Source of the DNA: Phycisphaerales bacterium
GTDB lineage: Bacteria > Planctomycetota > Phycisphaerae > Sedimentisphaerales > UBA12454
Length of the DNA stretch: 64,000 nt
Assembly (NCBI GenBank): GCA_003142595.1
Contig: PLMU01000006.1
Coordinates: 209,666 to 273,665, forward strand
Reading direction: 5' to 3'
Part shown: one piece after another, positions 1-64,000 of the stretch
How the letters are laid out: each line of letters starts with the position of its first letter
Position numbering within the stretch: position 1 is the first letter of the stretch
Position numbers and translations under genes: made by a program
Notes under the pieces: generated by a model
Told to the model about the DNA's origin: nothing
Seen by the model: only the letters and a program-made list of their open reading frames with translations
Databases searched by the model: none

Positions 1-2
1 GG

Positions 3-581
3 CTCGATGGTGAAATGACAATCCTTAACGGCAAAATATATCAGGTCAAATCAGACGGCAAAGTTTACATCCCTGCCGCTGACATTAAAACTCCCTTCGC
101 AACGGTATGTAATTTCAAACCAGACATTCAATTTGCAATGCAATCTGCGGATTTCAAAAAGGCCCAATCTATTATTGATGCACAAGTTTCAAATCAGAAC
201 CAGTTTTTAGCCGTTGAAATTTCCGGAAAATTCAGGCATATCAAAGTCCGCAGCGTCCCCGTTCAGCATAAACCATATCCGCCATTGGCAGAGGTTACCA
301 AGACTCAACCGGTCTTTGAAATGAACGACATTACCGGCACAATCGTCGGCTTCAGAACGCCGCCTTTCGCGAAAGGGTTGAATGTGCCCGGCTGCCATTT
401 TCATTTTATCAGCAGCGACCTGCGGCAAGGCGGTAACGTACTTGATTTTGAATTGAATAGCGGAAATTGCAAAATAGACAGATGCAGCGAATTTTTACTT
501 ATCCTGCCCAAAAACGATTTGCTTAAAAATATCGACTTATCAAAAGACAAAACCGAAGAACTTCAAAAAGCAGAAAAATAA
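3..581 (+). CDS. budA: alpha-acetolactate decarboxylase, 5'-truncated by window edge
   Basis: Frame is open upstream of the ATG at 15 (LDGEMTILNGKIYQV); GTIVGFRTPPFAKGLNVPGCHFHFISSDLRQGGNVLDFEL is typical of the family. Confidence 0.85.
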   Translation, partial: LDGEMTILNGKIYQVKSDGKVYIPAADIKTPFATVCNFKPDIQFAMQSADFKKAQSIIDAQVSNQNQFLAVEISGKFRHIKVRSVPVQHKPYPPLAEVTKTQPVFEMNDITGTIVGFRTPPFAKGLNVPGCHFHFISSDLRQGGNVLDFELNSGNCKIDRCSEFLLILPKNDLLKNIDLSKDKTEELQKAEK

Positions 582-591
582 ATCAAAAAAA

Positions 592-620
592 AGCCCCGAT
601 ATGAAACAAATATCGGGGCT
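592..620 (-). terminator. rho-independent terminator for the 671..1096 gene
   Basis: AGCCCCGATAT/ATATCGGGGCT stem; T-run follows on the minus strand. Confidence 0.8.
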
Positions 621-670
621 GGGTATTAAACAAATCTCTAACCTGAGATTAACAGTTTTTCGCTGTCTTT

Positions 671-1096
671 TTATTTGCCGCCTTCGTCACCGTGGCCATG
701 CGGCGGCGGGCCGTCCGGTCTATTCGGATCATGCGGCCTGTTTGGGTCGCCTGGATCGTGCCGATGATGCGGCGGTCTTTGAAGCTCATTATATTTTTCG
801 ACAGTCAGCCAATTTTCGTTATTCTTAGCTGCCACTGTGCCGGTAATCACCACCATTTTATCCGCCATTTTCTCGGCGAGCTCTTTACCTTTTGCATCGA
901 GGACAATATTATATGTCCCCCGTCTTCTGCTTTCAAACTGGACTGCTGTAACAACACCTTTTGTGTCTTTTGTAACAATGACTCTGCCTACAAACATATT
1001 TGGGTCGAATTTGTGGTGGTGGTTAGGATCCTGAGCATTAGAAATGCCAACAAATACAAACTCAATCATTACTGCCAACATAATCAATTTTTTCAT
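671..1096 (-). CDS. small secreted protein, paralog of 1396..2049
   Basis: Signal peptide; shares NIVLDAKGKELAEK..(V)xITG..WLTVEK..ELQ with neighbour; Pro/His-rich C-terminus. Confidence 0.7.
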   Translation of the reverse strand: MKKLIMLAVMIEFVFVGISNAQDPNHHHKFDPNMFVGRVIVTKDTKGVVTAVQFESRRRGTYNIVLDAKGKELAEKMADKMVVITGTVAAKNNENWLTVEKYNELQRPPHHRHDPGDPNRPHDPNRPDGPPPHGHGDEGGK

Positions 1097-1329
1097 TTTG
1101 TGACCCCTTTATTCAAATCACATATTTTAACTATATTCCTGCAATACTTTTCTGTAACACCTTAAAAATCAAGACTTTACTGCCGTTTCATTACTCCTTT
1201 CTCTTTATATAAAAACACATATGTAATAAAATTTCACGTTATACATTTATTAAGACGTTTTTGGTGAGCAGAAAATTGCATAACGTTAAAATAAAATTTC
1301 GCAGGAAGGGGATATTGAAAGGCAAAAAA

Positions 1330-1360
1330 AGCCCCGATATGAATTACACATATCGAGGCT
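1330..1360 (-). terminator. rho-independent terminator for 1396..2049, near-copy of the 592..620 hairpin
   Basis: AGCCCCGATAT/ATATCGAGGCT followed on minus by T-run. Confidence 0.7.
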
Positions 1361-1395
1361 GAATTTTTGGTTAATTATTAACCGAGGGTTAATAA

Positions 1396-2049
1396 TTATT
1401 TTTTGTCGCCGGCTGGAGGAGTATTTGGACCATGTGGGTCTCTTGGGCGTTTTTGCAATTCGGAGAATTTCTCAACAGTCAGCCATTTATCGCTGCCTTT
1501 AGTTGATTCTATGCCCGTAACTTCTACCGGTTTACCTGCCAGTTTCTCGGCAAGCTCTTTGCCCTTTGCATCAAGAACGATATTAGTAGTTTTAGTAGTT
1601 CCAGTCTTGTAGGTTTCCACTGTTACCGATTTAATGACGCCGTTAGAGTCTTTTATCACAAAGAGTCTGCCTTTAACCGTTATTGCCTCTGCTTTTTTAG
1701 CGGGTGCATTAGGTTCGACAGCTAATCTGAGAACAATATTAGCCTTAGGTGCATTTGGCTCCTTTGCAGGCTTGTTTGCATCCGGAGTATTTGGACATAC
1801 ACCCTTTGTTAAGTTAATGCTAATATTAGCCTTAGGTGCATTTGGATCCTTTTTTGCAGGCTTATTTGCATCAGGCATATTTGGACATACACCCTTTGTT
1901 AAGTTCATGCTAATATTGGCCTTAGGTGCATTTGGATCCTTGACAGGCTTATTTGCATCAGGCTTATTAGGTTCTGCAGCCTTTGCAAAACTAACAGCAA
2001 CAAATGCGACCAATACCACAACAAGAGTTAATACTACCAGTTTCTTCAT
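1396..2049 (-). CDS. secreted repeat protein with (D)PNAPKANIxxxLTKGVCPNxPDANKPAK repeats
   Basis: Signal peptide, ~3 internal repeats, C-terminal domain shared with 671..1096. Confidence 0.7.
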   Translation of the reverse strand: MKKLVVLTLVVVLVAFVAVSFAKAAEPNKPDANKPVKDPNAPKANISMNLTKGVCPNMPDANKPAKKDPNAPKANISINLTKGVCPNTPDANKPAKEPNAPKANIVLRLAVEPNAPAKKAEAITVKGRLFVIKDSNGVIKSVTVETYKTGTTKTTNIVLDAKGKELAEKLAGKPVEVTGIESTKGSDKWLTVEKFSELQKRPRDPHGPNTPPAGDKK

Positions 2050-2266
2050 TTTTTAATCTCCTAATTTAAATTACCTATTTTAACATTGTTTCTAAAACAC
2101 TTATATTTATAGTTTAATAACTATTACCTTCATTCTTGACTGCCGCCTCATCACTTCCTTTCTCACCCGCAAAAATAATCTTCATCCTGAATATATACAA
2201 TAAAACCAAACATTATAATACGTCCGAAAACAGTTTCAACAGATAAATATTTCAGTAAAATAAAAA

Positions 2267-2294
2267 TCCCGCACCTGATTTTTCAAGTGCGGGA
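2267..2294 (-). terminator. terminator downstream of carB
   Basis: TCCCGCAC/GTGCGGGA hairpin followed on minus by TTTTTATTTTA. Confidence 0.75.
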
Positions 2295-2321
2295 CTTCTA
2301 AAATCGTAAGTTGGGGTAATT

Positions 2322-5300
2322 TTATTTAATATCAGCGTGGTATTCCTGCAGAGACCTGATTTTTCCTTTTCCTTTTTGAATGGCTTCGATACCTTTAGCG
2401 CTTGCGTTTGCCGCTGCGATAGTCGTTATGTAAGGAATCTTATGTTTTATCGCGGCCTTTCGGATATATGAATCATCGTGCTGACTGGTTTTGCCCGCAG
2501 GTGTGTTTATCAGAATCTGAATCTCGCCGTTCTTTATCGCATCAACAATATTCGGCCTGCCTTCGTGCATCTTGTTAACCTTCTCGGCCTTGACGCCTTT
2601 TTGAGTAAGGTATTTATATGTCCCGCCGGTAGCAAGAATCTTAAAACCAAGTTTAGCTAAACTTTTCGCGACGCCTACAGCATTGCCTTTATCCTGGTCA
2701 TTTACCGTAATAAGAGCAGTTCCTTTACTCGGCAGCGTTTGCTTGGCGGCATCTTCAGCTTTGTAAAATGCCAGCCCGAACGACTCTGCCATTCCGAGCA
2801 CTTCACCGGTCGAGCGCATCTCAGGGCCGAGAACCGGGTCAACTTCCGGAAACATATTAAACGGAAATACAGATTCTTTTACTCCAAAGTGCGGGAATTT
2901 TTTATGCTGCAGTTTCAGTTCCGCAATTTTTTTACCGAGCATTAACTGCGTGGCGAGCCTCGCCATTTGTATTCCGCAAACCTTTGAAACCAGCGGCACC
3001 GTTCGCGAGGCACGGGGATTTGCCTCGAGGACATAGACTATGTCTTTAGCTATGGCATACTGCATATTCATAAGGCCAACGACATTAAGTTTTACCGCGA
3101 TTTTGCGCGTATATTCGTTAATGGTATCGAGATGTTTTTGCGGAATGCTGATTGGCGGAATAACGCAGGCCGAGTCGCCGGAGTGTATTCCGGCAAGCTC
3201 GATATGCTCCATAACCGCCGGCACAAACGCGTCGCTGCCGTCGGCAAGAGCGTCGGCTTCGCACTCAATGGCATCTTCAAGGAATTTATCAATCAGGATT
3301 GGTCTTTCCGGCGTAACTCCAACAGCAGCATCGACATATCGTTTCAGCATCTCGGCATCGTGAACAACTTCCATACCGCGTCCGCCCAGGACGTAGGAAG
3401 GCCGAACCATCAAAGGATACCCGATTTTAGCGGCGACTTTGGCAGCCTCTTCAAACGTGGTTGCCATACCGGATGCAGGCATAGGAATATCGAGGCTCTC
3501 CATTTTCTTTCGGAACCTATCGCGGTCTTCGGCAAGGTCGATGCTCTCAACGGAAGTGCCGAGAATTTTTACGCCTGCCTTTTCGAGCTGTGCAGCGATA
3601 TTCAAAGGTGTCTGTCCGCCAAACTGGCAAATTACGCCTAATGGTTTTTCTTTTTCGTAAATGCTCAGAACATCTTCGACTGTCAAAGGTTCGAAATAAA
3701 GTTTATCGGAAGTGTCATAATCGGTTGACACCGTTTCCGGGTTGCAGTTCACCATAATGGTTTCGTAACCCAAGTCGCGAAGCGCAAATGCCGCGTGCAC
3801 ACAGCAATAATCGAATTCAATGCCCTGACCGATTCTGTTTGGTCCGCCGCCGAGCACCATAATTTTATTTTTATTGCTTACACCCACCTCATCCGGAGCG
3901 TTATAGCTCGAATAATAATACGCTGCGTTTTCAACGCCGCTGACAGGAACAGCGTGCCAGCCTTCGACAACGCCGAGACCTTTGCGCTGATTTCTGATTT
4001 TTTCTTCCGTTGTGTTGAGAATCTGCGAAAGATATTTATCTGAAAAGCCGTCTTTCTTGGCCTTTGTCAGCAGTTTATCCGGAACCTGTTTGCCTTTATA
4101 TTTCAGGATTTCCTCTTCAAGCTCGACAAGTTCCTTCATCTGCTGCAGAAAGTATGGCTTGATATATGTTTTTTCGTAAAGCTCCTGGATGTCAGCGCCT
4201 TTTCTGATGGCTTCATACATAATAAATTGCCGTTCGCTTGTCGGCTCGCTAAGCATATTCATCAGTTCGGGAAGTGATTTTTTATTGAAATCTTTTGCAA
4301 AACCAAGGCCGTATCTTCCGCTTTCCAGCGAACGAATAGATTTCTGGAAGGCTTCTTTGTATGTTTTGCCGATACTCATAACTTCGCCAACGGCCCGCAT
4401 CTGCGTGCCGAGCTTGTCCTGAACGCCTTTGAACTTTTCAAATGCCCATCTTGAAAATTTAACAACGACATAATCTCCGCTTGGCGTGTATTTTTCGAGC
4501 GTTCCATCCCGCCAATACGGTATTTCATCAAGTGTCAGCCCGCCTGCCAGCATTGACGATACCATCGCGATTGGAAAGCCGGTTGCTTTTGAAGCAAGTG
4601 CGCTTGAACGGCTTGTTCGCGGGTTGATTTCGATGACGACCACCCTGCCGGTTTTGGGGTCGTGAGCGAACTGGATATTCGTTCCGCCGATAACCTGAAT
4701 GGCCTCAACAATATCATAAGAATATTTTTGCAGTTTCTGCTGAAGTTTCGGGTCGATGGTCAACATCGGAGCGGTGCAGTATGAATCGCCGGTATGAACG
4801 CCCATCGCATCGACGTTTTCAATAAAGCAAACGGTAATCATCTGGTTCTTTGCGTCGCGGACAACTTCAAGCTCCAGCTCTTCCCAGCCGAGCACAGATT
4901 CTTCAATCAGGATTTGCCCGACAAGACTTGCCGATATACCTCTGCTTGCGATGACACGGAGCTCTTCAATATTATAAACCAGTCCGCCTCCGGTTCCGCC
5001 CATAGTATATGCCGGCCGAACAACAACCGGATAGCCGAGCTCTTCAGCGACTTTTTCCGCCTCTTCAACGGTATATGCCGGTGCGCTCTTTGGCATATCG
5101 ATGCCGAGTTTGCTCATCGTGTTTTTAAACGCGATTCTGTCTTCGCCCCGCTCGATCGCATCGACGTTTACGCCGATAACCTTGACGCCGTATTTTTCCA
5201 AAACGCCGGCCTTGGCAAGTTCTGAGACAAGGTTAAGGCCGCTCTGGCCGCCCAGATTGGGCAACAGGCCATCAGGCCGTTCCTTCTTTATGATTTCCGT

Positions 5301-5534
5301 CATTGTCTCAAGATTCAGAGGCTCGATATAAGTAAAATCCGCCATGCCGGGGTCGGTCATAATTGTGGCGGGATTGGAATTGGCGAGCACTATTTTATAG
5401 CCGAGCTTTCGAAGTGCCTTGCAGGCTTGTGTGCCGGAATAATCGAATTCACAGGCCTGGCCGATAATAATCGGGCCGGAACCTATTATCATTACTTTCG
5501 TTACGTCATCTCTTCTTGGCATCTTATCCTCCAT
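2322..5534 (-). CDS. carB: carbamoyl-phosphate synthase large subunit
   Basis: 1070 aa; MIIGSGPIIIGQACEFDYSGTQACKAL; two ATP-grasp halves; MGS domain at C-terminus. Confidence 0.98.
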   Translation of the reverse strand: MEDKMPRRDDVTKVMIIGSGPIIIGQACEFDYSGTQACKALRKLGYKIVLANSNPATIMTDPGMADFTYIEPLNLETMTEIIKKERPDGLLPNLGGQSGLNLVSELAKAGVLEKYGVKVIGVNVDAIERGEDRIAFKNTMSKLGIDMPKSAPAYTVEEAEKVAEELGYPVVVRPAYTMGGTGGGLVYNIEELRVIASRGISASLVGQILIEESVLGWEELELEVVRDAKNQMITVCFIENVDAMGVHTGDSYCTAPMLTIDPKLQQKLQKYSYDIVEAIQVIGGTNIQFAHDPKTGRVVVIEINPRTSRSSALASKATGFPIAMVSSMLAGGLTLDEIPYWRDGTLEKYTPSGDYVVVKFSRWAFEKFKGVQDKLGTQMRAVGEVMSIGKTYKEAFQKSIRSLESGRYGLGFAKDFNKKSLPELMNMLSEPTSERQFIMYEAIRKGADIQELYEKTYIKPYFLQQMKELVELEEEILKYKGKQVPDKLLTKAKKDGFSDKYLSQILNTTEEKIRNQRKGLGVVEGWHAVPVSGVENAAYYYSSYNAPDEVGVSNKNKIMVLGGGPNRIGQGIEFDYCCVHAAFALRDLGYETIMVNCNPETVSTDYDTSDKLYFEPLTVEDVLSIYEKEKPLGVICQFGGQTPLNIAAQLEKAGVKILGTSVESIDLAEDRDRFRKKMESLDIPMPASGMATTFEEAAKVAAKIGYPLMVRPSYVLGGRGMEVVHDAEMLKRYVDAAVGVTPERPILIDKFLEDAIECEADALADGSDAFVPAVMEHIELAGIHSGDSACVIPPISIPQKHLDTINEYTRKIAVKLNVVGLMNMQYAIAKDIVYVLEANPRASRTVPLVSKVCGIQMARLATQLMLGKKIAELKLQHKKFPHFGVKESVFPFNMFPEVDPVLGPEMRSTGEVLGMAESFGLAFYKAEDAAKQTLPSKGTALITVNDQDKGNAVGVAKSLAKLGFKILATGGTYKYLTQKGVKAEKVNKMHEGRPNIVDAIKNGEIQILINTPAGKTSQHDDSYIRKAAIKHKIPYITTIAAANASAKGIEAIQKGKGKIRSLQEYHADIK

Positions 5535-5672
5535 GAAAACATGAAAAGCTACATATTTGTCAGATTTACAATTATGTGGAAATTATATACAAATTCGTAG
5601 CCTGTAAAAGCAAAAAATCGATGAAATTTTAAGCATCTTGCCTTTTTGCCTCTTTTTTTTTATCATACCGCT

Positions 5673-6233
5673 ATGGCAGGAAAAGGATTAGTCCAGATTT
5701 ACACAGGTTTAGGCAAAGGTAAAACAACCGCCGCTCTGGGCGTTGCCCTGCGTGCAGCAGGCTGGGGCAAAAAAGTTATCATCTACCAATTCCTAAAACC
5801 ACCCGCCCTTGTGCTCGGAGAACGAAAGGCAATTACAAAGTCAAAACTTCCAATTAAAATCGTGCCTGTCGATATAAAATGGAATATGCAGAAAAAGAAT
5901 AATACAGCATCCGCCGTCGCCAAGGCTATGGCGAACAAGTTGGTTTGCGATAAGATAGACCAGACCTGCAAAGAAATTCAGACTGTCGCCCGAAAAGGGA
6001 AATACGATATTATAATCCTCGATGAAATTATATTTTGCTTATCGAAAAAACTTGTTAGCCTGGAACGGATAAAAAAAATAATTAAGGCAAAGCAAAAATT
6101 AGTTGAAATTATCCTTACCGGCAGAGGCGCGACAAAAGATATAATCAAACTCGCAGACCTCGTTACAGAAATGAAAGAAGTAAAGCACCCATTCAGAAAA
6201 AACGTAAAGGCAAGAAAAGGAATTGAATATTAG
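5673..6233 (+). CDS. cobO: cob(I)yrinic acid a,c-diamide adenosyltransferase-like protein
   Basis: GLVQIYTGLGKGKTTAALGVALRAAGWGKKVIIYQFLK; start taken at ATG 5673 rather than 5646. Confidence 0.85.
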   Translation: MAGKGLVQIYTGLGKGKTTAALGVALRAAGWGKKVIIYQFLKPPALVLGERKAITKSKLPIKIVPVDIKWNMQKKNNTASAVAKAMANKLVCDKIDQTCKEIQTVARKGKYDIIILDEIIFCLSKKLVSLERIKKIIKAKQKLVEIILTGRGATKDIIKLADLVTEMKEVKHPFRKNVKARKGIEY

Positions 6234-6242
6234 GATTCGCCA

Positions 6243-7001
6243 ATGAATATCGCGGTAATAATTTGTGCGGCGGGAAGCAGCAAAAGATTTGTTAAGGAAC
6301 AGCAGCATAATCTTGAAGCGGCCAGGAAAAAACAATTCGCCGATGTTGCGGGCAGGCCGGCGTTTCTGCGAAGCATTGAATTTTTCGCCAACAGAGACAA
6401 TGTTAAACAAATAATAATGTCAATCCCTGCCGAAGATGAGGAAATGTTCAAAATCTCGCACGGAGCAAACCTCAGCTTCCACGGCGTAAAACTCTGCCTG
6501 GGCGGAGCAGAAAGATTTGAAACAGTCGCTAAGGCACTTGAACTTGTCAAAGACGATATCGACCTTGTGGCGGTCCACGATGCCGTCCGATGCTGCCTGA
6601 AAGAAAAATGGCTCGATGATGTTTTTAAGGCCGCTGAACAAACCGGCGCTGCGATGCTTGCCTGCCCTGTCGTTGCGACATTGAAAAAAGTTAAAGACGG
6701 CCAAATAATCCAAACAGTTGACCGAGCAGGCCTTTACGAAGCACAAACGCCGCAGGTATTTAAAAAGGATTTACTTAAAAAAGCTTATGCAAATCTGAAT
6801 AAATTAGATAAGTCAAAAATAAGCGACGATTCACAACTCGTTGAAGCAATGGGACAGAAAGTTTCAATAGTAGAAACTGACTTCTCGAATATCAAGATAA
6901 CCAATAAGTCTGATATTGCAATTGCAGAGGCGATAATCAAATCCCGGCCGAAACCAAAACCGCAAGGACCAGCCGGAGCGTATTACGAAGCGCAATGGTA
7001 A
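6243..7001 (+). CDS. ispD: 2-C-methyl-D-erythritol 4-phosphate cytidylyltransferase
   Basis: ICAAGSSKRF, VAVHDAVRCC, QTPQVFKKDLL, DDSQLVEAMGQKV motifs. Confidence 0.9.
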   Translation: MNIAVIICAAGSSKRFVKEQQHNLEAARKKQFADVAGRPAFLRSIEFFANRDNVKQIIMSIPAEDEEMFKISHGANLSFHGVKLCLGGAERFETVAKALELVKDDIDLVAVHDAVRCCLKEKWLDDVFKAAEQTGAAMLACPVVATLKKVKDGQIIQTVDRAGLYEAQTPQVFKKDLLKKAYANLNKLDKSKISDDSQLVEAMGQKVSIVETDFSNIKITNKSDIAIAEAIIKSRPKPKPQGPAGAYYEAQW

Positions 7002-7073
7002 GTAAAAGAAGTTAAAAACTAAAATCGTCAAGATGGCTTACGCCAGTGAAAAGTTTAGGAACCGCCCCCGATA

Positions 7074-7685
7074 TTACGCGTTAACTGAGTTTTGCGAGCG
7101 CAGGTATTGCATTATTTTCCAGCCGAGTATGACCGCAACAATAAAACCGAGGATGACCCAGGCGAGGTTGCCTAAGACCTCTGCAATAGATTGAACGCGT
7201 TCGCTGAAGATGTAGCCCAACATCACATACAAAACCACCCAAAGCACTTCGCCCAGCACGTCCCAGAGGATAAAATGACGCCAGGGATAGTCGGCGATCC
7301 CGCTGGTCACATTGAGCCACGGCCCCAGCGGCGTCACCAACCAGCGGCTGAAGAAAATGCCTGGCCCGCCCCACCGTTTGGCAAGTGCTTCTGTTTTTTT
7401 AATTTTGGCTTCACCCCCTATTTTACGGCTGATCCGTTTCACCAAACGACGACCGACCCAGCGAGCCACACCATATCCGATTAAATCGCCCAACACGGAG
7501 GCCGTGCTCGCCACGATGATCACTGGCCACAGCTTCATTTCGCCCTGCTCGACAAATGAACCGGCCGCTACGAGCATCAAGCTGGCGGGCAACGGGGCAC
7601 CGATGGAGGAGAACATGGTCACACCGAAAAGCGCAGGCATACCGTAGAGCAAGAACGCAGCCAGGAGTTGATCGGTGAGACTCAT
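7074..7685 (-). CDS. DedA family membrane protein
   Basis: GAPLPASLMLVAAGSFVEQG, GDLIGYGVARWVGR, FFSRWLVTPLGPWLNVTSG. Confidence 0.85.
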   Translation of the reverse strand: MSLTDQLLAAFLLYGMPALFGVTMFSSIGAPLPASLMLVAAGSFVEQGEMKLWPVIIVASTASVLGDLIGYGVARWVGRRLVKRISRKIGGEAKIKKTEALAKRWGGPGIFFSRWLVTPLGPWLNVTSGIADYPWRHFILWDVLGEVLWVVLYVMLGYIFSERVQSIAEVLGNLAWVILGFIVAVILGWKIMQYLRSQNSVNA

Positions 7686-8080
7686 GGCGAGGCCTCTTGA
7701 TCGGAGTTTTGATCGGGCAGCGGCGGCGGATACGGAGGACGCGCGTGAATGATCGCATTTTGCAGGACCGATTTGATTTCGTCCATCGAACGATGCTGCA
7801 TATTAGCAATTTGGCGCAACGGTCGCTTATTCGGCTGTTGTTTAGGGAGACCCAACGCCTGATATAACACATACGGCGGGACACGATAAGAATGCGCGAC
7901 GTAGCCGACATTCATCCATCCATGAATCGGCTCATCACTGTGAGCTTGCCAGTAGATCACCTTGCGTGCCATATGCACGGCCTTGAACGCGGTGAATCCA
8001 GCGATAAGCAGAAACATTGCCACGACCAGCCACTGCTGCCGGCGAAATTTTCTCACGGTGCTGATGAACCTTGATCTCAT
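7682..8080 (-). CDS. hypothetical membrane-anchored protein, coupled to DedA gene
   Basis: ORF with N-terminal TM segment; stop/start overlap with downstream DedA. Confidence 0.6.
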   Translation of the reverse strand: MRSRFISTVRKFRRQQWLVVAMFLLIAGFTAFKAVHMARKVIYWQAHSDEPIHGWMNVGYVAHSYRVPPYVLYQALGLPKQQPNKRPLRQIANMQHRSMDEIKSVLQNAIIHARPPYPPPLPDQNSDQEASP

Positions 8081-8356
8081 AAATACACCTTACAACATGC
8101 CTTAGGATTTCTCGCCGAAGCTGCGTTAATCTCGCGGTTGCGCATAACTCAAACTCATTTGATACGCAATGTAGCAAAATCGAAAAAGAAGTCAACGTGA
8201 TTCCCCCATTTCAGCAGTTTTGAGCAATGCCGAAGGACTTCACGAATTTGTTGAGCGAAAAAAAACTTACTTTTCTTTCCAGTTAATGATATACTGCCTT
8301 TCCAAGGTCAGGATACAGAAGGCAATGTCTCATCAATTAAGAAAGGAGAATGTCCA

Positions 8357-9766
8357 ATGACAAACATTATGACGATCTTCACATCTGTGCATGCAGTTCA
8401 GCTGCGCAACCGCATTGTCACGGTTTTGATGCTCACGTTACTTTCGAGCAATTACGTCTTTGCACAGGCGAATGGCGAAGCTGTAAAAGTGCTACGCGGT
8501 AAGGCGGCTTTCGGCGATTGGCGGGAGGATGCTCCAAGCGTGCGGCGGCTAATCACACCAATGGATCTGCCGGATATTGGCCCGGAAACACCCAACATCG
8601 TAGAGGTAGTCCCGCAGCCTGCGGGTGTTCGGCCGCAGGTTCCGAAAGGTTTTTCGGTCGAGATGGTGACTTCGGGACTTGCTCAGGCGCGTTTGATTCG
8701 TGTCGCGCCCAACGGCGATCTCTTTGTCGCTAATAGTTCGGCAAACGAGGTGCGCGTTTACCGGATCCCTCCCGGCTCGGCAAAACCTACCGTCAGCGAG
8801 ATTTTCGCTACCGGACTCCGCCAACCTTATGGCATCGCATTCTACCCGCCGGGACCGAATCCCGCATGGATATACATCGCCAACTCCAATGGCGTTGTTC
8901 GCTTCCCCTACAAGAACGGGGTTCTAAAGACGACCGCCAAACCGGAACGTATTGTCGAATATATTCCGCCGGCCCACCACTGGACCAGAGACATCCTGTT
9001 CACTCCCGACGGCAATCGGATGTTAGTTTCGGTCGGCTCGGGGTCCAACATCGCTCTTGATATGTTCCCCGCGCCGCACGTCCCAGGTGACGTCAACGGC
9101 TGGAACAAGACCCATCAGCTCGGCGCCGCTTGGGACACTGAAGAAGGCCGCGCCAACATTCTTTCATTCGATCCTGAAGGCAAAAACCAGAAAATAGTTG
9201 CTACAGGGATACGCAATCCCGCCGGTATCACTATTCAACCAGCCACGGGCCAGCTTTGGGCAGTGGCCAATGAACGCGACGGGCTCGGCGACAATACTCC
9301 TTTTGAGTACGCTACGCACGTTAAGGAAGGCGCCTTCTTCGGCTGGCCGTGGTACTACATCGGCGGCCACGAGGACCCCCGCCACAAAGGTGAGCGCACC
9401 GACCTCAAGGACCAAACCACAATTCCAGACGTCTTGATCCAGGCTCATTCAGCCCCGCTCCAGATTGTGTTCTACGACGGCAACGATTTTCCGGCCGAGT
9501 ACAAGGGCAACGCCTTCGTTACGCTGCATGGTTCGTGGGACCGCTCTCGAAGGACCGGCTATAAAGTGGTGCGCCTGCTCTTCGACAATAGCGGCAAACC
9601 GACCGGCGAATACGAGGACTTCATGACAGGCTTCGTCATTTCTGACAAGCAAGTTTGGGGTCGCCCTGTTGGAGTAGCGGTCGCCGCGGATGGATCGCTC
9701 TTTGTTACCGAAGACGGCAACGGAACGATTTGGCGAATTTCGTACCAGAAACCTGATGCTCGCTGA
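8357..9766 (+). CDS. glucose/sorbosone dehydrogenase-like beta-propeller protein
   Basis: GFSVEMVTSGLAQARLIRVAPNGDLFVANS, GLRQPYGIAFYP, GIRNPAGITIQPATGQLWAVANERDGLGD; SD AAAGGAG. Confidence 0.85.
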   Translation: MTNIMTIFTSVHAVQLRNRIVTVLMLTLLSSNYVFAQANGEAVKVLRGKAAFGDWREDAPSVRRLITPMDLPDIGPETPNIVEVVPQPAGVRPQVPKGFSVEMVTSGLAQARLIRVAPNGDLFVANSSANEVRVYRIPPGSAKPTVSEIFATGLRQPYGIAFYPPGPNPAWIYIANSNGVVRFPYKNGVLKTTAKPERIVEYIPPAHHWTRDILFTPDGNRMLVSVGSGSNIALDMFPAPHVPGDVNGWNKTHQLGAAWDTEEGRANILSFDPEGKNQKIVATGIRNPAGITIQPATGQLWAVANERDGLGDNTPFEYATHVKEGAFFGWPWYYIGGHEDPRHKGERTDLKDQTTIPDVLIQAHSAPLQIVFYDGNDFPAEYKGNAFVTLHGSWDRSRRTGYKVVRLLFDNSGKPTGEYEDFMTGFVISDKQVWGRPVGVAVAADGSLFVTEDGNGTIWRISYQKPDAR

Positions 9767-9783
9767 CCGGCTGCGACTCATCC

Positions 9784-9891
9784 AATAACTACTGCGGCGG
9801 AGTGGACATCAACGGTTCAGGCGCGATTGACTTCGCGGATTCCACTGATTTATTTCGCCGCGAAAAAAACTTGCTTTTCTTTTCAGTTTAA
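9784..9891 (+). pseudogene. dockerin-like fragment out of frame with the preceding CDS
   Basis: Reads NNYCGGVDINGSGAIDFADSTDLFRREKNLLFFSV*. Confidence 0.5.
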
Positions 9892-10095
9892 GGCTATATT
9901 GTTTCTTTAAGGCCGGAGAAATCTTTCGATGCGCTACGCTTGCTCAGGACAGGTGGCTATTAAGGAAATCACACCTTTGCCTGCCCTCGTGGTATGCTTC
10001 CTTGGATTGGCAGACGGAGGATCCGTCAACATTGCCGTCCGGCAGACGGGCTTTGACTCGGTTTATGCAGTTTGTGTAATCGTTGTTGGGCATTA

Positions 10096-10875
10096 ATGAA
10101 AAAAATGAAGCGTTTCCATATCACTAGCATTAAAGATTACTTTCATGGCCTTTGTGATATGACAGAACGCCGATTTCAGGATCTGCCAACTCCTCTACCA
10201 TGGATTGAGCCTTCCATAAACATGCTTTACTTGGAGTCGGTGTTATCATATGTTTTGGGTAACAACTTTTGTTCAATAATAAGTATGAGCGCATTATTAG
10301 AGCATGTCCTTCGACTTGCGCTATTGGACAGAAACAACACTGGCCTGACTAGCTCTCTTTCGTTAAAACAGCTTGGTAAAATAAGTAGTATTAGCGTTGC
10401 AATTGAAAAGGCCACCTCTGAAGGCATAATAGACACCAAAGACAAAGCTTGGTGGGATAGCATCGCTATGGTTATCAGAAACAAAAGTGCTCATTATGTC
10501 ATCCCAAAATTGATCAAAGATTTCACCAAACAGAAATATGATGAAGGTCAAGAAGATCGCGAGAAATATTCTCCCGTTTATTATCGTCAAACAAATGATA
10601 AAGGTGAACCCAAAACTCCGCTTTCACTCGATTGGGGGATGTTCTTTCACAAAGTTGGTTATTTCATAGCTAAAGCATATATCGTTGATGGAACATTCTA
10701 TTTAAAGAAAGTCATTGAGACCACAGATTGGAAGCCAGATAAATCCTATTGGGCCAGCCAAGAAGATGAATATAACTCTTTCTTTTCTTACAACTGGAAC
10801 ATTGCTGAGATGATCGAGTCACTTAACAGCGTTAACGAGCGGTCGAAGTCGGACGGTCCAAAGGCGGTCGAGTAA
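10096..10875 (+). CDS. uncharacterised protein with HEPN-like RxxxxH motif
   Basis: IAMVIRNKSAHYVI; ATG at 10096 preferred to TTG at 10072; followed by SIR2-like gene. Confidence 0.6.
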   Translation: MKKMKRFHITSIKDYFHGLCDMTERRFQDLPTPLPWIEPSINMLYLESVLSYVLGNNFCSIISMSALLEHVLRLALLDRNNTGLTSSLSLKQLGKISSISVAIEKATSEGIIDTKDKAWWDSIAMVIRNKSAHYVIPKLIKDFTKQKYDEGQEDREKYSPVYYRQTNDKGEPKTPLSLDWGMFFHKVGYFIAKAYIVDGTFYLKKVIETTDWKPDKSYWASQEDEYNSFFSYNWNIAEMIESLNSVNERSKSDGPKAVE

Positions 10876-10958
10876 TACGGTGATGGCGGTTTTGTAAAAG
10901 AAGGGTATTATAAAAAAAGGCAAAAAGCAACGGTAACTTGATTTCAGAAAAAGCGTAT

Positions 10959-12053
10959 ATGAGTTCAAAACGAGTTTTTATTCTTGGTGCTGGTTTTTCA
11001 AAGATGGCTGGGATGCCTCTGGCCACGGATTTAACGAACCACCTCGGTGGCAAGTTCCGAGAGGATAATCTGGAGGATGCCCTGGAATGGCTTGGATGTT
11101 TGCAGCAGAGAATTGAATGGCTGGGGGACGGTAAGTCGAAGGGTATAAACATCAAAGAGGTGTTCGACCTTGCGCAGTTCGATATTGAGTTACTGAAAAT
11201 GCGACAGCAATTGTGCCAGCTTGGTCGTAACTGTGGTGATACGCGTTGGCAAGACGCAGATGGTATTGAGGCATGGCTAGAATATATGGAGCACGACCTT
11301 CGGGATGTCGTCTGGGAGAAACAGAAAAAGGCGACGCTTGACGCCGTTAAGAGGTTCTCAAATTATCTGAACCCTAATGACATTGTGTTGACCTTTAATT
11401 ATGACACGCTTCTGGAAAAATCCTTAGAACAGCAAAATAAGAAATGGCATTACGGCTTCGAGCAGGAGAAAGGCTCCGGCGTAAAGATTCTGAAAATGCA
11501 CGGTTCAATAAATTGGATAATGGTTCGTCGTGACCAAAAGGATAATTTTGACTATCCCCTTCTTTTCGAGAAAACAGACCTTAATGTCGAGTACCATGGT
11601 GCAAAAGCATCAAACGAAATCGAATACAATTATGTGCTGTTACGAGTACCTAATGACAAACTTCCTAATAGGATTGAAAATAGAGATTTACAATTAGGAA
11701 ATAAACAATATGAGATTGCGATGGCCGGCTTAGGGAAGTACAAGCTGCTTAGTGAACTGGTGGGGAGCGGCGAAATTTGGAATAACGCGATTAGAGCACT
11801 GCGTAACTGTGAGCAGATATATATTATTGGATTTTCGCTCTCGCCGTTTGACACGATGGCTCGTCTGCATTTTGGCGGTGTTATGATGGAACGTTCTAAA
11901 GAAAAAAAAATTAGATTACCGCTGATAACGCTGATCGATCCCATCGCAGGGGAATTAAAGTCTAACTTTAAGAAAGTTTTTGGTTGTAGTGCCAGCATAG
12001 ACGTAATAGAAAAGAAAGGCGAAGAAGTCGATTGGTCAACTCTGCTTGCTTGA
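10959..12053 (+). CDS. SIR2-like domain protein
   Basis: RVFILGAGFSKMAGMPLA, NDIVLTFNYDTLLEKSLE, KILKMHGSINW, IYIIGFSLSPFDTMARLHF; start at ATG 10959. Confidence 0.8.
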   Translation: MSSKRVFILGAGFSKMAGMPLATDLTNHLGGKFREDNLEDALEWLGCLQQRIEWLGDGKSKGINIKEVFDLAQFDIELLKMRQQLCQLGRNCGDTRWQDADGIEAWLEYMEHDLRDVVWEKQKKATLDAVKRFSNYLNPNDIVLTFNYDTLLEKSLEQQNKKWHYGFEQEKGSGVKILKMHGSINWIMVRRDQKDNFDYPLLFEKTDLNVEYHGAKASNEIEYNYVLLRVPNDKLPNRIENRDLQLGNKQYEIAMAGLGKYKLLSELVGSGEIWNNAIRALRNCEQIYIIGFSLSPFDTMARLHFGGVMMERSKEKKIRLPLITLIDPIAGELKSNFKKVFGCSASIDVIEKKGEEVDWSTLLA

Positions 12054-12157
12054 TATAGAGCCCAAAGGATTGAATCGCGGTTTTTGGCCTAAAAACGTCG
12101 TTTTGCTTTGTAATGAACGCGACTATCCCGAATTGATCATGAAAGGAGAATAAGAAA

Positions 12158-12352
12158 ATGGAAGAACGCTGTAAGAATTGCCGTTTTTGGAAAGGAATAA
12201 AAGGGGTTGGGGATGGGAACTCTGGGGAGTGTTATCGAAAAGCACCACTCCCATACAAATGGCGCCCTGAAGAGAACACACTACACGTAGGAACAAGGTG
12301 GCCACTCACAAATGGAGATCAGTATTGCGGGGAATTTGAAGAGAAAAGTTAG
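12158..12352 (+). CDS. small Cys-containing protein
   Basis: SD AAAGGAG; CKNCRFW...GECYRKAP...WPLTNGDQYCGEFE. Confidence 0.65.
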   Translation: MEERCKNCRFWKGIKGVGDGNSGECYRKAPLPYKWRPEENTLHVGTRWPLTNGDQYCGEFEEKS

Positions 12353-12423
12353 TGTATTATTCCGGTGAAATCTGAGCAGGAAGCCCTTGACGAACCGGCA
12401 GGCGAAATACTAACGACTATCGA

Positions 12424-12615
12424 CTAAAGTACTACCCCAACCGTATTACTCGGCATACTTTCCCCCGATGAGTTAATTGCTTTGACTCTATATTCTAATT
12501 TACAGCCGGTCGGCTGGTCTGTTAGTTTGGCTTCGTTATTCAGGATTGTTGCACATAGAGTCCAATCCTGATTGATGGAGCGCCTTTCAATTACATAACA
12601 GCGGATTGGGGGACA
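12424..12615 (-). pseudogene. fibronectin type III domain fragment
   Basis: Minus strand reads PIRCYVIERRSINQDWTLCATILNNEAKLTDQPTGCKLEYRVKAINSSGESMPSNTVGVVL*; upstream stop in frame. Confidence 0.6.
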
Positions 12616-12660
12616 AATTAAACGTGAAAATAATAGTTAGCTGTAACTGTTATTCTCCCC

Positions 12661-13230
12661 TCATCTATTAGCCCTTCGAGAAAAAGTAGAAAAAGCTCCT
12701 ATTAAGGATGTGATAAGAACTATTAGAAATCCTATCATGCCTTCTACGCACCATATAACTAATGGAACAAAGAAAATGGGAGTCAATATTGCAACAACCC
12801 ATCGACCCTCTGAGAAAAACATTACCATAGAATATAACCCTAAAGTCAGCGACACAAATCTAACTAGCCATCCGTTCATGCCAATAAGATTGTATCCAGC
12901 AAGACTTTCGGTTTCGCCCTTTTCAAGAAGTTCATTGTGTAATGATGCAAGCATATATCCCCAGAAACCGTAGAATAAGTTCACTATAAAACCATACCAC
13001 TCTGTTGGTATACGGAATGGAGAGAACAATACTACTAAAAAAGATACGAGAAAATAACTGATAAAGGTTGTAAGGAATACTGCCCAACCAAAATAAAGAG
13101 TTCCGAAAGGCCCGAAAACGAGACCAAGAATAACAGCAAGTACGCAATTTTTTCTTTTACGCTTAACATGGGTCGACGCATAGTTGCAACTCTGGCCACA
13201 GATATCTGCACAGGACTTTTCAGGATTCAT
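12661..13230 (-). CDS. multi-pass membrane protein, hypothetical
   Basis: AAGGAG SD, several TM segments. Confidence 0.65.
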   Translation of the reverse strand: MNPEKSCADICGQSCNYASTHVKRKRKNCVLAVILGLVFGPFGTLYFGWAVFLTTFISYFLVSFLVVLFSPFRIPTEWYGFIVNLFYGFWGYMLASLHNELLEKGETESLAGYNLIGMNGWLVRFVSLTLGLYSMVMFFSEGRWVVAILTPIFFVPLVIWCVEGMIGFLIVLITSLIGAFSTFSRRANR

Positions 13231-13256
13231 TATAATATCTCCTTGTTTTTTGGTAT

Positions 13257-13469
13257 TTATTGTTTTTCAGATGTGGCCCAATATCGCTTATTGCGGTTGG
13301 AGTTAAAGGGCGGGTCGATATAAATAAGGTCAACGCAGTTTTCGGGGAATTTCTTTAATTGTTCGAGATTGTCCCCGCAGTAGATTACCCGCGTATCGAG
13401 CAAAGAGGATGGTTTTCCTGCTGCCTTTTTTGAGTTAGCCGCTTCCTTTGCCATATTTTCCTTAATCAT
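13257..13469 (-). pseudogene. N-terminal fragment of a DNA methyltransferase (N6/N4 type)
   Basis: TRVIYCGDNLEQLKKFPENCVDLIYIDPPFNSNRNKRYWATSEKQ*; ends just after the DPPF motif. Confidence 0.75.
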
Positions 13470-13663
13470 CCGTAAATTATCATAATAAACTGCCCCATTG
13501 TCTATTAGAAAAACCTCTTTGTCAAATCTTCTTTTCGCGTGAAAAATTGGTGAAACTTGTGTAATCCTTCGGCAGGCTCAGGACAGGTTCGTGGCTAATT
13601 TCCTCATATAAACAGTGTAAATCCGTGTTAATCCGTGTCTAAAAAAAGCAGTGTTAATCTGTG

Positions 13664-14362
13664 TCAAAATTCTGGAATAACTTCGGGATAAAGCTGGCCG
13701 GTGGAAGTGAGGCGGAAAATATATATAAGCCCCTGCCTGAGTTGCGTATAAGTAACTGTGCCGTAGATTGCGGTAATGCCGAATTGCTTCAGCTTGTCCG
13801 GTGTGTTGGCCAATTCCCAAATACCCGACCAGAAAACCTGCCTGTTTTTTACGGGCAATTCTTTAAGAAGGTCGGCGTATCTGTTCGGCTCTGCACCAGA
13901 TTCTTCAATTGCGAAACCTGACTGCGGCGACATTTTTTCGCCGTAAACTCTTCGCCACAGATACATACTTCTTTGTTTGCCGTCCATTACCATTTTGTCT
14001 GAAAACTTGACAATCAGGGCGTCGAAATGAACGATGTCTCCTTCGATTGTATATTGGCGCTGGAGAATTTGATTCAGTTCGTTGTCGCGAGCGGTCTCGA
14101 CGAATTTCAATGTTGTGCTTATTACGGCGCCGTTTGCGTCCTTTGTCTGGCTGATAACCTTGGCGTAACCGATTTTATTTTCATCGGTTAGATTTGTCAA
14201 AGCTCTTTTGAGCGTCTTGTTTTCCGTAAGCAACTCGCTGATGGCTGTCCCGCCGCGGTAAATGCCGACTGCAATGAGTAAAATGGCGGCGCAAATCACA
14301 ATGCCGAAAATAAAGCTCGGAAGAGTAGTCAAAAATCTCAATATTTTTTGTATTATCGCCAT
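13664..14362 (-). CDS. conserved-looking membrane-anchored hypothetical protein
   Basis: Single N-terminal TM then soluble domain. Confidence 0.65.
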   Translation of the reverse strand: MAIIQKILRFLTTLPSFIFGIVICAAILLIAVGIYRGGTAISELLTENKTLKRALTNLTDENKIGYAKVISQTKDANGAVISTTLKFVETARDNELNQILQRQYTIEGDIVHFDALIVKFSDKMVMDGKQRSMYLWRRVYGEKMSPQSGFAIEESGAEPNRYADLLKELPVKNRQVFWSGIWELANTPDKLKQFGITAIYGTVTYTQLRQGLIYIFRLTSTGQLYPEVIPEF

Positions 14363-14530
14363 TAGATAACTTCTTTGGGCTAAAGAATATACCGTTATGC
14401 GGTATTTTTCAAGAACTTATCTTAAAAAACCCATAAAATAAGCTTCCAACCCCTTGACAATGAGATATAAATCGTTAATGTTGTAAAAAACCAAAGAAAT
14501 ACACGGATTAGATGTTGAAAGGATTTAACG

Positions 14531-15358
14531 ATGAAAAAGACTTTATTTTTCGCAGCTTTAATAATTACCGCATTTGTAGTTGTCGCTTCCGGTATGAAAG
14601 ATAAGCAATTAATGGTGGAAAAACCCGCCCCGGAAGTAATCGACCAGATGACGCCGTCGGCAGCGACCGAAATTGCACTTGCAGAGGAATTGGCGAAGAC
14701 ACGTCTGGAGTATCACAAGCAGCTTGAAAAAATTCAATCATTCTACGAGCAGAGCGGCAATCAGATGAAGCTCGAATGGGTTCAAAGAGAACTGAAATCA
14801 CTGGACTCAATACCGCGGTATCGCTATATCCTTCAGGCCGAAGTGGCAGGCGATAAACTCAAGGCCAAAGATTCCATTCCAAAGGCCGATATACTCTACA
14901 AAGAAGCTTTAGATATTTATAATCACACAGACCTTATTTTCCCTATTCCTGTGCTTGTCAAACACGAAGATCTAGCTCTTCATCATCCTACGATGTTTGT
15001 CAGCAAAAAGAGATTGCAGCGGGCACTGAACAAATGCAACGAACTTATACAGGAATATCCGACCAGCGACAAGATAGACGACGCGGCATATCTTGCCGGC
15101 GAGATTCATGAATACTTCGGCGATTATTCCATCGCCCTGCTGTATTATAAACGAGCGGTGCAGTGGAATCCCAATACGCCGTATCCTGCCCGCTTCAAGG
15201 CGGCGAGAATTCTCGACTATAAACTGACTGACAGATCGCAGGCTGTGCAGCTTTATCGAGAGGCTCTCGACAAGGAATCCGGAATGATTAATGTCGCAGA
15301 TGTCCAACAGCGAATCGTTGACCTGGCTCCTGAGCCGAATTCGGTGGACATTAAATAA
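14531..15358 (+). CDS. exported protein with TPR-like repeats
   Basis: Signal peptide; KCNELIQEYPTSDKIDDAAYLAGEIHEYFGDYSIALLYYKRAVQWNPNTPY. Confidence 0.75.
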   Translation: MKKTLFFAALIITAFVVVASGMKDKQLMVEKPAPEVIDQMTPSAATEIALAEELAKTRLEYHKQLEKIQSFYEQSGNQMKLEWVQRELKSLDSIPRYRYILQAEVAGDKLKAKDSIPKADILYKEALDIYNHTDLIFPIPVLVKHEDLALHHPTMFVSKKRLQRALNKCNELIQEYPTSDKIDDAAYLAGEIHEYFGDYSIALLYYKRAVQWNPNTPYPARFKAARILDYKLTDRSQAVQLYREALDKESGMINVADVQQRIVDLAPEPNSVDIK

Positions 15359-15386
15359 ATGTCCTTTATCTTTAAGTGATAATCAT

Positions 15387-15420
15387 CAGGCCTGTAATCG
15401 TAATACAGGCCTGATTTTTT
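15387..15420 (+). terminator. rho-independent terminator
   Basis: CAGGCCTGTA/TACAGGCCTG stem then T-run. Confidence 0.8.
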
Positions 15421-15430
15421 TGATAATGAT

Positions 15431-16846
15431 ATGCTGAACATCGAAAAGAAAACGTCTGATTTTCTGAAACAGAAAAATCTCCTGCCTGCCGGCGAAAAGA
15501 TTCTTCTGGCCGTCTCAGGCGGCGCAGATTCCGTCGTCCTGCTGTATATTTTTAAAAAACTTTATCCAAACGCAATTCATATCGCTCATATAAACCATCA
15601 ATTAAGAGGTTCAGACAGCTTAAAGGATGAGAATTACGTCAAACGGCTGGCAAAAGAGCTTAATCTGCCGATTACTGTCGAGTCTGTCGATGTCAAAACT
15701 TACGCGAAAGAAAATAAACTTTCAATTGAGACCGCTGCCCGCAGCTTGAGACTTGAGGCCTTATGTAGAATCGCAGATAAAGAAAACTATCGCTTCATCG
15801 CGACAGCGCATCACAAAAACGATAACGCCGAAACGGTAATCCACCGGATGCTGAGAGGCACAGGTTTCAAGGGCCTTGCCGGAATCAGGCCGAAAACAAT
15901 TATTAACGGCAAAACATTTATCAGGCCCCTGTTGTGTCTCGGCCGTGTTGAATTAGAAGATTATCTTAAAAATCAGAGAATCAATTGGCAGAGCGACCAT
16001 ACAAATCTGGATTGCCGTTTCACACGCAATCGAATCAGGCATAAAATCCTGCCGTATCTTGAGAAAGAAACGCCAAATTCTGCTGAGCTTGTTTTTTCGC
16101 TGTCGCAGCATTGCGGAATATTGGCGGCAAACATAGAGCGATTTGCAAAAGCTGCTGCCAAGAGCTGTATTCTTTCCGGCGAAAATTCGCAGGTAACTTT
16201 TGACCTGAATAAATTTCTAAGTCAGCCGCAGCCAATCCAGGTCGAATTGATTCAAATTGCCTTGGCGAGGCTTAACTGCGGCCTGCAAAAATATACTTCC
16301 GAACATTACAAGAAAATTATAGACTTTGCCAAATCGTCTTCGCCGGGAAAGACCTTGAATGTCCCCGAGAAAATTAAAATAAAAAAAATCTATGATAAAT
16401 TTTTTGTAATATCTCCGCATCAAAAAAAGGAGGAAGTTCAAAAAGAAAAAGCTTTAACAATCGGCGGCAAAATTACTTTCGCCAACTGGCAGATAGAAAC
16501 TAAAATTCTGTCTGCCGAGGATTTCAACATAGAAAATATCAGAAACAAAAAAGATAATCTCATCGAATGGTTTGACTTTGAGCGGATAAAGCCGCCTTTA
16601 ATTGTCCGGCTTCGCAGGACCGGCGACAGGTTCAAACCGTATGGACTTGACAGTTCCAAAAGAATCGGCAAATTCCTGACATCTGCGAAAATCGACTCCG
16701 AGTATAGAAAAATAGCCTTTCTTGTCTGCGATAGCGAAAAAATCCTCTGGCTTGCACCTGTCCGCAGGAGCAACGAAGCTGCTGTAACAGGCCAAAGCAG
16801 GTCTATAATGCAAATAAAAATCAATATAACACCTTTTAAATCTTGA
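15431..16846 (+). CDS. tilS: tRNA(Ile)-lysidine synthetase
   Basis: LLAVSGGADSVVLLYIF; HINHQLRGSDS; TAHHKNDNAETVIHRMLRGTGFKGLAGI. Confidence 0.95.
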   Translation: MLNIEKKTSDFLKQKNLLPAGEKILLAVSGGADSVVLLYIFKKLYPNAIHIAHINHQLRGSDSLKDENYVKRLAKELNLPITVESVDVKTYAKENKLSIETAARSLRLEALCRIADKENYRFIATAHHKNDNAETVIHRMLRGTGFKGLAGIRPKTIINGKTFIRPLLCLGRVELEDYLKNQRINWQSDHTNLDCRFTRNRIRHKILPYLEKETPNSAELVFSLSQHCGILAANIERFAKAAAKSCILSGENSQVTFDLNKFLSQPQPIQVELIQIALARLNCGLQKYTSEHYKKIIDFAKSSSPGKTLNVPEKIKIKKIYDKFFVISPHQKKEEVQKEKALTIGGKITFANWQIETKILSAEDFNIENIRNKKDNLIEWFDFERIKPPLIVRLRRTGDRFKPYGLDSSKRIGKFLTSAKIDSEYRKIAFLVCDSEKILWLAPVRRSNEAAVTGQSRSIMQIKINITPFKS

Positions 16847-16930
16847 CTTTATGCTTATTGAATGGTAAAATTTTGGAATTAGGTTGCGAATGTAATCTAT
16901 CTATATTTTGAAGGAAAGAAGAAGTTATCT

Positions 16931-18718
16931 ATGAGACTCTTGCTACGAGCAGGTAACCTCAAAGGATTATTCTGCGGGTTTATAATATGCCTGTTATATT
17001 CGACCGTGTTTGGTCTAATTGAACCAAATCAGGTTCTTATTCTGGTCAATCAAAATAGCCCAACCAGCCGGTATATTGCAAAACTTTATCAGCAATATCA
17101 TCCCGGCATAGCTGATACACAGATATTATACCTGGCGGATAATCCTTCCTATCCGGATTTACATTTGCCGGACTGCAGCGGCCCAAATAGTACTGCTGCC
17201 GATGAAATTATTTCACGGGATGAATACGAAATTCTCATCGCTCAGCCTGTCAGGCAATATCTCGTCCAAAATAACAAGGTTAATTCTGTTCGTGTAATAA
17301 TTACCACCGCAGGTCTGCCGTACAGAATTGCGGATTCAACATACACTTCTTTAGTATTACCGGCGGGCGGTATAAGTTATACGTCTAGTCTTGTAACTTC
17401 TATAGATGCCGCTTCAGTTGAGGCCGAGCTGACGATATTATTTCAGAACGACCCAAATAATTCCAACACTATCGGCCCATTTGACAGAGTCGTTAATCCC
17501 TATCAGGGCTACCGGAAAAGCGGCATAGAACTGTTCTCTCGCAATATAATAAATAACCTCTTGAATTTTGACTGGCGTAGGCCGAGAAAACTTACGGCAA
17601 GTCACTATCCTCCGTGGATGGAGGGGTTACGCGGCAGGAATGAAGGAGTGCAGGGAAGGCAATTTTCCGCCGGAGATATTTATCTTACGTGCAGACTTGA
17701 CGGTCCAAAAAACCAGGGCCAAAGCGCAATCTTTGCGGTTCGCGATATGCTTGAAAGAGCTAAAAGAGCCTCCAGCCCCGCTTACGGCATCAATCCGGCA
17801 CAGGCAACGGTAGTACTCGATGATGCTCCGCTGGCATCAAATTTCAATTCCAATCGCATATATAATTTAAACCAATACGTTAATTACATAATCTGGCAGC
17901 CAGGCGTTCAGCAGCCGCCCGATACTACTTATGCCGAATCCCGTGACGACTATGACAGCGGTTTTCATCAGATGACAGGACTGACCGTTGTACCGGATGT
18001 CCTTAATACCGGGCTTATGAGCAGTGCCCACAACCTGAATGTAATCTGCGACAAAAGAATGAGCATTCGTTTAAACCAGGCGTCTCTGGCAGCAGGCAAA
18101 CTTGTATCGGCGCTCGCAGGTTTGGGTACAAACGGCGATGAAGGCAGTAATAAATATTATCTGCTAAGCGGAGGCCCGTCGGGCGGCCCCCTATTTTCAA
18201 TGGCTTATGGGGCGGTCTTTTGCTCGATAGAAAGTTTTAACGGAGCTTCAATGTTCTCCGATGCTTCCAGCGCCCAGGCCAAGATAATAGACTTCTTAAA
18301 AATCGGCGGAACAGGCGCAATCGGGCATTCATTCGAGCCGCTTTCAGACGCAACAATCGACACAGAATTTTTCTACTACAATCTGCTGGCAGACAGCGAC
18401 GGCGACGGGTATGCGGATATGACTTTTATCGAAGCAGCGTTTACCGGCATTCCGTATTTAAGCTGGTCAGAAGTCGTTATCGGAGACCCGCTGATGAGAA
18501 TCGCTTACGGACCGGGCGGACAGGCTCAATCTGTCGTACCGGGAGACATCAATGGAGACGGCCAAAAGGATATTACTGATGTCTATTTATGGACCCAATA
18601 TTACCTTGGCTCGCTTGATTCAGAAGACCCGAATATATTTGATAGGTATAACGACTTGTGCGACCTGAACCATGACGGCCAAATCAATTTCATTGATTAT
18701 GCTTTATTATTCGAATAA
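16931..18718 (+). CDS. TIGR03790-type secreted protein with C-terminal dockerin-like repeats
   Basis: PNQVLILVNQNSPTSRYIAKLYQQYH; C-terminal DINGDGQKDITDVYLWTQYY and DLNHDGQINFIDYALLFE. Confidence 0.75.
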   Translation: MRLLLRAGNLKGLFCGFIICLLYSTVFGLIEPNQVLILVNQNSPTSRYIAKLYQQYHPGIADTQILYLADNPSYPDLHLPDCSGPNSTAADEIISRDEYEILIAQPVRQYLVQNNKVNSVRVIITTAGLPYRIADSTYTSLVLPAGGISYTSSLVTSIDAASVEAELTILFQNDPNNSNTIGPFDRVVNPYQGYRKSGIELFSRNIINNLLNFDWRRPRKLTASHYPPWMEGLRGRNEGVQGRQFSAGDIYLTCRLDGPKNQGQSAIFAVRDMLERAKRASSPAYGINPAQATVVLDDAPLASNFNSNRIYNLNQYVNYIIWQPGVQQPPDTTYAESRDDYDSGFHQMTGLTVVPDVLNTGLMSSAHNLNVICDKRMSIRLNQASLAAGKLVSALAGLGTNGDEGSNKYYLLSGGPSGGPLFSMAYGAVFCSIESFNGASMFSDASSAQAKIIDFLKIGGTGAIGHSFEPLSDATIDTEFFYYNLLADSDGDGYADMTFIEAAFTGIPYLSWSEVVIGDPLMRIAYGPGGQAQSVVPGDINGDGQKDITDVYLWTQYYLGSLDSEDPNIFDRYNDLCDLNHDGQINFIDYALLFE

Positions 18719-18894
18719 GTCATTTAAATTAAAGGACTTAAGGATAAATACTTATTATTTTCGGTTTTTTCTTGCAATTTTCACTATTTCGCTATATTAT
18801 ATTAACTAATATAGGGCGCAATAGAGCGTCGCTATTTAGGTGATAAACAAGGAAGGAAGATTTTTAAAGCTCGTAAACTCTCGGGAGGAGTGAT

Positions 18895-19656
18895 ATGAGA
18901 AGAAGACAAAAACACAGTGTCTGTTCGTATGTAATGGCATGGTTGCTGGGGGTAGTAGTTGTTTTTTGCAGTGCTTCAGTCTCTATGGCTCATGTTCATG
19001 TCACCGAAATTCAATATGGTTTATACAGCAGTGATACTTTCTATACAGATCATGGTGATGGAAGGTTTTTCCTTGGCGAAGACCGCACCGGGGATACTAC
19101 TCATTTCATAGGAAATTTTCAACTGGAAGGCGACAGTGATTGGAACTATGAAATCAGGGGAGGTTCAATTACTTTGACACCTTCAAGATTGCTTGAAGAC
19201 GTAAGTGGGGAGTATGGCGCAGGTAGAGCCGTGGGCCTTTTTGAAAATGGCGCCACACTAACCATAACCGGCTCTATTACGACTGTTAACGGCGGTCAGG
19301 TTCTGTGTCCATACGGAACACTCATTCAAGCAACGGTTACGGATAATTTCTACGGCGTGGAAGAAAGTATTTCTCCTAATTTTCTTGATTTACAGATGGA
19401 GTTTCAAATAACAGGAGGTGAATTGTTTGATGGCGCACAGACGGGTTTCGTTTTAAGCCAGACTTTTACGACTGATATTACACTGCGAAACTGCACAGAA
19501 AACGGCGGTTCGCTGATGGATTTTACAAAGGATATAGGATATGCTGCGCCAAGTATTGTTCAGATTAGCTCCCACGATGATTATCCGGCGCCGGAACCGG
19601 CTTCCCTTGTGTTATTCGGATTGGCCGGGCTTTTAATAAGAAAAAGAAATAATTAA
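18895..19656 (+). CDS. PEP-CTERM sorting domain protein
   Basis: Signal peptide; APEPASLVLFGLAGLLIRKRNN*. Confidence 0.85.
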   Translation: MRRRQKHSVCSYVMAWLLGVVVVFCSASVSMAHVHVTEIQYGLYSSDTFYTDHGDGRFFLGEDRTGDTTHFIGNFQLEGDSDWNYEIRGGSITLTPSRLLEDVSGEYGAGRAVGLFENGATLTITGSITTVNGGQVLCPYGTLIQATVTDNFYGVEESISPNFLDLQMEFQITGGELFDGAQTGFVLSQTFTTDITLRNCTENGGSLMDFTKDIGYAAPSIVQISSHDDYPAPEPASLVLFGLAGLLIRKRNN

Positions 19657-19688
19657 TTTCTAATTTTAACTTTGTTAGGAGGAAGGAA

Positions 19689-20378
19689 ATGCGAAAGCAT
19701 AGAATATGTTTACTTTTGCCCATCTTTATGATGTTGGCTGGTGCCTGCACTGCTATGGCCGCTATGGAGCAAATTGAGGTGGTTTTCTCGAATGGTGAGA
19801 GCAGCAGTTTCAGTGCATCGGCAGGCACTCAAACCTTGACCAGCCATAATGGCGCCAATGTATTTCTTGATGATAACACCAACTACACCTTTGGAACAGG
19901 AACAACAGCCCTCTTATCGACCTTTACAGGAGTAACCGATACATCGAACGGTTCCGGCCTGGCAAGTGCTGCATTCTCCGGCGGAAGCTTTCAAGTGCAG
20001 CTTCTTTCCCCTGTCGATCATCATGTTGTGTTCTCCATGTCAGGTACGACTGACTGGTACAATGAGCAGGAAGAGATATTTTCCGCCAACAAGGTTGACG
20101 GCGTTGGAAAAGTTACTCTTGTTGGTATCCCGTATGTCGACGAAGCTTTCTGGGGCACAGGAACTACTTGGGGCTCGACAGACGGCAAAAGCGCTATGAC
20201 AACGACAATCGGTTCTGCCCATCGTATACCAAGCGGCAGTCTGACAGATTACCAGACTGACTGGGCATCTGGCAATGTCACACTTGTTATCTGGGCTGAT
20301 TCGAGCAAGGTTGTTCCAGAGCCGGCGACGATGGCATTATTGGCACTTGGCGGTTTACTGCTGAGAAAACGTTCATAA
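19689..20378 (+). CDS. PEP-CTERM sorting domain protein
   Basis: Signal peptide; VPEPATMALLALGGLLLRKRS*. Confidence 0.85.
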   Translation: MRKHRICLLLPIFMMLAGACTAMAAMEQIEVVFSNGESSSFSASAGTQTLTSHNGANVFLDDNTNYTFGTGTTALLSTFTGVTDTSNGSGLASAAFSGGSFQVQLLSPVDHHVVFSMSGTTDWYNEQEEIFSANKVDGVGKVTLVGIPYVDEAFWGTGTTWGSTDGKSAMTTTIGSAHRIPSGSLTDYQTDWASGNVTLVIWADSSKVVPEPATMALLALGGLLLRKRS

Positions 20379-20399
20379 TTTAAACAGTGCAGTGCCGGA

Positions 20400-20438
20400 G
20401 AAGAAGAAGAAGAAGAAGAAGAAGAAGAAGAAGAAGAA
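20400..20438. repeat. (GAA)13 microsatellite
   Basis: 39 bp perfect GAA tract flanked by inverted CAGTGCC/GGCACTG. Confidence 0.97.
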
Positions 20439-20459
20439 GGCACTGATATATTATAGATA

Positions 20460-20492
20460 GCTCGAATCAGGGATTACCCCCCTGATTCGAGC
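20460..20492. terminator. strong hairpin, probable terminator
   Basis: GCTCGAATCAGG/CCTGATTCGAGC. Confidence 0.7.
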
Positions 20493-20607
20493 GTTCGTTT
20501 ATTTACGCACATAAACTTTGCAGGGATGTTTAACGGGGAGATGGAACTTATTGATTTTGGTCTTGTGTTAAATGCCTAAAAGGATTTAGTTTTCAGGAGA
20601 CAAAAAA

Positions 20608-21696
20608 ATGAAAGCATTTGTTTATAACGTCATATTAATCTTTGCGCTTAGTGCAATGGTACAGGGCGCGAACATTAACGTCCCTGCCAACTACAATACT
20701 ATCCAGAATGCTATAAATGCCGCTGTTTCTGGCGATACAATTATTGTCGCGGCTGGGAACTATACTGAAAACCTTCTGGTCAACAAAGTAAACCTCAGCT
20801 TTGTCGGAGCAAACGCCGGCATACCGGCGGGCCAAACTCGCTTAGATGAATCTAATATAATTGGTTATGTTAAAATTGTATCGAATGGAATCTCGCTTAA
20901 TGGATTTAAAATTACCGATGGCGCCCAAGTACCTGCCGGTGAGAAGGCAGGAGTTTATATTGTCGGCGGTACAAGCGGGCATACGATTCAATGCAATTTA
21001 TTTACCCGAACAGGCGCCGCACCCGGCGGACCAGACCAGTTCCGAGCTGTCATAAACGAATTTGGCGGTGTCAGTTCATTACTAATTAAACAGAATAAAT
21101 TCATCGGCTGGCATACCGGGGTTTACCTGCAGAACGCCGACGCTGTGGTTACAAACAATGTTATGAGCAAAAATTATGTAGGTATGTCAATTGACGGCGC
21201 TGTATCGGTTACAGTGGCTTATAATTCTATTATTAATAATGGACTTGAAGGTATAGGCATCGGCCCACCCGCTGTGACTTCACTTGCAATTGAGCACAAC
21301 TGTTTCTCAGGTAACCTTACCGCAGTAGCTAACTGGCAATCTGTGGAAATCAACGCCGAAAATAACAACTGGGGCGACTCCACGGGTCCATACAATGCTG
21401 CGAGTAATCCTGACGGCAAAGGAGATGCGGTTTCCAATAATGTCGATTTTAATCCCTGGCTGGCAGCCTGCTGCGGAGACCCTCTACATTTATTACCAGT
21501 TGGAGACTTAACAAACGATTGCCGCGTTAACTTTTTCGATTTTGCGATTTGTGCAAGAGCATGGCTTAGTATCGAAGGTGACGGCAATTGGAATCCCGCC
21601 TGCAACTTCGCAGCCCAGGATAATGCTATAAATATGAACGATCTTGCTGTTTTTGTCTCTCATTGGCTCGAATGCACATCCTCGGAGTGCAATTAG
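20608..21696 (+). CDS. secreted right-handed parallel beta-helix protein with dockerin-like C-terminus
   Basis: INVPANYNTIQNAINAAVSGDTIIVAAGNYTENL; DLTNDCRVNFFDFAICARAWL / NAINMNDLAVFVSHWLE. Confidence 0.8.
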   Translation: MKAFVYNVILIFALSAMVQGANINVPANYNTIQNAINAAVSGDTIIVAAGNYTENLLVNKVNLSFVGANAGIPAGQTRLDESNIIGYVKIVSNGISLNGFKITDGAQVPAGEKAGVYIVGGTSGHTIQCNLFTRTGAAPGGPDQFRAVINEFGGVSSLLIKQNKFIGWHTGVYLQNADAVVTNNVMSKNYVGMSIDGAVSVTVAYNSIINNGLEGIGIGPPAVTSLAIEHNCFSGNLTAVANWQSVEINAENNNWGDSTGPYNAASNPDGKGDAVSNNVDFNPWLAACCGDPLHLLPVGDLTNDCRVNFFDFAICARAWLSIEGDGNWNPACNFAAQDNAINMNDLAVFVSHWLECTSSECN

Positions 21697-21840
21697 TTAT
21701 AAATGGCACTAAATTCTGGTTTTTTTACGTCAATTTTAGAGTTTTGATGGGTTAAAAAATTTTGAAAATCTTTCTTGCTAATGGGATTTGTTTTGGTATA
21801 TTACCCACTTCGTTTTTTAATGTTCTAAACATTTATTATT

Positions 21841-22029
21841 ATGTCAATTTGGAGACAAGTCGTGAGAGATTTTAGCAACAAAGGGGGCCCAAGAAAAGAT
21901 TTTGGTCCACGTCAGATGTTCAAAGCAGTTTGTGGCGAATGCGGACAGGAATGCGAAGTTCCTTTCCAGCCAAAAGAAGGCAAGCCGGTTTATTGCAAAG
22001 CCTGTTACACAAAGAAGAGAAACGCTTAA
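21841..22029 (+). CDS. CxxC zinc-ribbon protein
   Basis: FKAVCGECGQECEVPFQPKEGKPVYCKACYTKKR; true start may be GTG 21862 (GGAGA upstream). Confidence 0.8.
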   Translation: MSIWRQVVRDFSNKGGPRKDFGPRQMFKAVCGECGQECEVPFQPKEGKPVYCKACYTKKRNA

Positions 22030-22578
22030 TAATTCCGCATATTGCGGGTTATAACTCTTTTTTTAACACGGTTCTTGCGTAGCCTAAAGGATCTTAGTTT
22101 TGACTGTTAGATTTTCTGAATATTTAGAGAATTAGCGGTTGAGATTAAAAAAAGGTGATTTTCAGGCGTTTGGTGTTCTAATTGTGTTTTTAATCATTAG
22201 CTCGCCTTACGCCTGATATATTTATCTCCTCCAGGCAGCTTTGCGAACCATTAACGGCGGTAATTGCGCTGTTTTTGTGTCATTGAGGCAGGATTCACCA
22301 ATATTTCCTCTGTTGCTCGGATACCATATAAATCCGGGTTTGGGTCGGACTGTGCCTAAGAGTCGACTTAAAAAACCCCATTTATTTTTCTTTTCTATGG
22401 TAACCACAATATTGGCCTTTCTTATCATTTATCGGCAGGACATCCTACAGGCTTAACTCATCACAGGCACATACAGGACTGTATTTGTCGCTATTTCTTT
22501 CCGACTTCTTTCTCGAGTTATAATTAATATTTGAATATTACGAAATTCCGCATTATAATATTCGCAATCGTGAAATTA

Positions 22579-23559
22579 ATGATGGACCATAACGAAAAAG
22601 ATGTAATAGGGCGCATTGCGACACTTCGCAAAGACTATGCCGGCGAGCGAGGCAAGAAGAAATTCGCTGCCCAGCTTGGCATAAGTCCTTCTACTTACAG
22701 CTATTACGAAAAAGACCGTGTCCCCCCTATAGCGATACTGCTAAAAATTTGTCAGCTATGCAATGTTAACATTAATTGGCTGCTCACAGGTAATAACGGC
22801 CAGGAAAATGAAAAGAACGCCCCAACAGGTCAAAACAATCATATTATCTCAATGGTTAATAAAGTACTCGAAAAACAGCCGGCTTCTTCTGACGCAATTT
22901 CAGCATTTTTGAATCTTCTCGAGGAAAAGTCCAATTTTGAACAGGTTAGAAACCTGCAGCAGAAGCCTTCAAAGGCTGAAAACGGCTGGATTCCTGTGCT
23001 TGGCAGAACTGCCGCCGGTGTGCCAGGCTTATGGAATAACGCAATCGGCACTGATTCAAAAATCATCGAAACTCAGCTCGAAGAGCTTGTTCAAAAACAC
23101 ATTAAAACCTCGATTGTGAAATCGATTACCGCTGATGTCTCGGTAGATTCACAAGCCCTGCCCGTAATCCAGGCGTTAAACAATGCACAGGCAAGCCTTA
23201 TTCAAACCGCCGGTCAGGACAATGACGAAATAGTCCAATTTGTGGATTGTCCGCAGATACATAAACTGCTGCCGGATTGTTTCGCACTTCAGATTGACGG
23301 CGACAGTATGTCACCCCGCATCAACGATGGCGATATAGTAATAGTAAGCCCCTCAATAGCAGCCGGAGCTGCCCTGCCGGCTATAGTCAGAATTTCAGGG
23401 GCAATAGGTGTAACCTGCAAATTGATAAGAAATGAAGATGATTCGGTTCATCTTGTGCCTATAAATGAAAAATACGACGCAAAAATTATCAAAAGAAAAG
23501 ACTTATTATGGGCCCTTGCCGTTATATGCCATATAAGATTGAAAAGTATAGATTCATAG
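22579..23559 (+). CDS. XRE-family HTH plus S24 peptidase (LexA/CI-like) regulator
   Basis: AAQLGISPSTYSYYEKDRVPP HTH; VLGRTAAGVP cleavage-like site; DGDSMSPRINDGDIVIV S24 motif; start among several Met. Confidence 0.85.
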   Translation: MMDHNEKDVIGRIATLRKDYAGERGKKKFAAQLGISPSTYSYYEKDRVPPIAILLKICQLCNVNINWLLTGNNGQENEKNAPTGQNNHIISMVNKVLEKQPASSDAISAFLNLLEEKSNFEQVRNLQQKPSKAENGWIPVLGRTAAGVPGLWNNAIGTDSKIIETQLEELVQKHIKTSIVKSITADVSVDSQALPVIQALNNAQASLIQTAGQDNDEIVQFVDCPQIHKLLPDCFALQIDGDSMSPRINDGDIVIVSPSIAAGAALPAIVRISGAIGVTCKLIRNEDDSVHLVPINEKYDAKIIKRKDLLWALAVICHIRLKSIDS

Positions 23560-23643
23560 ATTGAAACTTGTCGATATTATAAGTATATAAGAACAATAAA
23601 TTTATAAGTTAATAATATATCATATATTTTAGGAGTAATTATT

Positions 23644-24777
23644 ATGTTATTAAATGTCATTCGAGGTATTTTTATTATCGTTATTTTCGCCGCTCTTTTT
23701 GTCAGTATCACATCCGAGGCGGCAAATCCGACAAACCCTGAAAAACTCACACAAAACCAGATATGGGTAGTATTCATCGGAGGCCTGACGGTGGCGGTGC
23801 TTGTATTATTCATCGACTGGGTTCTGCCCAAAAAATCATTGAGCGCACTTGCGGGTGTATTCTTCGGCCTTATCGTCGGAATATTTTTCAGCTGGGCACT
23901 TTCATTAGTTCTGGATATGGTCAATGATGTGTTCAAACTTGAGCTTGTAGGCAATAACCTGAAACTTACAAAATGGATTATGGGAATATGCATTTGTTAT
24001 TTCGTAATCAGCTATGTAATGCGCACCAAGGACGATGTCCGCTTTATAATTCCTTATGTAGAATTTTCGCGTCAAACAAAAGGCATAAGACCGCTTATTC
24101 TTGATACATCCGTTATAATCGACGGCCGAATAGCGGATATCTGCCAAAGCAAACTTTTTGACGCCCCTCTTGTGGTTCCAAGATTTGTATTAAATGAGCT
24201 TCAGCTTATCGCCGATTCGGCAGACAAGCTGAAACGCGTTCGCGGCAGACGCGGCCTTGATATACTGCATAAACTGCAGAACAATACCCTCATAGAGGTG
24301 CAGTTGGACGACACTCCCCCGCCTGGCGTTGATGTAAATGCTCCTGTTGACCAGAAGCTGGTTGCCTTTACCAAAAATTGCGACGGCAAACTTGTAACTA
24401 ACGATTACAACCTCAGCAAAGTCGCGGCGGTTCGGCAGGTGGACGTGATTAATATAAACGATTTGGCCAATTCGCTTAAGACGGTAGTTCTGCCTGGCGA
24501 GCCAATGACCGTCAGGATAATCAAGGCGGGCGAAGAATCGCAGCAGGGAATCGGCTATCTTGACGACGGCACAATGGTAGTCGTCGAAGAAGGCAAGGGT
24601 AAAATAGGCGAGAAAGTTCAAATTACCGTAACAAGCGCTCTGCAGACCTCGGCAGGACGAATGATATTCGGAAAGTACGAACGTACCGCTCGCGAAAACA
24701 ATAACAGCGACCGCAATGATGACAACGACCAAAACGACAGGCAAAACAATTACAGGCAAAAAAAACAATATAGTTAA
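23644..24777 (+). CDS. PIN/TRAM domain membrane protein (YacL-like)
   Basis: 4 TM, then [46 protein letters not shown] domain. Confidence 0.9.
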
Positions 24778-24806
24778 CCGTATTGAGGTGTCCGTAATTC
24801 GATTTA

Positions 24807-24835
24807 AAAAGCCGCCGGCAAAACCGGCGGCTTTT
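24807..24835. terminator. bidirectional terminator between convergent genes
   Basis: AAAGCCGCCGG/CCGGCGGCTTT. Confidence 0.85.
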
Positions 24836-24852
24836 CTTATATCTATATTATA

Positions 24853-25323
24853 TTACATCTGTGTTCCGAGATAAACCTGCAGACCCATCTTCTTTACACG
24901 ATCCATCTGCTCTTCTATCTGGTCCACGTGAGCATCCTCATCTTTTAAAATGCCTTCCAATATTTCCTTTGTAGCATTGTCGCCCAATTTCACACAGAGT
25001 TCAATGCCGGCGTTATAGCCGCGAACAGCTGTCATTTCAGCCGCCAGGTCGTTGGTGAACTGCTGCGGGACCTCTGCGCCGATGTGAATATCGTTTAGCT
25101 TGCTGACAATAGGCAGCCCTTCCAAAAACAAAATGCGGCCAATTAACGTTTCAGCGTGCTTCATCTCGGTGATGGCCCGTTTCTGTTCCATATCGCCGAG
25201 CTTGGCAAGGCCCCAGTTTTCACACATTTCCGCCTCTACCATATACTGATTGATAGCCGTAAGTTCGCTGGCCAGAAGCCCATTCAAACACTCGATTAAT
25301 TTTGGATCGCCTTTCATAAACAC
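24853..25323 (-). CDS. bfr: bacterioferritin
   Basis: ECLNGLLASELTAINQYMVEAEMCENWGL; EDAHVDQIEEQMDRVKKMG. Confidence 0.9.
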   Translation of the reverse strand: MFMKGDPKLIECLNGLLASELTAINQYMVEAEMCENWGLAKLGDMEQKRAITEMKHAETLIGRILFLEGLPIVSKLNDIHIGAEVPQQFTNDLAAEMTAVRGYNAGIELCVKLGDNATKEILEGILKDEDAHVDQIEEQMDRVKKMGLQVYLGTQM

Positions 25324-25495
25324 TCCTTAGTAAAATTAAAACACCTTAAATCTCATTATAAAATAGCCGGTAAACATTCTATCCACAACCGTCTAAAAAG
25401 TAATCAAGATAATTCCTTTATTTTATGCCTTCTAAACCTTTATTTATAGTTCCTCTTGAAAATTTGCAACAAATTTGTATCTTTAACCTATTAAT

Positions 25496-27550
25496 ATGAA
25501 AAGCTTCACAAATAAAATCTTGTCTATTCTAATTTGTCTGGTACTGATATCTGCAATTATAGCAGTTTATTACAAGGTTTGCACCTATGATTACATCAAT
25601 TACGATGACCTAACATATGTTTTTGATAATCCCAATATCCAAAGCGGTATCTCCCTAAATACTATCAAATGGATGTTCACTACCAATGTCGGCTGCAACT
25701 GGCATCCATTAACCTGGCTGTCGTTTATGCTGGACTGGCAGCTTTTCGGTTCCAATGCCGGCGGTCGTCACTTTACCAATCTTATCTTTCACATCGCAAA
25801 TACTCTGCTGCTTTTTCTTGTTTTCAAACGAATGACATCAGCAATTTGGCAAAGCGCATTTGTTGCCGCTCTGTTTGCTCTTCATCCGCTGCATGTCGAA
25901 TCCGTTGCCTGGGTGGCAGAGCGTAAGGATGTTCTGAGCACGTTTTTCTGGCTGCTGACGATGTCGGCATATCTGCGTTATGTTAAACGGCCGGGAGTTG
26001 GGCGCTATCTGCTGACACTGCTCGTTTTTGTTTTAGGCCTTATGGCAAAGCCTATGCTTGTAACTTTGCCGTTCGTATTACTGCTGCTGGACTACTGGCC
26101 GCTGGAGCGTATAAAACATTTTAACAGGCAGGTTATTTATCATTTGATTTGGGAAAAAATTCCTTTCATTGTTCTTTCCGTAATTTTCAGTATCATTACT
26201 TTTTTTACACAACAAAGCAGAGAAGCGATTGTAAGTGTTGCCGAAATAAACCTAAAAATTCGCCTATTAAACGCTCTAATCTCTTATGTAAAATATATAG
26301 AGAAAATGTTCTGGCCTTCCGGGTTGACCTTTTTTTATCCACACCCCTACGAAAATATATCTTTTATTTACGCGGCATTATCAGCTGTTTTTCTGCTGGT
26401 TGTAACAATTTTTGTAATCAGAACAGGCAGAAATCATCGCTATTTAGTTACCGGCTGGTTCTGGTATCTGGGCACACTTATACCTGTTATTGGGCTGGTT
26501 CAGGTCGGTGTTCACGCATGGGCCGACCGCTATAGTTATATTACTCTGACGGGTTTATTTATTATCATCGCCTGGGGTATTCCTGAATTGCTTGAAAAAT
26601 GGAACTATCGAAAATTTGCAGTCTGGGGGACTTCTCTTGCGGTTTTATTTATTTTAGCCGAATGCGCTTATTTCCAGCAGGGATACTGGAAAAACTCCTT
26701 TACGATAAGTCAGCATGCCCTGGCAGTAACTAAGAATAATTATATGGCACAATGCCTTATGGCTGATGCTCTATTCAAACAAGGCAATAACGAAGAAGCA
26801 ATCCGGTACTATTCCGAGGCAATAAAACTCAGACCCAGATATGCCTATGCCCTCAACGGTCTCGGAAATGCTTTTTACAAAGAGGAGAGGATTGACGAAT
26901 CTATCGATTATTACAAAAGGGCCGTCGAAGCAGACCCCTGCCAGGCAAAGGTTTATTCTAATCTTGCTGCTGCTCTTGAAAATAAAGGCCGATTTGACGA
27001 AGCTATTCTACTGCACAAGAAGGCCCTGCAGATTTCTCCTGACATTGTTGAATTGCGAATTAAATTTGGAGCCGCTTTGGTCAGGAGTGGAAAATTAGCT
27101 GAAGCAGTAAAAGAGTATGAAAAAATTCTGCTTATACAACCCCAGAATGCCATTGTTCACGAGTACCTCGGTAAAGTGCTTTTCCAACAGGGGCAATTTA
27201 AGGATGCAATTGCACATCTTGAAGAATCGCTGCGGCTCAAACCCAACGAGGCAGAATATATGAATGACCTGGCATGGGCATTAACTATAAAGATAAATTC
27301 CGGAGTATATAATCCCGGCAAAGCCGTCAGACTTGCTCAGCAAGCCTGCGAACTTACTAACTATAAAAAACCTGAATTATTGGATACCTTGGCCGCAGCT
27401 TATGCTGCGGCAGGTGATTACGACAAAGCCGTAGAAACAGCGGAAAAAGCCCTGGAATTATGTCAATCTCCCAAACAAGAGATGATGAAAGAAGAAATAA
27501 AGAGCCGACTGGTTTTATTTAAGGCTGGTAAACCTTATATTGAGCAATAA
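25496..27550 (+). CDS. TMTC-like membrane protein with TPR repeats
   Basis: NWHPLTWLSFMLDWQLFGSNAGGRHFTNLIFHIANTLLLF; ALHPLHVESVAWVAERKDVLS; C-terminal TPRs. Confidence 0.85.
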   Translation: MKSFTNKILSILICLVLISAIIAVYYKVCTYDYINYDDLTYVFDNPNIQSGISLNTIKWMFTTNVGCNWHPLTWLSFMLDWQLFGSNAGGRHFTNLIFHIANTLLLFLVFKRMTSAIWQSAFVAALFALHPLHVESVAWVAERKDVLSTFFWLLTMSAYLRYVKRPGVGRYLLTLLVFVLGLMAKPMLVTLPFVLLLLDYWPLERIKHFNRQVIYHLIWEKIPFIVLSVIFSIITFFTQQSREAIVSVAEINLKIRLLNALISYVKYIEKMFWPSGLTFFYPHPYENISFIYAALSAVFLLVVTIFVIRTGRNHRYLVTGWFWYLGTLIPVIGLVQVGVHAWADRYSYITLTGLFIIIAWGIPELLEKWNYRKFAVWGTSLAVLFILAECAYFQQGYWKNSFTISQHALAVTKNNYMAQCLMADALFKQGNNEEAIRYYSEAIKLRPRYAYALNGLGNAFYKEERIDESIDYYKRAVEADPCQAKVYSNLAAALENKGRFDEAILLHKKALQISPDIVELRIKFGAALVRSGKLAEAVKEYEKILLIQPQNAIVHEYLGKVLFQQGQFKDAIAHLEESLRLKPNEAEYMNDLAWALTIKINSGVYNPGKAVRLAQQACELTNYKKPELLDTLAAAYAAAGDYDKAVETAEKALELCQSPKQEMMKEEIKSRLVLFKAGKPYIEQ

Positions 27551-27554
27551 TAAA

Positions 27555-28097
27555 CTATTTTCTCTGGTATTTACCCATCAGCGAGCCTTCGGCAATAATG
27601 TGGTTTTTCATAGCATCAAGCAAATCTTTCTTTTTAGAATTGGCCGGCAGGTCAAGCATCGTATCCAGGGCATAAACCTTGAAATAGTATCTATGCGTTC
27701 CGCTCGGCGGGCAAGGGCCGTCATAACCATTCTGCATGGAATCGCTAACGCCCTGCTTTGAGCCGTTCTGAAGCTCTTTTACCACAGGAATGCCTTCAGC
27801 CAGTTCGTTCACCTCTGGAGGTATGTTCCACATTACCCAGTGAACCCAAACACCAATAGGAGCATCAGGGTCATCGCTGATTAAAGCAAAACTTTGCGTG
27901 TTTTTCGGAGTCCGCTCCCATTTCAGCGGCGGAGAAATGTTTTTGCCGTCACAGGTGTATTTTGCAGGTATCATATCGCCCTCTTTAAAGGCCGACGATG
28001 TAATTTTAATTGTCATTTGTTTATCTCCTTCGACAATTGCCACGAAACCACAGACTATAACTATTAGCACAATAAAAACAAAATATTTTTTATTCAT
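27555..28097 (-). CDS. YbhB/YbcL family (PEBP-like) protein
   Basis: IPAKYTCDGKNISPPLKW; FALISDDPDAPIGVWVHWVMWNIPP; GPCPPSGTHRYYFKVYALD. Confidence 0.92.
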   Translation of the reverse strand: MNKKYFVFIVLIVIVCGFVAIVEGDKQMTIKITSSAFKEGDMIPAKYTCDGKNISPPLKWERTPKNTQSFALISDDPDAPIGVWVHWVMWNIPPEVNELAEGIPVVKELQNGSKQGVSDSMQNGYDGPCPPSGTHRYYFKVYALDTMLDLPANSKKKDLLDAMKNHIIAEGSLMGKYQRK

Positions 28098-28120
28098 AAT
28101 TCATTTCCCATAAAGCTATT

Positions 28121-28894
28121 TTATTTATTCGCATCATTTATTACAAACTTACTATTGCCTGAAAACTGGCCCATAATCAACTCGTCCAAATAATTACTGT
28201 CGTTTACATCTGCCTGTGGTATCGTAATCCAATATGAAGATAACAGCGAGAACATTGCTTCCTTGCTCTTTTGGGGCGATTCAGAAATTACTAAAACATT
28301 TTGCCTTATTTTCCCATCTTTCGAGAATATTTCAGCTTCTATTTCACCAGGGTATTTCTTCCTTCCAAAGCGTATTAAACCTTTGATTCTTTCTGTTTCA
28401 AAAATACCTATTCCATTTTGATTAAAGACATCACTCACTTTGAAAATATAAGCAGACCTAATGCGACAACATACGTTGCTCAGTTTTGAAAAAAATATTT
28501 CAGAATAGTTAATTGGCATTGCATTGGCCATTTTGACTTGTAAATCATACGTTATTTCATCGGGATTTCCCGGTAGCGAAAAAAGATATGTAATGCTATT
28601 TGAGTCATTTCTACAGCTCACACCGAGGCCTTTATTATATCTTATTAAACTGATAGAGTTAGGACACAGCGGCGCCTCGGCAAACCCCAGCGAAAACACA
28701 CAGGAATTGTTCGGCTGGGGCAACACAACTCGTTGGGGCTTTATGCTGAGGGTTTCCAGGGCCAGTGGCCGTGAAATCATTTTGTGATACGAATTACAAA
28801 TCATAATACGTGGTGTTATGTAAAGTCCAAGTATTAACAATAATACTACGATTACTACAGCCCAGATAATCCTCTTTTTTTTACTCATACTCAT
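28121..28894 (-). CDS. membrane-anchored hypothetical protein
   Basis: N-terminal TM; coupled to 28891..29055. Confidence 0.6.
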   Translation of the reverse strand: MSMSKKKRIIWAVVIVVLLLILGLYITPRIMICNSYHKMISRPLALETLSIKPQRVVLPQPNNSCVFSLGFAEAPLCPNSISLIRYNKGLGVSCRNDSNSITYLFSLPGNPDEITYDLQVKMANAMPINYSEIFFSKLSNVCCRIRSAYIFKVSDVFNQNGIGIFETERIKGLIRFGRKKYPGEIEAEIFSKDGKIRQNVLVISESPQKSKEAMFSLLSSYWITIPQADVNDSNYLDELIMGQFSGNSKFVINDANK

Positions 28895-29055
28895 TTTTTT
28901 CGGCGTTTTTTTGATTTATTTTTCAGGCACGCAAGGCAACGCTCATCGCTGCATATCTGGCAGTGGAAACAATCTTTGCAATTATGTTTTTTAGGGCCGC
29001 TATTACCCGGCACATATACTTTGCCGGCAATGCCCTTAATTTTCTTTAGAGCCAT
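28891..29055 (-). CDS. 54-aa Cys-rich protein not in the supplied ORF track
   Basis: MALKKIKGIAGKVYVPGNSGPKKHNCKDCFHCQICSDERCLACLKNKSKKRRKK*; ATGA overlap with 28121..28894. Confidence 0.65.
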   Translation of the reverse strand: MALKKIKGIAGKVYVPGNSGPKKHNCKDCFHCQICSDERCLACLKNKSKKRRKK

Positions 29056-29095
29056 ATAACACTATAATTAAAAAATCAAATATCAAAAATAAAAA

Positions 29096-29917
29096 TCATT
29101 CTTTCCTACCCGTAAGAACCGCGTTATCAAGTCTTCGATGTAGAAGCGAAACAAGTGTCATCAAATCTAACGCATCTTGTTCAGTAACCTCCCACATAAT
29201 TTTCGGTGCATGACTGGTAGGATTTCTAAATGCCCCAAATACACCTACAAACAAATTCATCAACCCGCTTTGCTCGCTCTTTTCCGTATCCGTCCGCAGC
29301 GAATTGAATGCTAGGAATGGAATTCCTCCTTTGCCAAGAGCAAACGCCCTATTCGCCAACTCTCCAGCGTCTCCTGTCAATCCTGTTTTTTCACGGATTT
29401 TCTCTGAAAGGCTCTTTGTTGCTTCAAGAACAGCATGGAAATAGTTATGTTGCATAAGTTCCGCCCTGCAAAACTTCAGAACGTCAGGGTGGACTTGCCG
29501 TGAGCGAAGTTCTTTCTTTAATCTATCTGCCCGCTGTTCTGCCTCGTCAAGTGTTTGCGCTTGTGCCACAGCCGTAATATTACCTTCGTCGGTTACACAA
29601 TACCCGGCAAATGCTAAAGGTATATTTAATTGCTCTCGGAATCTGGCGTAATAATCAGGACTTTTGTGATATAAGACAGGGTTCATAACTTTCTTAATAA
29701 AGGCAAGGACATTATTAGCACAACCGTCTTGTCGCTGCCGCGATAATAAGGCTTCGTACAAGCGATGTCTTTTGGTAAAATTTGGTAACGGATCATTAAT
29801 TCCGCATTGTTTAAGATACCGTCCAATTTCAGAACCTGTCAACCCTGTATCTGTCGCACCAAGAACTTCGCAAATCGCCTCAAGTTGTGTTTCATCTATG
29901 GAAGAAATCGAAGCCAC
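29096..29917 (-). CDS. TIGR02391 (Ymh) family protein
   Basis: AELMQHNYFHAVLEATKSLSEKIREKTGL; LFVGVFGAFRNPTSHAP. Confidence 0.8.
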   Translation of the reverse strand: MASISSIDETQLEAICEVLGATDTGLTGSEIGRYLKQCGINDPLPNFTKRHRLYEALLSRQRQDGCANNVLAFIKKVMNPVLYHKSPDYYARFREQLNIPLAFAGYCVTDEGNITAVAQAQTLDEAEQRADRLKKELRSRQVHPDVLKFCRAELMQHNYFHAVLEATKSLSEKIREKTGLTGDAGELANRAFALGKGGIPFLAFNSLRTDTEKSEQSGLMNLFVGVFGAFRNPTSHAPKIMWEVTEQDALDLMTLVSLLHRRLDNAVLTGRKE

Positions 29918-29962
29918 TTTTATAATCCTCCATAATACTCGTTAGTATATTTCGTAATTAAT

Positions 29963-31024
29963 CTAACAATCGATTTTTTTAATTTCCGCCTTTAGGACAG
30001 CGAAAAGATTTTTCTGTTTAACAATTGCGATTTTTTTGCCTTTTTTGTAGATAAAACCTTTATCAGCAGCGGCGCAGACGGCGATATCGGCATCGGCGGC
30101 TTCGCCGGGGCCGTTAACAATACAGCCCATTACCGCGACTCTTATTGGTTTATGAATCTCCGCCAGCAATTTTTTTGTCTGCTGAGCAAACTTAATCAAA
30201 TCCCACTGGACTCTCCCGCAGGTCGGGCAGACAACTAACTGCGGCTCATTGCTTTTGAAAAGGCCTAGCGGTTCGAGAATTTTTTTCGCTATTTCGACTT
30301 CCTGAACAGGCTCGCCTGCAATACTAATGCGAATCGTATCGCCAATACCCTGCCAGAGCAAAGTTCCCAGTGCAATCGAAGCGGGAATAATAGCGTCCTG
30401 TGCAAGGCCGGCGTGGGTAAGACCAAGATGGATTGGATAATCAAATTTTTTGGCAATTGCGCGATTCGATTCGATTGTTCTTATGACATCGGAACTTTTG
30501 ACGCTTAGAACCATATTGTTAAAGCCGCGATTTTCGAAAAGCCGGATGTAGCCTGCCATCTCCTTTATCATCAGGTCGGTTCTTTGTCTCTGAGCCGTGT
30601 CGCGCAGAAGATTTCTAATGCTTGCCTCGTTTATGCCGAGGCGGATTGCGATTTTGTGAGCCTTTGCGCAGTCGATTATCCGGTTGATGTCGTTTCTATC
30701 TTTTATGTTGCCGGGGTTGAGACGGATTTTTGCTGCGCCTGCTTCGATTGCCTCAATCGCCCTTTCGGCTGAAAAGTGAATATCGGCTATCAGCGGGATT
30801 TTCACTTTTTGAACAATCCTGGCAAAGGCGATACTGTCCGGTTTTGCAGGGATAGCGACTCTTACAAGTTTTGCGCCTGTCGCGGCAAGGGCATTTATCT
30901 GTTTGATGCAGGCGCTGATGTCTGTCGTGGGAACTTTGACCATCGATTGAATTACAATCGGGTATTTTAAGCCGATTTTGACGTTTCCTGCCGTTACTGT
31001 AGATGTTTTTCGTCTTTTTATCAT
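29963..31024 (-). CDS. ispG: 4-hydroxy-3-methylbut-2-en-1-yl diphosphate synthase
   Basis: IQSMVKVPTTDISACIKQINALA; VVCPTCGRVQWDL; AVMGCIVNGPGEAADADI. Confidence 0.97.
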   Translation of the reverse strand: MIKRRKTSTVTAGNVKIGLKYPIVIQSMVKVPTTDISACIKQINALAATGAKLVRVAIPAKPDSIAFARIVQKVKIPLIADIHFSAERAIEAIEAGAAKIRLNPGNIKDRNDINRIIDCAKAHKIAIRLGINEASIRNLLRDTAQRQRTDLMIKEMAGYIRLFENRGFNNMVLSVKSSDVIRTIESNRAIAKKFDYPIHLGLTHAGLAQDAIIPASIALGTLLWQGIGDTIRISIAGEPVQEVEIAKKILEPLGLFKSNEPQLVVCPTCGRVQWDLIKFAQQTKKLLAEIHKPIRVAVMGCIVNGPGEAADADIAVCAAADKGFIYKKGKKIAIVKQKNLFAVLKAEIKKIDC

Positions 31025-31090
31025 AGAGGTAAATTCTATCTTGTTTTATGCGGGCAGGCAAATTAAAATACGCAACTTAACTAACCTCTT

Positions 31091-31960
31091 TTGGAAATAG
31101 ACAAATATATGCTGATATCGATAATTTCATTAATTCTGATAGCCTATTTCGGACTTGGCATTGTGCTGTATTTTATGCAGCCGTCGCTAACCTTCCGTCC
31201 TACCAGGGAAGTGCCGTATAATCCGGCCGATTTGGACCTGGATTACGAAAATATTCTATTCAGAACGGCTGATGACATCGTGCTTTCGGGCTGGTATATC
31301 CCTGCCCAAAACGGCTCTTTAACTTTTCTTTTATGCCACGGCAACGGCGGAAATATCTCATATACGCTCGACTCGGTGAATATCCTCAATGAGATGGGCT
31401 TCAATTGTTTTATTTTTGATTACCGCGGCTACGGCAACAGCCAGGGCAATGTGACCGAAGAAGGAACTTACCTTGACGCACAAGCCGCTTATGACTGGCT
31501 GACTAAAGAAAAAAAGATATCCGCGAAAAATATTATAATCCTCGGCAAGTCTCTGGGCGGCAGTATCGGGGCGCATCTGGCGAACAATGTCGAAGTTAAA
31601 GGTTTGATTGTCGAAAGCGGCTTTACTTCTTATGCCGACATGGGGCAGAAATTTTATCCGTATTTAATGGTAAGGCCCTTCGCAAGATACGGCTTTAACA
31701 CGTTTGAATATATAAAAAAGGTAAATTGCCCCATACTTATTATTCACAGCCGAACCGACGAGATTGTGCCGTTTGAGTTCGGGCTGAGGCTTTACGAACA
31801 GGCGGCAAAAGAGCCGAAGGAATTTCTTGAAGTTTTCGGCAGCCACAACGACGGCTTTTTGTATTCGGGGCCGGTTTACCGCGAAGGTATCAGCAGCTGG
31901 GTCCAGTCAATCAAAGATTACCAGCAGCAAACCGCCAATAAAATTAAAATTGTCTCGTAA
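31091..31960 (+). CDS. alpha/beta hydrolase (BEM46/ABHD13-like)
   Basis: LCHGNGGNISYTLDSV; GKSLGGSIGAHLANN; HSRTDEIVPFEFG; HND. Confidence 0.85.
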   Translation: MEIDKYMLISIISLILIAYFGLGIVLYFMQPSLTFRPTREVPYNPADLDLDYENILFRTADDIVLSGWYIPAQNGSLTFLLCHGNGGNISYTLDSVNILNEMGFNCFIFDYRGYGNSQGNVTEEGTYLDAQAAYDWLTKEKKISAKNIIILGKSLGGSIGAHLANNVEVKGLIVESGFTSYADMGQKFYPYLMVRPFARYGFNTFEYIKKVNCPILIIHSRTDEIVPFEFGLRLYEQAAKEPKEFLEVFGSHNDGFLYSGPVYREGISSWVQSIKDYQQQTANKIKIVS

Positions 31961-32902
31961 ATGAAGCAAAAGGCAAAAATTCTTGTTCTCCTGCTGATAA
32001 TCGCTCTGGTGGTTTATTTAATATTTGTCAGGAGAGAAAATAAGCCCTCTGTTGTCATCGAGGATTTACCGAAAAAAAACTGCAGCAGAATCGTATCTCT
32101 TGCGCCGAGCATAACTGAAATTTTATTCGCACTGGGACTTGGCGATAAGGTTATAGGAGTATCAGAATTTTCCAATTATCCGCCCGAGGTAAATAAGATT
32201 CCGAAAGTGGGCGGGTTGCTTAACCCAAATTACGAAGCGATTGTCGCGGCAAAGCCCGACCTTGTGATTTTCTTCGAAAATATGCCGGGAATGGCAGATA
32301 AATTCGATTCGCTTAAAATTGAAGGATTGGCGGTAAAACACGACAGTCTCAATGAAATCCTCGATTCAATTCAGATAATAGGCCGATACTGCGGGAAAGC
32401 ACAAGAGGCTGATAAAATTGTCAGCGATATCCGCAGTAAAATTAATTCAATTCAGAGCCAAACCGCCGGTGGGAACAGGCCGAAGGTGCTGATTAGTCTG
32501 GGACACGATTATTCAAAGGACCCGGCAGCGAAACCTCAAAATATTTATATCGCAGGCGATGATGGATTTTACAGCGAGATGGTCAGACTGGCCGGCGGAC
32601 AAAACGCATACGAAGGCAAATTGCCTTTTCCAATGGTAAACGCCGAATCGATAATAACGATGAATCCGCAAATAATTATAGATATAGCGCCGGTAGAAAC
32701 AAAACCAACAGAAAGCGAAATAACGATAAAACAATGGAAAAATTTCGACCTGGTTGACGCGGCCAAAAATGACAGGATATATGTTTTTACAGAAGATTAC
32801 ACAGCGATACCAGGTCCGAGATTTATACTGACACTTGAAAAAATAGCCCGTATAATAAATCCGCAGTTAAATTTGCAGAAAAATGAACCAAACAGCAATT
32901 GA
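31961..32902 (+). CDS. BtuF-like ABC transporter substrate-binding protein
   Basis: RIVSLAPSITEILFALGLGDKVIGVSEFSNYPPEVNKIPKVGG. Confidence 0.85.
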   Translation: MKQKAKILVLLLIIALVVYLIFVRRENKPSVVIEDLPKKNCSRIVSLAPSITEILFALGLGDKVIGVSEFSNYPPEVNKIPKVGGLLNPNYEAIVAAKPDLVIFFENMPGMADKFDSLKIEGLAVKHDSLNEILDSIQIIGRYCGKAQEADKIVSDIRSKINSIQSQTAGGNRPKVLISLGHDYSKDPAAKPQNIYIAGDDGFYSEMVRLAGGQNAYEGKLPFPMVNAESIITMNPQIIIDIAPVETKPTESEITIKQWKNFDLVDAAKNDRIYVFTEDYTAIPGPRFILTLEKIARIINPQLNLQKNEPNSN

Positions 32903-33671
32903 AATAAAAGATTTAAGTTTCGCAATCGCCGGTAAACAGATACTCCAGCGGATTTGCTTTTCTGTTTCCACAGGCAAAAGGCTTTTTATCGTCGGGCCCA
33001 ACGGCGCGGGCAAAACTACTCTGCTGCGCTGCCTGTCGCGGATTATTACTAATTGGCACGGCACAATACAGGTAAAAGATAAAAATCTGAAAGCCTATTC
33101 GCAAAAGAATCTGGCCAAGATTCTCACTTATGTCCCGCAGGTTCTGCCGGCTGATATACCTTTTACGGTTCATCAATTTGTTTTAATGGCACGATATCCG
33201 CACCTTAGCCCGTTTTCAGTAGTAGGCCCGGAAGATGAAAAAGTCGTTTCCGAGGCGATGGAAATGACACAGACCGCCTGCTTTGCCGAGCGGGTAATGG
33301 CGACATTAAGCGGCGGAGAAAGGCAGCAGGTCAGTATCGCCGCGGCACTGGCACAGCAGGCTGAAATTTTCCTGCTCGATGAACCCGCCACGTATCTGGA
33401 TTACAAACACCAGCGGGACATACATTCGCTGCTGGCGAAAATAAATAAAACTTACGGCACGACAATCGTCTGCGTTACTCACGATTTGAATTCCGCCGTA
33501 TTGAGCGCTGATACAATCATCGCGATTAAAGAAGGAAAAATAGTTTTCGAAGGGGTGCCAAAAGAAATTATGAACGAAAAAACTCTCGAAGAAATATATT
33601 CCAAAAAATTCGACTTCGCTATGCATCCGGTTACAGGCCAGAAAATTATTGTTCCCGACGTAATAGAATGA
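32883..33671 (+). CDS. FecCD-type ABC transporter ATPase (BtuD/FecE-like)
   Basis: GPNGAGKTTLLRCL Walker A; LSGGERQQVSIAAAL; overlaps flanking genes. Confidence 0.92.
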   Translation: MNQTAIEIKDLSFAIAGKQILQRICFSVSTGKRLFIVGPNGAGKTTLLRCLSRIITNWHGTIQVKDKNLKAYSQKNLAKILTYVPQVLPADIPFTVHQFVLMARYPHLSPFSVVGPEDEKVVSEAMEMTQTACFAERVMATLSGGERQQVSIAAALAQQAEIFLLDEPATYLDYKHQRDIHSLLAKINKTYGTTIVCVTHDLNSAVLSADTIIAIKEGKIVFEGVPKEIMNEKTLEEIYSKKFDFAMHPVTGQKIIVPDVIE

Positions 33672-34654
33672 ACAAAAAAAATATTTTTATTTCGATAATC
33701 GTATTCGCCCTGCTGGTTATACTGGTTACGCCGTTCCTGGGCCCGATTAAGATACCGTTTTCCGCTCTGACGGATTTCGGACTTAACACAATTGCCGGAA
33801 AGATTTTTTATACATTCCGGCTGCCGCGAGTCCTTACGGCCTTTTTGGCCGGGGCTGCCCTTGCCTGCTGCGGAGTAGCTTTGCAGGCGATGTTCAGAAA
33901 TCCGCTGGCGGAACCCTTTACGCTGGGTATCTGCGGCGGCGCAAATTTCGGCACCGCGGTATATCTCATATTCGCAGCTTCAATCCCGATTCCTCACTGC
34001 GGCTTAGCGTTTTCTTTTGCAGGGTCGCTGGCAGCGGTACTGCTGGTTTACGGACTAACGAAAATCAAGAAAGGTTTTTCGGTCGGCACAATGCTTCTTG
34101 CCGGCATCGCGGTAAATTTCTTTTTCTCGAGTCTGATACTGTTCCTGCAATATATAAGCGATTTTACCCAGTCGTATAAAATGATACACTGGCTTATGGG
34201 AAGCATAGATGTTGACGGTTTTAAAACGCCGGGCGTTTTATTTGTTTTCACGGCGATTGGTGCCGCGATTGTTGCCGCTCAAAACGCAAACCTGAATCTA
34301 ATGAGTATCAGCGATGAAATTGCGATTTCAAGAGGCGTCAACGTAAAGTCAGCGAGAAAAATCATATTCCTGGCGACATCTGTTATGGTTGCAGGCGTTG
34401 TGGCCTTCTGCGGGCCGATAGGTTTTGTCGGGCTGATGGCGCCCCAGATTTGCAGGCTGCTGGTTGGTCACGACCATAAGATTCTTACACCGGCGTCAAT
34501 ATTGTTCGGCGGCGCCTTTCTGGTCCTTTGCGATACAATAGCGCGAATAATCATCCCGTCGTCTCAAATGCCTGTCGGCGTTATAACCGCACTGCTCGGC
34601 GGGCCGTTCTTCATCTGGCTGCTGCTGAAAGACAAAAGCGTATCAAACCTTTAA
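33668..34654 (+). CDS. FecCD-type ABC transporter permease (BtuC-like)
   Basis: FRLPRVLTAFLAGAALACCGVALQAMFRNPLAEPFTLGICGGANFGTA. Confidence 0.92.
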   Translation: MNKKNIFISIIVFALLVILVTPFLGPIKIPFSALTDFGLNTIAGKIFYTFRLPRVLTAFLAGAALACCGVALQAMFRNPLAEPFTLGICGGANFGTAVYLIFAASIPIPHCGLAFSFAGSLAAVLLVYGLTKIKKGFSVGTMLLAGIAVNFFFSSLILFLQYISDFTQSYKMIHWLMGSIDVDGFKTPGVLFVFTAIGAAIVAAQNANLNLMSISDEIAISRGVNVKSARKIIFLATSVMVAGVVAFCGPIGFVGLMAPQICRLLVGHDHKILTPASILFGGAFLVLCDTIARIIIPSSQMPVGVITALLGGPFFIWLLLKDKSVSNL

Positions 34655-34700
34655 ACAAATCCTTTGCAATAAACGCCATAAGCTGTTAATATATCAGGAT

Positions 34701-35744
34701 ATGGAACTTACGGATAATCTAAATATCGTTCAATTCAAGCCGCTGATTACGCCTGAGCAGCTGAAGGAAAAATTTCCTGAGGATGAACAGGTCGCTCATC
34801 TTGTTGCCCAGTCACGCAGGACTATTCAGTCAATCCTCGTCAACGAAGACAAGAGACGAATTGTCATTACAGGCCCCTGCTCGCTGCACGACAAAAAAGC
34901 TGCGCTCGATTACGCCGGCAGATTAAAAAAACTTCAGGACAAGACGGCAAAAAAGCTCATCCTCGTAATGCGGGCATATTTCGAAAAGCCTCGAACAACC
35001 CTTGGCTGGAAGGGAATGCTTTACGACCCATACCTTGACGGTTCGGACAATATAGAAGAAGGTTTTAACAGGGCTCGCGGTATATTATTAGAAATCGGCA
35101 AAATCGGCTTGCCCTGCGCGACAGAATTTCTCGACCCGATTGTGCCGCAGTATATCGCTGATTTAATTTCGTGGGCATCAATCGGAGCAAGAACGGCCGA
35201 ATCCCAGATTCACCGCCAGATGGCAAGCGGCATGTCGATGCCGATGGGCTTCAAAAATGCTACCGATGGAAATCTTACCCCCGCTGTCGATGCCGTCAGC
35301 GCCGCGGCAAGCGCTCATTCATTCCTCGGAATCAGTCGAAACGGACAGGTTATCATCGCGGAGACTCGCGGAAATAAATACGGACATATTGTTATGCGAG
35401 GCGGAACAAGTGAGCCGAATTACTCGGCTGAATATGTCGCTTTCGCAGGAATTTTGCTTAAAAAAGCAGGGATACCCAACGGCGTTATCATCGATTGCAG
35501 CCATGCGAACTCAAGCAAGGATTACAAACTCCAGCGAAAGGCGATTATTGATGTGGCCGGGCAGGTAAAGAACGGTTCAAGCATTATTTCCGGCGTAATG
35601 CTCGAAAGTTTTATAACCGGCGGCAATCAAAAACCTGCCAAACCGGAAAAACTTACTTACGGCCAGTCTATTACCGATGGCTGTATCGACTGGGATGAAA
35701 CTGAAGAACTTATCAGCCTTTTTGCCGACGCGGTAAAATTATAG
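34701..35744 (+). CDS. 3-deoxy-7-phosphoheptulonate synthase (class I, AroG/F/H type)
   Basis: VITGPCSLHDKKAALDYA; MRAYFEKPRTTLGWKGMLYDPYLDGS; PCATEFLDPIVPQYIADLISWASIGARTAESQIHR. Confidence 0.95.
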   Translation: MELTDNLNIVQFKPLITPEQLKEKFPEDEQVAHLVAQSRRTIQSILVNEDKRRIVITGPCSLHDKKAALDYAGRLKKLQDKTAKKLILVMRAYFEKPRTTLGWKGMLYDPYLDGSDNIEEGFNRARGILLEIGKIGLPCATEFLDPIVPQYIADLISWASIGARTAESQIHRQMASGMSMPMGFKNATDGNLTPAVDAVSAAASAHSFLGISRNGQVIIAETRGNKYGHIVMRGGTSEPNYSAEYVAFAGILLKKAGIPNGVIIDCSHANSSKDYKLQRKAIIDVAGQVKNGSSIISGVMLESFITGGNQKPAKPEKLTYGQSITDGCIDWDETEELISLFADAVKL

Positions 35745-35842
35745 TAACGCTCCTTTTTTGCTGGAGATATCCCGGCAAACAATCCTTGCAGTAAGACAAA
35801 TTAAAGGTTATATTTATATCCTTATTCTTAAAGGATTTGTAA

Positions 35843-37351
35843 ATGACAGATTCGGCAGAGAGAAATAAAAGGACTACGACCGCTGAGTCGATAGCCAATA
35901 CCTTTGAATGGATGATAACGGCATTTATACTTGCCTTTGTTTTCAGGGCGTTTGTGCTCGAAGCTTTTCGTATCCCAACAGGCAGTATGGCTGACACCCT
36001 GATGGGCGACCATTTCCGAATCCGATGCACAGAATGTGGCTACAATTACCAATATAATTTTAATCTTTTCATACAGGAAAATGATCATACCGCCGTGGGC
36101 AACGGTCTTTACAGACCCGTTCCTTCTCCAAGATGTCCAAGCTGCGGGTATTATGAAAAACCGGAATTGGCTTTTCCGAAATACAACGGCGACAGGATAC
36201 TTGTATTCAAATGTCTCTATCAGTTCGTCGAGCCCAAACGATGGGATGTTATTGTTTTTAAAAACCCGACCGGACCAGAGGTAAATTTTATTAAAAGACT
36301 TATCGGCAAGCCCGGTGAAACAGTCGAAATCATTGACGGCGATATATACATCAATGGAAAACTGCAAAGGAAACCACCCAAAGTCCAGCAGGAGTTGTGG
36401 ATGCCGGTCTATAACAACAATTTCCAGCCGATACAACCAATGGAAGGCAGATTCAACGAGCACGCCTGGCGGCAGCCATTTACTAATGATAATAATTCCG
36501 AATGGAAACTCGACCCTTCAAGGCCGACTCAATTCACTCTTGAAAGTCGGCAGGATAAGATTAATACATTGTTTTACGATACCCAGAAGGGTAATGATTT
36601 CCATGCAACCTATGCTTATGATGACCCGAGCATGTACAGGTATCAGCCTTTCTGCAGCGACCTTATGATGAAATTTTACGCCAGAAGAGGCGAAAAACAA
36701 GGCGATGTAGGAATTAGTTTTACAAAATATCAGACGCTTTATAAGGCCGGCTTCGACCCTGCAGGCCTGATGACAATTGAAAAAATCGGTTCGGACGGCA
36801 AAGCAATCGAACTTGCGAAAAAGCAAATCAGCCCCATTGATAAGAACAAAGAATTTCTTGTTCAATTTTCTGACGCCGACCATTTGCTTGTTTTTGAGAT
36901 TGACAACCAGACGCTTTCTTATGACCTTGGCACCGGCAAGGATGATGCCGGTCAGCGGCTTAGTAATATCGAACCAAAGGCCTCCATATTCGGCTCCGGC
37001 GGCCTGACCATCACAAATGTGGAACTTTACAGAGATATTTATTACACCAGTTACAGGTTCGACTCAAAAGAAACTGCTATGCGGGCCGGTGAAGGAAATC
37101 CTTTCACGCTTAATGAAAATGAATATTTCGCGATGGGCGACAACAGTCCCGACAGTTTTGATTCACGTATGTGGGACATAGAAGGCATCGGCAATAACGG
37201 CATCAGTTACAGAATGGGTGTCGTGCCGCGTGATTATCTGGTAGGAAAGGCGTTTTTCGTATATTGGCCGGGCGGTTTTCGTGCGGGCAATTCCCGGTTA
37301 GCGATTATTCCAAACATGGGCCGGATGAGATTTATCTACGGCGGTATTTAA
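35843..37351 (+). CDS. lepB: signal peptidase I with Cys-rich insert
   Basis: EAFRIPTGSMADTLMGDHF; VNFIKRLIGKPGETVEI; EYFAMGDNSPDSFDSRMWD; insert CTECGYNY...CPSCGYY. Confidence 0.9.
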   Translation: MTDSAERNKRTTTAESIANTFEWMITAFILAFVFRAFVLEAFRIPTGSMADTLMGDHFRIRCTECGYNYQYNFNLFIQENDHTAVGNGLYRPVPSPRCPSCGYYEKPELAFPKYNGDRILVFKCLYQFVEPKRWDVIVFKNPTGPEVNFIKRLIGKPGETVEIIDGDIYINGKLQRKPPKVQQELWMPVYNNNFQPIQPMEGRFNEHAWRQPFTNDNNSEWKLDPSRPTQFTLESRQDKINTLFYDTQKGNDFHATYAYDDPSMYRYQPFCSDLMMKFYARRGEKQGDVGISFTKYQTLYKAGFDPAGLMTIEKIGSDGKAIELAKKQISPIDKNKEFLVQFSDADHLLVFEIDNQTLSYDLGTGKDDAGQRLSNIEPKASIFGSGGLTITNVELYRDIYYTSYRFDSKETAMRAGEGNPFTLNENEYFAMGDNSPDSFDSRMWDIEGIGNNGISYRMGVVPRDYLVGKAFFVYWPGGFRAGNSRLAIIPNMGRMRFIYGGI

Positions 37352-37360
37352 ACCGGCATT

Positions 37361-39031
37361 TTACGCGTTTTGGGTCAATTCCGCAGGAGTCAGGTATTTG
37401 CTGATTATTTTCACCAAATGTCTCCGGTCGATTGGCTTTGAAACATAATTGTCACAACCGACTTCGATGCATTTCTTTCCATCTTCATGCATAATGCTTC
37501 CGGTCATCGCTATTACCGCCGTTTTGACTCCAAGGTTGCGAATCTTTTTAGTCGCGTCGTAGCCGTTCATATTCGGCATCTGCATATCCATAAAAATCAG
37601 GTCGAATACCTGTCCATTCACCGCATCTATTGCCTGGAATCCGTCTTGGGCAATAGTTACCACAAATCCGAGTTTTTCGAGAAGAAGTTTTATAAGTATC
37701 TGGTTTGTCAGACTGTCTTCGACAACAAGCACTCTGCCTGAAAATTGGCCGTTAAATTCTTCATCTTCGTGATGCAAATTATTTTTTTGTACCTGCGTTT
37801 GAGAAAGATGCCCGCTTTCCTGTTTCTCGTCCGGTACTGTATTGACGGGTACAGTCAATGTGAAGGTTGAACCTTTTCCCACCTCGCTTATAACGTTTAC
37901 ATCGCCGCCCATCAGGTTGGCAACCTGTCTCGTTATCGTCAGACCCAGTCCAGTGCCGCCATATTTTCGCGTTGTACTGCCATCACCTTGCGTAAATGCG
38001 TCGAAAATCGCTTCCAGCTTGTCGGACGATATTCCAATACCCGTATCGATCACCTTAAACTCTATAAATTGTTTCTGTTCTTTTGTGACCGGCTGAACTG
38101 TGAGTTTTATACTTCCCTTTTCAGTAAATTTTATCGCATTGCTGACAAGATTAATGAGACATTGATGCAGTCTTAAAGGGTCGGTTACAATCATTTGAGG
38201 AATGTCCGATGTGCTGATTATCATTAATTCAAGATTTTTCTGTTTTGCGGCCGGCAGCATCAGGGATTCTACATTTGCGAGCAGTTCGGGAATATTACAT
38301 TCAACACTTTCGGCTTTTATCCGGCCTGTTTCAATTTTCGAAAAATCAAGAATATCGTTTATCAGCCCCAGAAGATGTCTGCCGCTGTCGAGTATAAGTT
38401 TGACATAACCTTTTTGCTCGTCCGTCATCGATTCTTCGGAAAGAACCTCGCCAAAGCCAATGATGGCATTCATCGGCGTCCTGATTTCATGACTCATATT
38501 AGCCAAAAACTGGCTTTTGGCGGTATTAGCTTTATCAGCTTCAGCCGCCATCTTAGTAGCAGTCTCAGTGACTTTTATCAGCTTGGCGTTCATCAGTTCA
38601 AGCTGCTGTTTCGTTTCTCGAAGATTTGCCTCTGATTTCTTTCTCGCGATGGCATACCTTATCGTTTTGGTAAGCGTATATTCAAGACCGCTGCCCTTGA
38701 CAAGATAATCCTCGGCACCGCCGCTTATCGCTTCCAGGCCCGCATCTTCATCATCGAGTCCGGTAAGCACAACAATCGGAACGTCCGGCACGAGCTGGGA
38801 TACTTTTTGTACCGTTTCGGTTCCTCTGCTGTCGGGAAGGTTAAGGTCCAGAAGAACAATATCAAAGCCCGGCACTGCGAGTTTTTCCATTGCTTCTGTT
38901 AATGTTTGCGCATAGTTAATGTTGAAACGTATCAAGCCGGCAGCCTTGACCAGAACCAGCCCGACAAGTCTGCGGTCTAACGCGTCATCATCAACAAGTA
39001 AAACATTTAGTATCTTGTTTGTTTGGCTCAT
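37361..39031 (-). CDS. hybrid histidine kinase with N- and C-terminal receiver domains
   Basis: Two REC domains (LLVDDDALDRRL; VLVVEDSLTNQIL), HisKA FLANMSHEIRTPMNAIIG, HATPase GGTGLGLTI. Confidence 0.93.
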   Translation of the reverse strand: MSQTNKILNVLLVDDDALDRRLVGLVLVKAAGLIRFNINYAQTLTEAMEKLAVPGFDIVLLDLNLPDSRGTETVQKVSQLVPDVPIVVLTGLDDEDAGLEAISGGAEDYLVKGSGLEYTLTKTIRYAIARKKSEANLRETKQQLELMNAKLIKVTETATKMAAEADKANTAKSQFLANMSHEIRTPMNAIIGFGEVLSEESMTDEQKGYVKLILDSGRHLLGLINDILDFSKIETGRIKAESVECNIPELLANVESLMLPAAKQKNLELMIISTSDIPQMIVTDPLRLHQCLINLVSNAIKFTEKGSIKLTVQPVTKEQKQFIEFKVIDTGIGISSDKLEAIFDAFTQGDGSTTRKYGGTGLGLTITRQVANLMGGDVNVISEVGKGSTFTLTVPVNTVPDEKQESGHLSQTQVQKNNLHHEDEEFNGQFSGRVLVVEDSLTNQILIKLLLEKLGFVVTIAQDGFQAIDAVNGQVFDLIFMDMQMPNMNGYDATKKIRNLGVKTAVIAMTGSIMHEDGKKCIEVGCDNYVSKPIDRRHLVKIISKYLTPAELTQNA

Positions 39032-39464
39032 GGGTTATCCGTTTGCATACTGTAAACCAATAATCGCTTAACGTCTGCATTATTTCCTGAAAATCAGCCA
39101 GCGCCACAGGCTTTTTGATATAGCCTGCCGCCTGAAGCCTGAAACTTTCAAGTATATCTTTATCAGATTCGCTTGTCGTAAGAATGACAACCGGTATAGT
39201 CTCAAGCTGCGGGTCTGACTTAATCAGTCTCAGGAATTCCCTGCCGCCGAGACCGGGCATATTTAAGTCCAGCAAAATCAAATCGGGCATTGAAATGCTC
39301 CCATCCGTTTTGCCTTTTTCCAGATATGCCAGCGCCTCTTCAGCACTGCTTGCGACCACCGGCGTATTCGTTATACGCTGACTATTAAGCGACGTCTTTA
39401 TTAGTTTCTGGTCGCCAGGGTCATCTTCGACTAACATTATTGTTACTGCTTTATATATATTCAT
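38991..39464 (-). CDS. single-domain response regulator
   Basis: MLVEDDPGDQKLIKTSL; DLILLDLNMPGLGGREFL. Confidence 0.9.
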   Translation of the reverse strand: MNIYKAVTIMLVEDDPGDQKLIKTSLNSQRITNTPVVASSAEEALAYLEKGKTDGSISMPDLILLDLNMPGLGGREFLRLIKSDPQLETIPVVILTTSESDKDILESFRLQAAGYIKKPVALADFQEIMQTLSDYWFTVCKRITHEPNKQDTKCFTC

Positions 39465-39501
39465 ATCTAACTCCTGATTATTCCAGATATTCTATTATTC
39501 T

Positions 39502-39963
39502 TTAAACTCGGCTATTCAGTGTTGACGTTGAAAACCAATAATGAGCCATCTTTTGAATAATATCGTTAAACTCCTGCGGCGTTGCTGACTTCTGAATATA
39601 ACCGGCAGCATGCATCGCATAGCATTCCTCAATATCGGTTTCAATATCCGATGTTGTTACAATTATAACCGGTATCGAACATAAATTTTCATCTGCCTTG
39701 ATTTGTTTCAAGAATTCCTTGCCGCCCATTCCGGGCATACCCAGGTCAAGCAATATCAGTCCGGGTTTGGGATACCAGTGAGAATCTGTCATACACATCC
39801 GCAAATAATCCCACGCCGCCTCGCCGCTTGAAACAATTTTCAGCTTAACTTTTTCATTCTGGTTTAAAAGAGCAATTTTAATCAGCTTTTGGTCGCCTGG
39901 TTCATTTTCTACCAGCAGAACTGTCAATTCTTTCTGTTCATTTTCCATGTTAATCCCTTTCAA
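39502..39963 (-). CDS. single-domain response regulator
   Basis: LLVENEPGDQKLIKIAL; GLILLDLGMPGMGGKEFL. Confidence 0.9.
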   Translation of the reverse strand: MKGINMENEQKELTVLLVENEPGDQKLIKIALLNQNEKVKLKIVSSGEAAWDYLRMCMTDSHWYPKPGLILLDLGMPGMGGKEFLKQIKADENLCSIPVIIVTTSDIETDIEECYAMHAAGYIQKSATPQEFNDIIQKMAHYWFSTSTLNSRV

Positions 39964-40123
39964 CTTTGTAAATTCACATTCCGCTGCGAATTCAGTCTGC
40001 CGTTGCCGATCCTTTATTAACCGGCACCGTCACCGTCACCAGAATCAAGATGCTTTTTTATTCTTCAAATACCCTTTTCATTTCTAATCTACTTTTATCA
40101 TCAGACCTTCCGGTCTTTCATAT

Positions 40124-42466
40124 TCATACATTAATTTTATTTTCCACAACTTTTGCTGTTACCGCAACAGGCATTGTAAACCAGAACGTGCAGCCTTTGC
40201 CGTATTCCGATTCAATGCCAATTTGTCCGCCATGACGTTCTACAATCTTCTTGCAGACGGCCAGCCCAATTCCTGTTCCCTCGTATTCGCTTCTCGAATG
40301 CAGACGCTTAAACATAACGAATATCGCCTGCTGATACTCGGGCTTAATGCCTATGCCGTTATCCGTTACATTTATCCTTACCGTACCGTTGCCGGCAGAT
40401 TTGCTGGTTATAGTTATGCGTGGAATATTGCCCTTCGCCTGGTATTTAATACCGTTGGCAATGAGGTTCTGCATAAGCTGGCGTATCTGAACAGGGTCTG
40501 CCGCAACTGATGGCAGAGACTCAGGTATTTCCATTGCTACCTGTTTTTCCTGCAGTACTATCGACAGTTCAAGCTGCTGGAGCTGTTTGACAATTTCATT
40601 AAGGTCGACAACCTCCGGCGGATTCGTTTTTGTGCTCACCCTTGAATATACAAGCAATCCTTCAATCATTTTATTCATTCGCTGAGCACCATCTATCATA
40701 AACTGCAGGTTTTCAGCGTCTTCAGACTCAAGTTTTCCACCAAGAGATTTTTGCAGCATATCGCCGAATGCCGCCACTTTCCGTAATGGCTCACGTAAGT
40801 CGTGTGATGCTATATAGACGAAGTTCTTCATTTCCTGGTTGGCTTCTTCAAGCTCATGGTTGAGTTTTTCCTTCTCTTCTTCCGCTTTCTTACGGTCAGT
40901 AATATCCTCGTATGAGCCCAGGATTCCGACTACATTACCGTTTGCGTCATGCAGCGGTATCTTGTTTGTATCAATCCACGCCTGTTTTCCGTCGGCTTGT
41001 TTCTGCTGTTCAATAATATGATATTGAGGCATATTGGTATCCATAACCTTGTTGTCGTATTCACGGTAAGAAGCCGCCTCTTCTTTTTTCCAGGCAAGGT
41101 CATTATCCGTTTTTCCCACTACTTCCTCAGGTTTACTAAACCCTGCGGCTTTTGCGAAATTGGAATTACAGCCGAGGTAAGTCAGATTCCTGTCTTTCCA
41201 GAATATGAACTGCGGTATGTTGTTCATAACAATCTGCAGCATCTGTTTGGACTCTTTCAGGGCACGTTCGGCTATCTTCTTGTCCGTGACATCTCTGAAA
41301 CTCCATACCCTGCCTACTACCTTATTGTCGATTCTCTGGGGCTGAGAGCATCTTTCATATACCCTGCCGTCCTTGAATTCAACAATGTCCAGCGATGACG
41401 CCAGAGGATTTGAATATAATCTTTTAACTTCTGATATGAATTTTTCAGGATTTATCAACTGGTCCAGCACAGATGTAAGTATTTTGTCAAAATCTTTCGT
41501 TGCAGCCAGGCTTTCAGAAATCTGCCACAACTGCAGGAACTTCTGATTATAGCTGGCAACTTTTCCGTTTAGGTCAACAACAAGGATGCCATCCGTGGTT
41601 GACTCCAGTGTCGCGCTATGCAAAGACAATAATTGCGTTAAATCTTCCTGTGCCTTCCTGCGGTCGGTGATTTCCTTCGTCATCTGCTCATTGGCTTTAC
41701 TGAGCTCTACGGTGCGCTCTTCGACTTTCACTTCCAATTCCTGTTTGGCAACGATTAATTCGGAGTCTCGTTCCTGAATTTGCTCCAACATTTCATTGAA
41801 AGCGTCGATAAGCGAACCAATCTCATCGTCGCTTTGCTTTACAGCACGGGCTGAATAGTCTTTCTTTTCTGAAACAGCTTTTGCCACACCGGCCAGACTT
41901 AAAATCGGCGTGGAAATTACCGCTTGAAGCCGTGCCGACACAAGAAATACCGCCAGTAATGAAATAATAATAACGGTTATAATTATCTGGATGCCGTGCA
42001 TTAACGATTCGTGTATAGAATTCAAATCTGACTGAAGACAGATTGTGCCTATTATTTCATTGTCGAGGATAATGGGTGCAAATACTATCAGTGAGTCATT
42101 GTCGAAAACAACTGAGGCCTTCTTGAACTCGGTTGGCGTCACAGGATTTGTATTTTTATCTCGATAATAAGTCGCGAATAGCTCATTATTTCCATTATAA
42201 ATACTGCCCAATATCATAGATGAATCCACATGAAGCGCTTGTAGTACTTTTTCGGCATCTTTGCTGTCCTGGAATGTCAGGGATGCCTTACAATTTTCCG
42301 ATAGCATTGCTGCGCGAGCTGACATAACCTTCACCATATTGTTGCGAATCGAGTTCCGCTCCCAGCCCAGAAATGCTATCCCCGCCAGCACAAGTCCGGT
42401 TGTGCATGCCGCTATGACTATCGTCATCAGCTTGTATTTAATCGTCATGTTTCGGAAAATAGTCAT
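40124..42466 (-). CDS. HAMP/PAS sensor histidine kinase
   Basis: CHASE-like periplasmic part, HAMP, PAS domains, ASHDLREPLRKV, GTGIGLAVCKKIV. Confidence 0.93.
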   Translation of the reverse strand: MTIFRNMTIKYKLMTIVIAACTTGLVLAGIAFLGWERNSIRNNMVKVMSARAAMLSENCKASLTFQDSKDAEKVLQALHVDSSMILGSIYNGNNELFATYYRDKNTNPVTPTEFKKASVVFDNDSLIVFAPIILDNEIIGTICLQSDLNSIHESLMHGIQIIITVIIISLLAVFLVSARLQAVISTPILSLAGVAKAVSEKKDYSARAVKQSDDEIGSLIDAFNEMLEQIQERDSELIVAKQELEVKVEERTVELSKANEQMTKEITDRRKAQEDLTQLLSLHSATLESTTDGILVVDLNGKVASYNQKFLQLWQISESLAATKDFDKILTSVLDQLINPEKFISEVKRLYSNPLASSLDIVEFKDGRVYERCSQPQRIDNKVVGRVWSFRDVTDKKIAERALKESKQMLQIVMNNIPQFIFWKDRNLTYLGCNSNFAKAAGFSKPEEVVGKTDNDLAWKKEEAASYREYDNKVMDTNMPQYHIIEQQKQADGKQAWIDTNKIPLHDANGNVVGILGSYEDITDRKKAEEEKEKLNHELEEANQEMKNFVYIASHDLREPLRKVAAFGDMLQKSLGGKLESEDAENLQFMIDGAQRMNKMIEGLLVYSRVSTKTNPPEVVDLNEIVKQLQQLELSIVLQEKQVAMEIPESLPSVAADPVQIRQLMQNLIANGIKYQAKGNIPRITITSKSAGNGTVRINVTDNGIGIKPEYQQAIFVMFKRLHSRSEYEGTGIGLAVCKKIVERHGGQIGIESEYGKGCTFWFTMPVAVTAKVVENKINV

Positions 42467-42469
42467 ATA

Positions 42470-43084
42470 TTAATTTTTTAACTCCTGAGAAGATTTTTCT
42501 CCAATTACTCTCTTGGCGAGCCTTAAAAGCTGCGACCTGATTTGAAGTTTGGATTGTTCTGCGTTAGTCTGGCTTATTTCAAATCTGACTTTTTCTTCTT
42601 CAAGAACGAAATTAATAATACCGCCGCTGGATTCGAGGAATCCGGGCATATCGCCAACTATCAGGACATTATTGTTTTTAACCAAATCTGCTATTTCTTT
42701 TGCAACCGCCTTCTCCGAACTGCATATAAACAATAAATGGCATTTTCTGATTTCTTCGAATTCCTTATCCATCCCGGCCTTATCTGATTTCTTTATCTCC
42801 TCGAGTCCCTTAAATCGTTTTACAACGACTTTTCTGCCGTTAACCTGTTTATCTTTTACAGGTTCAAATGCGTTTTCAAATGGGTCTTTGCCAATAATGC
42901 CTATGATTATTGGTTCACTGGCAGCCGGCATTTTTTCCGCCGGCCAATCAACGAACATAATGAAGTTATACAGAAATGCCGCCTTAACCTGGTATTCGCG
43001 GGTGGATGCAGAATCGCCATACGCTTGAGGCACCGCAAGCATAGTCAAAATTACAAATATAAAGATGTATACTCTTATTTTCAT
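42470..43084 (-). CDS. YfiR family (DUF4154) periplasmic protein
   Basis: YQVKAAFLYNFIMFVDWPAEKMP; IGIIGKDPFENAFE; ESSGGIINFVLEEEKVRFEIS. Confidence 0.88.
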   Translation of the reverse strand: MKIRVYIFIFVILTMLAVPQAYGDSASTREYQVKAAFLYNFIMFVDWPAEKMPAASEPIIIGIIGKDPFENAFEPVKDKQVNGRKVVVKRFKGLEEIKKSDKAGMDKEFEEIRKCHLLFICSSEKAVAKEIADLVKNNNVLIVGDMPGFLESSGGIINFVLEEEKVRFEISQTNAEQSKLQIRSQLLRLAKRVIGEKSSQELKN

Positions 43085-43542
43085 TCGAAGTTAACTAACC
43101 ACCTTTATATAATCACAGTGATCTTTTTCATATATTACCTGTACCCCCAAAATCGGTATAAATTAGATGCTTGTTAATGAAATATCGGTTTATCTCAAAA
43201 AAACGCGTAAAATTTACATAAAGGGAAAACTTATCGGGCGTTTGTGTAATACCGATTTTATTGAAAGCAATCTCAACGGATATGCGTCTGGACACATCTC
43301 CTAACTGGGGACTTTTATTATTTTAAAAAAATTTTATACAGGTATGGTATTGTAATTATTATTTATTTTTCTTTTGTCTGATATGTCATCGGATATCGCG
43401 AATTTTACCAAAAAGCCCGTTATCAGTACTGGGAACGAGGTTTTTCGACATTTTGAGGCATTATATTTTAGAACTTAATAATTGTTTTAGCATCAATCTG
43501 ATTTTTATCAGTCTTCATCTTTCATCTCTAAATTTCATTGAG

Positions 43543-43568
43543 CCGCGTTATCAGTATTGATAACGCGG
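43543..43568. promoter_or_regulatory. perfect 11-bp stem hairpin upstream of TonB receptor
   Basis: CCGCGTTATCA-GTAT-TGATAACGCGG. Confidence 0.6.
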
Positions 43569-43723
43569 TTTAGAAATTCACAAAATGTGGCTTTATAATA
43601 TGTTCTTTTTTTTTTTATTATTTATTCATTATCCACATAATATTTATTTAATTAACCCCTTTATTAAGACGATATTATACACAGTCGTAATATTGTTGGG
43701 TTAAATATTGGAGAGATCTTAAT

Positions 43724-46078
43724 ATGTGTAACACAAAGGACAAAATCCACAGATTGGGACCGGTCATCAATATCATTGCGTCCGCGTTAATCGTTATGGC
43801 TGTTACGTCTGACGCTTTTGGCGCTGACACCTCGGATTCAAATCTATTCAATATGTCGCTTGAGCAGTTAATGGATGTTGGAGTTTACGCCCCTGCTACT
43901 CTTACTGAAAAAAACATATTGAAAACTCCTGCCAGCGTGACTGTCATCACTTCTGAAGATATTGCCGTAACACCTGCACGGAACATATTGGATTTGATGG
44001 AAATTTACGTCCCCGGAATGCTATATCTGAATCACAGCATGGGCCCCGAAATAGGTATGCGCGGAATAATCGCCGACAAACCATACAAATTTCTGGTCAA
44101 TGTCGACGGTATAAACGTCAATATCAAATCGACATACGGTGCTCGTCTGGAGTTATTGAACTGGGAATTGAGCGATATTGACCGCATTGAAGTTGTGCGT
44201 GGTCCCGGCTCGGTTACTTATGGGCCAGGCGCAATCGGCGGTGTTATCAATATCTACACCAAAAGTGCCAAACAGGCCCCCGGCCTTGAATTCGGCGGAT
44301 CATACTGGGGCAAATACAACAGTGTTGGCAATTATGTCAGCTACGGACGTGTCAAAGATGATTTCGAACTTTACACCTATTTCAGCGTTGTTGACACGTC
44401 AGGAATCAAAAGCCCGGACATCTTTGGCAGCGACAAGGGAACGGTAAACGGAGTAGCTAATGTACCTAGAGCTGGTTATCTCGGCAAAAACTTTGCTTAC
44501 GGCGCCGCGCCACCTGCCACATATATGGGAGATTACTTTAACCAGCCTCAAATAAAAGCGCATCTCGATATTAAATTCCATGACGAATGGCGATTCTGGG
44601 CTCGTTATGCAACTGAATCTTCTCAGGTAATGCAGGGATCTGCGAGACAAATTCTCGTTAATGGTCAGTATGAAGACCTTTACCTGTCGCAATTCCGTTA
44701 TTTTCAACTTGCTCTGGAAAATCAACACACTATTAACAAAGACTGGGAATTGAAATCGACGTTCGGTCTTAGTTCAACTGATATACGCGATATTCAACAA
44801 AAGTATGCCGTTACCGGTGACCCACAAAACAATCTGCTAAATTACGGCATGATGTACTCGGAGTGGAAATATTCTGCTCAGTTTATGTTAAATTACAAGC
44901 CGGAAGATAAAAAAATCAAGGGAGCATTGGGCTTTGAGACGAGTTACAACCTCATCCGCCCGTCATGGGGAAAAAATAAAGACAATGGACTGCGGCTTGG
45001 TAGCGAATATGGAATCATCAGTGGTCCATCTTCAGAGGCCTATGGATCCGACACCACTATCGGACAGATAAAGTACACTTCATCGAATAACAAATACTAT
45101 CCTGTGGGCAATGGATTTGAATCTTTGAACCATGCCTTTATCGGCGAATTGAATATGGAATTAACTCCGAAGACAACGATGATATTGTCCGGCCGTTTCG
45201 ATAAAGATACTTATACCCATTATATGTTCTCCCCGCGGTTGGCCTTGATTCATGAACTTAAAAAAGATGAATACCTGAAGTTTATTATCCAGCGGTCCGT
45301 CCGAATGAATACCCTGGATGAATTATACATAAACAATAAGAGTGGGAAAACCAACTTCCCTGAAAAACTCGATATGCTCGAACTCATATGGTCGAAAAAA
45401 CTAAACGACCGCTGGTTCGTCCAGACGTCTGCCTACTGGAGTAAGGATAAGGCTATTGCATGGAATGGGGCTACCAACGTGAGAGCCGCTGCTCCTGTTG
45501 GAACACTGGAACTTTTCGGAATAGAAGCTGAAGTAAAATATCAGAAAGACAACGTCACTTTAGGAATAAATCATTCGCTTGCGAAACAACTGTCCTTTAA
45601 ATTAGCCAAAGGTGTTACAGGCTCCGGTATCAGCTATTCAGATTACTCCGATAGTACCATTAAGATAGGGTCACAAGGAAACGACTTAAGTAACTGGGCT
45701 AACCAGGCGACGAAACTTTATACTAATATTGACCTCCTCGAGAAGAAGATTACCCTTCACGGAGATATGATGGCCTTTTGGGGCTTTCAGGGTTATAAAG
45801 ACGGCTTGGAAGCATTTGAAAGAGCCGGTGGAGATGCCGCGAGCATTCAAAAAATTAAAGACCAGGATGCCTTTGGTGCTGAGGTCAAAGCCAACGTTTC
45901 ATTAACCTGGCATGTCAATAAATCAGCAGACTTTATGGTATTTGTCCAAAATATCCCGGTTTTTGGAGGCAACAAAAGATATGCGTATTCGTCCGGTCAG
46001 AAAAACGTCTACGCGGACAAAACCTCTTGGATTGAAGAACCGCTGGTTGTGGGCGTCACCTACAAAATACGGTTCTAA
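43724..46078 (+). CDS. TonB-dependent receptor
   Basis: TPASVTVITSEDIAVTPARNILDLMEIYVPGM; plug IEVVRGPGSVTYGPGAIGGVINIYTK; C-terminal aromatic F. Confidence 0.92.
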   Translation: MCNTKDKIHRLGPVINIIASALIVMAVTSDAFGADTSDSNLFNMSLEQLMDVGVYAPATLTEKNILKTPASVTVITSEDIAVTPARNILDLMEIYVPGMLYLNHSMGPEIGMRGIIADKPYKFLVNVDGINVNIKSTYGARLELLNWELSDIDRIEVVRGPGSVTYGPGAIGGVINIYTKSAKQAPGLEFGGSYWGKYNSVGNYVSYGRVKDDFELYTYFSVVDTSGIKSPDIFGSDKGTVNGVANVPRAGYLGKNFAYGAAPPATYMGDYFNQPQIKAHLDIKFHDEWRFWARYATESSQVMQGSARQILVNGQYEDLYLSQFRYFQLALENQHTINKDWELKSTFGLSSTDIRDIQQKYAVTGDPQNNLLNYGMMYSEWKYSAQFMLNYKPEDKKIKGALGFETSYNLIRPSWGKNKDNGLRLGSEYGIISGPSSEAYGSDTTIGQIKYTSSNNKYYPVGNGFESLNHAFIGELNMELTPKTTMILSGRFDKDTYTHYMFSPRLALIHELKKDEYLKFIIQRSVRMNTLDELYINNKSGKTNFPEKLDMLELIWSKKLNDRWFVQTSAYWSKDKAIAWNGATNVRAAAPVGTLELFGIEAEVKYQKDNVTLGINHSLAKQLSFKLAKGVTGSGISYSDYSDSTIKIGSQGNDLSNWANQATKLYTNIDLLEKKITLHGDMMAFWGFQGYKDGLEAFERAGGDAASIQKIKDQDAFGAEVKANVSLTWHVNKSADFMVFVQNIPVFGGNKRYAYSSGQKNVYADKTSWIEEPLVVGVTYKIRF

Positions 46079-46198
46079 TTTTACTTAGCCGCCGTCTATT
46101 GGAAGCATAATTCCTATATAGACTTATAGATGCTAAAAATTTAGCTTTTATATTCGCTCGTTATAAGATAAAATCCACGCTTTAATACGTGGATTTTT

Positions 46199-48598
46199 AT
46201 GAGCGAAAAATTAAAACTAATTGACATTGTAAACATTGACCCTGTTTTTGAAGGCGGCCAGCCCAGCTTATCTGAAGAGCCAAAGGAAATAAAACTCCCC
46301 GAAGTCATTGGCATTCTGCCGGTCCGCAATGCCGTTGTATTCCCCGGCACAGTTATGCCGCTTGCCGTCGGCCGCCTCAAGAGCCAGAAATTGCTTGAAG
46401 ACTCAAAAACCGGCGATGCCGTAATTGGACTTGTCACACAAAAAAATTCCAGTGTCGACAACCCGACCATAAACGACATTTTCAAAATCGGCACTGCTTC
46501 TTCGATTCTAAAAGTCGTCAAACTCCCGCAGGGCTCGGTCAACGTTATCGTGCACGGCCTGATAAGATTCAAAATTATAGAGGTTGTTTCCGAAGAGCCT
46601 TATCTTAAAGTCAAAATTCAGCCGCTTACTTCTAAAACCAAAATTACAAAAAAGCTCAAGGCACTGATGATAAGCGTCCGTGACGCAGCCAATAAAGTAA
46701 TACATCTTAGTCCAAACGTGCCGGAAGAAGCCTCTATTCTTCTTGAGAATATTGAGACCCCTTCTGCTCTTGCCGATTTTCTGGCCGCTAATCTCAGCAT
46801 TGCAATCCCGGAAAAGCAGCAGCTTCTCGAAGAGCTTGATGCAAAAAAGAGGCTTGAAAAAATTTCTCTCGTCCTTGCCAATCAACTGGAAGTTCTCGAA
46901 TTAAGTCATAAAATCCAGGGCCAAGTCAAACAGTCCGTCGAGAAAAACCAGCGTGAATACTTCCTGCAGGAACAGCTAAAGGCCATTCAGACCGAGCTCG
47001 GCCAGGACGACAAAAGAACCGAAGACCTAAAGGACCTCAAAGAGAAAATCAAAAAGGCAAAGATGCCTGCAGCAGTCGAGGCTGAGGCATTTTCCGAGCT
47101 TGACCGCCTGACCAAAACACCGCAGGCCTCCCCGGACTACGGCGTAATCAGAACATATCTTGACTGGATATGCGAATTGCCGTGGGATATAAGCACTGTT
47201 GATTCTCTGGACATCAAAAAATCACAAAAAATACTGGAGAAAGACCATTACGGCCTTGATAAAGTTAAAAAACGGGTCCTTGAATTCCTGGCCGTAAAAA
47301 AACTCAACCCAGCCGGCAAAAGCCCTATTTTATGTTTTGTTGGTCCGCCCGGCGTCGGCAAAACAAGTCTTGGCAAATCTATCGCTCGCGCAATGCAGCG
47401 AAAATTCATAAGAATCTCCCTTGGCGGAATTAGAGATGAGGCCGATATCAGGGGACATCGAAGAACATATATTGGTGCCCTTCCGGGAAGAATCCTGCAG
47501 GAGCTGAGAAAATGCGGCAGTAAAAATCCGGTATTTATGCTTGACGAAATGGACAAAATCGGTGCCGATTTCAGGGGAGACCCCGCCAGTGCTCTGCTGG
47601 AGGTGCTCGACCCGGAGCAGAACAATACTTTTACCGACCATTATCTTGACCAGCCGTTCGACCTTTCCAGTGTTATGTTTATCGGCACAGCAAATTATAC
47701 TGAACCTATCCCCCCTGCCCTGATGGACAGAATGGAGATTATCGAGCTGCCGGGTTACACTGAAAATGAGAAATTGAATATCGCAAAGAAGTATCTCATT
47801 CCGCGTCAATTGACCGAGAACGGCCTGGGCGAAAACAAGCTCCAGATTACCGACGATGCTGCCAGCGAGATTATTCGCCGTTATACTGCCGAAGCGGGCG
47901 TTCGCAATCTTGAGCGGAACATTGCGGCCATTTGCCGTTCAGTCGCTACAGAGGTTGCCAAGGGACGAACCCGTTCGACAACCATCTCGAAAGAGCAGTT
48001 GTATAAAATTCTCGGCCCCATAAGGCACGAATCCGAGCTTGCGATGCGGACAGCTGTGCCGGGCGTTGCTACCGGTCTTGCATATACTCCGTATGGCGGC
48101 GAAATTCTGTTTGTGGAGTCCGCGTCGATGCCGGGCAAGGGTGGGCTTATTCTTACCGGCCAGATTGGCGAGGTGATGAAGGAAAGCGCACAGGCTGCCT
48201 TTTCAATTGTGAAGGAGAACTTCAAAAGTTTCGACATTAATCCGACGCGTTTTGCAAAGCAGGATTTTCACATACACGTCCCTGCTGGCGCAGTCCCCAA
48301 GGACGGCCCCAGTGCCGGCACAGCGATATTTACTTCTATTGTTTCGCTTTTGACAAACACTCCTGCCAAACCTGAAGTTGCAATGACAGGTGAAATAACT
48401 CTCAAGGGGCATGTTTTGCCTATTGGCGGTTTGAAGGAAAAAATTCTTGCCGCTAAGCAGGCTGGGATCAAGATGGTCATTCTGCCATTCAGGAACAAGA
48501 AGAATATGGTTGAAGTGCCTAAAGAGGCGAAAAAAGGAATGAAATTTGTCTTTGTCAAAAAAGTCCAGGAAGTACTAAAATACGCCTTGCAGAAATAA
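46199..48598 (+). CDS. lon: ATP-dependent Lon protease
   Basis: GPPGVGKTSLGKSIARAMQRKFIRISLGGIRDEADIRGHRRTYIGALPG; PKDGPSAGTAIFTSIVS. Confidence 0.97.
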   Translation: MSEKLKLIDIVNIDPVFEGGQPSLSEEPKEIKLPEVIGILPVRNAVVFPGTVMPLAVGRLKSQKLLEDSKTGDAVIGLVTQKNSSVDNPTINDIFKIGTASSILKVVKLPQGSVNVIVHGLIRFKIIEVVSEEPYLKVKIQPLTSKTKITKKLKALMISVRDAANKVIHLSPNVPEEASILLENIETPSALADFLAANLSIAIPEKQQLLEELDAKKRLEKISLVLANQLEVLELSHKIQGQVKQSVEKNQREYFLQEQLKAIQTELGQDDKRTEDLKDLKEKIKKAKMPAAVEAEAFSELDRLTKTPQASPDYGVIRTYLDWICELPWDISTVDSLDIKKSQKILEKDHYGLDKVKKRVLEFLAVKKLNPAGKSPILCFVGPPGVGKTSLGKSIARAMQRKFIRISLGGIRDEADIRGHRRTYIGALPGRILQELRKCGSKNPVFMLDEMDKIGADFRGDPASALLEVLDPEQNNTFTDHYLDQPFDLSSVMFIGTANYTEPIPPALMDRMEIIELPGYTENEKLNIAKKYLIPRQLTENGLGENKLQITDDAASEIIRRYTAEAGVRNLERNIAAICRSVATEVAKGRTRSTTISKEQLYKILGPIRHESELAMRTAVPGVATGLAYTPYGGEILFVESASMPGKGGLILTGQIGEVMKESAQAAFSIVKENFKSFDINPTRFAKQDFHIHVPAGAVPKDGPSAGTAIFTSIVSLLTNTPAKPEVAMTGEITLKGHVLPIGGLKEKILAAKQAGIKMVILPFRNKKNMVEVPKEAKKGMKFVFVKKVQEVLKYALQK

Positions 48599-48638
48599 TG
48601 ATTGTTTTCTGGAACTTAAAGGCTAAAATGAGAGTTTG

Positions 48639-48713
48639 CGGGGCGTAGCGCAGTTTGGCTAGCGCGTCGGACTGGGGGTCCGAAGGTCGCAGGTTCAAGT
48701 CCTGTCGCCCCGA
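48639..48713 (+). tRNA. tRNA-Pro (anticodon GGG)
   Basis: CGGGGCG/CGCCCCG acceptor stem, TCGGA-CTGGGGG-TCCGA anticodon arm, GGTTCAAGTCC T-arm. Confidence 0.95.
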
Positions 48714-48739
48714 TTTTTCCGCTGAAACAATGGCGGGAG

Positions 48740-49720
48740 TTGAATCTATTGAAAATTCAATGCCAATTATGTCCGAAACAGTGTTTTATTAATCCTGGCC
48801 AAAGTGGCGGATGCCGGGTAAGAATAAACATTGACGGCATTTTGCGAACAGTTGTGTATTCCTATCCCTGCTCGATGCATATTGACCCAGTAGAGAAGAA
48901 ACCATTTTTTCATTTTCTGCCCGGCACAAGCACCTTTTCGCTGGCAACTGTCGGCTGCAATCTTCACTGCAAAAACTGCCAGAACTGGGAAATCTCGCAG
49001 CTCAATCCCGAAGACAGCCAGGCTGCTTTTTGTCCCCCCGATAAACTTGTCGAACTTGCCAAAAGCAATAATTGCCCATCGTTATCCTATACATATACCG
49101 ACCCCGTAGTTTACTATGAATACGCATTGGACAGCTCAAAACTTGCAAAAGCCGCCGGCCTCCGCAACACGCTCGTTACCGCAGGATACATAAATAAAGA
49201 ACCTTTGAAGCAGCTTCTTAAATTCGTAGATGCCGCCAGGATAGACCTTAAATCAATGTCTGATGATTTTTACAAAGACATCTGCTCGGCAACTTTAAAA
49301 CCTGTTCTCGATTCTCTTGTTCTGACAAAATCAAGCGGCGTTCATCTTGAAGTTATAAATCTTGTTATCCCAACTCTCAACGACAGTCCCGAGCAGATTC
49401 GCACTCTTGCCCGCTGGGTAAAGTCTAATCTTGGCGCCGATACGCCTTTGCATTTCTCGCGGTTTTATCCGCAATACAAAATGCAATATCTGCCTTCGAC
49501 CTCTGCCGAAACTCTCGACACTGCCCGCCAGATAGCGTTTAGCGAAGGAATGCAATACGTTTATATCGGCAACATCACCAGCAAAGAAGGCCAAAATACC
49601 TATTGTCCCGGCTGCAAAACTCTGCTCATCGAGCGAAGCGGCTTTACAGTCTTGAAAAATCAGCTGAAAAATGGAACCTGCCCATCCTGCGGCAAAGAAA
49701 TTTACGGAGTTTGGAAATGA
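48740..49720 (+). CDS. amrS: AmmeMemoRadiSam system radical SAM enzyme
   Basis: CQLCPKQCFINPGQSGGCRVR; VGCNLHCKNCQNWEISQ CxxxCxxC; HFSRFYPQYKMQYLPSTS; TTG start. Confidence 0.9.
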   Translation: MNLLKIQCQLCPKQCFINPGQSGGCRVRINIDGILRTVVYSYPCSMHIDPVEKKPFFHFLPGTSTFSLATVGCNLHCKNCQNWEISQLNPEDSQAAFCPPDKLVELAKSNNCPSLSYTYTDPVVYYEYALDSSKLAKAAGLRNTLVTAGYINKEPLKQLLKFVDAARIDLKSMSDDFYKDICSATLKPVLDSLVLTKSSGVHLEVINLVIPTLNDSPEQIRTLARWVKSNLGADTPLHFSRFYPQYKMQYLPSTSAETLDTARQIAFSEGMQYVYIGNITSKEGQNTYCPGCKTLLIERSGFTVLKNQLKNGTCPSCGKEIYGVWK

Positions 49721-49899
49721 CACGACGCCAATTTATCCAATTTGTTCTAAAAACAGCTTCAGCTTTTGCTATTGCTGCGTATTTTTTAGGCGAAAAAGTT
49801 TCACCTCGAAAATTCATCTATGCCCTTCGGCACAAAACGTATCCGGGTACTGTAAAACCCTTATCAGATATTAATACTCAGGAAAAATGGAGCGGTTAA
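49717..49899 (+). CDS. 60-aa protein with twin-arginine-like N-terminus
   Basis: MTRRQFIQFVLKTASAFAIAAYFLG; ATGA overlap with preceding gene. Confidence 0.6.
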   Translation: MTRRQFIQFVLKTASAFAIAAYFLGEKVSPRKFIYALRHKTYPGTVKPLSDINTQEKWSG

Positions 49900-49900
49900 A

Positions 49901-51439
49901 ATGAAAAAAATAATATTTTTTATTACGGCAGTCATCCTATTGAACACATCTATAGTGTTATCAGCCCCTGATAAACAAGTTATATTCAATTCAACACTAG
50001 CAGGCCAATGGTATCCGGCCGATGCCAACACATTAAAAAATGACATTGCAAAGCTTTTCCAAAAATCCGACGTCAAACCTGACGAAGATACTATCGCACT
50101 GATACTGCCTCATGCAGGTTATCAATATTCCGGCCGAACTGCTGCCATGGGGATTCAGACCATTGGCAAACAATACAAACGAATCATTGTCATCGGCCCT
50201 TCGCATTATACCCCGATTGAAGATGTGCTCGGCGTCCCGCAGGCAGCAATTTATCAGTCGCCTCTGGGCCAGGTTACGATTGATACTGAATTTATTAATA
50301 AGCTCTTGACCTTTCCGCAGTTTAAGGTAATTCCGCAGGCAAACGACCGCGAACACAGCACACAAATACAAATTCCGCTGCTGCAGTTTACACAGAAGGA
50401 TTTTAAAGTCGTGCCAATTGTTGCCGGCCAATGCTCACCGCAAACAATTTCCAAAGTTGCTTCGATTCTTAAAAGTATGATTGACAATGACACTTTGATA
50501 ATCGCCAGTTCCGATTTTACTCATTATGGCTCAAACTACGACTATGTGCCTTTCAAGGATAACATCTCCCAGCGGCTAAAAGACCTCGATATGGGCGCAT
50601 ATAAATTTATTGAAAAAATAGACAGCAACGGATTTATGGATTATCGAAAGAAAACCGGCGCGACAATCTGCGGCTATATTCCGATTTCAATATTGCTTTC
50701 GATGCTCGATAAATCATCGCTGCCGCAGTTAATAAACTACGCCACTTCAGGCCAATTGACCGGCGATTTCAACAACTCTGTCAGTTATTTCTCGATTGCT
50801 TTTTCAGGTCAGTGGTCGAAACCTTTGCCCGTTAAACAGCAAAGCAGTGTTACAGGATTAACCCAGGATGATGAAAAGCAGCTTCTGACTCTCGCCAGAT
50901 ACATTCTTATAAATCTTGTGGGAAAAAATCCGATGCCTAAAATATATGATGCAAACTTCAGCGACCGATTGAAAGCTAAAGGTGCCGCATTTGTTACTCT
51001 ATATAAAATCATGGGTTCCGCCGCACCGGGTTCCCACAAGAATTATCAGTTAAGAGGCTGCATCGGCGATACCTTTCCTCGCCAGTCGCTGTATAATTCC
51101 GTAATTTACAACACTCTCATGGCTGCCCGCAAAGACTCGCGATTTGTTCCGGTCGTCTCTGATGAATTAAAGGACATTAAAATAGAAATATCTGTTTTGA
51201 CAGTCCCGCAGCCGGTTGCTTCAGCCGAAGACATCAGGGTTGGAATCGACGGAGTTGTTTTGAAGATTGGCACACGTTCCGCTGTTTTTCTGCCGCAGGT
51301 AGCGACGGAGCAGAACTGGAGCCGTGAGGAAATGCTTAAAAATCTGTCTCTAAAGGCCGGCTTGTCCTCAGATGCATGGCAGCATGACGCCGAATTTCTC
51401 ACATTCCAGGCTGAAGTCTTTGGTGAAGCCGAAAAATGA
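49901..51439 (+). CDS. AmmeMemoRadiSam protein B (Memo)-protein A (AMMECR1) fusion
   Basis: AGQWYPADANTLKND..LILPHAGYQYSGRTAAMG (Memo) and C-terminal LRGCIGDTFPRQSLYNSVIYNTLMAARKDSRF (AMMECR1). Confidence 0.9.
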   Translation: MKKIIFFITAVILLNTSIVLSAPDKQVIFNSTLAGQWYPADANTLKNDIAKLFQKSDVKPDEDTIALILPHAGYQYSGRTAAMGIQTIGKQYKRIIVIGPSHYTPIEDVLGVPQAAIYQSPLGQVTIDTEFINKLLTFPQFKVIPQANDREHSTQIQIPLLQFTQKDFKVVPIVAGQCSPQTISKVASILKSMIDNDTLIIASSDFTHYGSNYDYVPFKDNISQRLKDLDMGAYKFIEKIDSNGFMDYRKKTGATICGYIPISILLSMLDKSSLPQLINYATSGQLTGDFNNSVSYFSIAFSGQWSKPLPVKQQSSVTGLTQDDEKQLLTLARYILINLVGKNPMPKIYDANFSDRLKAKGAAFVTLYKIMGSAAPGSHKNYQLRGCIGDTFPRQSLYNSVIYNTLMAARKDSRFVPVVSDELKDIKIEISVLTVPQPVASAEDIRVGIDGVVLKIGTRSAVFLPQVATEQNWSREEMLKNLSLKAGLSSDAWQHDAEFLTFQAEVFGEAEK

Positions 51440-53994
51440 AGTTCGCTCGCTATTTTTTAATATTCTGTTATGGCCTTTTCACCATTGCCGCACAAACTCT
51501 GCTTTTTCGTGAGTTTATCACAACGTTCCAGGGCAGCGATATCAGTGTCGGCCTGTTTTTTGCGTCGTGGTTTTTCTGGATTGGCCTGGGGGCAGCTTTT
51601 GCGTATCGCTCCTGTAAAATCACTGACAGCCTGCAAAAAAATATCGACCTTTTATTCTTCGCATACATTCCCACTTTTATTCTTGAGCTTTTATTAATCG
51701 TCCATGCCCGCCATATCGCTTCCGTTAGCTCATACACTCTGCTTTCCATTCGCCAGATGATTTCTCTTTCGTTGCTTGTCAATGCCCCCATCAGTATTAT
51801 CACCGGCGTATTTTTCCCGCTCGCCTGCCGATGGATTCAAAGCTCAAGCCGTTTCCCTGTTTCAAACGTTTACATTATCGAAGCAGCGGGCGCATTTCTC
51901 GGCGGAATCGGCGCAACCGTTCTGCTCGCCGTCGGTGAAAGCTCCATAACTATTTTCTTCCTGCTCGCTTTTTTAATTTCATTCGCATTATTCCTCGTTA
52001 ATAAGAATTCAAAACCAAAACCCATTTTTGCATTAGTCCTTGCCCTTTGCATCCTACTTTTTCTTGCCGCCGGTACCGATAAGGCTTTAAACCGCTATCT
52101 CCAAACTGTAAAATGGTCGAAATTACTGCCCCCCGAAGCGATGACAGGCTCGTTTCAAACCGCCCAGGCCGAATATCTTTACGGCACCTACCGCGGTCAA
52201 TGGGTCGTCATCAGCCAGGGCAGCACTGCCGAAGCAATCCCCGACAGGGAAACCACCGGCAGAATCGCCGCAATCGCCCTGTCCCAAAAACCCGACGCCA
52301 AAAATATTCTCGTCATCGGCTCCGGCCTAGGCCTTTGCTATGAATTTCTTAATCTGCCTCAGATTCAGCAGGTGACCTGGGCCCACTGCGATAATCAATA
52401 TATTCAGCAGGTCGATAAATTCCTGCCGCCTCAGTTCAAGACTAAAGATTCTCGGCTTGTATGTCCTCCCGGCGACATCCGCACCCAATTGTCCGGCCAA
52501 AAAAACGATTATGACATCGTGATTATCAATCTGCCGCAGGTAACAAGTTCCGTCCTGAACCGTTATTTCACCGTCGAATTTTATCAGCAACTGAAAAAAT
52601 CAATTGCCGCAGACGGCATTGTCGCTGTCAGAGTTACCGCCGGCGAAAATATTATGGGCACGGAATTGATTGACCTAGGTGCTTCGATAAAATCGACACT
52701 CGAAAAAGTTTTCTCGCATTTTGTCTTAACGACCGGCGACGACAGTTGGTTCATCGCGTCTGATTCCTACAATCTTACAGGTGTCCCCGGCATACTGCGC
52801 GACCGTTTCGCAGGTATTAAAAATGCCTCTGCCGTATTCACTCCGCCGGCTCTGCTTTCGGTCTATCTGCCCGACCGTGCCGCCGCCGCAATGGAAAATT
52901 ATAATGACGCCGATTTGCCGCAGAACTTGCTTATAAACACTGATTCAAGACCCCTGACCAATCTTTACAGTTTATTGCTCGCCTCAAAACAATCCGGCGC
53001 CCCCGTTACAAAAATCGTAAAACTCCTCGCATCGACCGGCGTTACCATATTTTTAATTCCCATTTTTATTTTCGTCATTTTACGGCTTTTATATATCATC
53101 CGCTCGCGAAATCAAAATAGTGTCTCAAGTCTCGATAGCAGTTTTCTGGTTTTCACCGCCGGCTGGCTCGGCATCGGCACAACAATCGTCCTGATGTATC
53201 TCTATCAGACCCGCTTCGGCTCCTTGTATCTGCACATCGGCACTATCTCGTCTTTATTTATGATTGGCATTACTACCGGCGCCGCATTGATTCGATACTC
53301 GCCGGGCAGTCTAAATCAAAAACTATTTGTCGCGATTCCAATTCACGCGGTTCTGCTCATCGCCATCGCCCTGCTGCCCGTTGATTTCTGGACGCATTGG
53401 ACTTTCGCGGCAATTTTTTTCCTCTGCGGCCTGTGCAGCGGCGCGTATTTTCCAATCGCCGCAGAACAGTTTGCCGAAAGCGGCCTTGAAACAGGTTTTG
53501 CCGGTGCAAAACTTGAAATTGCAGACCATATTGGCGCATCAGCGGGCAGCCTGATAACCGGCCTTGCCCTTGTGCCGGTGCTTGGAACAAATGCAACAAT
53601 ATTGGTATTTATCGCACTTATCTTAGCTAATTTGCCGGCAGTCTTGTTTCAGTCATTTAAAACCGGCAACAATCTGAAATCGCAAAAGGACTTATCTCCC
53701 CAAAAAACGGAATACTCGCTGCCGACTCGTTTCCTGCCGGCCGCAATTTTAATATGTGCGATTTTGATATTAGCTATCTATTTATATATTTACAGCAAGC
53801 CTGCCGAATCCATTCCAGCGGCAGCGATACCTGTAACAAAATCATCCTCCACTTTACCGCCAGGCACGGATACCAAAACGCAAACAATTTCATCTGGCCG
53901 GCCGCGGGACGTCGATATCCAGCGGGTTCACACCATGATTGAAGAGAAAAAGCTCTCTGACCACGAAGCTAAATATTATAAAAAGAGTGAGTAG
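51436..53994 (+). CDS. multi-TM protein with spermidine synthase-like domain
   Basis: TM segments, central KNILVIGSGLGLCYEFLNL...VTWAHCDNQ...YDIVIINLPQVTSSVLNRYFTVEFYQQLKKSI, second TM block. Confidence 0.82.
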   Translation: MKFARYFLIFCYGLFTIAAQTLLFREFITTFQGSDISVGLFFASWFFWIGLGAAFAYRSCKITDSLQKNIDLLFFAYIPTFILELLLIVHARHIASVSSYTLLSIRQMISLSLLVNAPISIITGVFFPLACRWIQSSSRFPVSNVYIIEAAGAFLGGIGATVLLAVGESSITIFFLLAFLISFALFLVNKNSKPKPIFALVLALCILLFLAAGTDKALNRYLQTVKWSKLLPPEAMTGSFQTAQAEYLYGTYRGQWVVISQGSTAEAIPDRETTGRIAAIALSQKPDAKNILVIGSGLGLCYEFLNLPQIQQVTWAHCDNQYIQQVDKFLPPQFKTKDSRLVCPPGDIRTQLSGQKNDYDIVIINLPQVTSSVLNRYFTVEFYQQLKKSIAADGIVAVRVTAGENIMGTELIDLGASIKSTLEKVFSHFVLTTGDDSWFIASDSYNLTGVPGILRDRFAGIKNASAVFTPPALLSVYLPDRAAAAMENYNDADLPQNLLINTDSRPLTNLYSLLLASKQSGAPVTKIVKLLASTGVTIFLIPIFIFVILRLLYIIRSRNQNSVSSLDSSFLVFTAGWLGIGTTIVLMYLYQTRFGSLYLHIGTISSLFMIGITTGAALIRYSPGSLNQKLFVAIPIHAVLLIAIALLPVDFWTHWTFAAIFFLCGLCSGAYFPIAAEQFAESGLETGFAGAKLEIADHIGASAGSLITGLALVPVLGTNATILVFIALILANLPAVLFQSFKTGNNLKSQKDLSPQKTEYSLPTRFLPAAILICAILILAIYLYIYSKPAESIPAAAIPVTKSSSTLPPGTDTKTQTISSGRPRDVDIQRVHTMIEEKKLSDHEAKYYKKSE

Positions 53995-54079
53995 ATTCAT
54001 AAATTCCTGGAAGTATTAGTGATATCTCTGCAACCTTATCTTTTGGGCAGTTTTTGGCCAGTACCGCTTCTTGATTATC

Positions 54080-54148
54080 TTGTAAGTCATGATTTGATAA
54101 AGCATTGTGATTTTCGGGAGACAATTTCAAGTCCTGTCGCCCCGATTT
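54080..54148 (+). repeat. repeat copy A: 45-bp arm plus tRNA-Pro 3'-end core
   Basis: 63/69 identical to 56795..56863; core 23/23 identical to the tRNA-Pro 3' end. Confidence 0.93.
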
Positions 54149-54510
54149 CCCCGCTGAAAATGCGGGCATTCTCTTTCTGAAAATGGGGTTTCCTTGCCTT
54201 ACAAACCTGCTTACGAAAAGAAACTACAAAACTTTTAAAGAACGCAAAAGTTGAGAGTTTGAACACCTTTGAGGTTGTACTCAGTTTAACAAAAAATTAT
54301 ATGGTACGTTCTATTTTTTGTTGACAGAATAAGCTCGGACACTTTAGTATTAGTACGATTTTGCTGAGGAATAGAAAAAGGCTTTTTCTCGGCTGTTCAT
54401 CAATCTCCTTTAACAATTTTTGCCGGTGAGTAGTGATATTGGACCAATATCGAAGGTAAAAGTCGATTTTTTCTATTTTTTCTATTAAATGCGCAAAGGA
54501 GGACTAAGGA

Positions 54511-56514
54511 ATGGAAACGCTGACACGTGGAGTAATAGATAATTTTCTATCGAGAAGGCAAAAAAACCAACCTAAATTTTCCAGTCTGAATAAATACATC
54601 TTTTTGTTATTTATGGGCTTGATGTTGCACTTGTCGGTAGTTACTAAAGTGGCGGCAACCACGATCAGCAGCAATGGAACAGGCGGAGGTGATTGGAATA
54701 CAGACACAACATGGATAGGAGGAGTTGTTCCCACGGCGATAGACAATGTTATTATTCAAGGAAACGATGTTGTGACGCTTGCGGCAGCGGGCAGTTGTGC
54801 AAACCTGACAATGAATGCAGGTACTAAGCTTACCATAACTGCCGGGGGGCCTATTCCAGGTTCATCCTGGTCATTAGACCCTGCAAGCACTATTGAATTC
54901 AATACTATCGTTCCGAAAATCTGGGTCAATCCGACTTTCGGAAATCTCATATTTGACATTCCAGATTATTCACTCCATCCAAATATAAACATAACCGTAG
55001 CCGGCAATTTAAGTATTCTTAATAACACATTAAGAGGTATAGGAACTGTTTCCGGGACAAATATTCATAATATTGCAGGAAATGTCAATCTATCCGGAAC
55101 CGGAATAATCACAGCAGTAAATCAAAGCAACCCAACTACTGCAAGCTGCACGTGGAATATTGGTGGGAGCGTATTATTAAGCGGTAATAATATTCACAAC
55201 AGACTCATCCTCTATGAGAGTGCAGGACCTCATACAGGTTCTGCTGTATTTAATATTAATGGAGACCTTACTGTCGGACAGGCCAGCCAAGTAATGCTTA
55301 AGACTACTTCAAACAGTACTGCAAATTATCCTGAAGGTATTATCAACTTGAAAGGGAATTTTGTGAATAATGGGACCATCAATGTGAATGATGTGAATGG
55401 TGTGAATCCGGGCACATCACCGGGCTTAAGTATTAATTTTGTCGGCACGAGCCCGCAAGATTGGTCTGGCACCGGTAAATTCTCAGTTTCAGCTTTTACG
55501 GTAAATATGAATATCAACAACCCTGCCGGGGTAACGCTTAGCAGACAGCAGGATATTTCTACCAGGACGGTAGTAATACTGACAAACGGAAAGCTTACAA
55601 CGACAGGTACAAACCTGCTGAGAATCGAGGAGAAAGGCTCCCTCATCGGCGGCAGTTCGTCCAGCTATATAAACGGTCCATTAGCCAGGAGAATTATAAG
55701 TGGACTACAGAACCTGGTGTTCCCAATTGGAGATGCAGCAAAGTACACACCGGTGAATCTTGAATTTTTTGGGGATGTCAATGAAGGTACGATAACGGTA
55801 AGCACGACGCCGGGAATACACCCACAGATTGCCACCTCTGATTTGAACAGCAGTAAGACCTTGGACCGGTACTATACGGTGAAAAACACTATAGCGACAT
55901 TTGGCAATATCACAGCAACATTCAACTTTGATCCGACGGATGTCATCGGCGGTGCTGATCCGACAAAATATGTAGTGAAGAAATTTGACACAGGAACATG
56001 GACAACGCCGACAACAGCCAATCCGTTAGCAACAAGCATTCAGGCAACAGGTGTGACATCATTAAACAGTGACTTTGCAGTTGGTGAACTCCATGGCACG
56101 TTGATATATAAAATTACAGGCTACATTAAAAATGCTTGTAAAATACCAATAGCGGGTGTAGTTGTAGATGCGAACAACGGCGGCAGCTCAGACATAACCG
56201 ATGCCGATGGCCACTACGAGGTCTGGGTTGGCAACAACTGGTCCGGTATAGTAACGCCCAGTAAAGCCTATTATACTTTCGAGCCGAATAGCAAAGCATA
56301 TACCAATGTTCTTGAAGACAAGACAGACCAGAGCTATTTAGCGGATAATATCTACGACCTTGACTGCGATAGTCTTATCAGTTGGGGCGATGTCGCCGTG
56401 ATGAGCGATAACTGGCTTGAAACCGGTGAAGGTATTCCAGGCGATTTCAATAATGATGGCATTGTGAACTTCCTAGACTTTGCCGAGTTTGCCCAGATAT
56501 GGCAGGAGCAATAG
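54511..56514 (+). CDS. secreted protein with C-terminal dockerin-like repeats
   Basis: ISSNGTGGGDWNTDTTWIGGVVPTAIDNVIIQGNDVV; carboxypeptidase-regulatory-like segment; DCDSLISWGDVAVMSDNWLE..DFNNDGIVNFLDFAEFAQIW. Confidence 0.8.
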   Translation: METLTRGVIDNFLSRRQKNQPKFSSLNKYIFLLFMGLMLHLSVVTKVAATTISSNGTGGGDWNTDTTWIGGVVPTAIDNVIIQGNDVVTLAAAGSCANLTMNAGTKLTITAGGPIPGSSWSLDPASTIEFNTIVPKIWVNPTFGNLIFDIPDYSLHPNINITVAGNLSILNNTLRGIGTVSGTNIHNIAGNVNLSGTGIITAVNQSNPTTASCTWNIGGSVLLSGNNIHNRLILYESAGPHTGSAVFNINGDLTVGQASQVMLKTTSNSTANYPEGIINLKGNFVNNGTINVNDVNGVNPGTSPGLSINFVGTSPQDWSGTGKFSVSAFTVNMNINNPAGVTLSRQQDISTRTVVILTNGKLTTTGTNLLRIEEKGSLIGGSSSSYINGPLARRIISGLQNLVFPIGDAAKYTPVNLEFFGDVNEGTITVSTTPGIHPQIATSDLNSSKTLDRYYTVKNTIATFGNITATFNFDPTDVIGGADPTKYVVKKFDTGTWTTPTTANPLATSIQATGVTSLNSDFAVGELHGTLIYKITGYIKNACKIPIAGVVVDANNGGSSDITDADGHYEVWVGNNWSGIVTPSKAYYTFEPNSKAYTNVLEDKTDQSYLADNIYDLDCDSLISWGDVAVMSDNWLETGEGIPGDFNNDGIVNFLDFAEFAQIWQEQ

Positions 56515-56794
56515 AAATAATTGCGGAAGACAGCCTGCAATCCTAATTTTGGCAATGTCTCCAAAGAAGTCAATCTCTGCGAATTGTGAAGACACCAAAC
56601 CATAAATTCCCGCCCAAAAACAAAGAATTTTAAAATATTTCAATAGGAAATAGGATATATAATCCTTTGTTCTTTTACCCTTTGACACTAAAACAAGATT
56701 CATTTTAGCCGCTATCTTGAAATTTAGTATGGCGTCTCTTGAGGTCGGTATTGGAGTCCCAGATAAACGGGGGCTGGGGCGATTCTTTGTTTTG

Positions 56795-56863
56795 TTGTAA
56801 GTTATGATTTGATAAAGCATTGTGATTTTCGGGAGACAGGTTCACGTTCTGTCGCCCTGATTT
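56795..56863 (+). repeat. repeat copy B: 45-bp arm plus degenerate tRNA-Pro 3'-end core
   Basis: 63/69 identical to 54080..54148; 25/28 to tRNA 3' end (56837..56864 vs 48690..48717). Confidence 0.92.
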
Positions 56864-56896
56864 TGCTTGAAGAATTAAATGATTGTGCGAGAAGTT

Positions 56897-59140
56897 TTAA
56901 GAAACCTGCCCTGCCAGATGTTCGACGTGCGAATTTTGATATTCCCGATAAGACTCGAATAATTCGCCGAAATAACCGCCCTTGAGGAGCCTTACGCCAA
57001 TAAGAATTGCACCAAGTACATTGGGGTTAATTTCTTTAAGTTCACGCACAATACGTTGTGCAGTGCCGCGTTTTGTAATCGCTGTATTGAATACCACCAC
57101 AGTACCATCTGCCAGTGCGGCAATCGCTTTTGCATCGCTAACAAGCATCGGAGGGCCGTCTATTATTACACGTTCATAACGCTGCTTTGCGAAATCGAGA
57201 AGTTCAAGCATTCTTCGACCGCCGAGCAGTTCTCCAGGATTTTTAGGTAGAGTACCGCTGTCTATAACATCCGTATCCGACAGTCCGGTAGGTCTGATAA
57301 TTTCTTCAATACTATAATTGCCGTTAAGGTAACCACTCAATCCTTTATCCTTATTTTCTAATCCGGTAGGGCTGCCATTTGAATTTGGAAAGATTTTATC
57401 CAAACATGGTCTGCGGAAATTAGCATCAATTAATAGAACCCTGCTGCCTTCCGCAGCAAATACCGCTGCAGTATTCACCGCAACTGTTGTTCTGCCTTCT
57501 CCGGCATTTCCGCTTGTGATAAAAATGACGTGTTGACTTTCTGCGGCCACAGAAACTTTAAGATTTGTTCTGAATTGCCTGTAACATTCGCTCATCATCG
57601 ACATTGGCAGTTGTCTTACTACTTTCCACATATCGGCCTTGCTGGTGTTAGAATCGAGGTCTTTGTGCGTAACCATACCAAGCAGCGAAATATTAACATA
57701 CTTCATTACATCTTTGGGCGTTCGAAGCAGGTCATTAAGGAACTCTATAAGAAATGCCAAACCTACACTAAACATAAATCCAAGAAAAGTGCCTGCCGGC
57801 AAATATACGACGATATGGGGCGAGCTCAACCGCAATGGCACAGGAGCAAGCCCAACAGGTTTAACTTTTGAGGCTTCGGAATCTTGTTTAATGAGATTAT
57901 ATTTGCTTATCTGTTCCTGAATCGCAAAAAGTTTAGTCTTTGTCTCTTCTCTGTCTGAAACAAGCTGAGCATAAGTAGCCTTTGTATTGTCAAGTTCTTT
58001 CTGCTCATTTTCCGTCTGTGCCCGTAATTCTTCAAGTTTTGCAAGACGGTTGGTAATAACTGCAAACTGGTCTTTGGCCGTAGTAACATCGGAGTCACGA
58101 ATCTGCAGAGCTTTTGAATTACTTCGAGCGTCTTTCTCTGCTATAGTCTGACGTATGACCTCACGTAACTGCTGAACTGCCCTGTGATTTTCACCAAAAT
58201 TAGTCTCCAACCTTGCAAGTTCCGTCTCTAATGATGCTATTCTCTCAATAAGCGACATAACAACCTGATCGTTTTCAGTATCACGCTGTACTATTTCATC
58301 GGTGGTTTTTCTTTCTTCAAAATTTGCAACGCTCGAACGAAGCTGCTCGATATCAGCTTCAAGCTTCATTTTCTCTATTTCAAGACTCCCTAATTTTTGT
58401 GTAATAGTATGGGCAAAATTGCCTTCCTGTCCTCCTCCCTCAAGTTGTGTTATGCCCGATGAACGTCTAATATCTGTAAGCGAACTGCTAATACTCTGAA
58501 GTTTGTTGCGAAGTTCATTTTCCTGCTGGCTAAGATCACGGAGCTTGCCGCTAATATCGGTTTCCGCGGTACTCTGCTGCGATTTCACAAATAAATCTAC
58601 CATTTGGTTGACAATAAGAGCCGACTCCTCAGCATTACCGCAGGTCATACTTATCAATATGTAACTACTGTTTCTGTCCGCTATTGCCCCCAGATTTTTG
58701 TCGAGATTGTCTATAGCTTTCAGGACATCGTCCCCGAAACTTTTGAACCATTGGGTCTCACGCACCGCATCCCTGCGAATCAATTCCTGGAACATATTTT
58801 GCTGCTTAATCAAAGTTGCCTTAGAAAACCTGAATTCATATGCTATATCCTTTGCAGCAAGAGGCGCTCCGATTTGTGTAGGATCACTCTGTCCCGGAGA
58901 TAATACTTCGATAAAAGTTCTTGCTGTATATTTTGGATCAAATTTTCTAAGAACGGCCCATAAACCCGTTCCTGCAACGGCCCCAAAAAATGTTAAAATA
59001 ATTATAAGCAAAACATGTCGGCGAAGAATATCCAGTATCTCTTTGGGCGTTATGACTATCGCCGCCGGGGCAAATGCCGAACCTGGATGCCGCATCGTCT
59101 GGCCATGACCTGATGACACGGGTTGTTTGTTATTCATCAT
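56897..59140 (-). CDS. Wzc/GumC-like polysaccharide biosynthesis protein with BY-kinase-type ATPase domain
   Basis: Wzz N-terminus, coiled coil, VIFITSGNAGEGRTTVAVNTAAVFAAEGSRVLLIDANFRRP. Confidence 0.9.
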   Translation of the reverse strand: MMNNKQPVSSGHGQTMRHPGSAFAPAAIVITPKEILDILRRHVLLIIILTFFGAVAGTGLWAVLRKFDPKYTARTFIEVLSPGQSDPTQIGAPLAAKDIAYEFRFSKATLIKQQNMFQELIRRDAVRETQWFKSFGDDVLKAIDNLDKNLGAIADRNSSYILISMTCGNAEESALIVNQMVDLFVKSQQSTAETDISGKLRDLSQQENELRNKLQSISSSLTDIRRSSGITQLEGGGQEGNFAHTITQKLGSLEIEKMKLEADIEQLRSSVANFEERKTTDEIVQRDTENDQVVMSLIERIASLETELARLETNFGENHRAVQQLREVIRQTIAEKDARSNSKALQIRDSDVTTAKDQFAVITNRLAKLEELRAQTENEQKELDNTKATYAQLVSDREETKTKLFAIQEQISKYNLIKQDSEASKVKPVGLAPVPLRLSSPHIVVYLPAGTFLGFMFSVGLAFLIEFLNDLLRTPKDVMKYVNISLLGMVTHKDLDSNTSKADMWKVVRQLPMSMMSECYRQFRTNLKVSVAAESQHVIFITSGNAGEGRTTVAVNTAAVFAAEGSRVLLIDANFRRPCLDKIFPNSNGSPTGLENKDKGLSGYLNGNYSIEEIIRPTGLSDTDVIDSGTLPKNPGELLGGRRMLELLDFAKQRYERVIIDGPPMLVSDAKAIAALADGTVVVFNTAITKRGTAQRIVRELKEINPNVLGAILIGVRLLKGGYFGELFESYREYQNSHVEHLAGQVS

Positions 59141-59197
59141 ATCACTTACCTGCTGAGACTAAAGGTCCCATAACAGAACATTTATGCAGCCCTCGAT

Positions 59198-62100
59198 TTA
59201 CTTCTTAGAAGATAGCCTTTCGATTGCCGCCGATATCCTGTTTTTGACCTCTTGCGAAATATTTTTACTTGCTAATTCCATCGCACGCTTATAGGCTTCC
59301 AGTGCCTCAGCATCCTGCCCTAATTTCTCCTTTACCATCGCTATATGCTCATATACTTCCATAGGAGCGTTCATCTTGTCCTTTTCATACTGCTGCAGAG
59401 CTCTTTGCATATACTCATCCGCTTCCTTTACTTTGCCGTTTTTCAAAAGTACATAGCCATAAGTATCAATAACATTTGCATTATTGGACGAGGTTTTATA
59501 GGCCCTTTCGGCATATTCAAGTGCTTTACCGACGTCCGTATTGCTTTCTATCAGCATATAAGCAAGGTTATTAAGAACTGCTATATTTGTCGGCTCTTTC
59601 TGAAGTAGACTTTCATACTCTTTAATGGCTTTTTCAAGGTATGTCTTGTCTGACGTCTTATTATATACCGCATATAAGAGCGTCGCTTTATTGAATCTTA
59701 GCGTTTTAACTTGGTCGCTATCAGTTGTAAGTCTAATGCAATTATCTGCATACTCAAGAGCCTTGTTGTATTGCTGGTTTATACTGTAAAGATTATATAG
59801 AGCAATATTTACAGCAAGTGAATCAGGTTGACTTTGAATTTTTTCATTGCACCATTTCACAGTTTCATCAAATCCTACCACATTGTTCATTTCTTTAAGG
59901 ATTTCGATGATAAAGTCTTCGTTGGTACCGGCTTTTTCAAGTGCTCTTCTAAAATACTGCACAGCAGAAGCTTTATCACCGGCATAGGCCTTAGCATCTG
60001 CCATTCTCGCATAAGCAATAGCGGCAAAAGAACCATCAAGATACTTTGTCGCTTCCGCCTGCAACTGGTCATACTTTTTAGCGCCGAGAAGCGATTTCAT
60101 CTTTCCATCAAATGCCACTATGTCTGGAGATTGGCTGTTAATTTTTAGACTATTCTGATAAGCGGTATCATAATATTTGTAGGATGCATCGAAATTTTTT
60201 GTATTTAACGCCAGGTTTCCGGCATGGTTGTGCCAATATACATCGTCTGGAAATCGAGCTATCGTTTCCTGATAAAACTTTGAAAGCTGATCGACTTTAC
60301 CGATTTTATAATATATTTCTTCAAGCATTCCCCTGGCAACATTTGAACCTAACTCATCAACTGCAACTTTTAGTTCGGCAATAGCTTGTTCGTCTCTGCT
60401 GGTTTGCGCATAAACACGCGCAAGGTCTATTCGCACGTCTGCGTTATCAGATAATGCCTTGCTTTTCTGCAGGTCATCAATTGCTTGATTATAGTTATTC
60501 AAGCCAAGATTGACTTGCCCTCGAAGCCGCCATGCGCGTGCATTGCTTTTATCAAGCTCAAGATCCTTGTTCGCAAGTTTAAGGGCTTCATCAAGCTTGC
60601 CCTGCTTTGCAATCTGCCATGCCTGCAGGAATAGCGCCCTGGGTTCATCAGGATATTTTTCTCGTAAGCTTGCAAGCTTGGTCTGCGCCTCGTCCGCAAG
60701 GCCAGCTTCAAGGTAAAATTCTATTTGAGTAATCTGGTTATCAAGGGAGTTATCTATTTTTAACAGATTAGCGGAATATTTTAATACACCGGCCTGGTCA
60801 TTTTTACTTCGTGCTACATAAAGCAGTCCTTTTATTGTATTAACATCTTCGGGATTTGCCTTGTATAACTTGTCGAGTATTTTCTGCGCTTCATCGGTTT
60901 TTCCGTCCCGTACATAAAAACGCCACAGCAAATCATCACTGTTTGCAAGAAGTTTTTCGGATTCTTCGGACTTGCCGTTGGTTCGTAAATATTCGGCATA
61001 AGCCGTGATTACACGAGAATCATTCGGCGCAAGCTCATAGGCTTTTTTATATGCGTCCATCGCAATTGTATTATAAACATCTCTTTGAGACTGAACCCTG
61101 CTCTGCCTTGCGAGCTGAAAGGCTATGCTCGCCAGCCGGAGTGAATTGTCCACGGTTGGCATTGCTTTCTGCAGTTGCTGGCTTATAGCTATTGCTCTGT
61201 CTGGTTCGGATGAACTTATGAACTGAGCGTAAAAACTTTTCAGATTAGAATCCATAGGATTCGCCCGAATAGCGACTTCCAGCGAGTTGCGAGTCTCCGC
61301 TGTCTGATCTACTGTTGCCCCATCACCTAACTTCTGATTGCGATTATAGAGCATATAAGCCAAATTTCTGGATACATAACTATCAAACGGACTAAAATTA
61401 TAGGCTTTTTTGGCATCATCGATTGCATCTGACTCCTTTCCAATCGCTGAATAAGCCTGGCTTCGTAAAAGATATGCTTGTGAAAAAACAGGCCTTTTCT
61501 CAAGGCAATTATTGGTTTTTTCTATAGCAGTTTGATATTCTCCGCGGGCAAAAGCCAACCGTGCCTTAAAAAGCTCGCCCCCACACGAATCTGTATTATT
61601 TTTTCGTGCGGTTTCAGCAAGCTCCTGTGCCCGACTAAAATTCTTCTGGCTTATCATGATATCGAAAAGGCCTATTATAGCGTCATTATTATCCGGAGCA
61701 ATCTGGAGAACTTTATCATAACATTTAGCCGCCTCTTCTTTTTTGTCTCTTTGCCGGTAATACTGCCCAAGTCCTATTCCACTCCGAATTGGATCCTTCA
61801 TAGCTCCAAAGACCTGCGATGTTATCTGCTCTAACCGCTCTGGAGGAACATTTACCGGTGAAGGCTCTGTAAGTATTACTTTATATATACTTGCATTTAC
61901 ACTGTTTGGATGTACCGCTAAATAGCTATCTACAAAAGTTGCAGCTTTCTTATTTTCCCCATCACTTACATATCTTTTATACATATCGATAAATTCTGAT
62001 TCCATAATTTGTTTGCATCCAATTGCAGCAAGTTTGTCTCTTATTTTACTACTTTCGTTCTTCATTTGTTCATTTTTAGCTTTAAGCTGCTGATTCTGCT

Positions 62101-63901
62101 CATTTTGCTGTAATTGCTGTTCTTTGCCGGTCTGTTTTTGTATAAGCTCCCAATTTGTTTGAGCAACTTTAGCATTATAAAACATGTTTTTTAGCCTAAG
62201 AACATTTGGATCATCGTCAGAAAATTTATCAAACATTTCCTGTGCCTTATCAAGCATATTGGCACCAAGATAAGTGCTTATACGAAGATCTCTGCTCTGA
62301 TTGTTTCCTCCAAAATTTTTATCAAAGAAGTCTAATGCCTCAAGCGAATGCTGCCAGTCTTGCACACGAATCAATGCAGTAGCAAAGCTCAGAAGTATTT
62401 CTGGTCTGCTATTGTGCACACCGTTTTTCAAGGTAGTCGAATAGAACTGTACAGTTGCTCCGGTCTCAGCCGTATTTTGATAAATTTTCGCAAGCTCATA
62501 AGCAAGAATACCAAGCTGTGCATCGCCCAGTGTTTGTGCCGAACCGGCAGCCGTAAGCTTCTGATAGGCGGCATACATCTGTACGATTGCTTCGTCTTTT
62601 TGCCCTTTTGCAAGCAGGATTCTGCCCTGCCACATTACCGCATAAGGATTTTCCGCACTTCCGAGGAGTTGATCAAGCTCGTGCACTTCATTTTCAGCAA
62701 GTTCCAGCCAGTTTGAAGTTTTCGCCTGTTCAACGGCAGGCTCTGCTGCTTTATCCAGATAACAGCCAGCAAGAAAAGTATGAAGTGAATATCTGTTTAT
62801 AAAACTGGTTCTTGCCTTAGGTCCAGGCACATCGAGACTTTCGGGGTAACTCAACGCTTCAACCGCGATATCAATGGCTTTTTGGAAATTTTGCTGTTCT
62901 TTATTTACTATATATTTTCTATAATATAGATTTGCTGCCGTAAGTGCATAAGTCACATTCTGTTTGTCAAATTGTATGGACTTTTCGATAGATGCAATTG
63001 CCTTGTCTATAGTTTTTGGGCTTCTCTGATACAACTGGGCAAGGGCAAAGTAAGGCAAAGCACTATCAGGGAATTTTTGCGTAAGCTTTATAATATCCGT
63101 TTCAACCTTCTTAATTTTATCCTGATCATCACCTGCTTCGGAAAGTTTGCTATTGTAAAGATTTATATAGGCCTTTGGCTCATTGGGAAGGGCTTCAACG
63201 CCTTTCTGCAGCACTTTGTCCGCTTCCTGACGTGCATTTTCGACTGATTTTAATATACCTTTGGCCGCGGCTATCTCGCCTTTCTGCACTATCGCATCGG
63301 CAAGATACTGGTACACCTCAACATTGTTCGGCTCTGCCTGGCTCGCCTTTTGAAGATTCTCCATTGCGTCATCGATAGCTTTATCTTTGTCTGTCATCTG
63401 GCCGTGCCTTACAAGTTCAACAAGGGCTTGCCCTTTTATCCGATACGTCCGCGGCGACGTATCAAGCTTTTTATCTATCATCTCAGAAGCGTTAGATTCT
63501 ATTTCCTTCCAAGTCATCCAATTGCCGGACGTAGCTACCTGATAATAATAATCGAGTATTGCCAGTCGAGCTTTGAGATTTTTCGTGTCGAAGTTGATAA
63601 TTTTGTTCCAGCAGCCTGCCGCTTTAGACCATTCATTGTGACTTATATACATATCCGCAAGTTTAAATAAGATATCTATTTTGAGTTCGATATTTTTCTT
63701 TGCGTAGGCAAACGCCATACCATAGGCTTTTTCTGCTGCTTTGTAATCCGGCTCCTTAAGCGCAAGAGCCGCCTGTGCATCCGCCAGGTATTTTTGCGGA
63801 CTTCTGCTGAGTCTTAAAATCGCAACAATAGATGCCATTATCAGCATCGCAAGAACAAGTGAACCTATAATTGCTACTTTTTTGTTTAATCTCTTAGCCA
63901 T
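59198..63901 (-). CDS. giant TPR protein (1567 aa), membrane-anchored, probable EPS/exosortase-locus component
   Basis: N-terminal TM and many TPR units; adjacent to BY-kinase. Confidence 0.85.
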   Translation of the reverse strand: MAKRLNKKVAIIGSLVLAMLIMASIVAILRLSRSPQKYLADAQAALALKEPDYKAAEKAYGMAFAYAKKNIELKIDILFKLADMYISHNEWSKAAGCWNKIINFDTKNLKARLAILDYYYQVATSGNWMTWKEIESNASEMIDKKLDTSPRTYRIKGQALVELVRHGQMTDKDKAIDDAMENLQKASQAEPNNVEVYQYLADAIVQKGEIAAAKGILKSVENARQEADKVLQKGVEALPNEPKAYINLYNSKLSEAGDDQDKIKKVETDIIKLTQKFPDSALPYFALAQLYQRSPKTIDKAIASIEKSIQFDKQNVTYALTAANLYYRKYIVNKEQQNFQKAIDIAVEALSYPESLDVPGPKARTSFINRYSLHTFLAGCYLDKAAEPAVEQAKTSNWLELAENEVHELDQLLGSAENPYAVMWQGRILLAKGQKDEAIVQMYAAYQKLTAAGSAQTLGDAQLGILAYELAKIYQNTAETGATVQFYSTTLKNGVHNSRPEILLSFATALIRVQDWQHSLEALDFFDKNFGGNNQSRDLRISTYLGANMLDKAQEMFDKFSDDDPNVLRLKNMFYNAKVAQTNWELIQKQTGKEQQLQQNEQNQQLKAKNEQMKNESSKIRDKLAAIGCKQIMESEFIDMYKRYVSDGENKKAATFVDSYLAVHPNSVNASIYKVILTEPSPVNVPPERLEQITSQVFGAMKDPIRSGIGLGQYYRQRDKKEEAAKCYDKVLQIAPDNNDAIIGLFDIMISQKNFSRAQELAETARKNNTDSCGGELFKARLAFARGEYQTAIEKTNNCLEKRPVFSQAYLLRSQAYSAIGKESDAIDDAKKAYNFSPFDSYVSRNLAYMLYNRNQKLGDGATVDQTAETRNSLEVAIRANPMDSNLKSFYAQFISSSEPDRAIAISQQLQKAMPTVDNSLRLASIAFQLARQSRVQSQRDVYNTIAMDAYKKAYELAPNDSRVITAYAEYLRTNGKSEESEKLLANSDDLLWRFYVRDGKTDEAQKILDKLYKANPEDVNTIKGLLYVARSKNDQAGVLKYSANLLKIDNSLDNQITQIEFYLEAGLADEAQTKLASLREKYPDEPRALFLQAWQIAKQGKLDEALKLANKDLELDKSNARAWRLRGQVNLGLNNYNQAIDDLQKSKALSDNADVRIDLARVYAQTSRDEQAIAELKVAVDELGSNVARGMLEEIYYKIGKVDQLSKFYQETIARFPDDVYWHNHAGNLALNTKNFDASYKYYDTAYQNSLKINSQSPDIVAFDGKMKSLLGAKKYDQLQAEATKYLDGSFAAIAYARMADAKAYAGDKASAVQYFRRALEKAGTNEDFIIEILKEMNNVVGFDETVKWCNEKIQSQPDSLAVNIALYNLYSINQQYNKALEYADNCIRLTTDSDQVKTLRFNKATLLYAVYNKTSDKTYLEKAIKEYESLLQKEPTNIAVLNNLAYMLIESNTDVGKALEYAERAYKTSSNNANVIDTYGYVLLKNGKVKEADEYMQRALQQYEKDKMNAPMEVYEHIAMVKEKLGQDAEALEAYKRAMELASKNISQEVKNRISAAIERLSSKK

Positions 63902-64000
63902 TTCTACAATCCTTTATACAAAAATAAATTTATTATTAATCAGCCCGTTTCCAATCGGGCCAATGATTTTTCTCCAGAACAGGAAGTAAAACCTTCAAAA

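Follow-up and report, generated by a model that had tools for sequence, protein, structure and literature searches.

Whether two adjacent genes of families that recur in defence should be regarded as one system is a question raised by a HEPN-like gene and a SIR2-like gene in the window, which is a stretch of 64,000 nucleotides belonging to a planctomycete genome of 2.28 Mb in 18 contigs. A preliminary description of this DNA reported two ORFs on the same strand, 83 bp apart, and suggested that their products act together. The layout was confirmed, as both ORFs are uninterrupted, lie on the forward strand (Table 1), and are longer than expected by chance. When the region was shuffled 2000 times with a first-order Markov model, no ORF exceeded 243 aa, so that lengths of 259 and 364 aa were never reached. 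The motifs that had been listed (IRNKSAHY, GAGFSKMAGMP, MHGSINW, and GFSLSPFDTMA) were all recovered at their reported places. As for the function, the pair probably consists of two neighbours and is not a new two-part defence system. We assign a probability of about 0.6 to the reading that two distinct accessory genes, both of a defence or toxin type, stand side by side in one island, and we infer that their proteins are independent of each other.

Table 1. Features of the window and genes found upstream of the close SIR2 relatives (positions in the L rows are those of the respective locus).
Feature	Position	Strand	Description
Accessory island	7002..13663		6.6 kb, between ispD and a conserved ORF
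HEPN-like gene	10096..10875	+	259 aa from ATG; alternative TTG start at 10072
Gap between HEPN-like and SIR2 genes	10876..10958	+	83 nt
SIR2-like gene	10959..12053	+	364 aa, single-domain
64-aa Cys-containing ORF	12158..12352	+	Downstream of the SIR2 gene; weak PHROG match (E 0.014)
Methyltransferase stub	13257..13469	-	70-aa N-terminal piece of a DNA methyltransferase, DPPF motif
L053, Bro-N gene	5160-5996		Ends 4 nt before the SIR2 gene (73% identical to that of the window); tight pair
L053, SIR2 gene	6001-7095		
L054			Ribonucleotide reductase upstream of SIR2, named by sequence inspection
L047, L041			Ribonucleotide reductase upstream, small ORF between; named by sequence inspection
L055	5522-5854		MNT-type nucleotidyltransferase (NTP_transf_2) directly upstream of SIR2
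L045, L044			Ankyrin repeats upstream of SIR2
L056		opposite to SIR2	Mrr endonuclease (Mrr_cat) upstream of SIR2
L058			Nothing recognisable upstream of SIR2

The identity of the second gene is considered first. Its product scored 28.3 bits against Pfam SIR2_2 (PF13289), above the cut-off of 24.5, and 29.1 bits against AbiH (PF14253) over residues 108–299, narrowly under the gathering score of 30.9. Among the PADLOC profiles, matches were obtained with Aga_SIR2 (1.3e-8) and ThsA (1.1e-3), the Aga_SIR2 and SIR2 profiles together reaching up to 1.3e-8. A meaningful relative was not found in a PDB sequence search. The AlphaFold model, built with a 30-sequence alignment (pLDDT 91.3, pTM 0.90), displays a Rossmann-type SIR2 fold, and its best Foldseek matches are SIR2 domains with a probability of 1.00. 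The protein carries the motifs GAGFSKMAGMP, TFNYDTLLE (N147, D149), MHGSINW (HGS, H181), and GFSLSPFDTMA (GFS...D, D298). Thirteen positions are invariant across 30 SIR2 relatives, among them G10, G12, S14, N147, D149, H181, and G182. Comparison with the closest relative, L053, gave a dN of 0.165 and a dS of 0.68 (dN/dS about 0.24, NG86), and the ORF is under purifying selection with respect to this relative. The SIR2 family proposed in the preliminary description is therefore upheld by Pfam, the structure model, and residue conservation. In the NADase ThsA, residues N112 and H152 belong to the same motif class as N147 and H181 (PMC7272460). Cleavage of NAD+ by ThsA requires these Asn and His motifs, although in the case of the His mutant, a loss of oligomerisation could also explain the effect (PMC7272460). 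Because of the fold, the invariant Asn and His, the parallel with ThsA, and the dN/dS value, the protein is likely to be an NADase. In the likely mechanism, an infection-related trigger would activate it, the activated protein would use its Asn147/His181 site to cleave NAD+, and growth arrest or death of the infected cell would follow.

We read the SIR2 gene as encoding a stand-alone SIR2-domain putative NADase of the AbiH/SIR2_2 kind, a new member of that known kind. Like AbiH/SIR2_2 proteins, it comprises a single SIR2-like domain in about 360 aa, has GAG/NYD/HGS motifs, and is encoded by a stand-alone gene in accessory DNA. It differs from AbiH in remaining under the AbiH gathering score and in its host, a member of Planctomycetota, whereas AbiH comes from lactic acid bacteria. 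The mode of action of AbiH is listed as unknown (PMC12322248). The closest solved fold is the SIR2 of SIR2-HerA (Nezha, Gao19), which heads the Foldseek list (E 3e-10, TM 0.5–0.6) before DSR2 and sirtuins, but the identity is only 14–16%. A HerA-like ATPase gene was found neither beside the SIR2 gene of the window nor, by inspection, among the listed flanks of its ten close relatives, nor among those flanks that were scanned with Pfam. Defence NADases have Asn and His motifs at the active site, which the protein shares with ThsA (Thoeris), DSR2, and Aga_SIR2. Unlike them, the protein lacks a SLOG domain and a long helical part at the C-terminus, and it has no ThsB or short Argonaute partner. 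With regard to Thoeris in particular, the protein is a single domain of 364 aa, and a TIR gene is absent among the neighbours scanned.

A point against the stand-alone reading is that certain defence proteins of the SIR2 type depend on a partner, HerA being an example. The surroundings of related SIR2 genes were therefore compared. Searching 400 genomes of the class for family members and then scanning contigs yielded ten close relatives (39–73% identity) in other Planctomycetota genomes and many distant ones. No HEPN-like ORF related to that of the window is present in the fetched flanks of any of the ten. At least 2 kb of upstream sequence is available for nine of them (the L057 contig stops 168 nt before the gene), and a related HEPN gene precedes SIR2 in none of these nine. 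Since they have other upstream genes (Table 1), the SIR2 gene exists without the HEPN-like gene. The HEPN-like gene itself has no detectable relatives. None were found in phages or plasmids (tblastn), in IMG/VR, in GTDB contigs (peptide patterns), in 300 genomes of the class, or in 399 genomes of the phylum. The preliminary description had proposed neighbourhood co-occurrence as a check, with pairs that are never adjacent in other genomes speaking against joint action. This is what was observed, for the SIR2 side only. The SIR2 side thus argues against the suggestion that the pair acts together, and the claim of a two-gene module is unsupported, co-occurrence being testable from that side only with an orphan HEPN-like gene.

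The arrangement of the two genes is nevertheless a point in favour of a rare two-gene defence module, in which both proteins would be made from one transcript and would act jointly. Either one would be a sensor or inhibitor and the other an effector, or both would be effectors, an RNase and an NADase, in a single response. The genes share a strand, and a promoter-like or forward-strand terminator-like site was not recognised when the 83 nt between them were scanned, so co-transcription is possible. Both families recur in defence. If the two proteins did act together, an RNase and an NADase would be combined in one defence system. A described HEPN–SIR2 operon was not found in a search of open-access papers. 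We consider such a module unlikely, given the nine relatives with adequate flanks that have no HEPN gene and the 73%-identical relative, which has Bro-N at a distance of 4 nt instead. The surroundings of two distant SIR2 genes lend the module some weight. In L067 (Halomonas faecis, 1757–5432), two ORFs with HEPN-like motifs (RNQLAH and RHADAH, following the patterns RNxLAH and RHxDAH) directly precede the SIR2 gene, but counterparts of these ORFs are absent from the other loci scanned. A DUF4145 gene occurs near the scanned SIR2 loci once, in L097, where it lies 1.8 kb downstream.

It is slightly less probable again that the SIR2 effector has exchangeable upstream partners, with a regulatory or sensing gene that differs from lineage to lineage and HEPN as one of several. 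Several of the upstream genes are of conflict type (Bro-N in L053, NTP_transf_2 in L055, ankyrin in L044 and L045, and Mrr_cat in L056), which would fit this idea. However, the gene upstream in L054, L047, and L041 is a housekeeping ribonucleotide reductase, so no partner appears to be needed there. The spacing between the upstream gene and SIR2 also varies, being as short as 4 nt and as long as more than 300 nt, and accessory genes cluster together anyway. For the planctomycete SIR2 family, we hold the corresponding joint system, which would be rare and would link RNA cleavage with NAD+ depletion through HEPN as one exchangeable partner, to be just as doubtful. Under the preferred reading of two separate genes, SIR2 effectors that are 39–73% identical form a planctomycete branch in which each is encoded by a single gene and travels without a fixed partner. 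The case is a reminder that two defence-type genes should not be taken for one system because they are adjacent.

The identity of the first gene is considered next. Its product contains E69-HVL-R73 (Ex3R), followed by IRNKSAHY, that is, R128-N-K-S-A-H133 (Rx4H), and a polar residue (N) follows R128. The HEPN superfamily has been defined by Ex3[KR] and Rx4-6H with a polar residue after R (PMC3710099), and the protein fits this definition. When a profile of 17 DUF4145 proteins from the class of the source genome was compared with the protein by hhalign, the probability was 72.2% (E 3.3e-5), or 78% for residues 40–150. The controls were far lower, with at most 0.2% for ten shuffles and at most 4.3% for 250 unrelated ORFs. 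In the alignment, RNKSAH falls on the RN/GN-x3-H of DUF4145, and E69 falls on its conserved Glu. When 7859 ORFs were searched with the profile, the protein ranked directly behind the sole true DUF4145. Weak matches to the protein in the phylum search (E <= 0.1) included one sensible case alone, L138, a true HEPN protein (NTase_sub_bind) with 45% identity over 44 residues at the same motif, RNKxAH. The other weak matches inspected were out-of-frame readings or unrelated proteins. An NCBIfam search gave nothing useful, and PHROGs gave weak matches only.

From these profile comparisons, it is well supported that the first gene encodes a HEPN protein of a DUF4145-like branch, an orphan that Pfam annotation misses. 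The HEPN assignment of the preliminary description thus stands, on the profile comparison with its controls and on the second motif, Ex3R. The alternative that the ORF encodes an unrelated helical, non-HEPN protein with RxxxxH by chance, to which its Pfam DUF4145 (PF13643) score under the cut-off (E 0.17; 0.033 for residues 40–153), the absence of a meaningful relative in a PDB sequence search, and a single-sequence AlphaFold model without an alignment and without confidence (pLDDT 37) would lend some weight, is improbable in view of the hhalign score far above both sets of controls, the two HEPN motifs in correct order and alignment, and the match to L138. The protein resembles DUF4145 HEPN proteins in the motifs Ex3[KR] and RNx3H of that family's helical core and in the profile–profile match, with the 40–133 region in common, but differs in its score under the Pfam cut-off, in its extra N- and C-terminal parts, and in having no relatives in the collections searched. 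The C-terminal approximately 110 aa could not be assigned to any kind. The protein is likely to be a metal-independent RNase, which would cut RNA through R128/H133. An antiphage role may be proposed for both this gene and the SIR2 gene.

Both genes reside in an accessory island, as the preliminary description had supposed for the locus. In two genomes of the same genus (G200 and G170), the region from ispD to tilS does not contain window positions 7002–13663 and has only about 40 nt instead. In three further relatives (G733, G117, and G736), other genes occupy the site. The island site is variable in the lineage. The GC content is 0.55–0.56 at 7074–9766, 0.395 in the HEPN-like gene, and 0.43 in the SIR2 gene. 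Because the segments differ in this way, the island is probably a composite of several arrivals, which makes a single unit less plausible. Direct repeats of at least 10 nt joining the island ends were not found; for this reason, the type of mobile element cannot be named. The gene debris and truncated methyltransferase mentioned in the preliminary description are also present. The methyltransferase stub is a remnant of a restriction–modification gene, and the genome contains a longer paralogue on contig C16 (L165), in a 521-aa open frame with 78% identity over the stub. At 7074–9766, the island carries VTT/DedA-type and glucose/sorbosone dehydrogenase-like genes, with a GC content clearly above that of its remaining part.

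Follow-up and report, generated by a model that had tools for sequence, protein, structure and literature searches.

A planctomycete tyrosine-integrase family with its attachment site inside its own gene, and two integrase-less relics in tandem at a tRNA-Pro gene

The window, a 64,000-nucleotide stretch of a Phycisphaerales (Planctomycetota) genome, very probably records the serial entry into tRNA-Pro of two elements of a self-splitting integrase family, their integrase genes having been lost or the integrase supplied from elsewhere. In this planctomycete tyrosine-integrase family, attP lies inside the integrase's own coding sequence, the gene on the circular element running from a catalytic part through a tRNA-derived core (antisense T-arm and acceptor stem) into a conserved tail. 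Recombination with the tRNA gene opens the circle at the core, making a linear element whose catalytic part adjoins the tRNA, with its last codons supplied by antisense tRNA, and whose tail stays at the far end.

The target in the window is a plus-strand tRNA-Pro(GGG) gene (48639..48713; ARAGORN), the last ~23 nt of which form the first att core copy. In a repeat search of a 10-kb region, positions 48694-48727 recurred at 54126-54159 with 94% identity (32/34) and at 56841-56874 with 71% identity, the strong match of this third copy stopping at 56863; these tRNA-Pro repeats and the arm repeats beside them were the top direct repeat families of the region. Core copy 2 spans 54119..54148 and core copy 3, the most diverged, 56837..56863, both on the plus strand and both derived from the tRNA-Pro 3′ end. 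An earlier note on this DNA had reported two downstream repeats of the tRNA-Pro 3′ end, which we confirm with copies at 54126 and 56837, and an additional left arm on both distal copies. The sharing of the arm also held (54065-54148 against 56780-56863, 84 nt at 87%), but not its proposed length of ~45 bp, as homology to a copy on contig C16 of the same genome covers 54036-54118 and homology to the related genome G010 covers 54037-54148. The part of the 34-nt match past the tRNA end, which had been taken for tRNA flank, is instead integrase coding sequence. Based on core divergence among the three copies, the distal copy is plausibly the older one.

Read on the minus strand, the left arm is the 3′ tail of a tyrosine-integrase gene, and because it proved to be integrase coding sequence, the distal repeats could be dropped as candidate terminator hairpins or integron attC-like sites. 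Across the genome (2.28 Mb in 18 contigs), the arm had exactly one more copy, at C16:285940, directly adjoining the 3′ end of another RNA gene, that for tmRNA. At this tmRNA element (locus L029), the tmRNA occupies 2813-3165 and an integrase ORF on the opposite strand 3103-4557, its last codons being antisense tmRNA (...AENWRRGDSNPRPETFQNRLLHV). A second core lies 8.35 kb away and is followed on the integrase strand by WRRGDSNLPPENHNPLSNHNLQQNQEAALAKNCPKDNPCPDLKQVISAWPNLPEHIRKTIKTLIEANITAPKG, so that the integrase stands at one end of the element and the tail at the other. The window arms are truncated minus-strand copies of this tail. Detached tail A (ENHNALSNHDLQDNQEAVLAKNCPKD..., 54032..54118), at copy 2, has a truncated 3′ end and is 92% identical at the nucleotide level to the tmRNA element tail (over 54036-54118) and 90% identical to G010 (over 54037-54148), and detached tail B (ENHNALSNHNLQQNKE..., 56780..56836), at copy 3, is 89% identical to the C16 copy over 64 nt.

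What lies to the right of the cores completes the picture. Directly after the tRNA, a minus-strand stretch (48714..48740) reads as the 3′ coding end of an integrase A (PAIVSAEKSGRQDLNL; compare the intact cousin PAFSAENWRRGDSN); it is present in G010 and in the window's own genome and absent after tRNA-Pro in the sister genome G012, and we regard it as weaker than the other remnants because it is short (about 27 nt). To the right of copy 2, positions 54138-54197 align with the 3′-terminal part of the L029 integrase gene at 84% nucleotide identity over 64 nt, and here the remnant of an integrase B 3′ coding end (54149..54197, minus strand) reads KETPFSEREC, a 4-nt deletion, then PAFSAGK. Copy 2 is therefore tail A, core and start of integrase B in succession, which fits two tandem insertions, and copy 3 has tail B to its left and chromosome to its right. 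Given these integrase 3′-end remnants to the right of the tRNA and of copy 2, we conclude that the window holds two integrase-less relics in tandem. The earlier statement that no recombinase ORF is visible stands, with no integrase ORF in segment A or B and none of the six Phage_integrase matches of the genome inside the window, but remnants of recombinase genes do exist (54149-54197 and the ~27 nt after the tRNA). As in other tRNA-targeted tyrosine-integrase elements, the tRNA 3′ end is regenerated and a displaced copy marks the far end. An element-encoded integrase is missing from both segments, which retain 3′-end remnants only, and "relic" or non-autonomous unit is therefore the appropriate term, not active element. 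Against our main reading stand this lack of a functional integrase in the window and the shortness of the remnants beside the cores (27 and about 50 nt).

In G012, a sister species of the same genus, the insert is absent: lon is followed by tRNA-Pro, 61 bp, and then the wzz/BY-kinase gene, which in the window is the chromosomal right neighbor of the last core (56897..59140, minus strand). A related genome with tRNA-Pro joined straight to the right-hand chromosome had been proposed as a check, and G012 provides it. In a second sister, G010, the lon/wzz interval holds a single unit between tRNA-Pro and one distal core, with core and arm as in the window (arm 90%) and unrelated genes, which by reading of their sequences alone are acyl-CoA synthetase-like, acetyl-CoA hydrolase/transferase-like, and AcuC-like. 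Integrases of this subfamily were found at tRNA-Pro(GGG), (CGG), and (TGG) in relatives. Serial integration by tyrosine recombinases at tRNA-Pro, as the earlier note had inferred, is thus supported by the empty site, the G010 occupant, and the junction at copy 2. Neither outcome named there as contrary was encountered: relatives did not all have these genes behind tRNA-Pro with the repeats missing, and the repeat did not occur at many non-tRNA sites.

Segment A consists of three plus-strand genes (48740..53994; NCBIfam TIGR04337, TIGR04336, and TIGR04335 and Pfam PF01564), encoding an AmmeMemoRadiSam radical-SAM enzyme (48740-49720), a Memo+AMMECR1 fusion (49901-51439), and a membrane protein with a spermidine-synthase domain (51436-53994). 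Segment B encodes a secreted protein of 667 aa (54511..56514, plus strand) with a C-terminus that reads as dockerin-like and no match in Pfam or NCBIfam. G012 and G006 also have the AmmeMemoRadiSam operon, in other places that lack both tRNA genes and att sites, and the G010 unit genes have a close relative in G004, on a tRNA-Pro contig behind carB and carA, so these genes are not strictly tied to the elements and the operon may not have been genuine cargo. Such other or neighboring loci would be expected if the att-like repeats had arisen by integrase-free recombination or duplication of the tRNA 3′ end, with ordinary chromosomal genes between them. We consider this origin very improbable, since the arm is an integrase tail of the kind found at the far end of integrase-bearing elements, and the empty site in the sister species together with the integrase remnants largely refutes it.

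The lack of integrases could also mean that the window units are non-autonomous cassettes between attP ends, which a complete integrase, for example the one at the tmRNA or at tRNA-Pro in relatives, mobilizes in trans. Segments A and B and the G010 unit retain only short, attP-proximal integrase pieces and yet have compact, intact gene sets, and relatives of operon A sit at other loci. Four of the six tail-bearing units of this genome are without integrase, namely, window A, window B, and the C13 and C6 units (at tRNA-Glu(CTC) and tRNA-Glu(TTC), respectively). However, the truncation of both window tails and the frameshift that the 4-nt deletion causes in the integrase B remnant look like decay, and we found no two independent insertions of any one integrase-less unit. 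We therefore consider trans-moved cassettes unlikely, though not negligibly so, and lean toward decay for window A and B; the order of events, like the choice between integrase loss and mobilization in trans, would be a matter of such reconstruction.

The split gene of the tmRNA element recurs well beyond this genome. With a tail profile (A1), 88 of the 148 genomes searched in the order proved to contain detached tails, as did, at a stricter cutoff, 36 of 392 genomes from a wider draw on the phylum, all of the assemblies being drafts and mostly metagenomic. At this frequency in the order, the arrangement is a variant of the archaeal "suicidal" integrase that is widespread among planctomycetes. 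In the archaeal type the gene is partitioned to both element ends after integration, as we observed here. An integrase and a tail lay no more than 50 kb apart on 20 contigs, and on 19 of these the tail was 5′ of the integrase on the same strand (random expectation, 1/4; p about 6e-11), the order that circular permutation demands; the exception, with opposite strands, was G118:C164. Joining integrase and tail at the core kept the reading frame in all 18 resolvable pairings, from 17 contigs (chance about 3e-9). The cores common to both parts measured 23-86 nt, and their target genes, wherever called, were Glu, Lys, Arg, Ser, or Asn tRNAs or tmRNA; the G044 and G075 pairs had no common core. Three of the joined frames (G023, G036, and G134) run into a stop when built with the core or tail allele from the tail side, and G095 has a stop immediately ahead of the core. 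We read these stops as decay or as pre-core chromosomal sequence, and because of them some loci could not rebuild an open gene today. Of the 85 planctomycete integrase ORFs at 80 named loci, whose records almost all bear the name of Planctomycetota or one of its subgroups in the title, 46 overlapped an antisense tRNA at their 3′ end.

The unbroken gene was found on a contig that we interpret as circular. JAQTSY010000011.1 (L174/L290) has an exact 127-bp end overlap, indicating a 15,463-bp circle, and carries a single 569-aa ORF in which integrase, core, and tail follow one another. The core is antisense to a tRNA-Arg(CCT)-like 3′ half, and there was no tRNA gene in the 14 kb scanned. Other genes of the circle look like a type I restriction-modification system, and the gene after its tail is a homologue of the gene after the detached tail in L029, so that the circle restores the gene order. 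The contig was binned with a Paceibacterota genome, which is probably a binning error, as the integrase is planctomycete-like. Other fused ORF candidates, in G127 and elsewhere, were rejected as mostly chance upstream frames; an integrase-plus-tail look was seen only in L174/L290, L225, L261, and a decayed piece in G099. Searches of a 92-aa junction protein against viral contigs and of two tails against plasmids gave no match. The unbroken circle gene and the 18/18 in-frame joins place attP within the integrase coding sequence. Together with the order and strand of the two parts, the frame through the core and the unbroken circle gene therefore indicate that integration splits the integrase gene and swaps its C-terminus.

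The tail itself is probably a part of the protein. It is 50-70 aa long, ends in W-x-x-LPEHIKxAIxxLI, and is conserved at the protein level across families of the order. Over 191 pairs with under 40% nucleotide difference, which are non-independent and hence indicative, mean pN was 0.26 and pS 0.60 (pN/pS about 0.44), with an excess of third-position changes. In an AlphaFold2 model of the circular-form integrase, built with 23 sequences, the integrase part is ordered and is followed by a long linker of low confidence; two helices form a separate unit at residues 536-566, predicted fairly confidently (block pLDDT about 82). The overall pLDDT of this alignment-based model was 72.5 versus a poor 39 from the single sequence, and the model matches the tyrosine recombinases Brujita Int, archaeal Xer, and lambda Int. 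There is a small chance that the ORF across the core is incidental and the tail is attP arm DNA with binding sites, open by chance: attP is expected to have such DNA at its side, and Pfam and NCBIfam contain no family that matches the tail. The frame kept in every pairing, the protein-level conservation, the pN/pS ratio, and the two-helix prediction all argue for a coding tail instead. The detached tail also offers an origin for short hypothetical ORFs in which antisense-tRNA strings (for example GGIRTRD or GFEPAT) stand beside the WxxLPEHIKxAI tail, and as a sequence tag it can point to the far ends of planctomycete islands, which are otherwise hard to find.

The integrated gene keeps the catalytic HxLRH and Tyr motifs, and judging from these motifs the integrated form may therefore stay active. 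In the simplest reading, the full enzyme would exist only before integration and the altered chromosomal form would give a built-in bias against re-excision. The tail probably matters for integration or its direction, and its loss would then alter the behavior of the integrase, for example with integration favored in the circular form and re-excision limited in the chromosome; an inert tail is possible. A bolder proposal, which we advance tentatively and consider doubtful, is that the att site acts phylum-wide as a protein-level switch, replacing the tail with an antisense-tRNA peptide to give two directional forms, while the detached att ends double as a minimal attP by which metabolic cassettes without an integrase are moved in trans, two of them in the window.

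Among known systems, Prochlorococcus tycheposons are likewise tRNA-targeted units with metabolic cargo, some without a recombinase of their own, and we know of no split-integrase architecture in them. Bacterial int genes whose last codons are overlapped by the att site are also known; what is new here is that the tail is conserved, that the frame is constrained, and that the arrangement is so widespread. In BPs-type mycobacteriophages, attP lies in the repressor gene and integration alters the C-terminus of the product. These phages share with our family a bacterial host, an attP within a coding gene, and a changed C-terminus, but the gene that they split is the repressor gene and not the integrase gene. 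Integration-dependent immunity in mycobacteriophages, BPs and its relatives, is treated in the literature, for example in PMC4557955. Islander-type tRNA/tmRNA islands resemble the present elements in their regenerated tRNA 3′ end and displaced far copy, as well as in tandem occupancy and cargo exchange at a single site (PMC4383910). The ordinary island model, however, includes no integrase ORF that crosses the core and continues into a conserved tail at the far end, as is the case here.

Recombinases that disrupt their own gene are reported to be restricted to archaea (PMC8371274), and searches limited to open-access literature, without older papers on int 3′ ends overlapped by att sites, found no bacterial self-splitting integrase. 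As in the archaeal SSV1-type "suicidal" integrases (SSV1, pTN3, and pT26-2), attP is located in the integrase gene, insertion is directed at a tRNA gene, and after integration the integrase gene is divided between the two ends of the element (PMC8371274). The planctomycete family falls outside the SSV1 type, having bacterial instead of archaeal hosts and PF00589 only instead of Phage_integr_3 (PF16795). In the SSV1 type both fragments are reported to be inactive (PMC8371274), whereas here the cut falls near the 3′ end, leaving the catalytic domain intact beside the tRNA and detaching only the C-terminal tail. A self-cutting principle described as exclusive to archaea (PMC8371274) thus appears in a large bacterial group, in a form that spares the catalytic domain and removes a conserved tail and therefore makes a direct test of the control of recombination direction possible.

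Segment A, one of the two integrase-less units downstream of tRNA-Pro(GGG), encodes a spermidine-synthase-like membrane protein of 852 aa (window 51436-53994). This protein reaches ~1255-1280 aa in two relatives (L303 3454-7221; L304 3243-7085), and the window copy is missing an internal stretch present in both. Segment B encodes a 667-aa secreted protein with a dockerin-like C terminus (window 54511-56514), for which no match was found in Pfam or NCBIfam. With respect to the flanking wzz/BY-kinase gene, tRNA-Pro has the opposite orientation in several relatives (loci L106, L102, L104, L105, and L109) compared with L103 and the window (46199-59140), and in the related genome G007 the tRNA is also inverted with respect to lon. 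The tRNA-Pro neighborhood is repeatedly rearranged across relatives.

The tmRNA element of the same genome encodes, within L029 8500-10162, an N6/N4 DNA methylase adjoining a 273-aa protein without a family match, possibly its restriction partner. From its sequence, the 15.5-kb circle (JAQTSY010000011.1; L290) reads as carrying a type I restriction-modification system. This planctomycete-type element sits in a “Candidatus Paceibacterota” assembly, where it was probably misbinned. In both elements, the gene next after the integrase tail encodes a conserved, cysteine-rich protein of ~205 aa (L029 10605-11225; L290 10693-11301), likely a zinc ribbon.

Two further integrase-less units occur in this genome, one at tRNA-Glu(CTC) (L031 5393-12151) and one at tRNA-Glu(TTC) (L032 2092-4868); in the unit at tRNA-Glu(TTC), the reading frame of the tail is broken. 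At tRNA-Glu(CTC) of G007 (contig C31; L038/L089), two successive tails lie 19.7 kb apart on the same side of a single integrase, the same type of tandem arrangement as in the window but larger.
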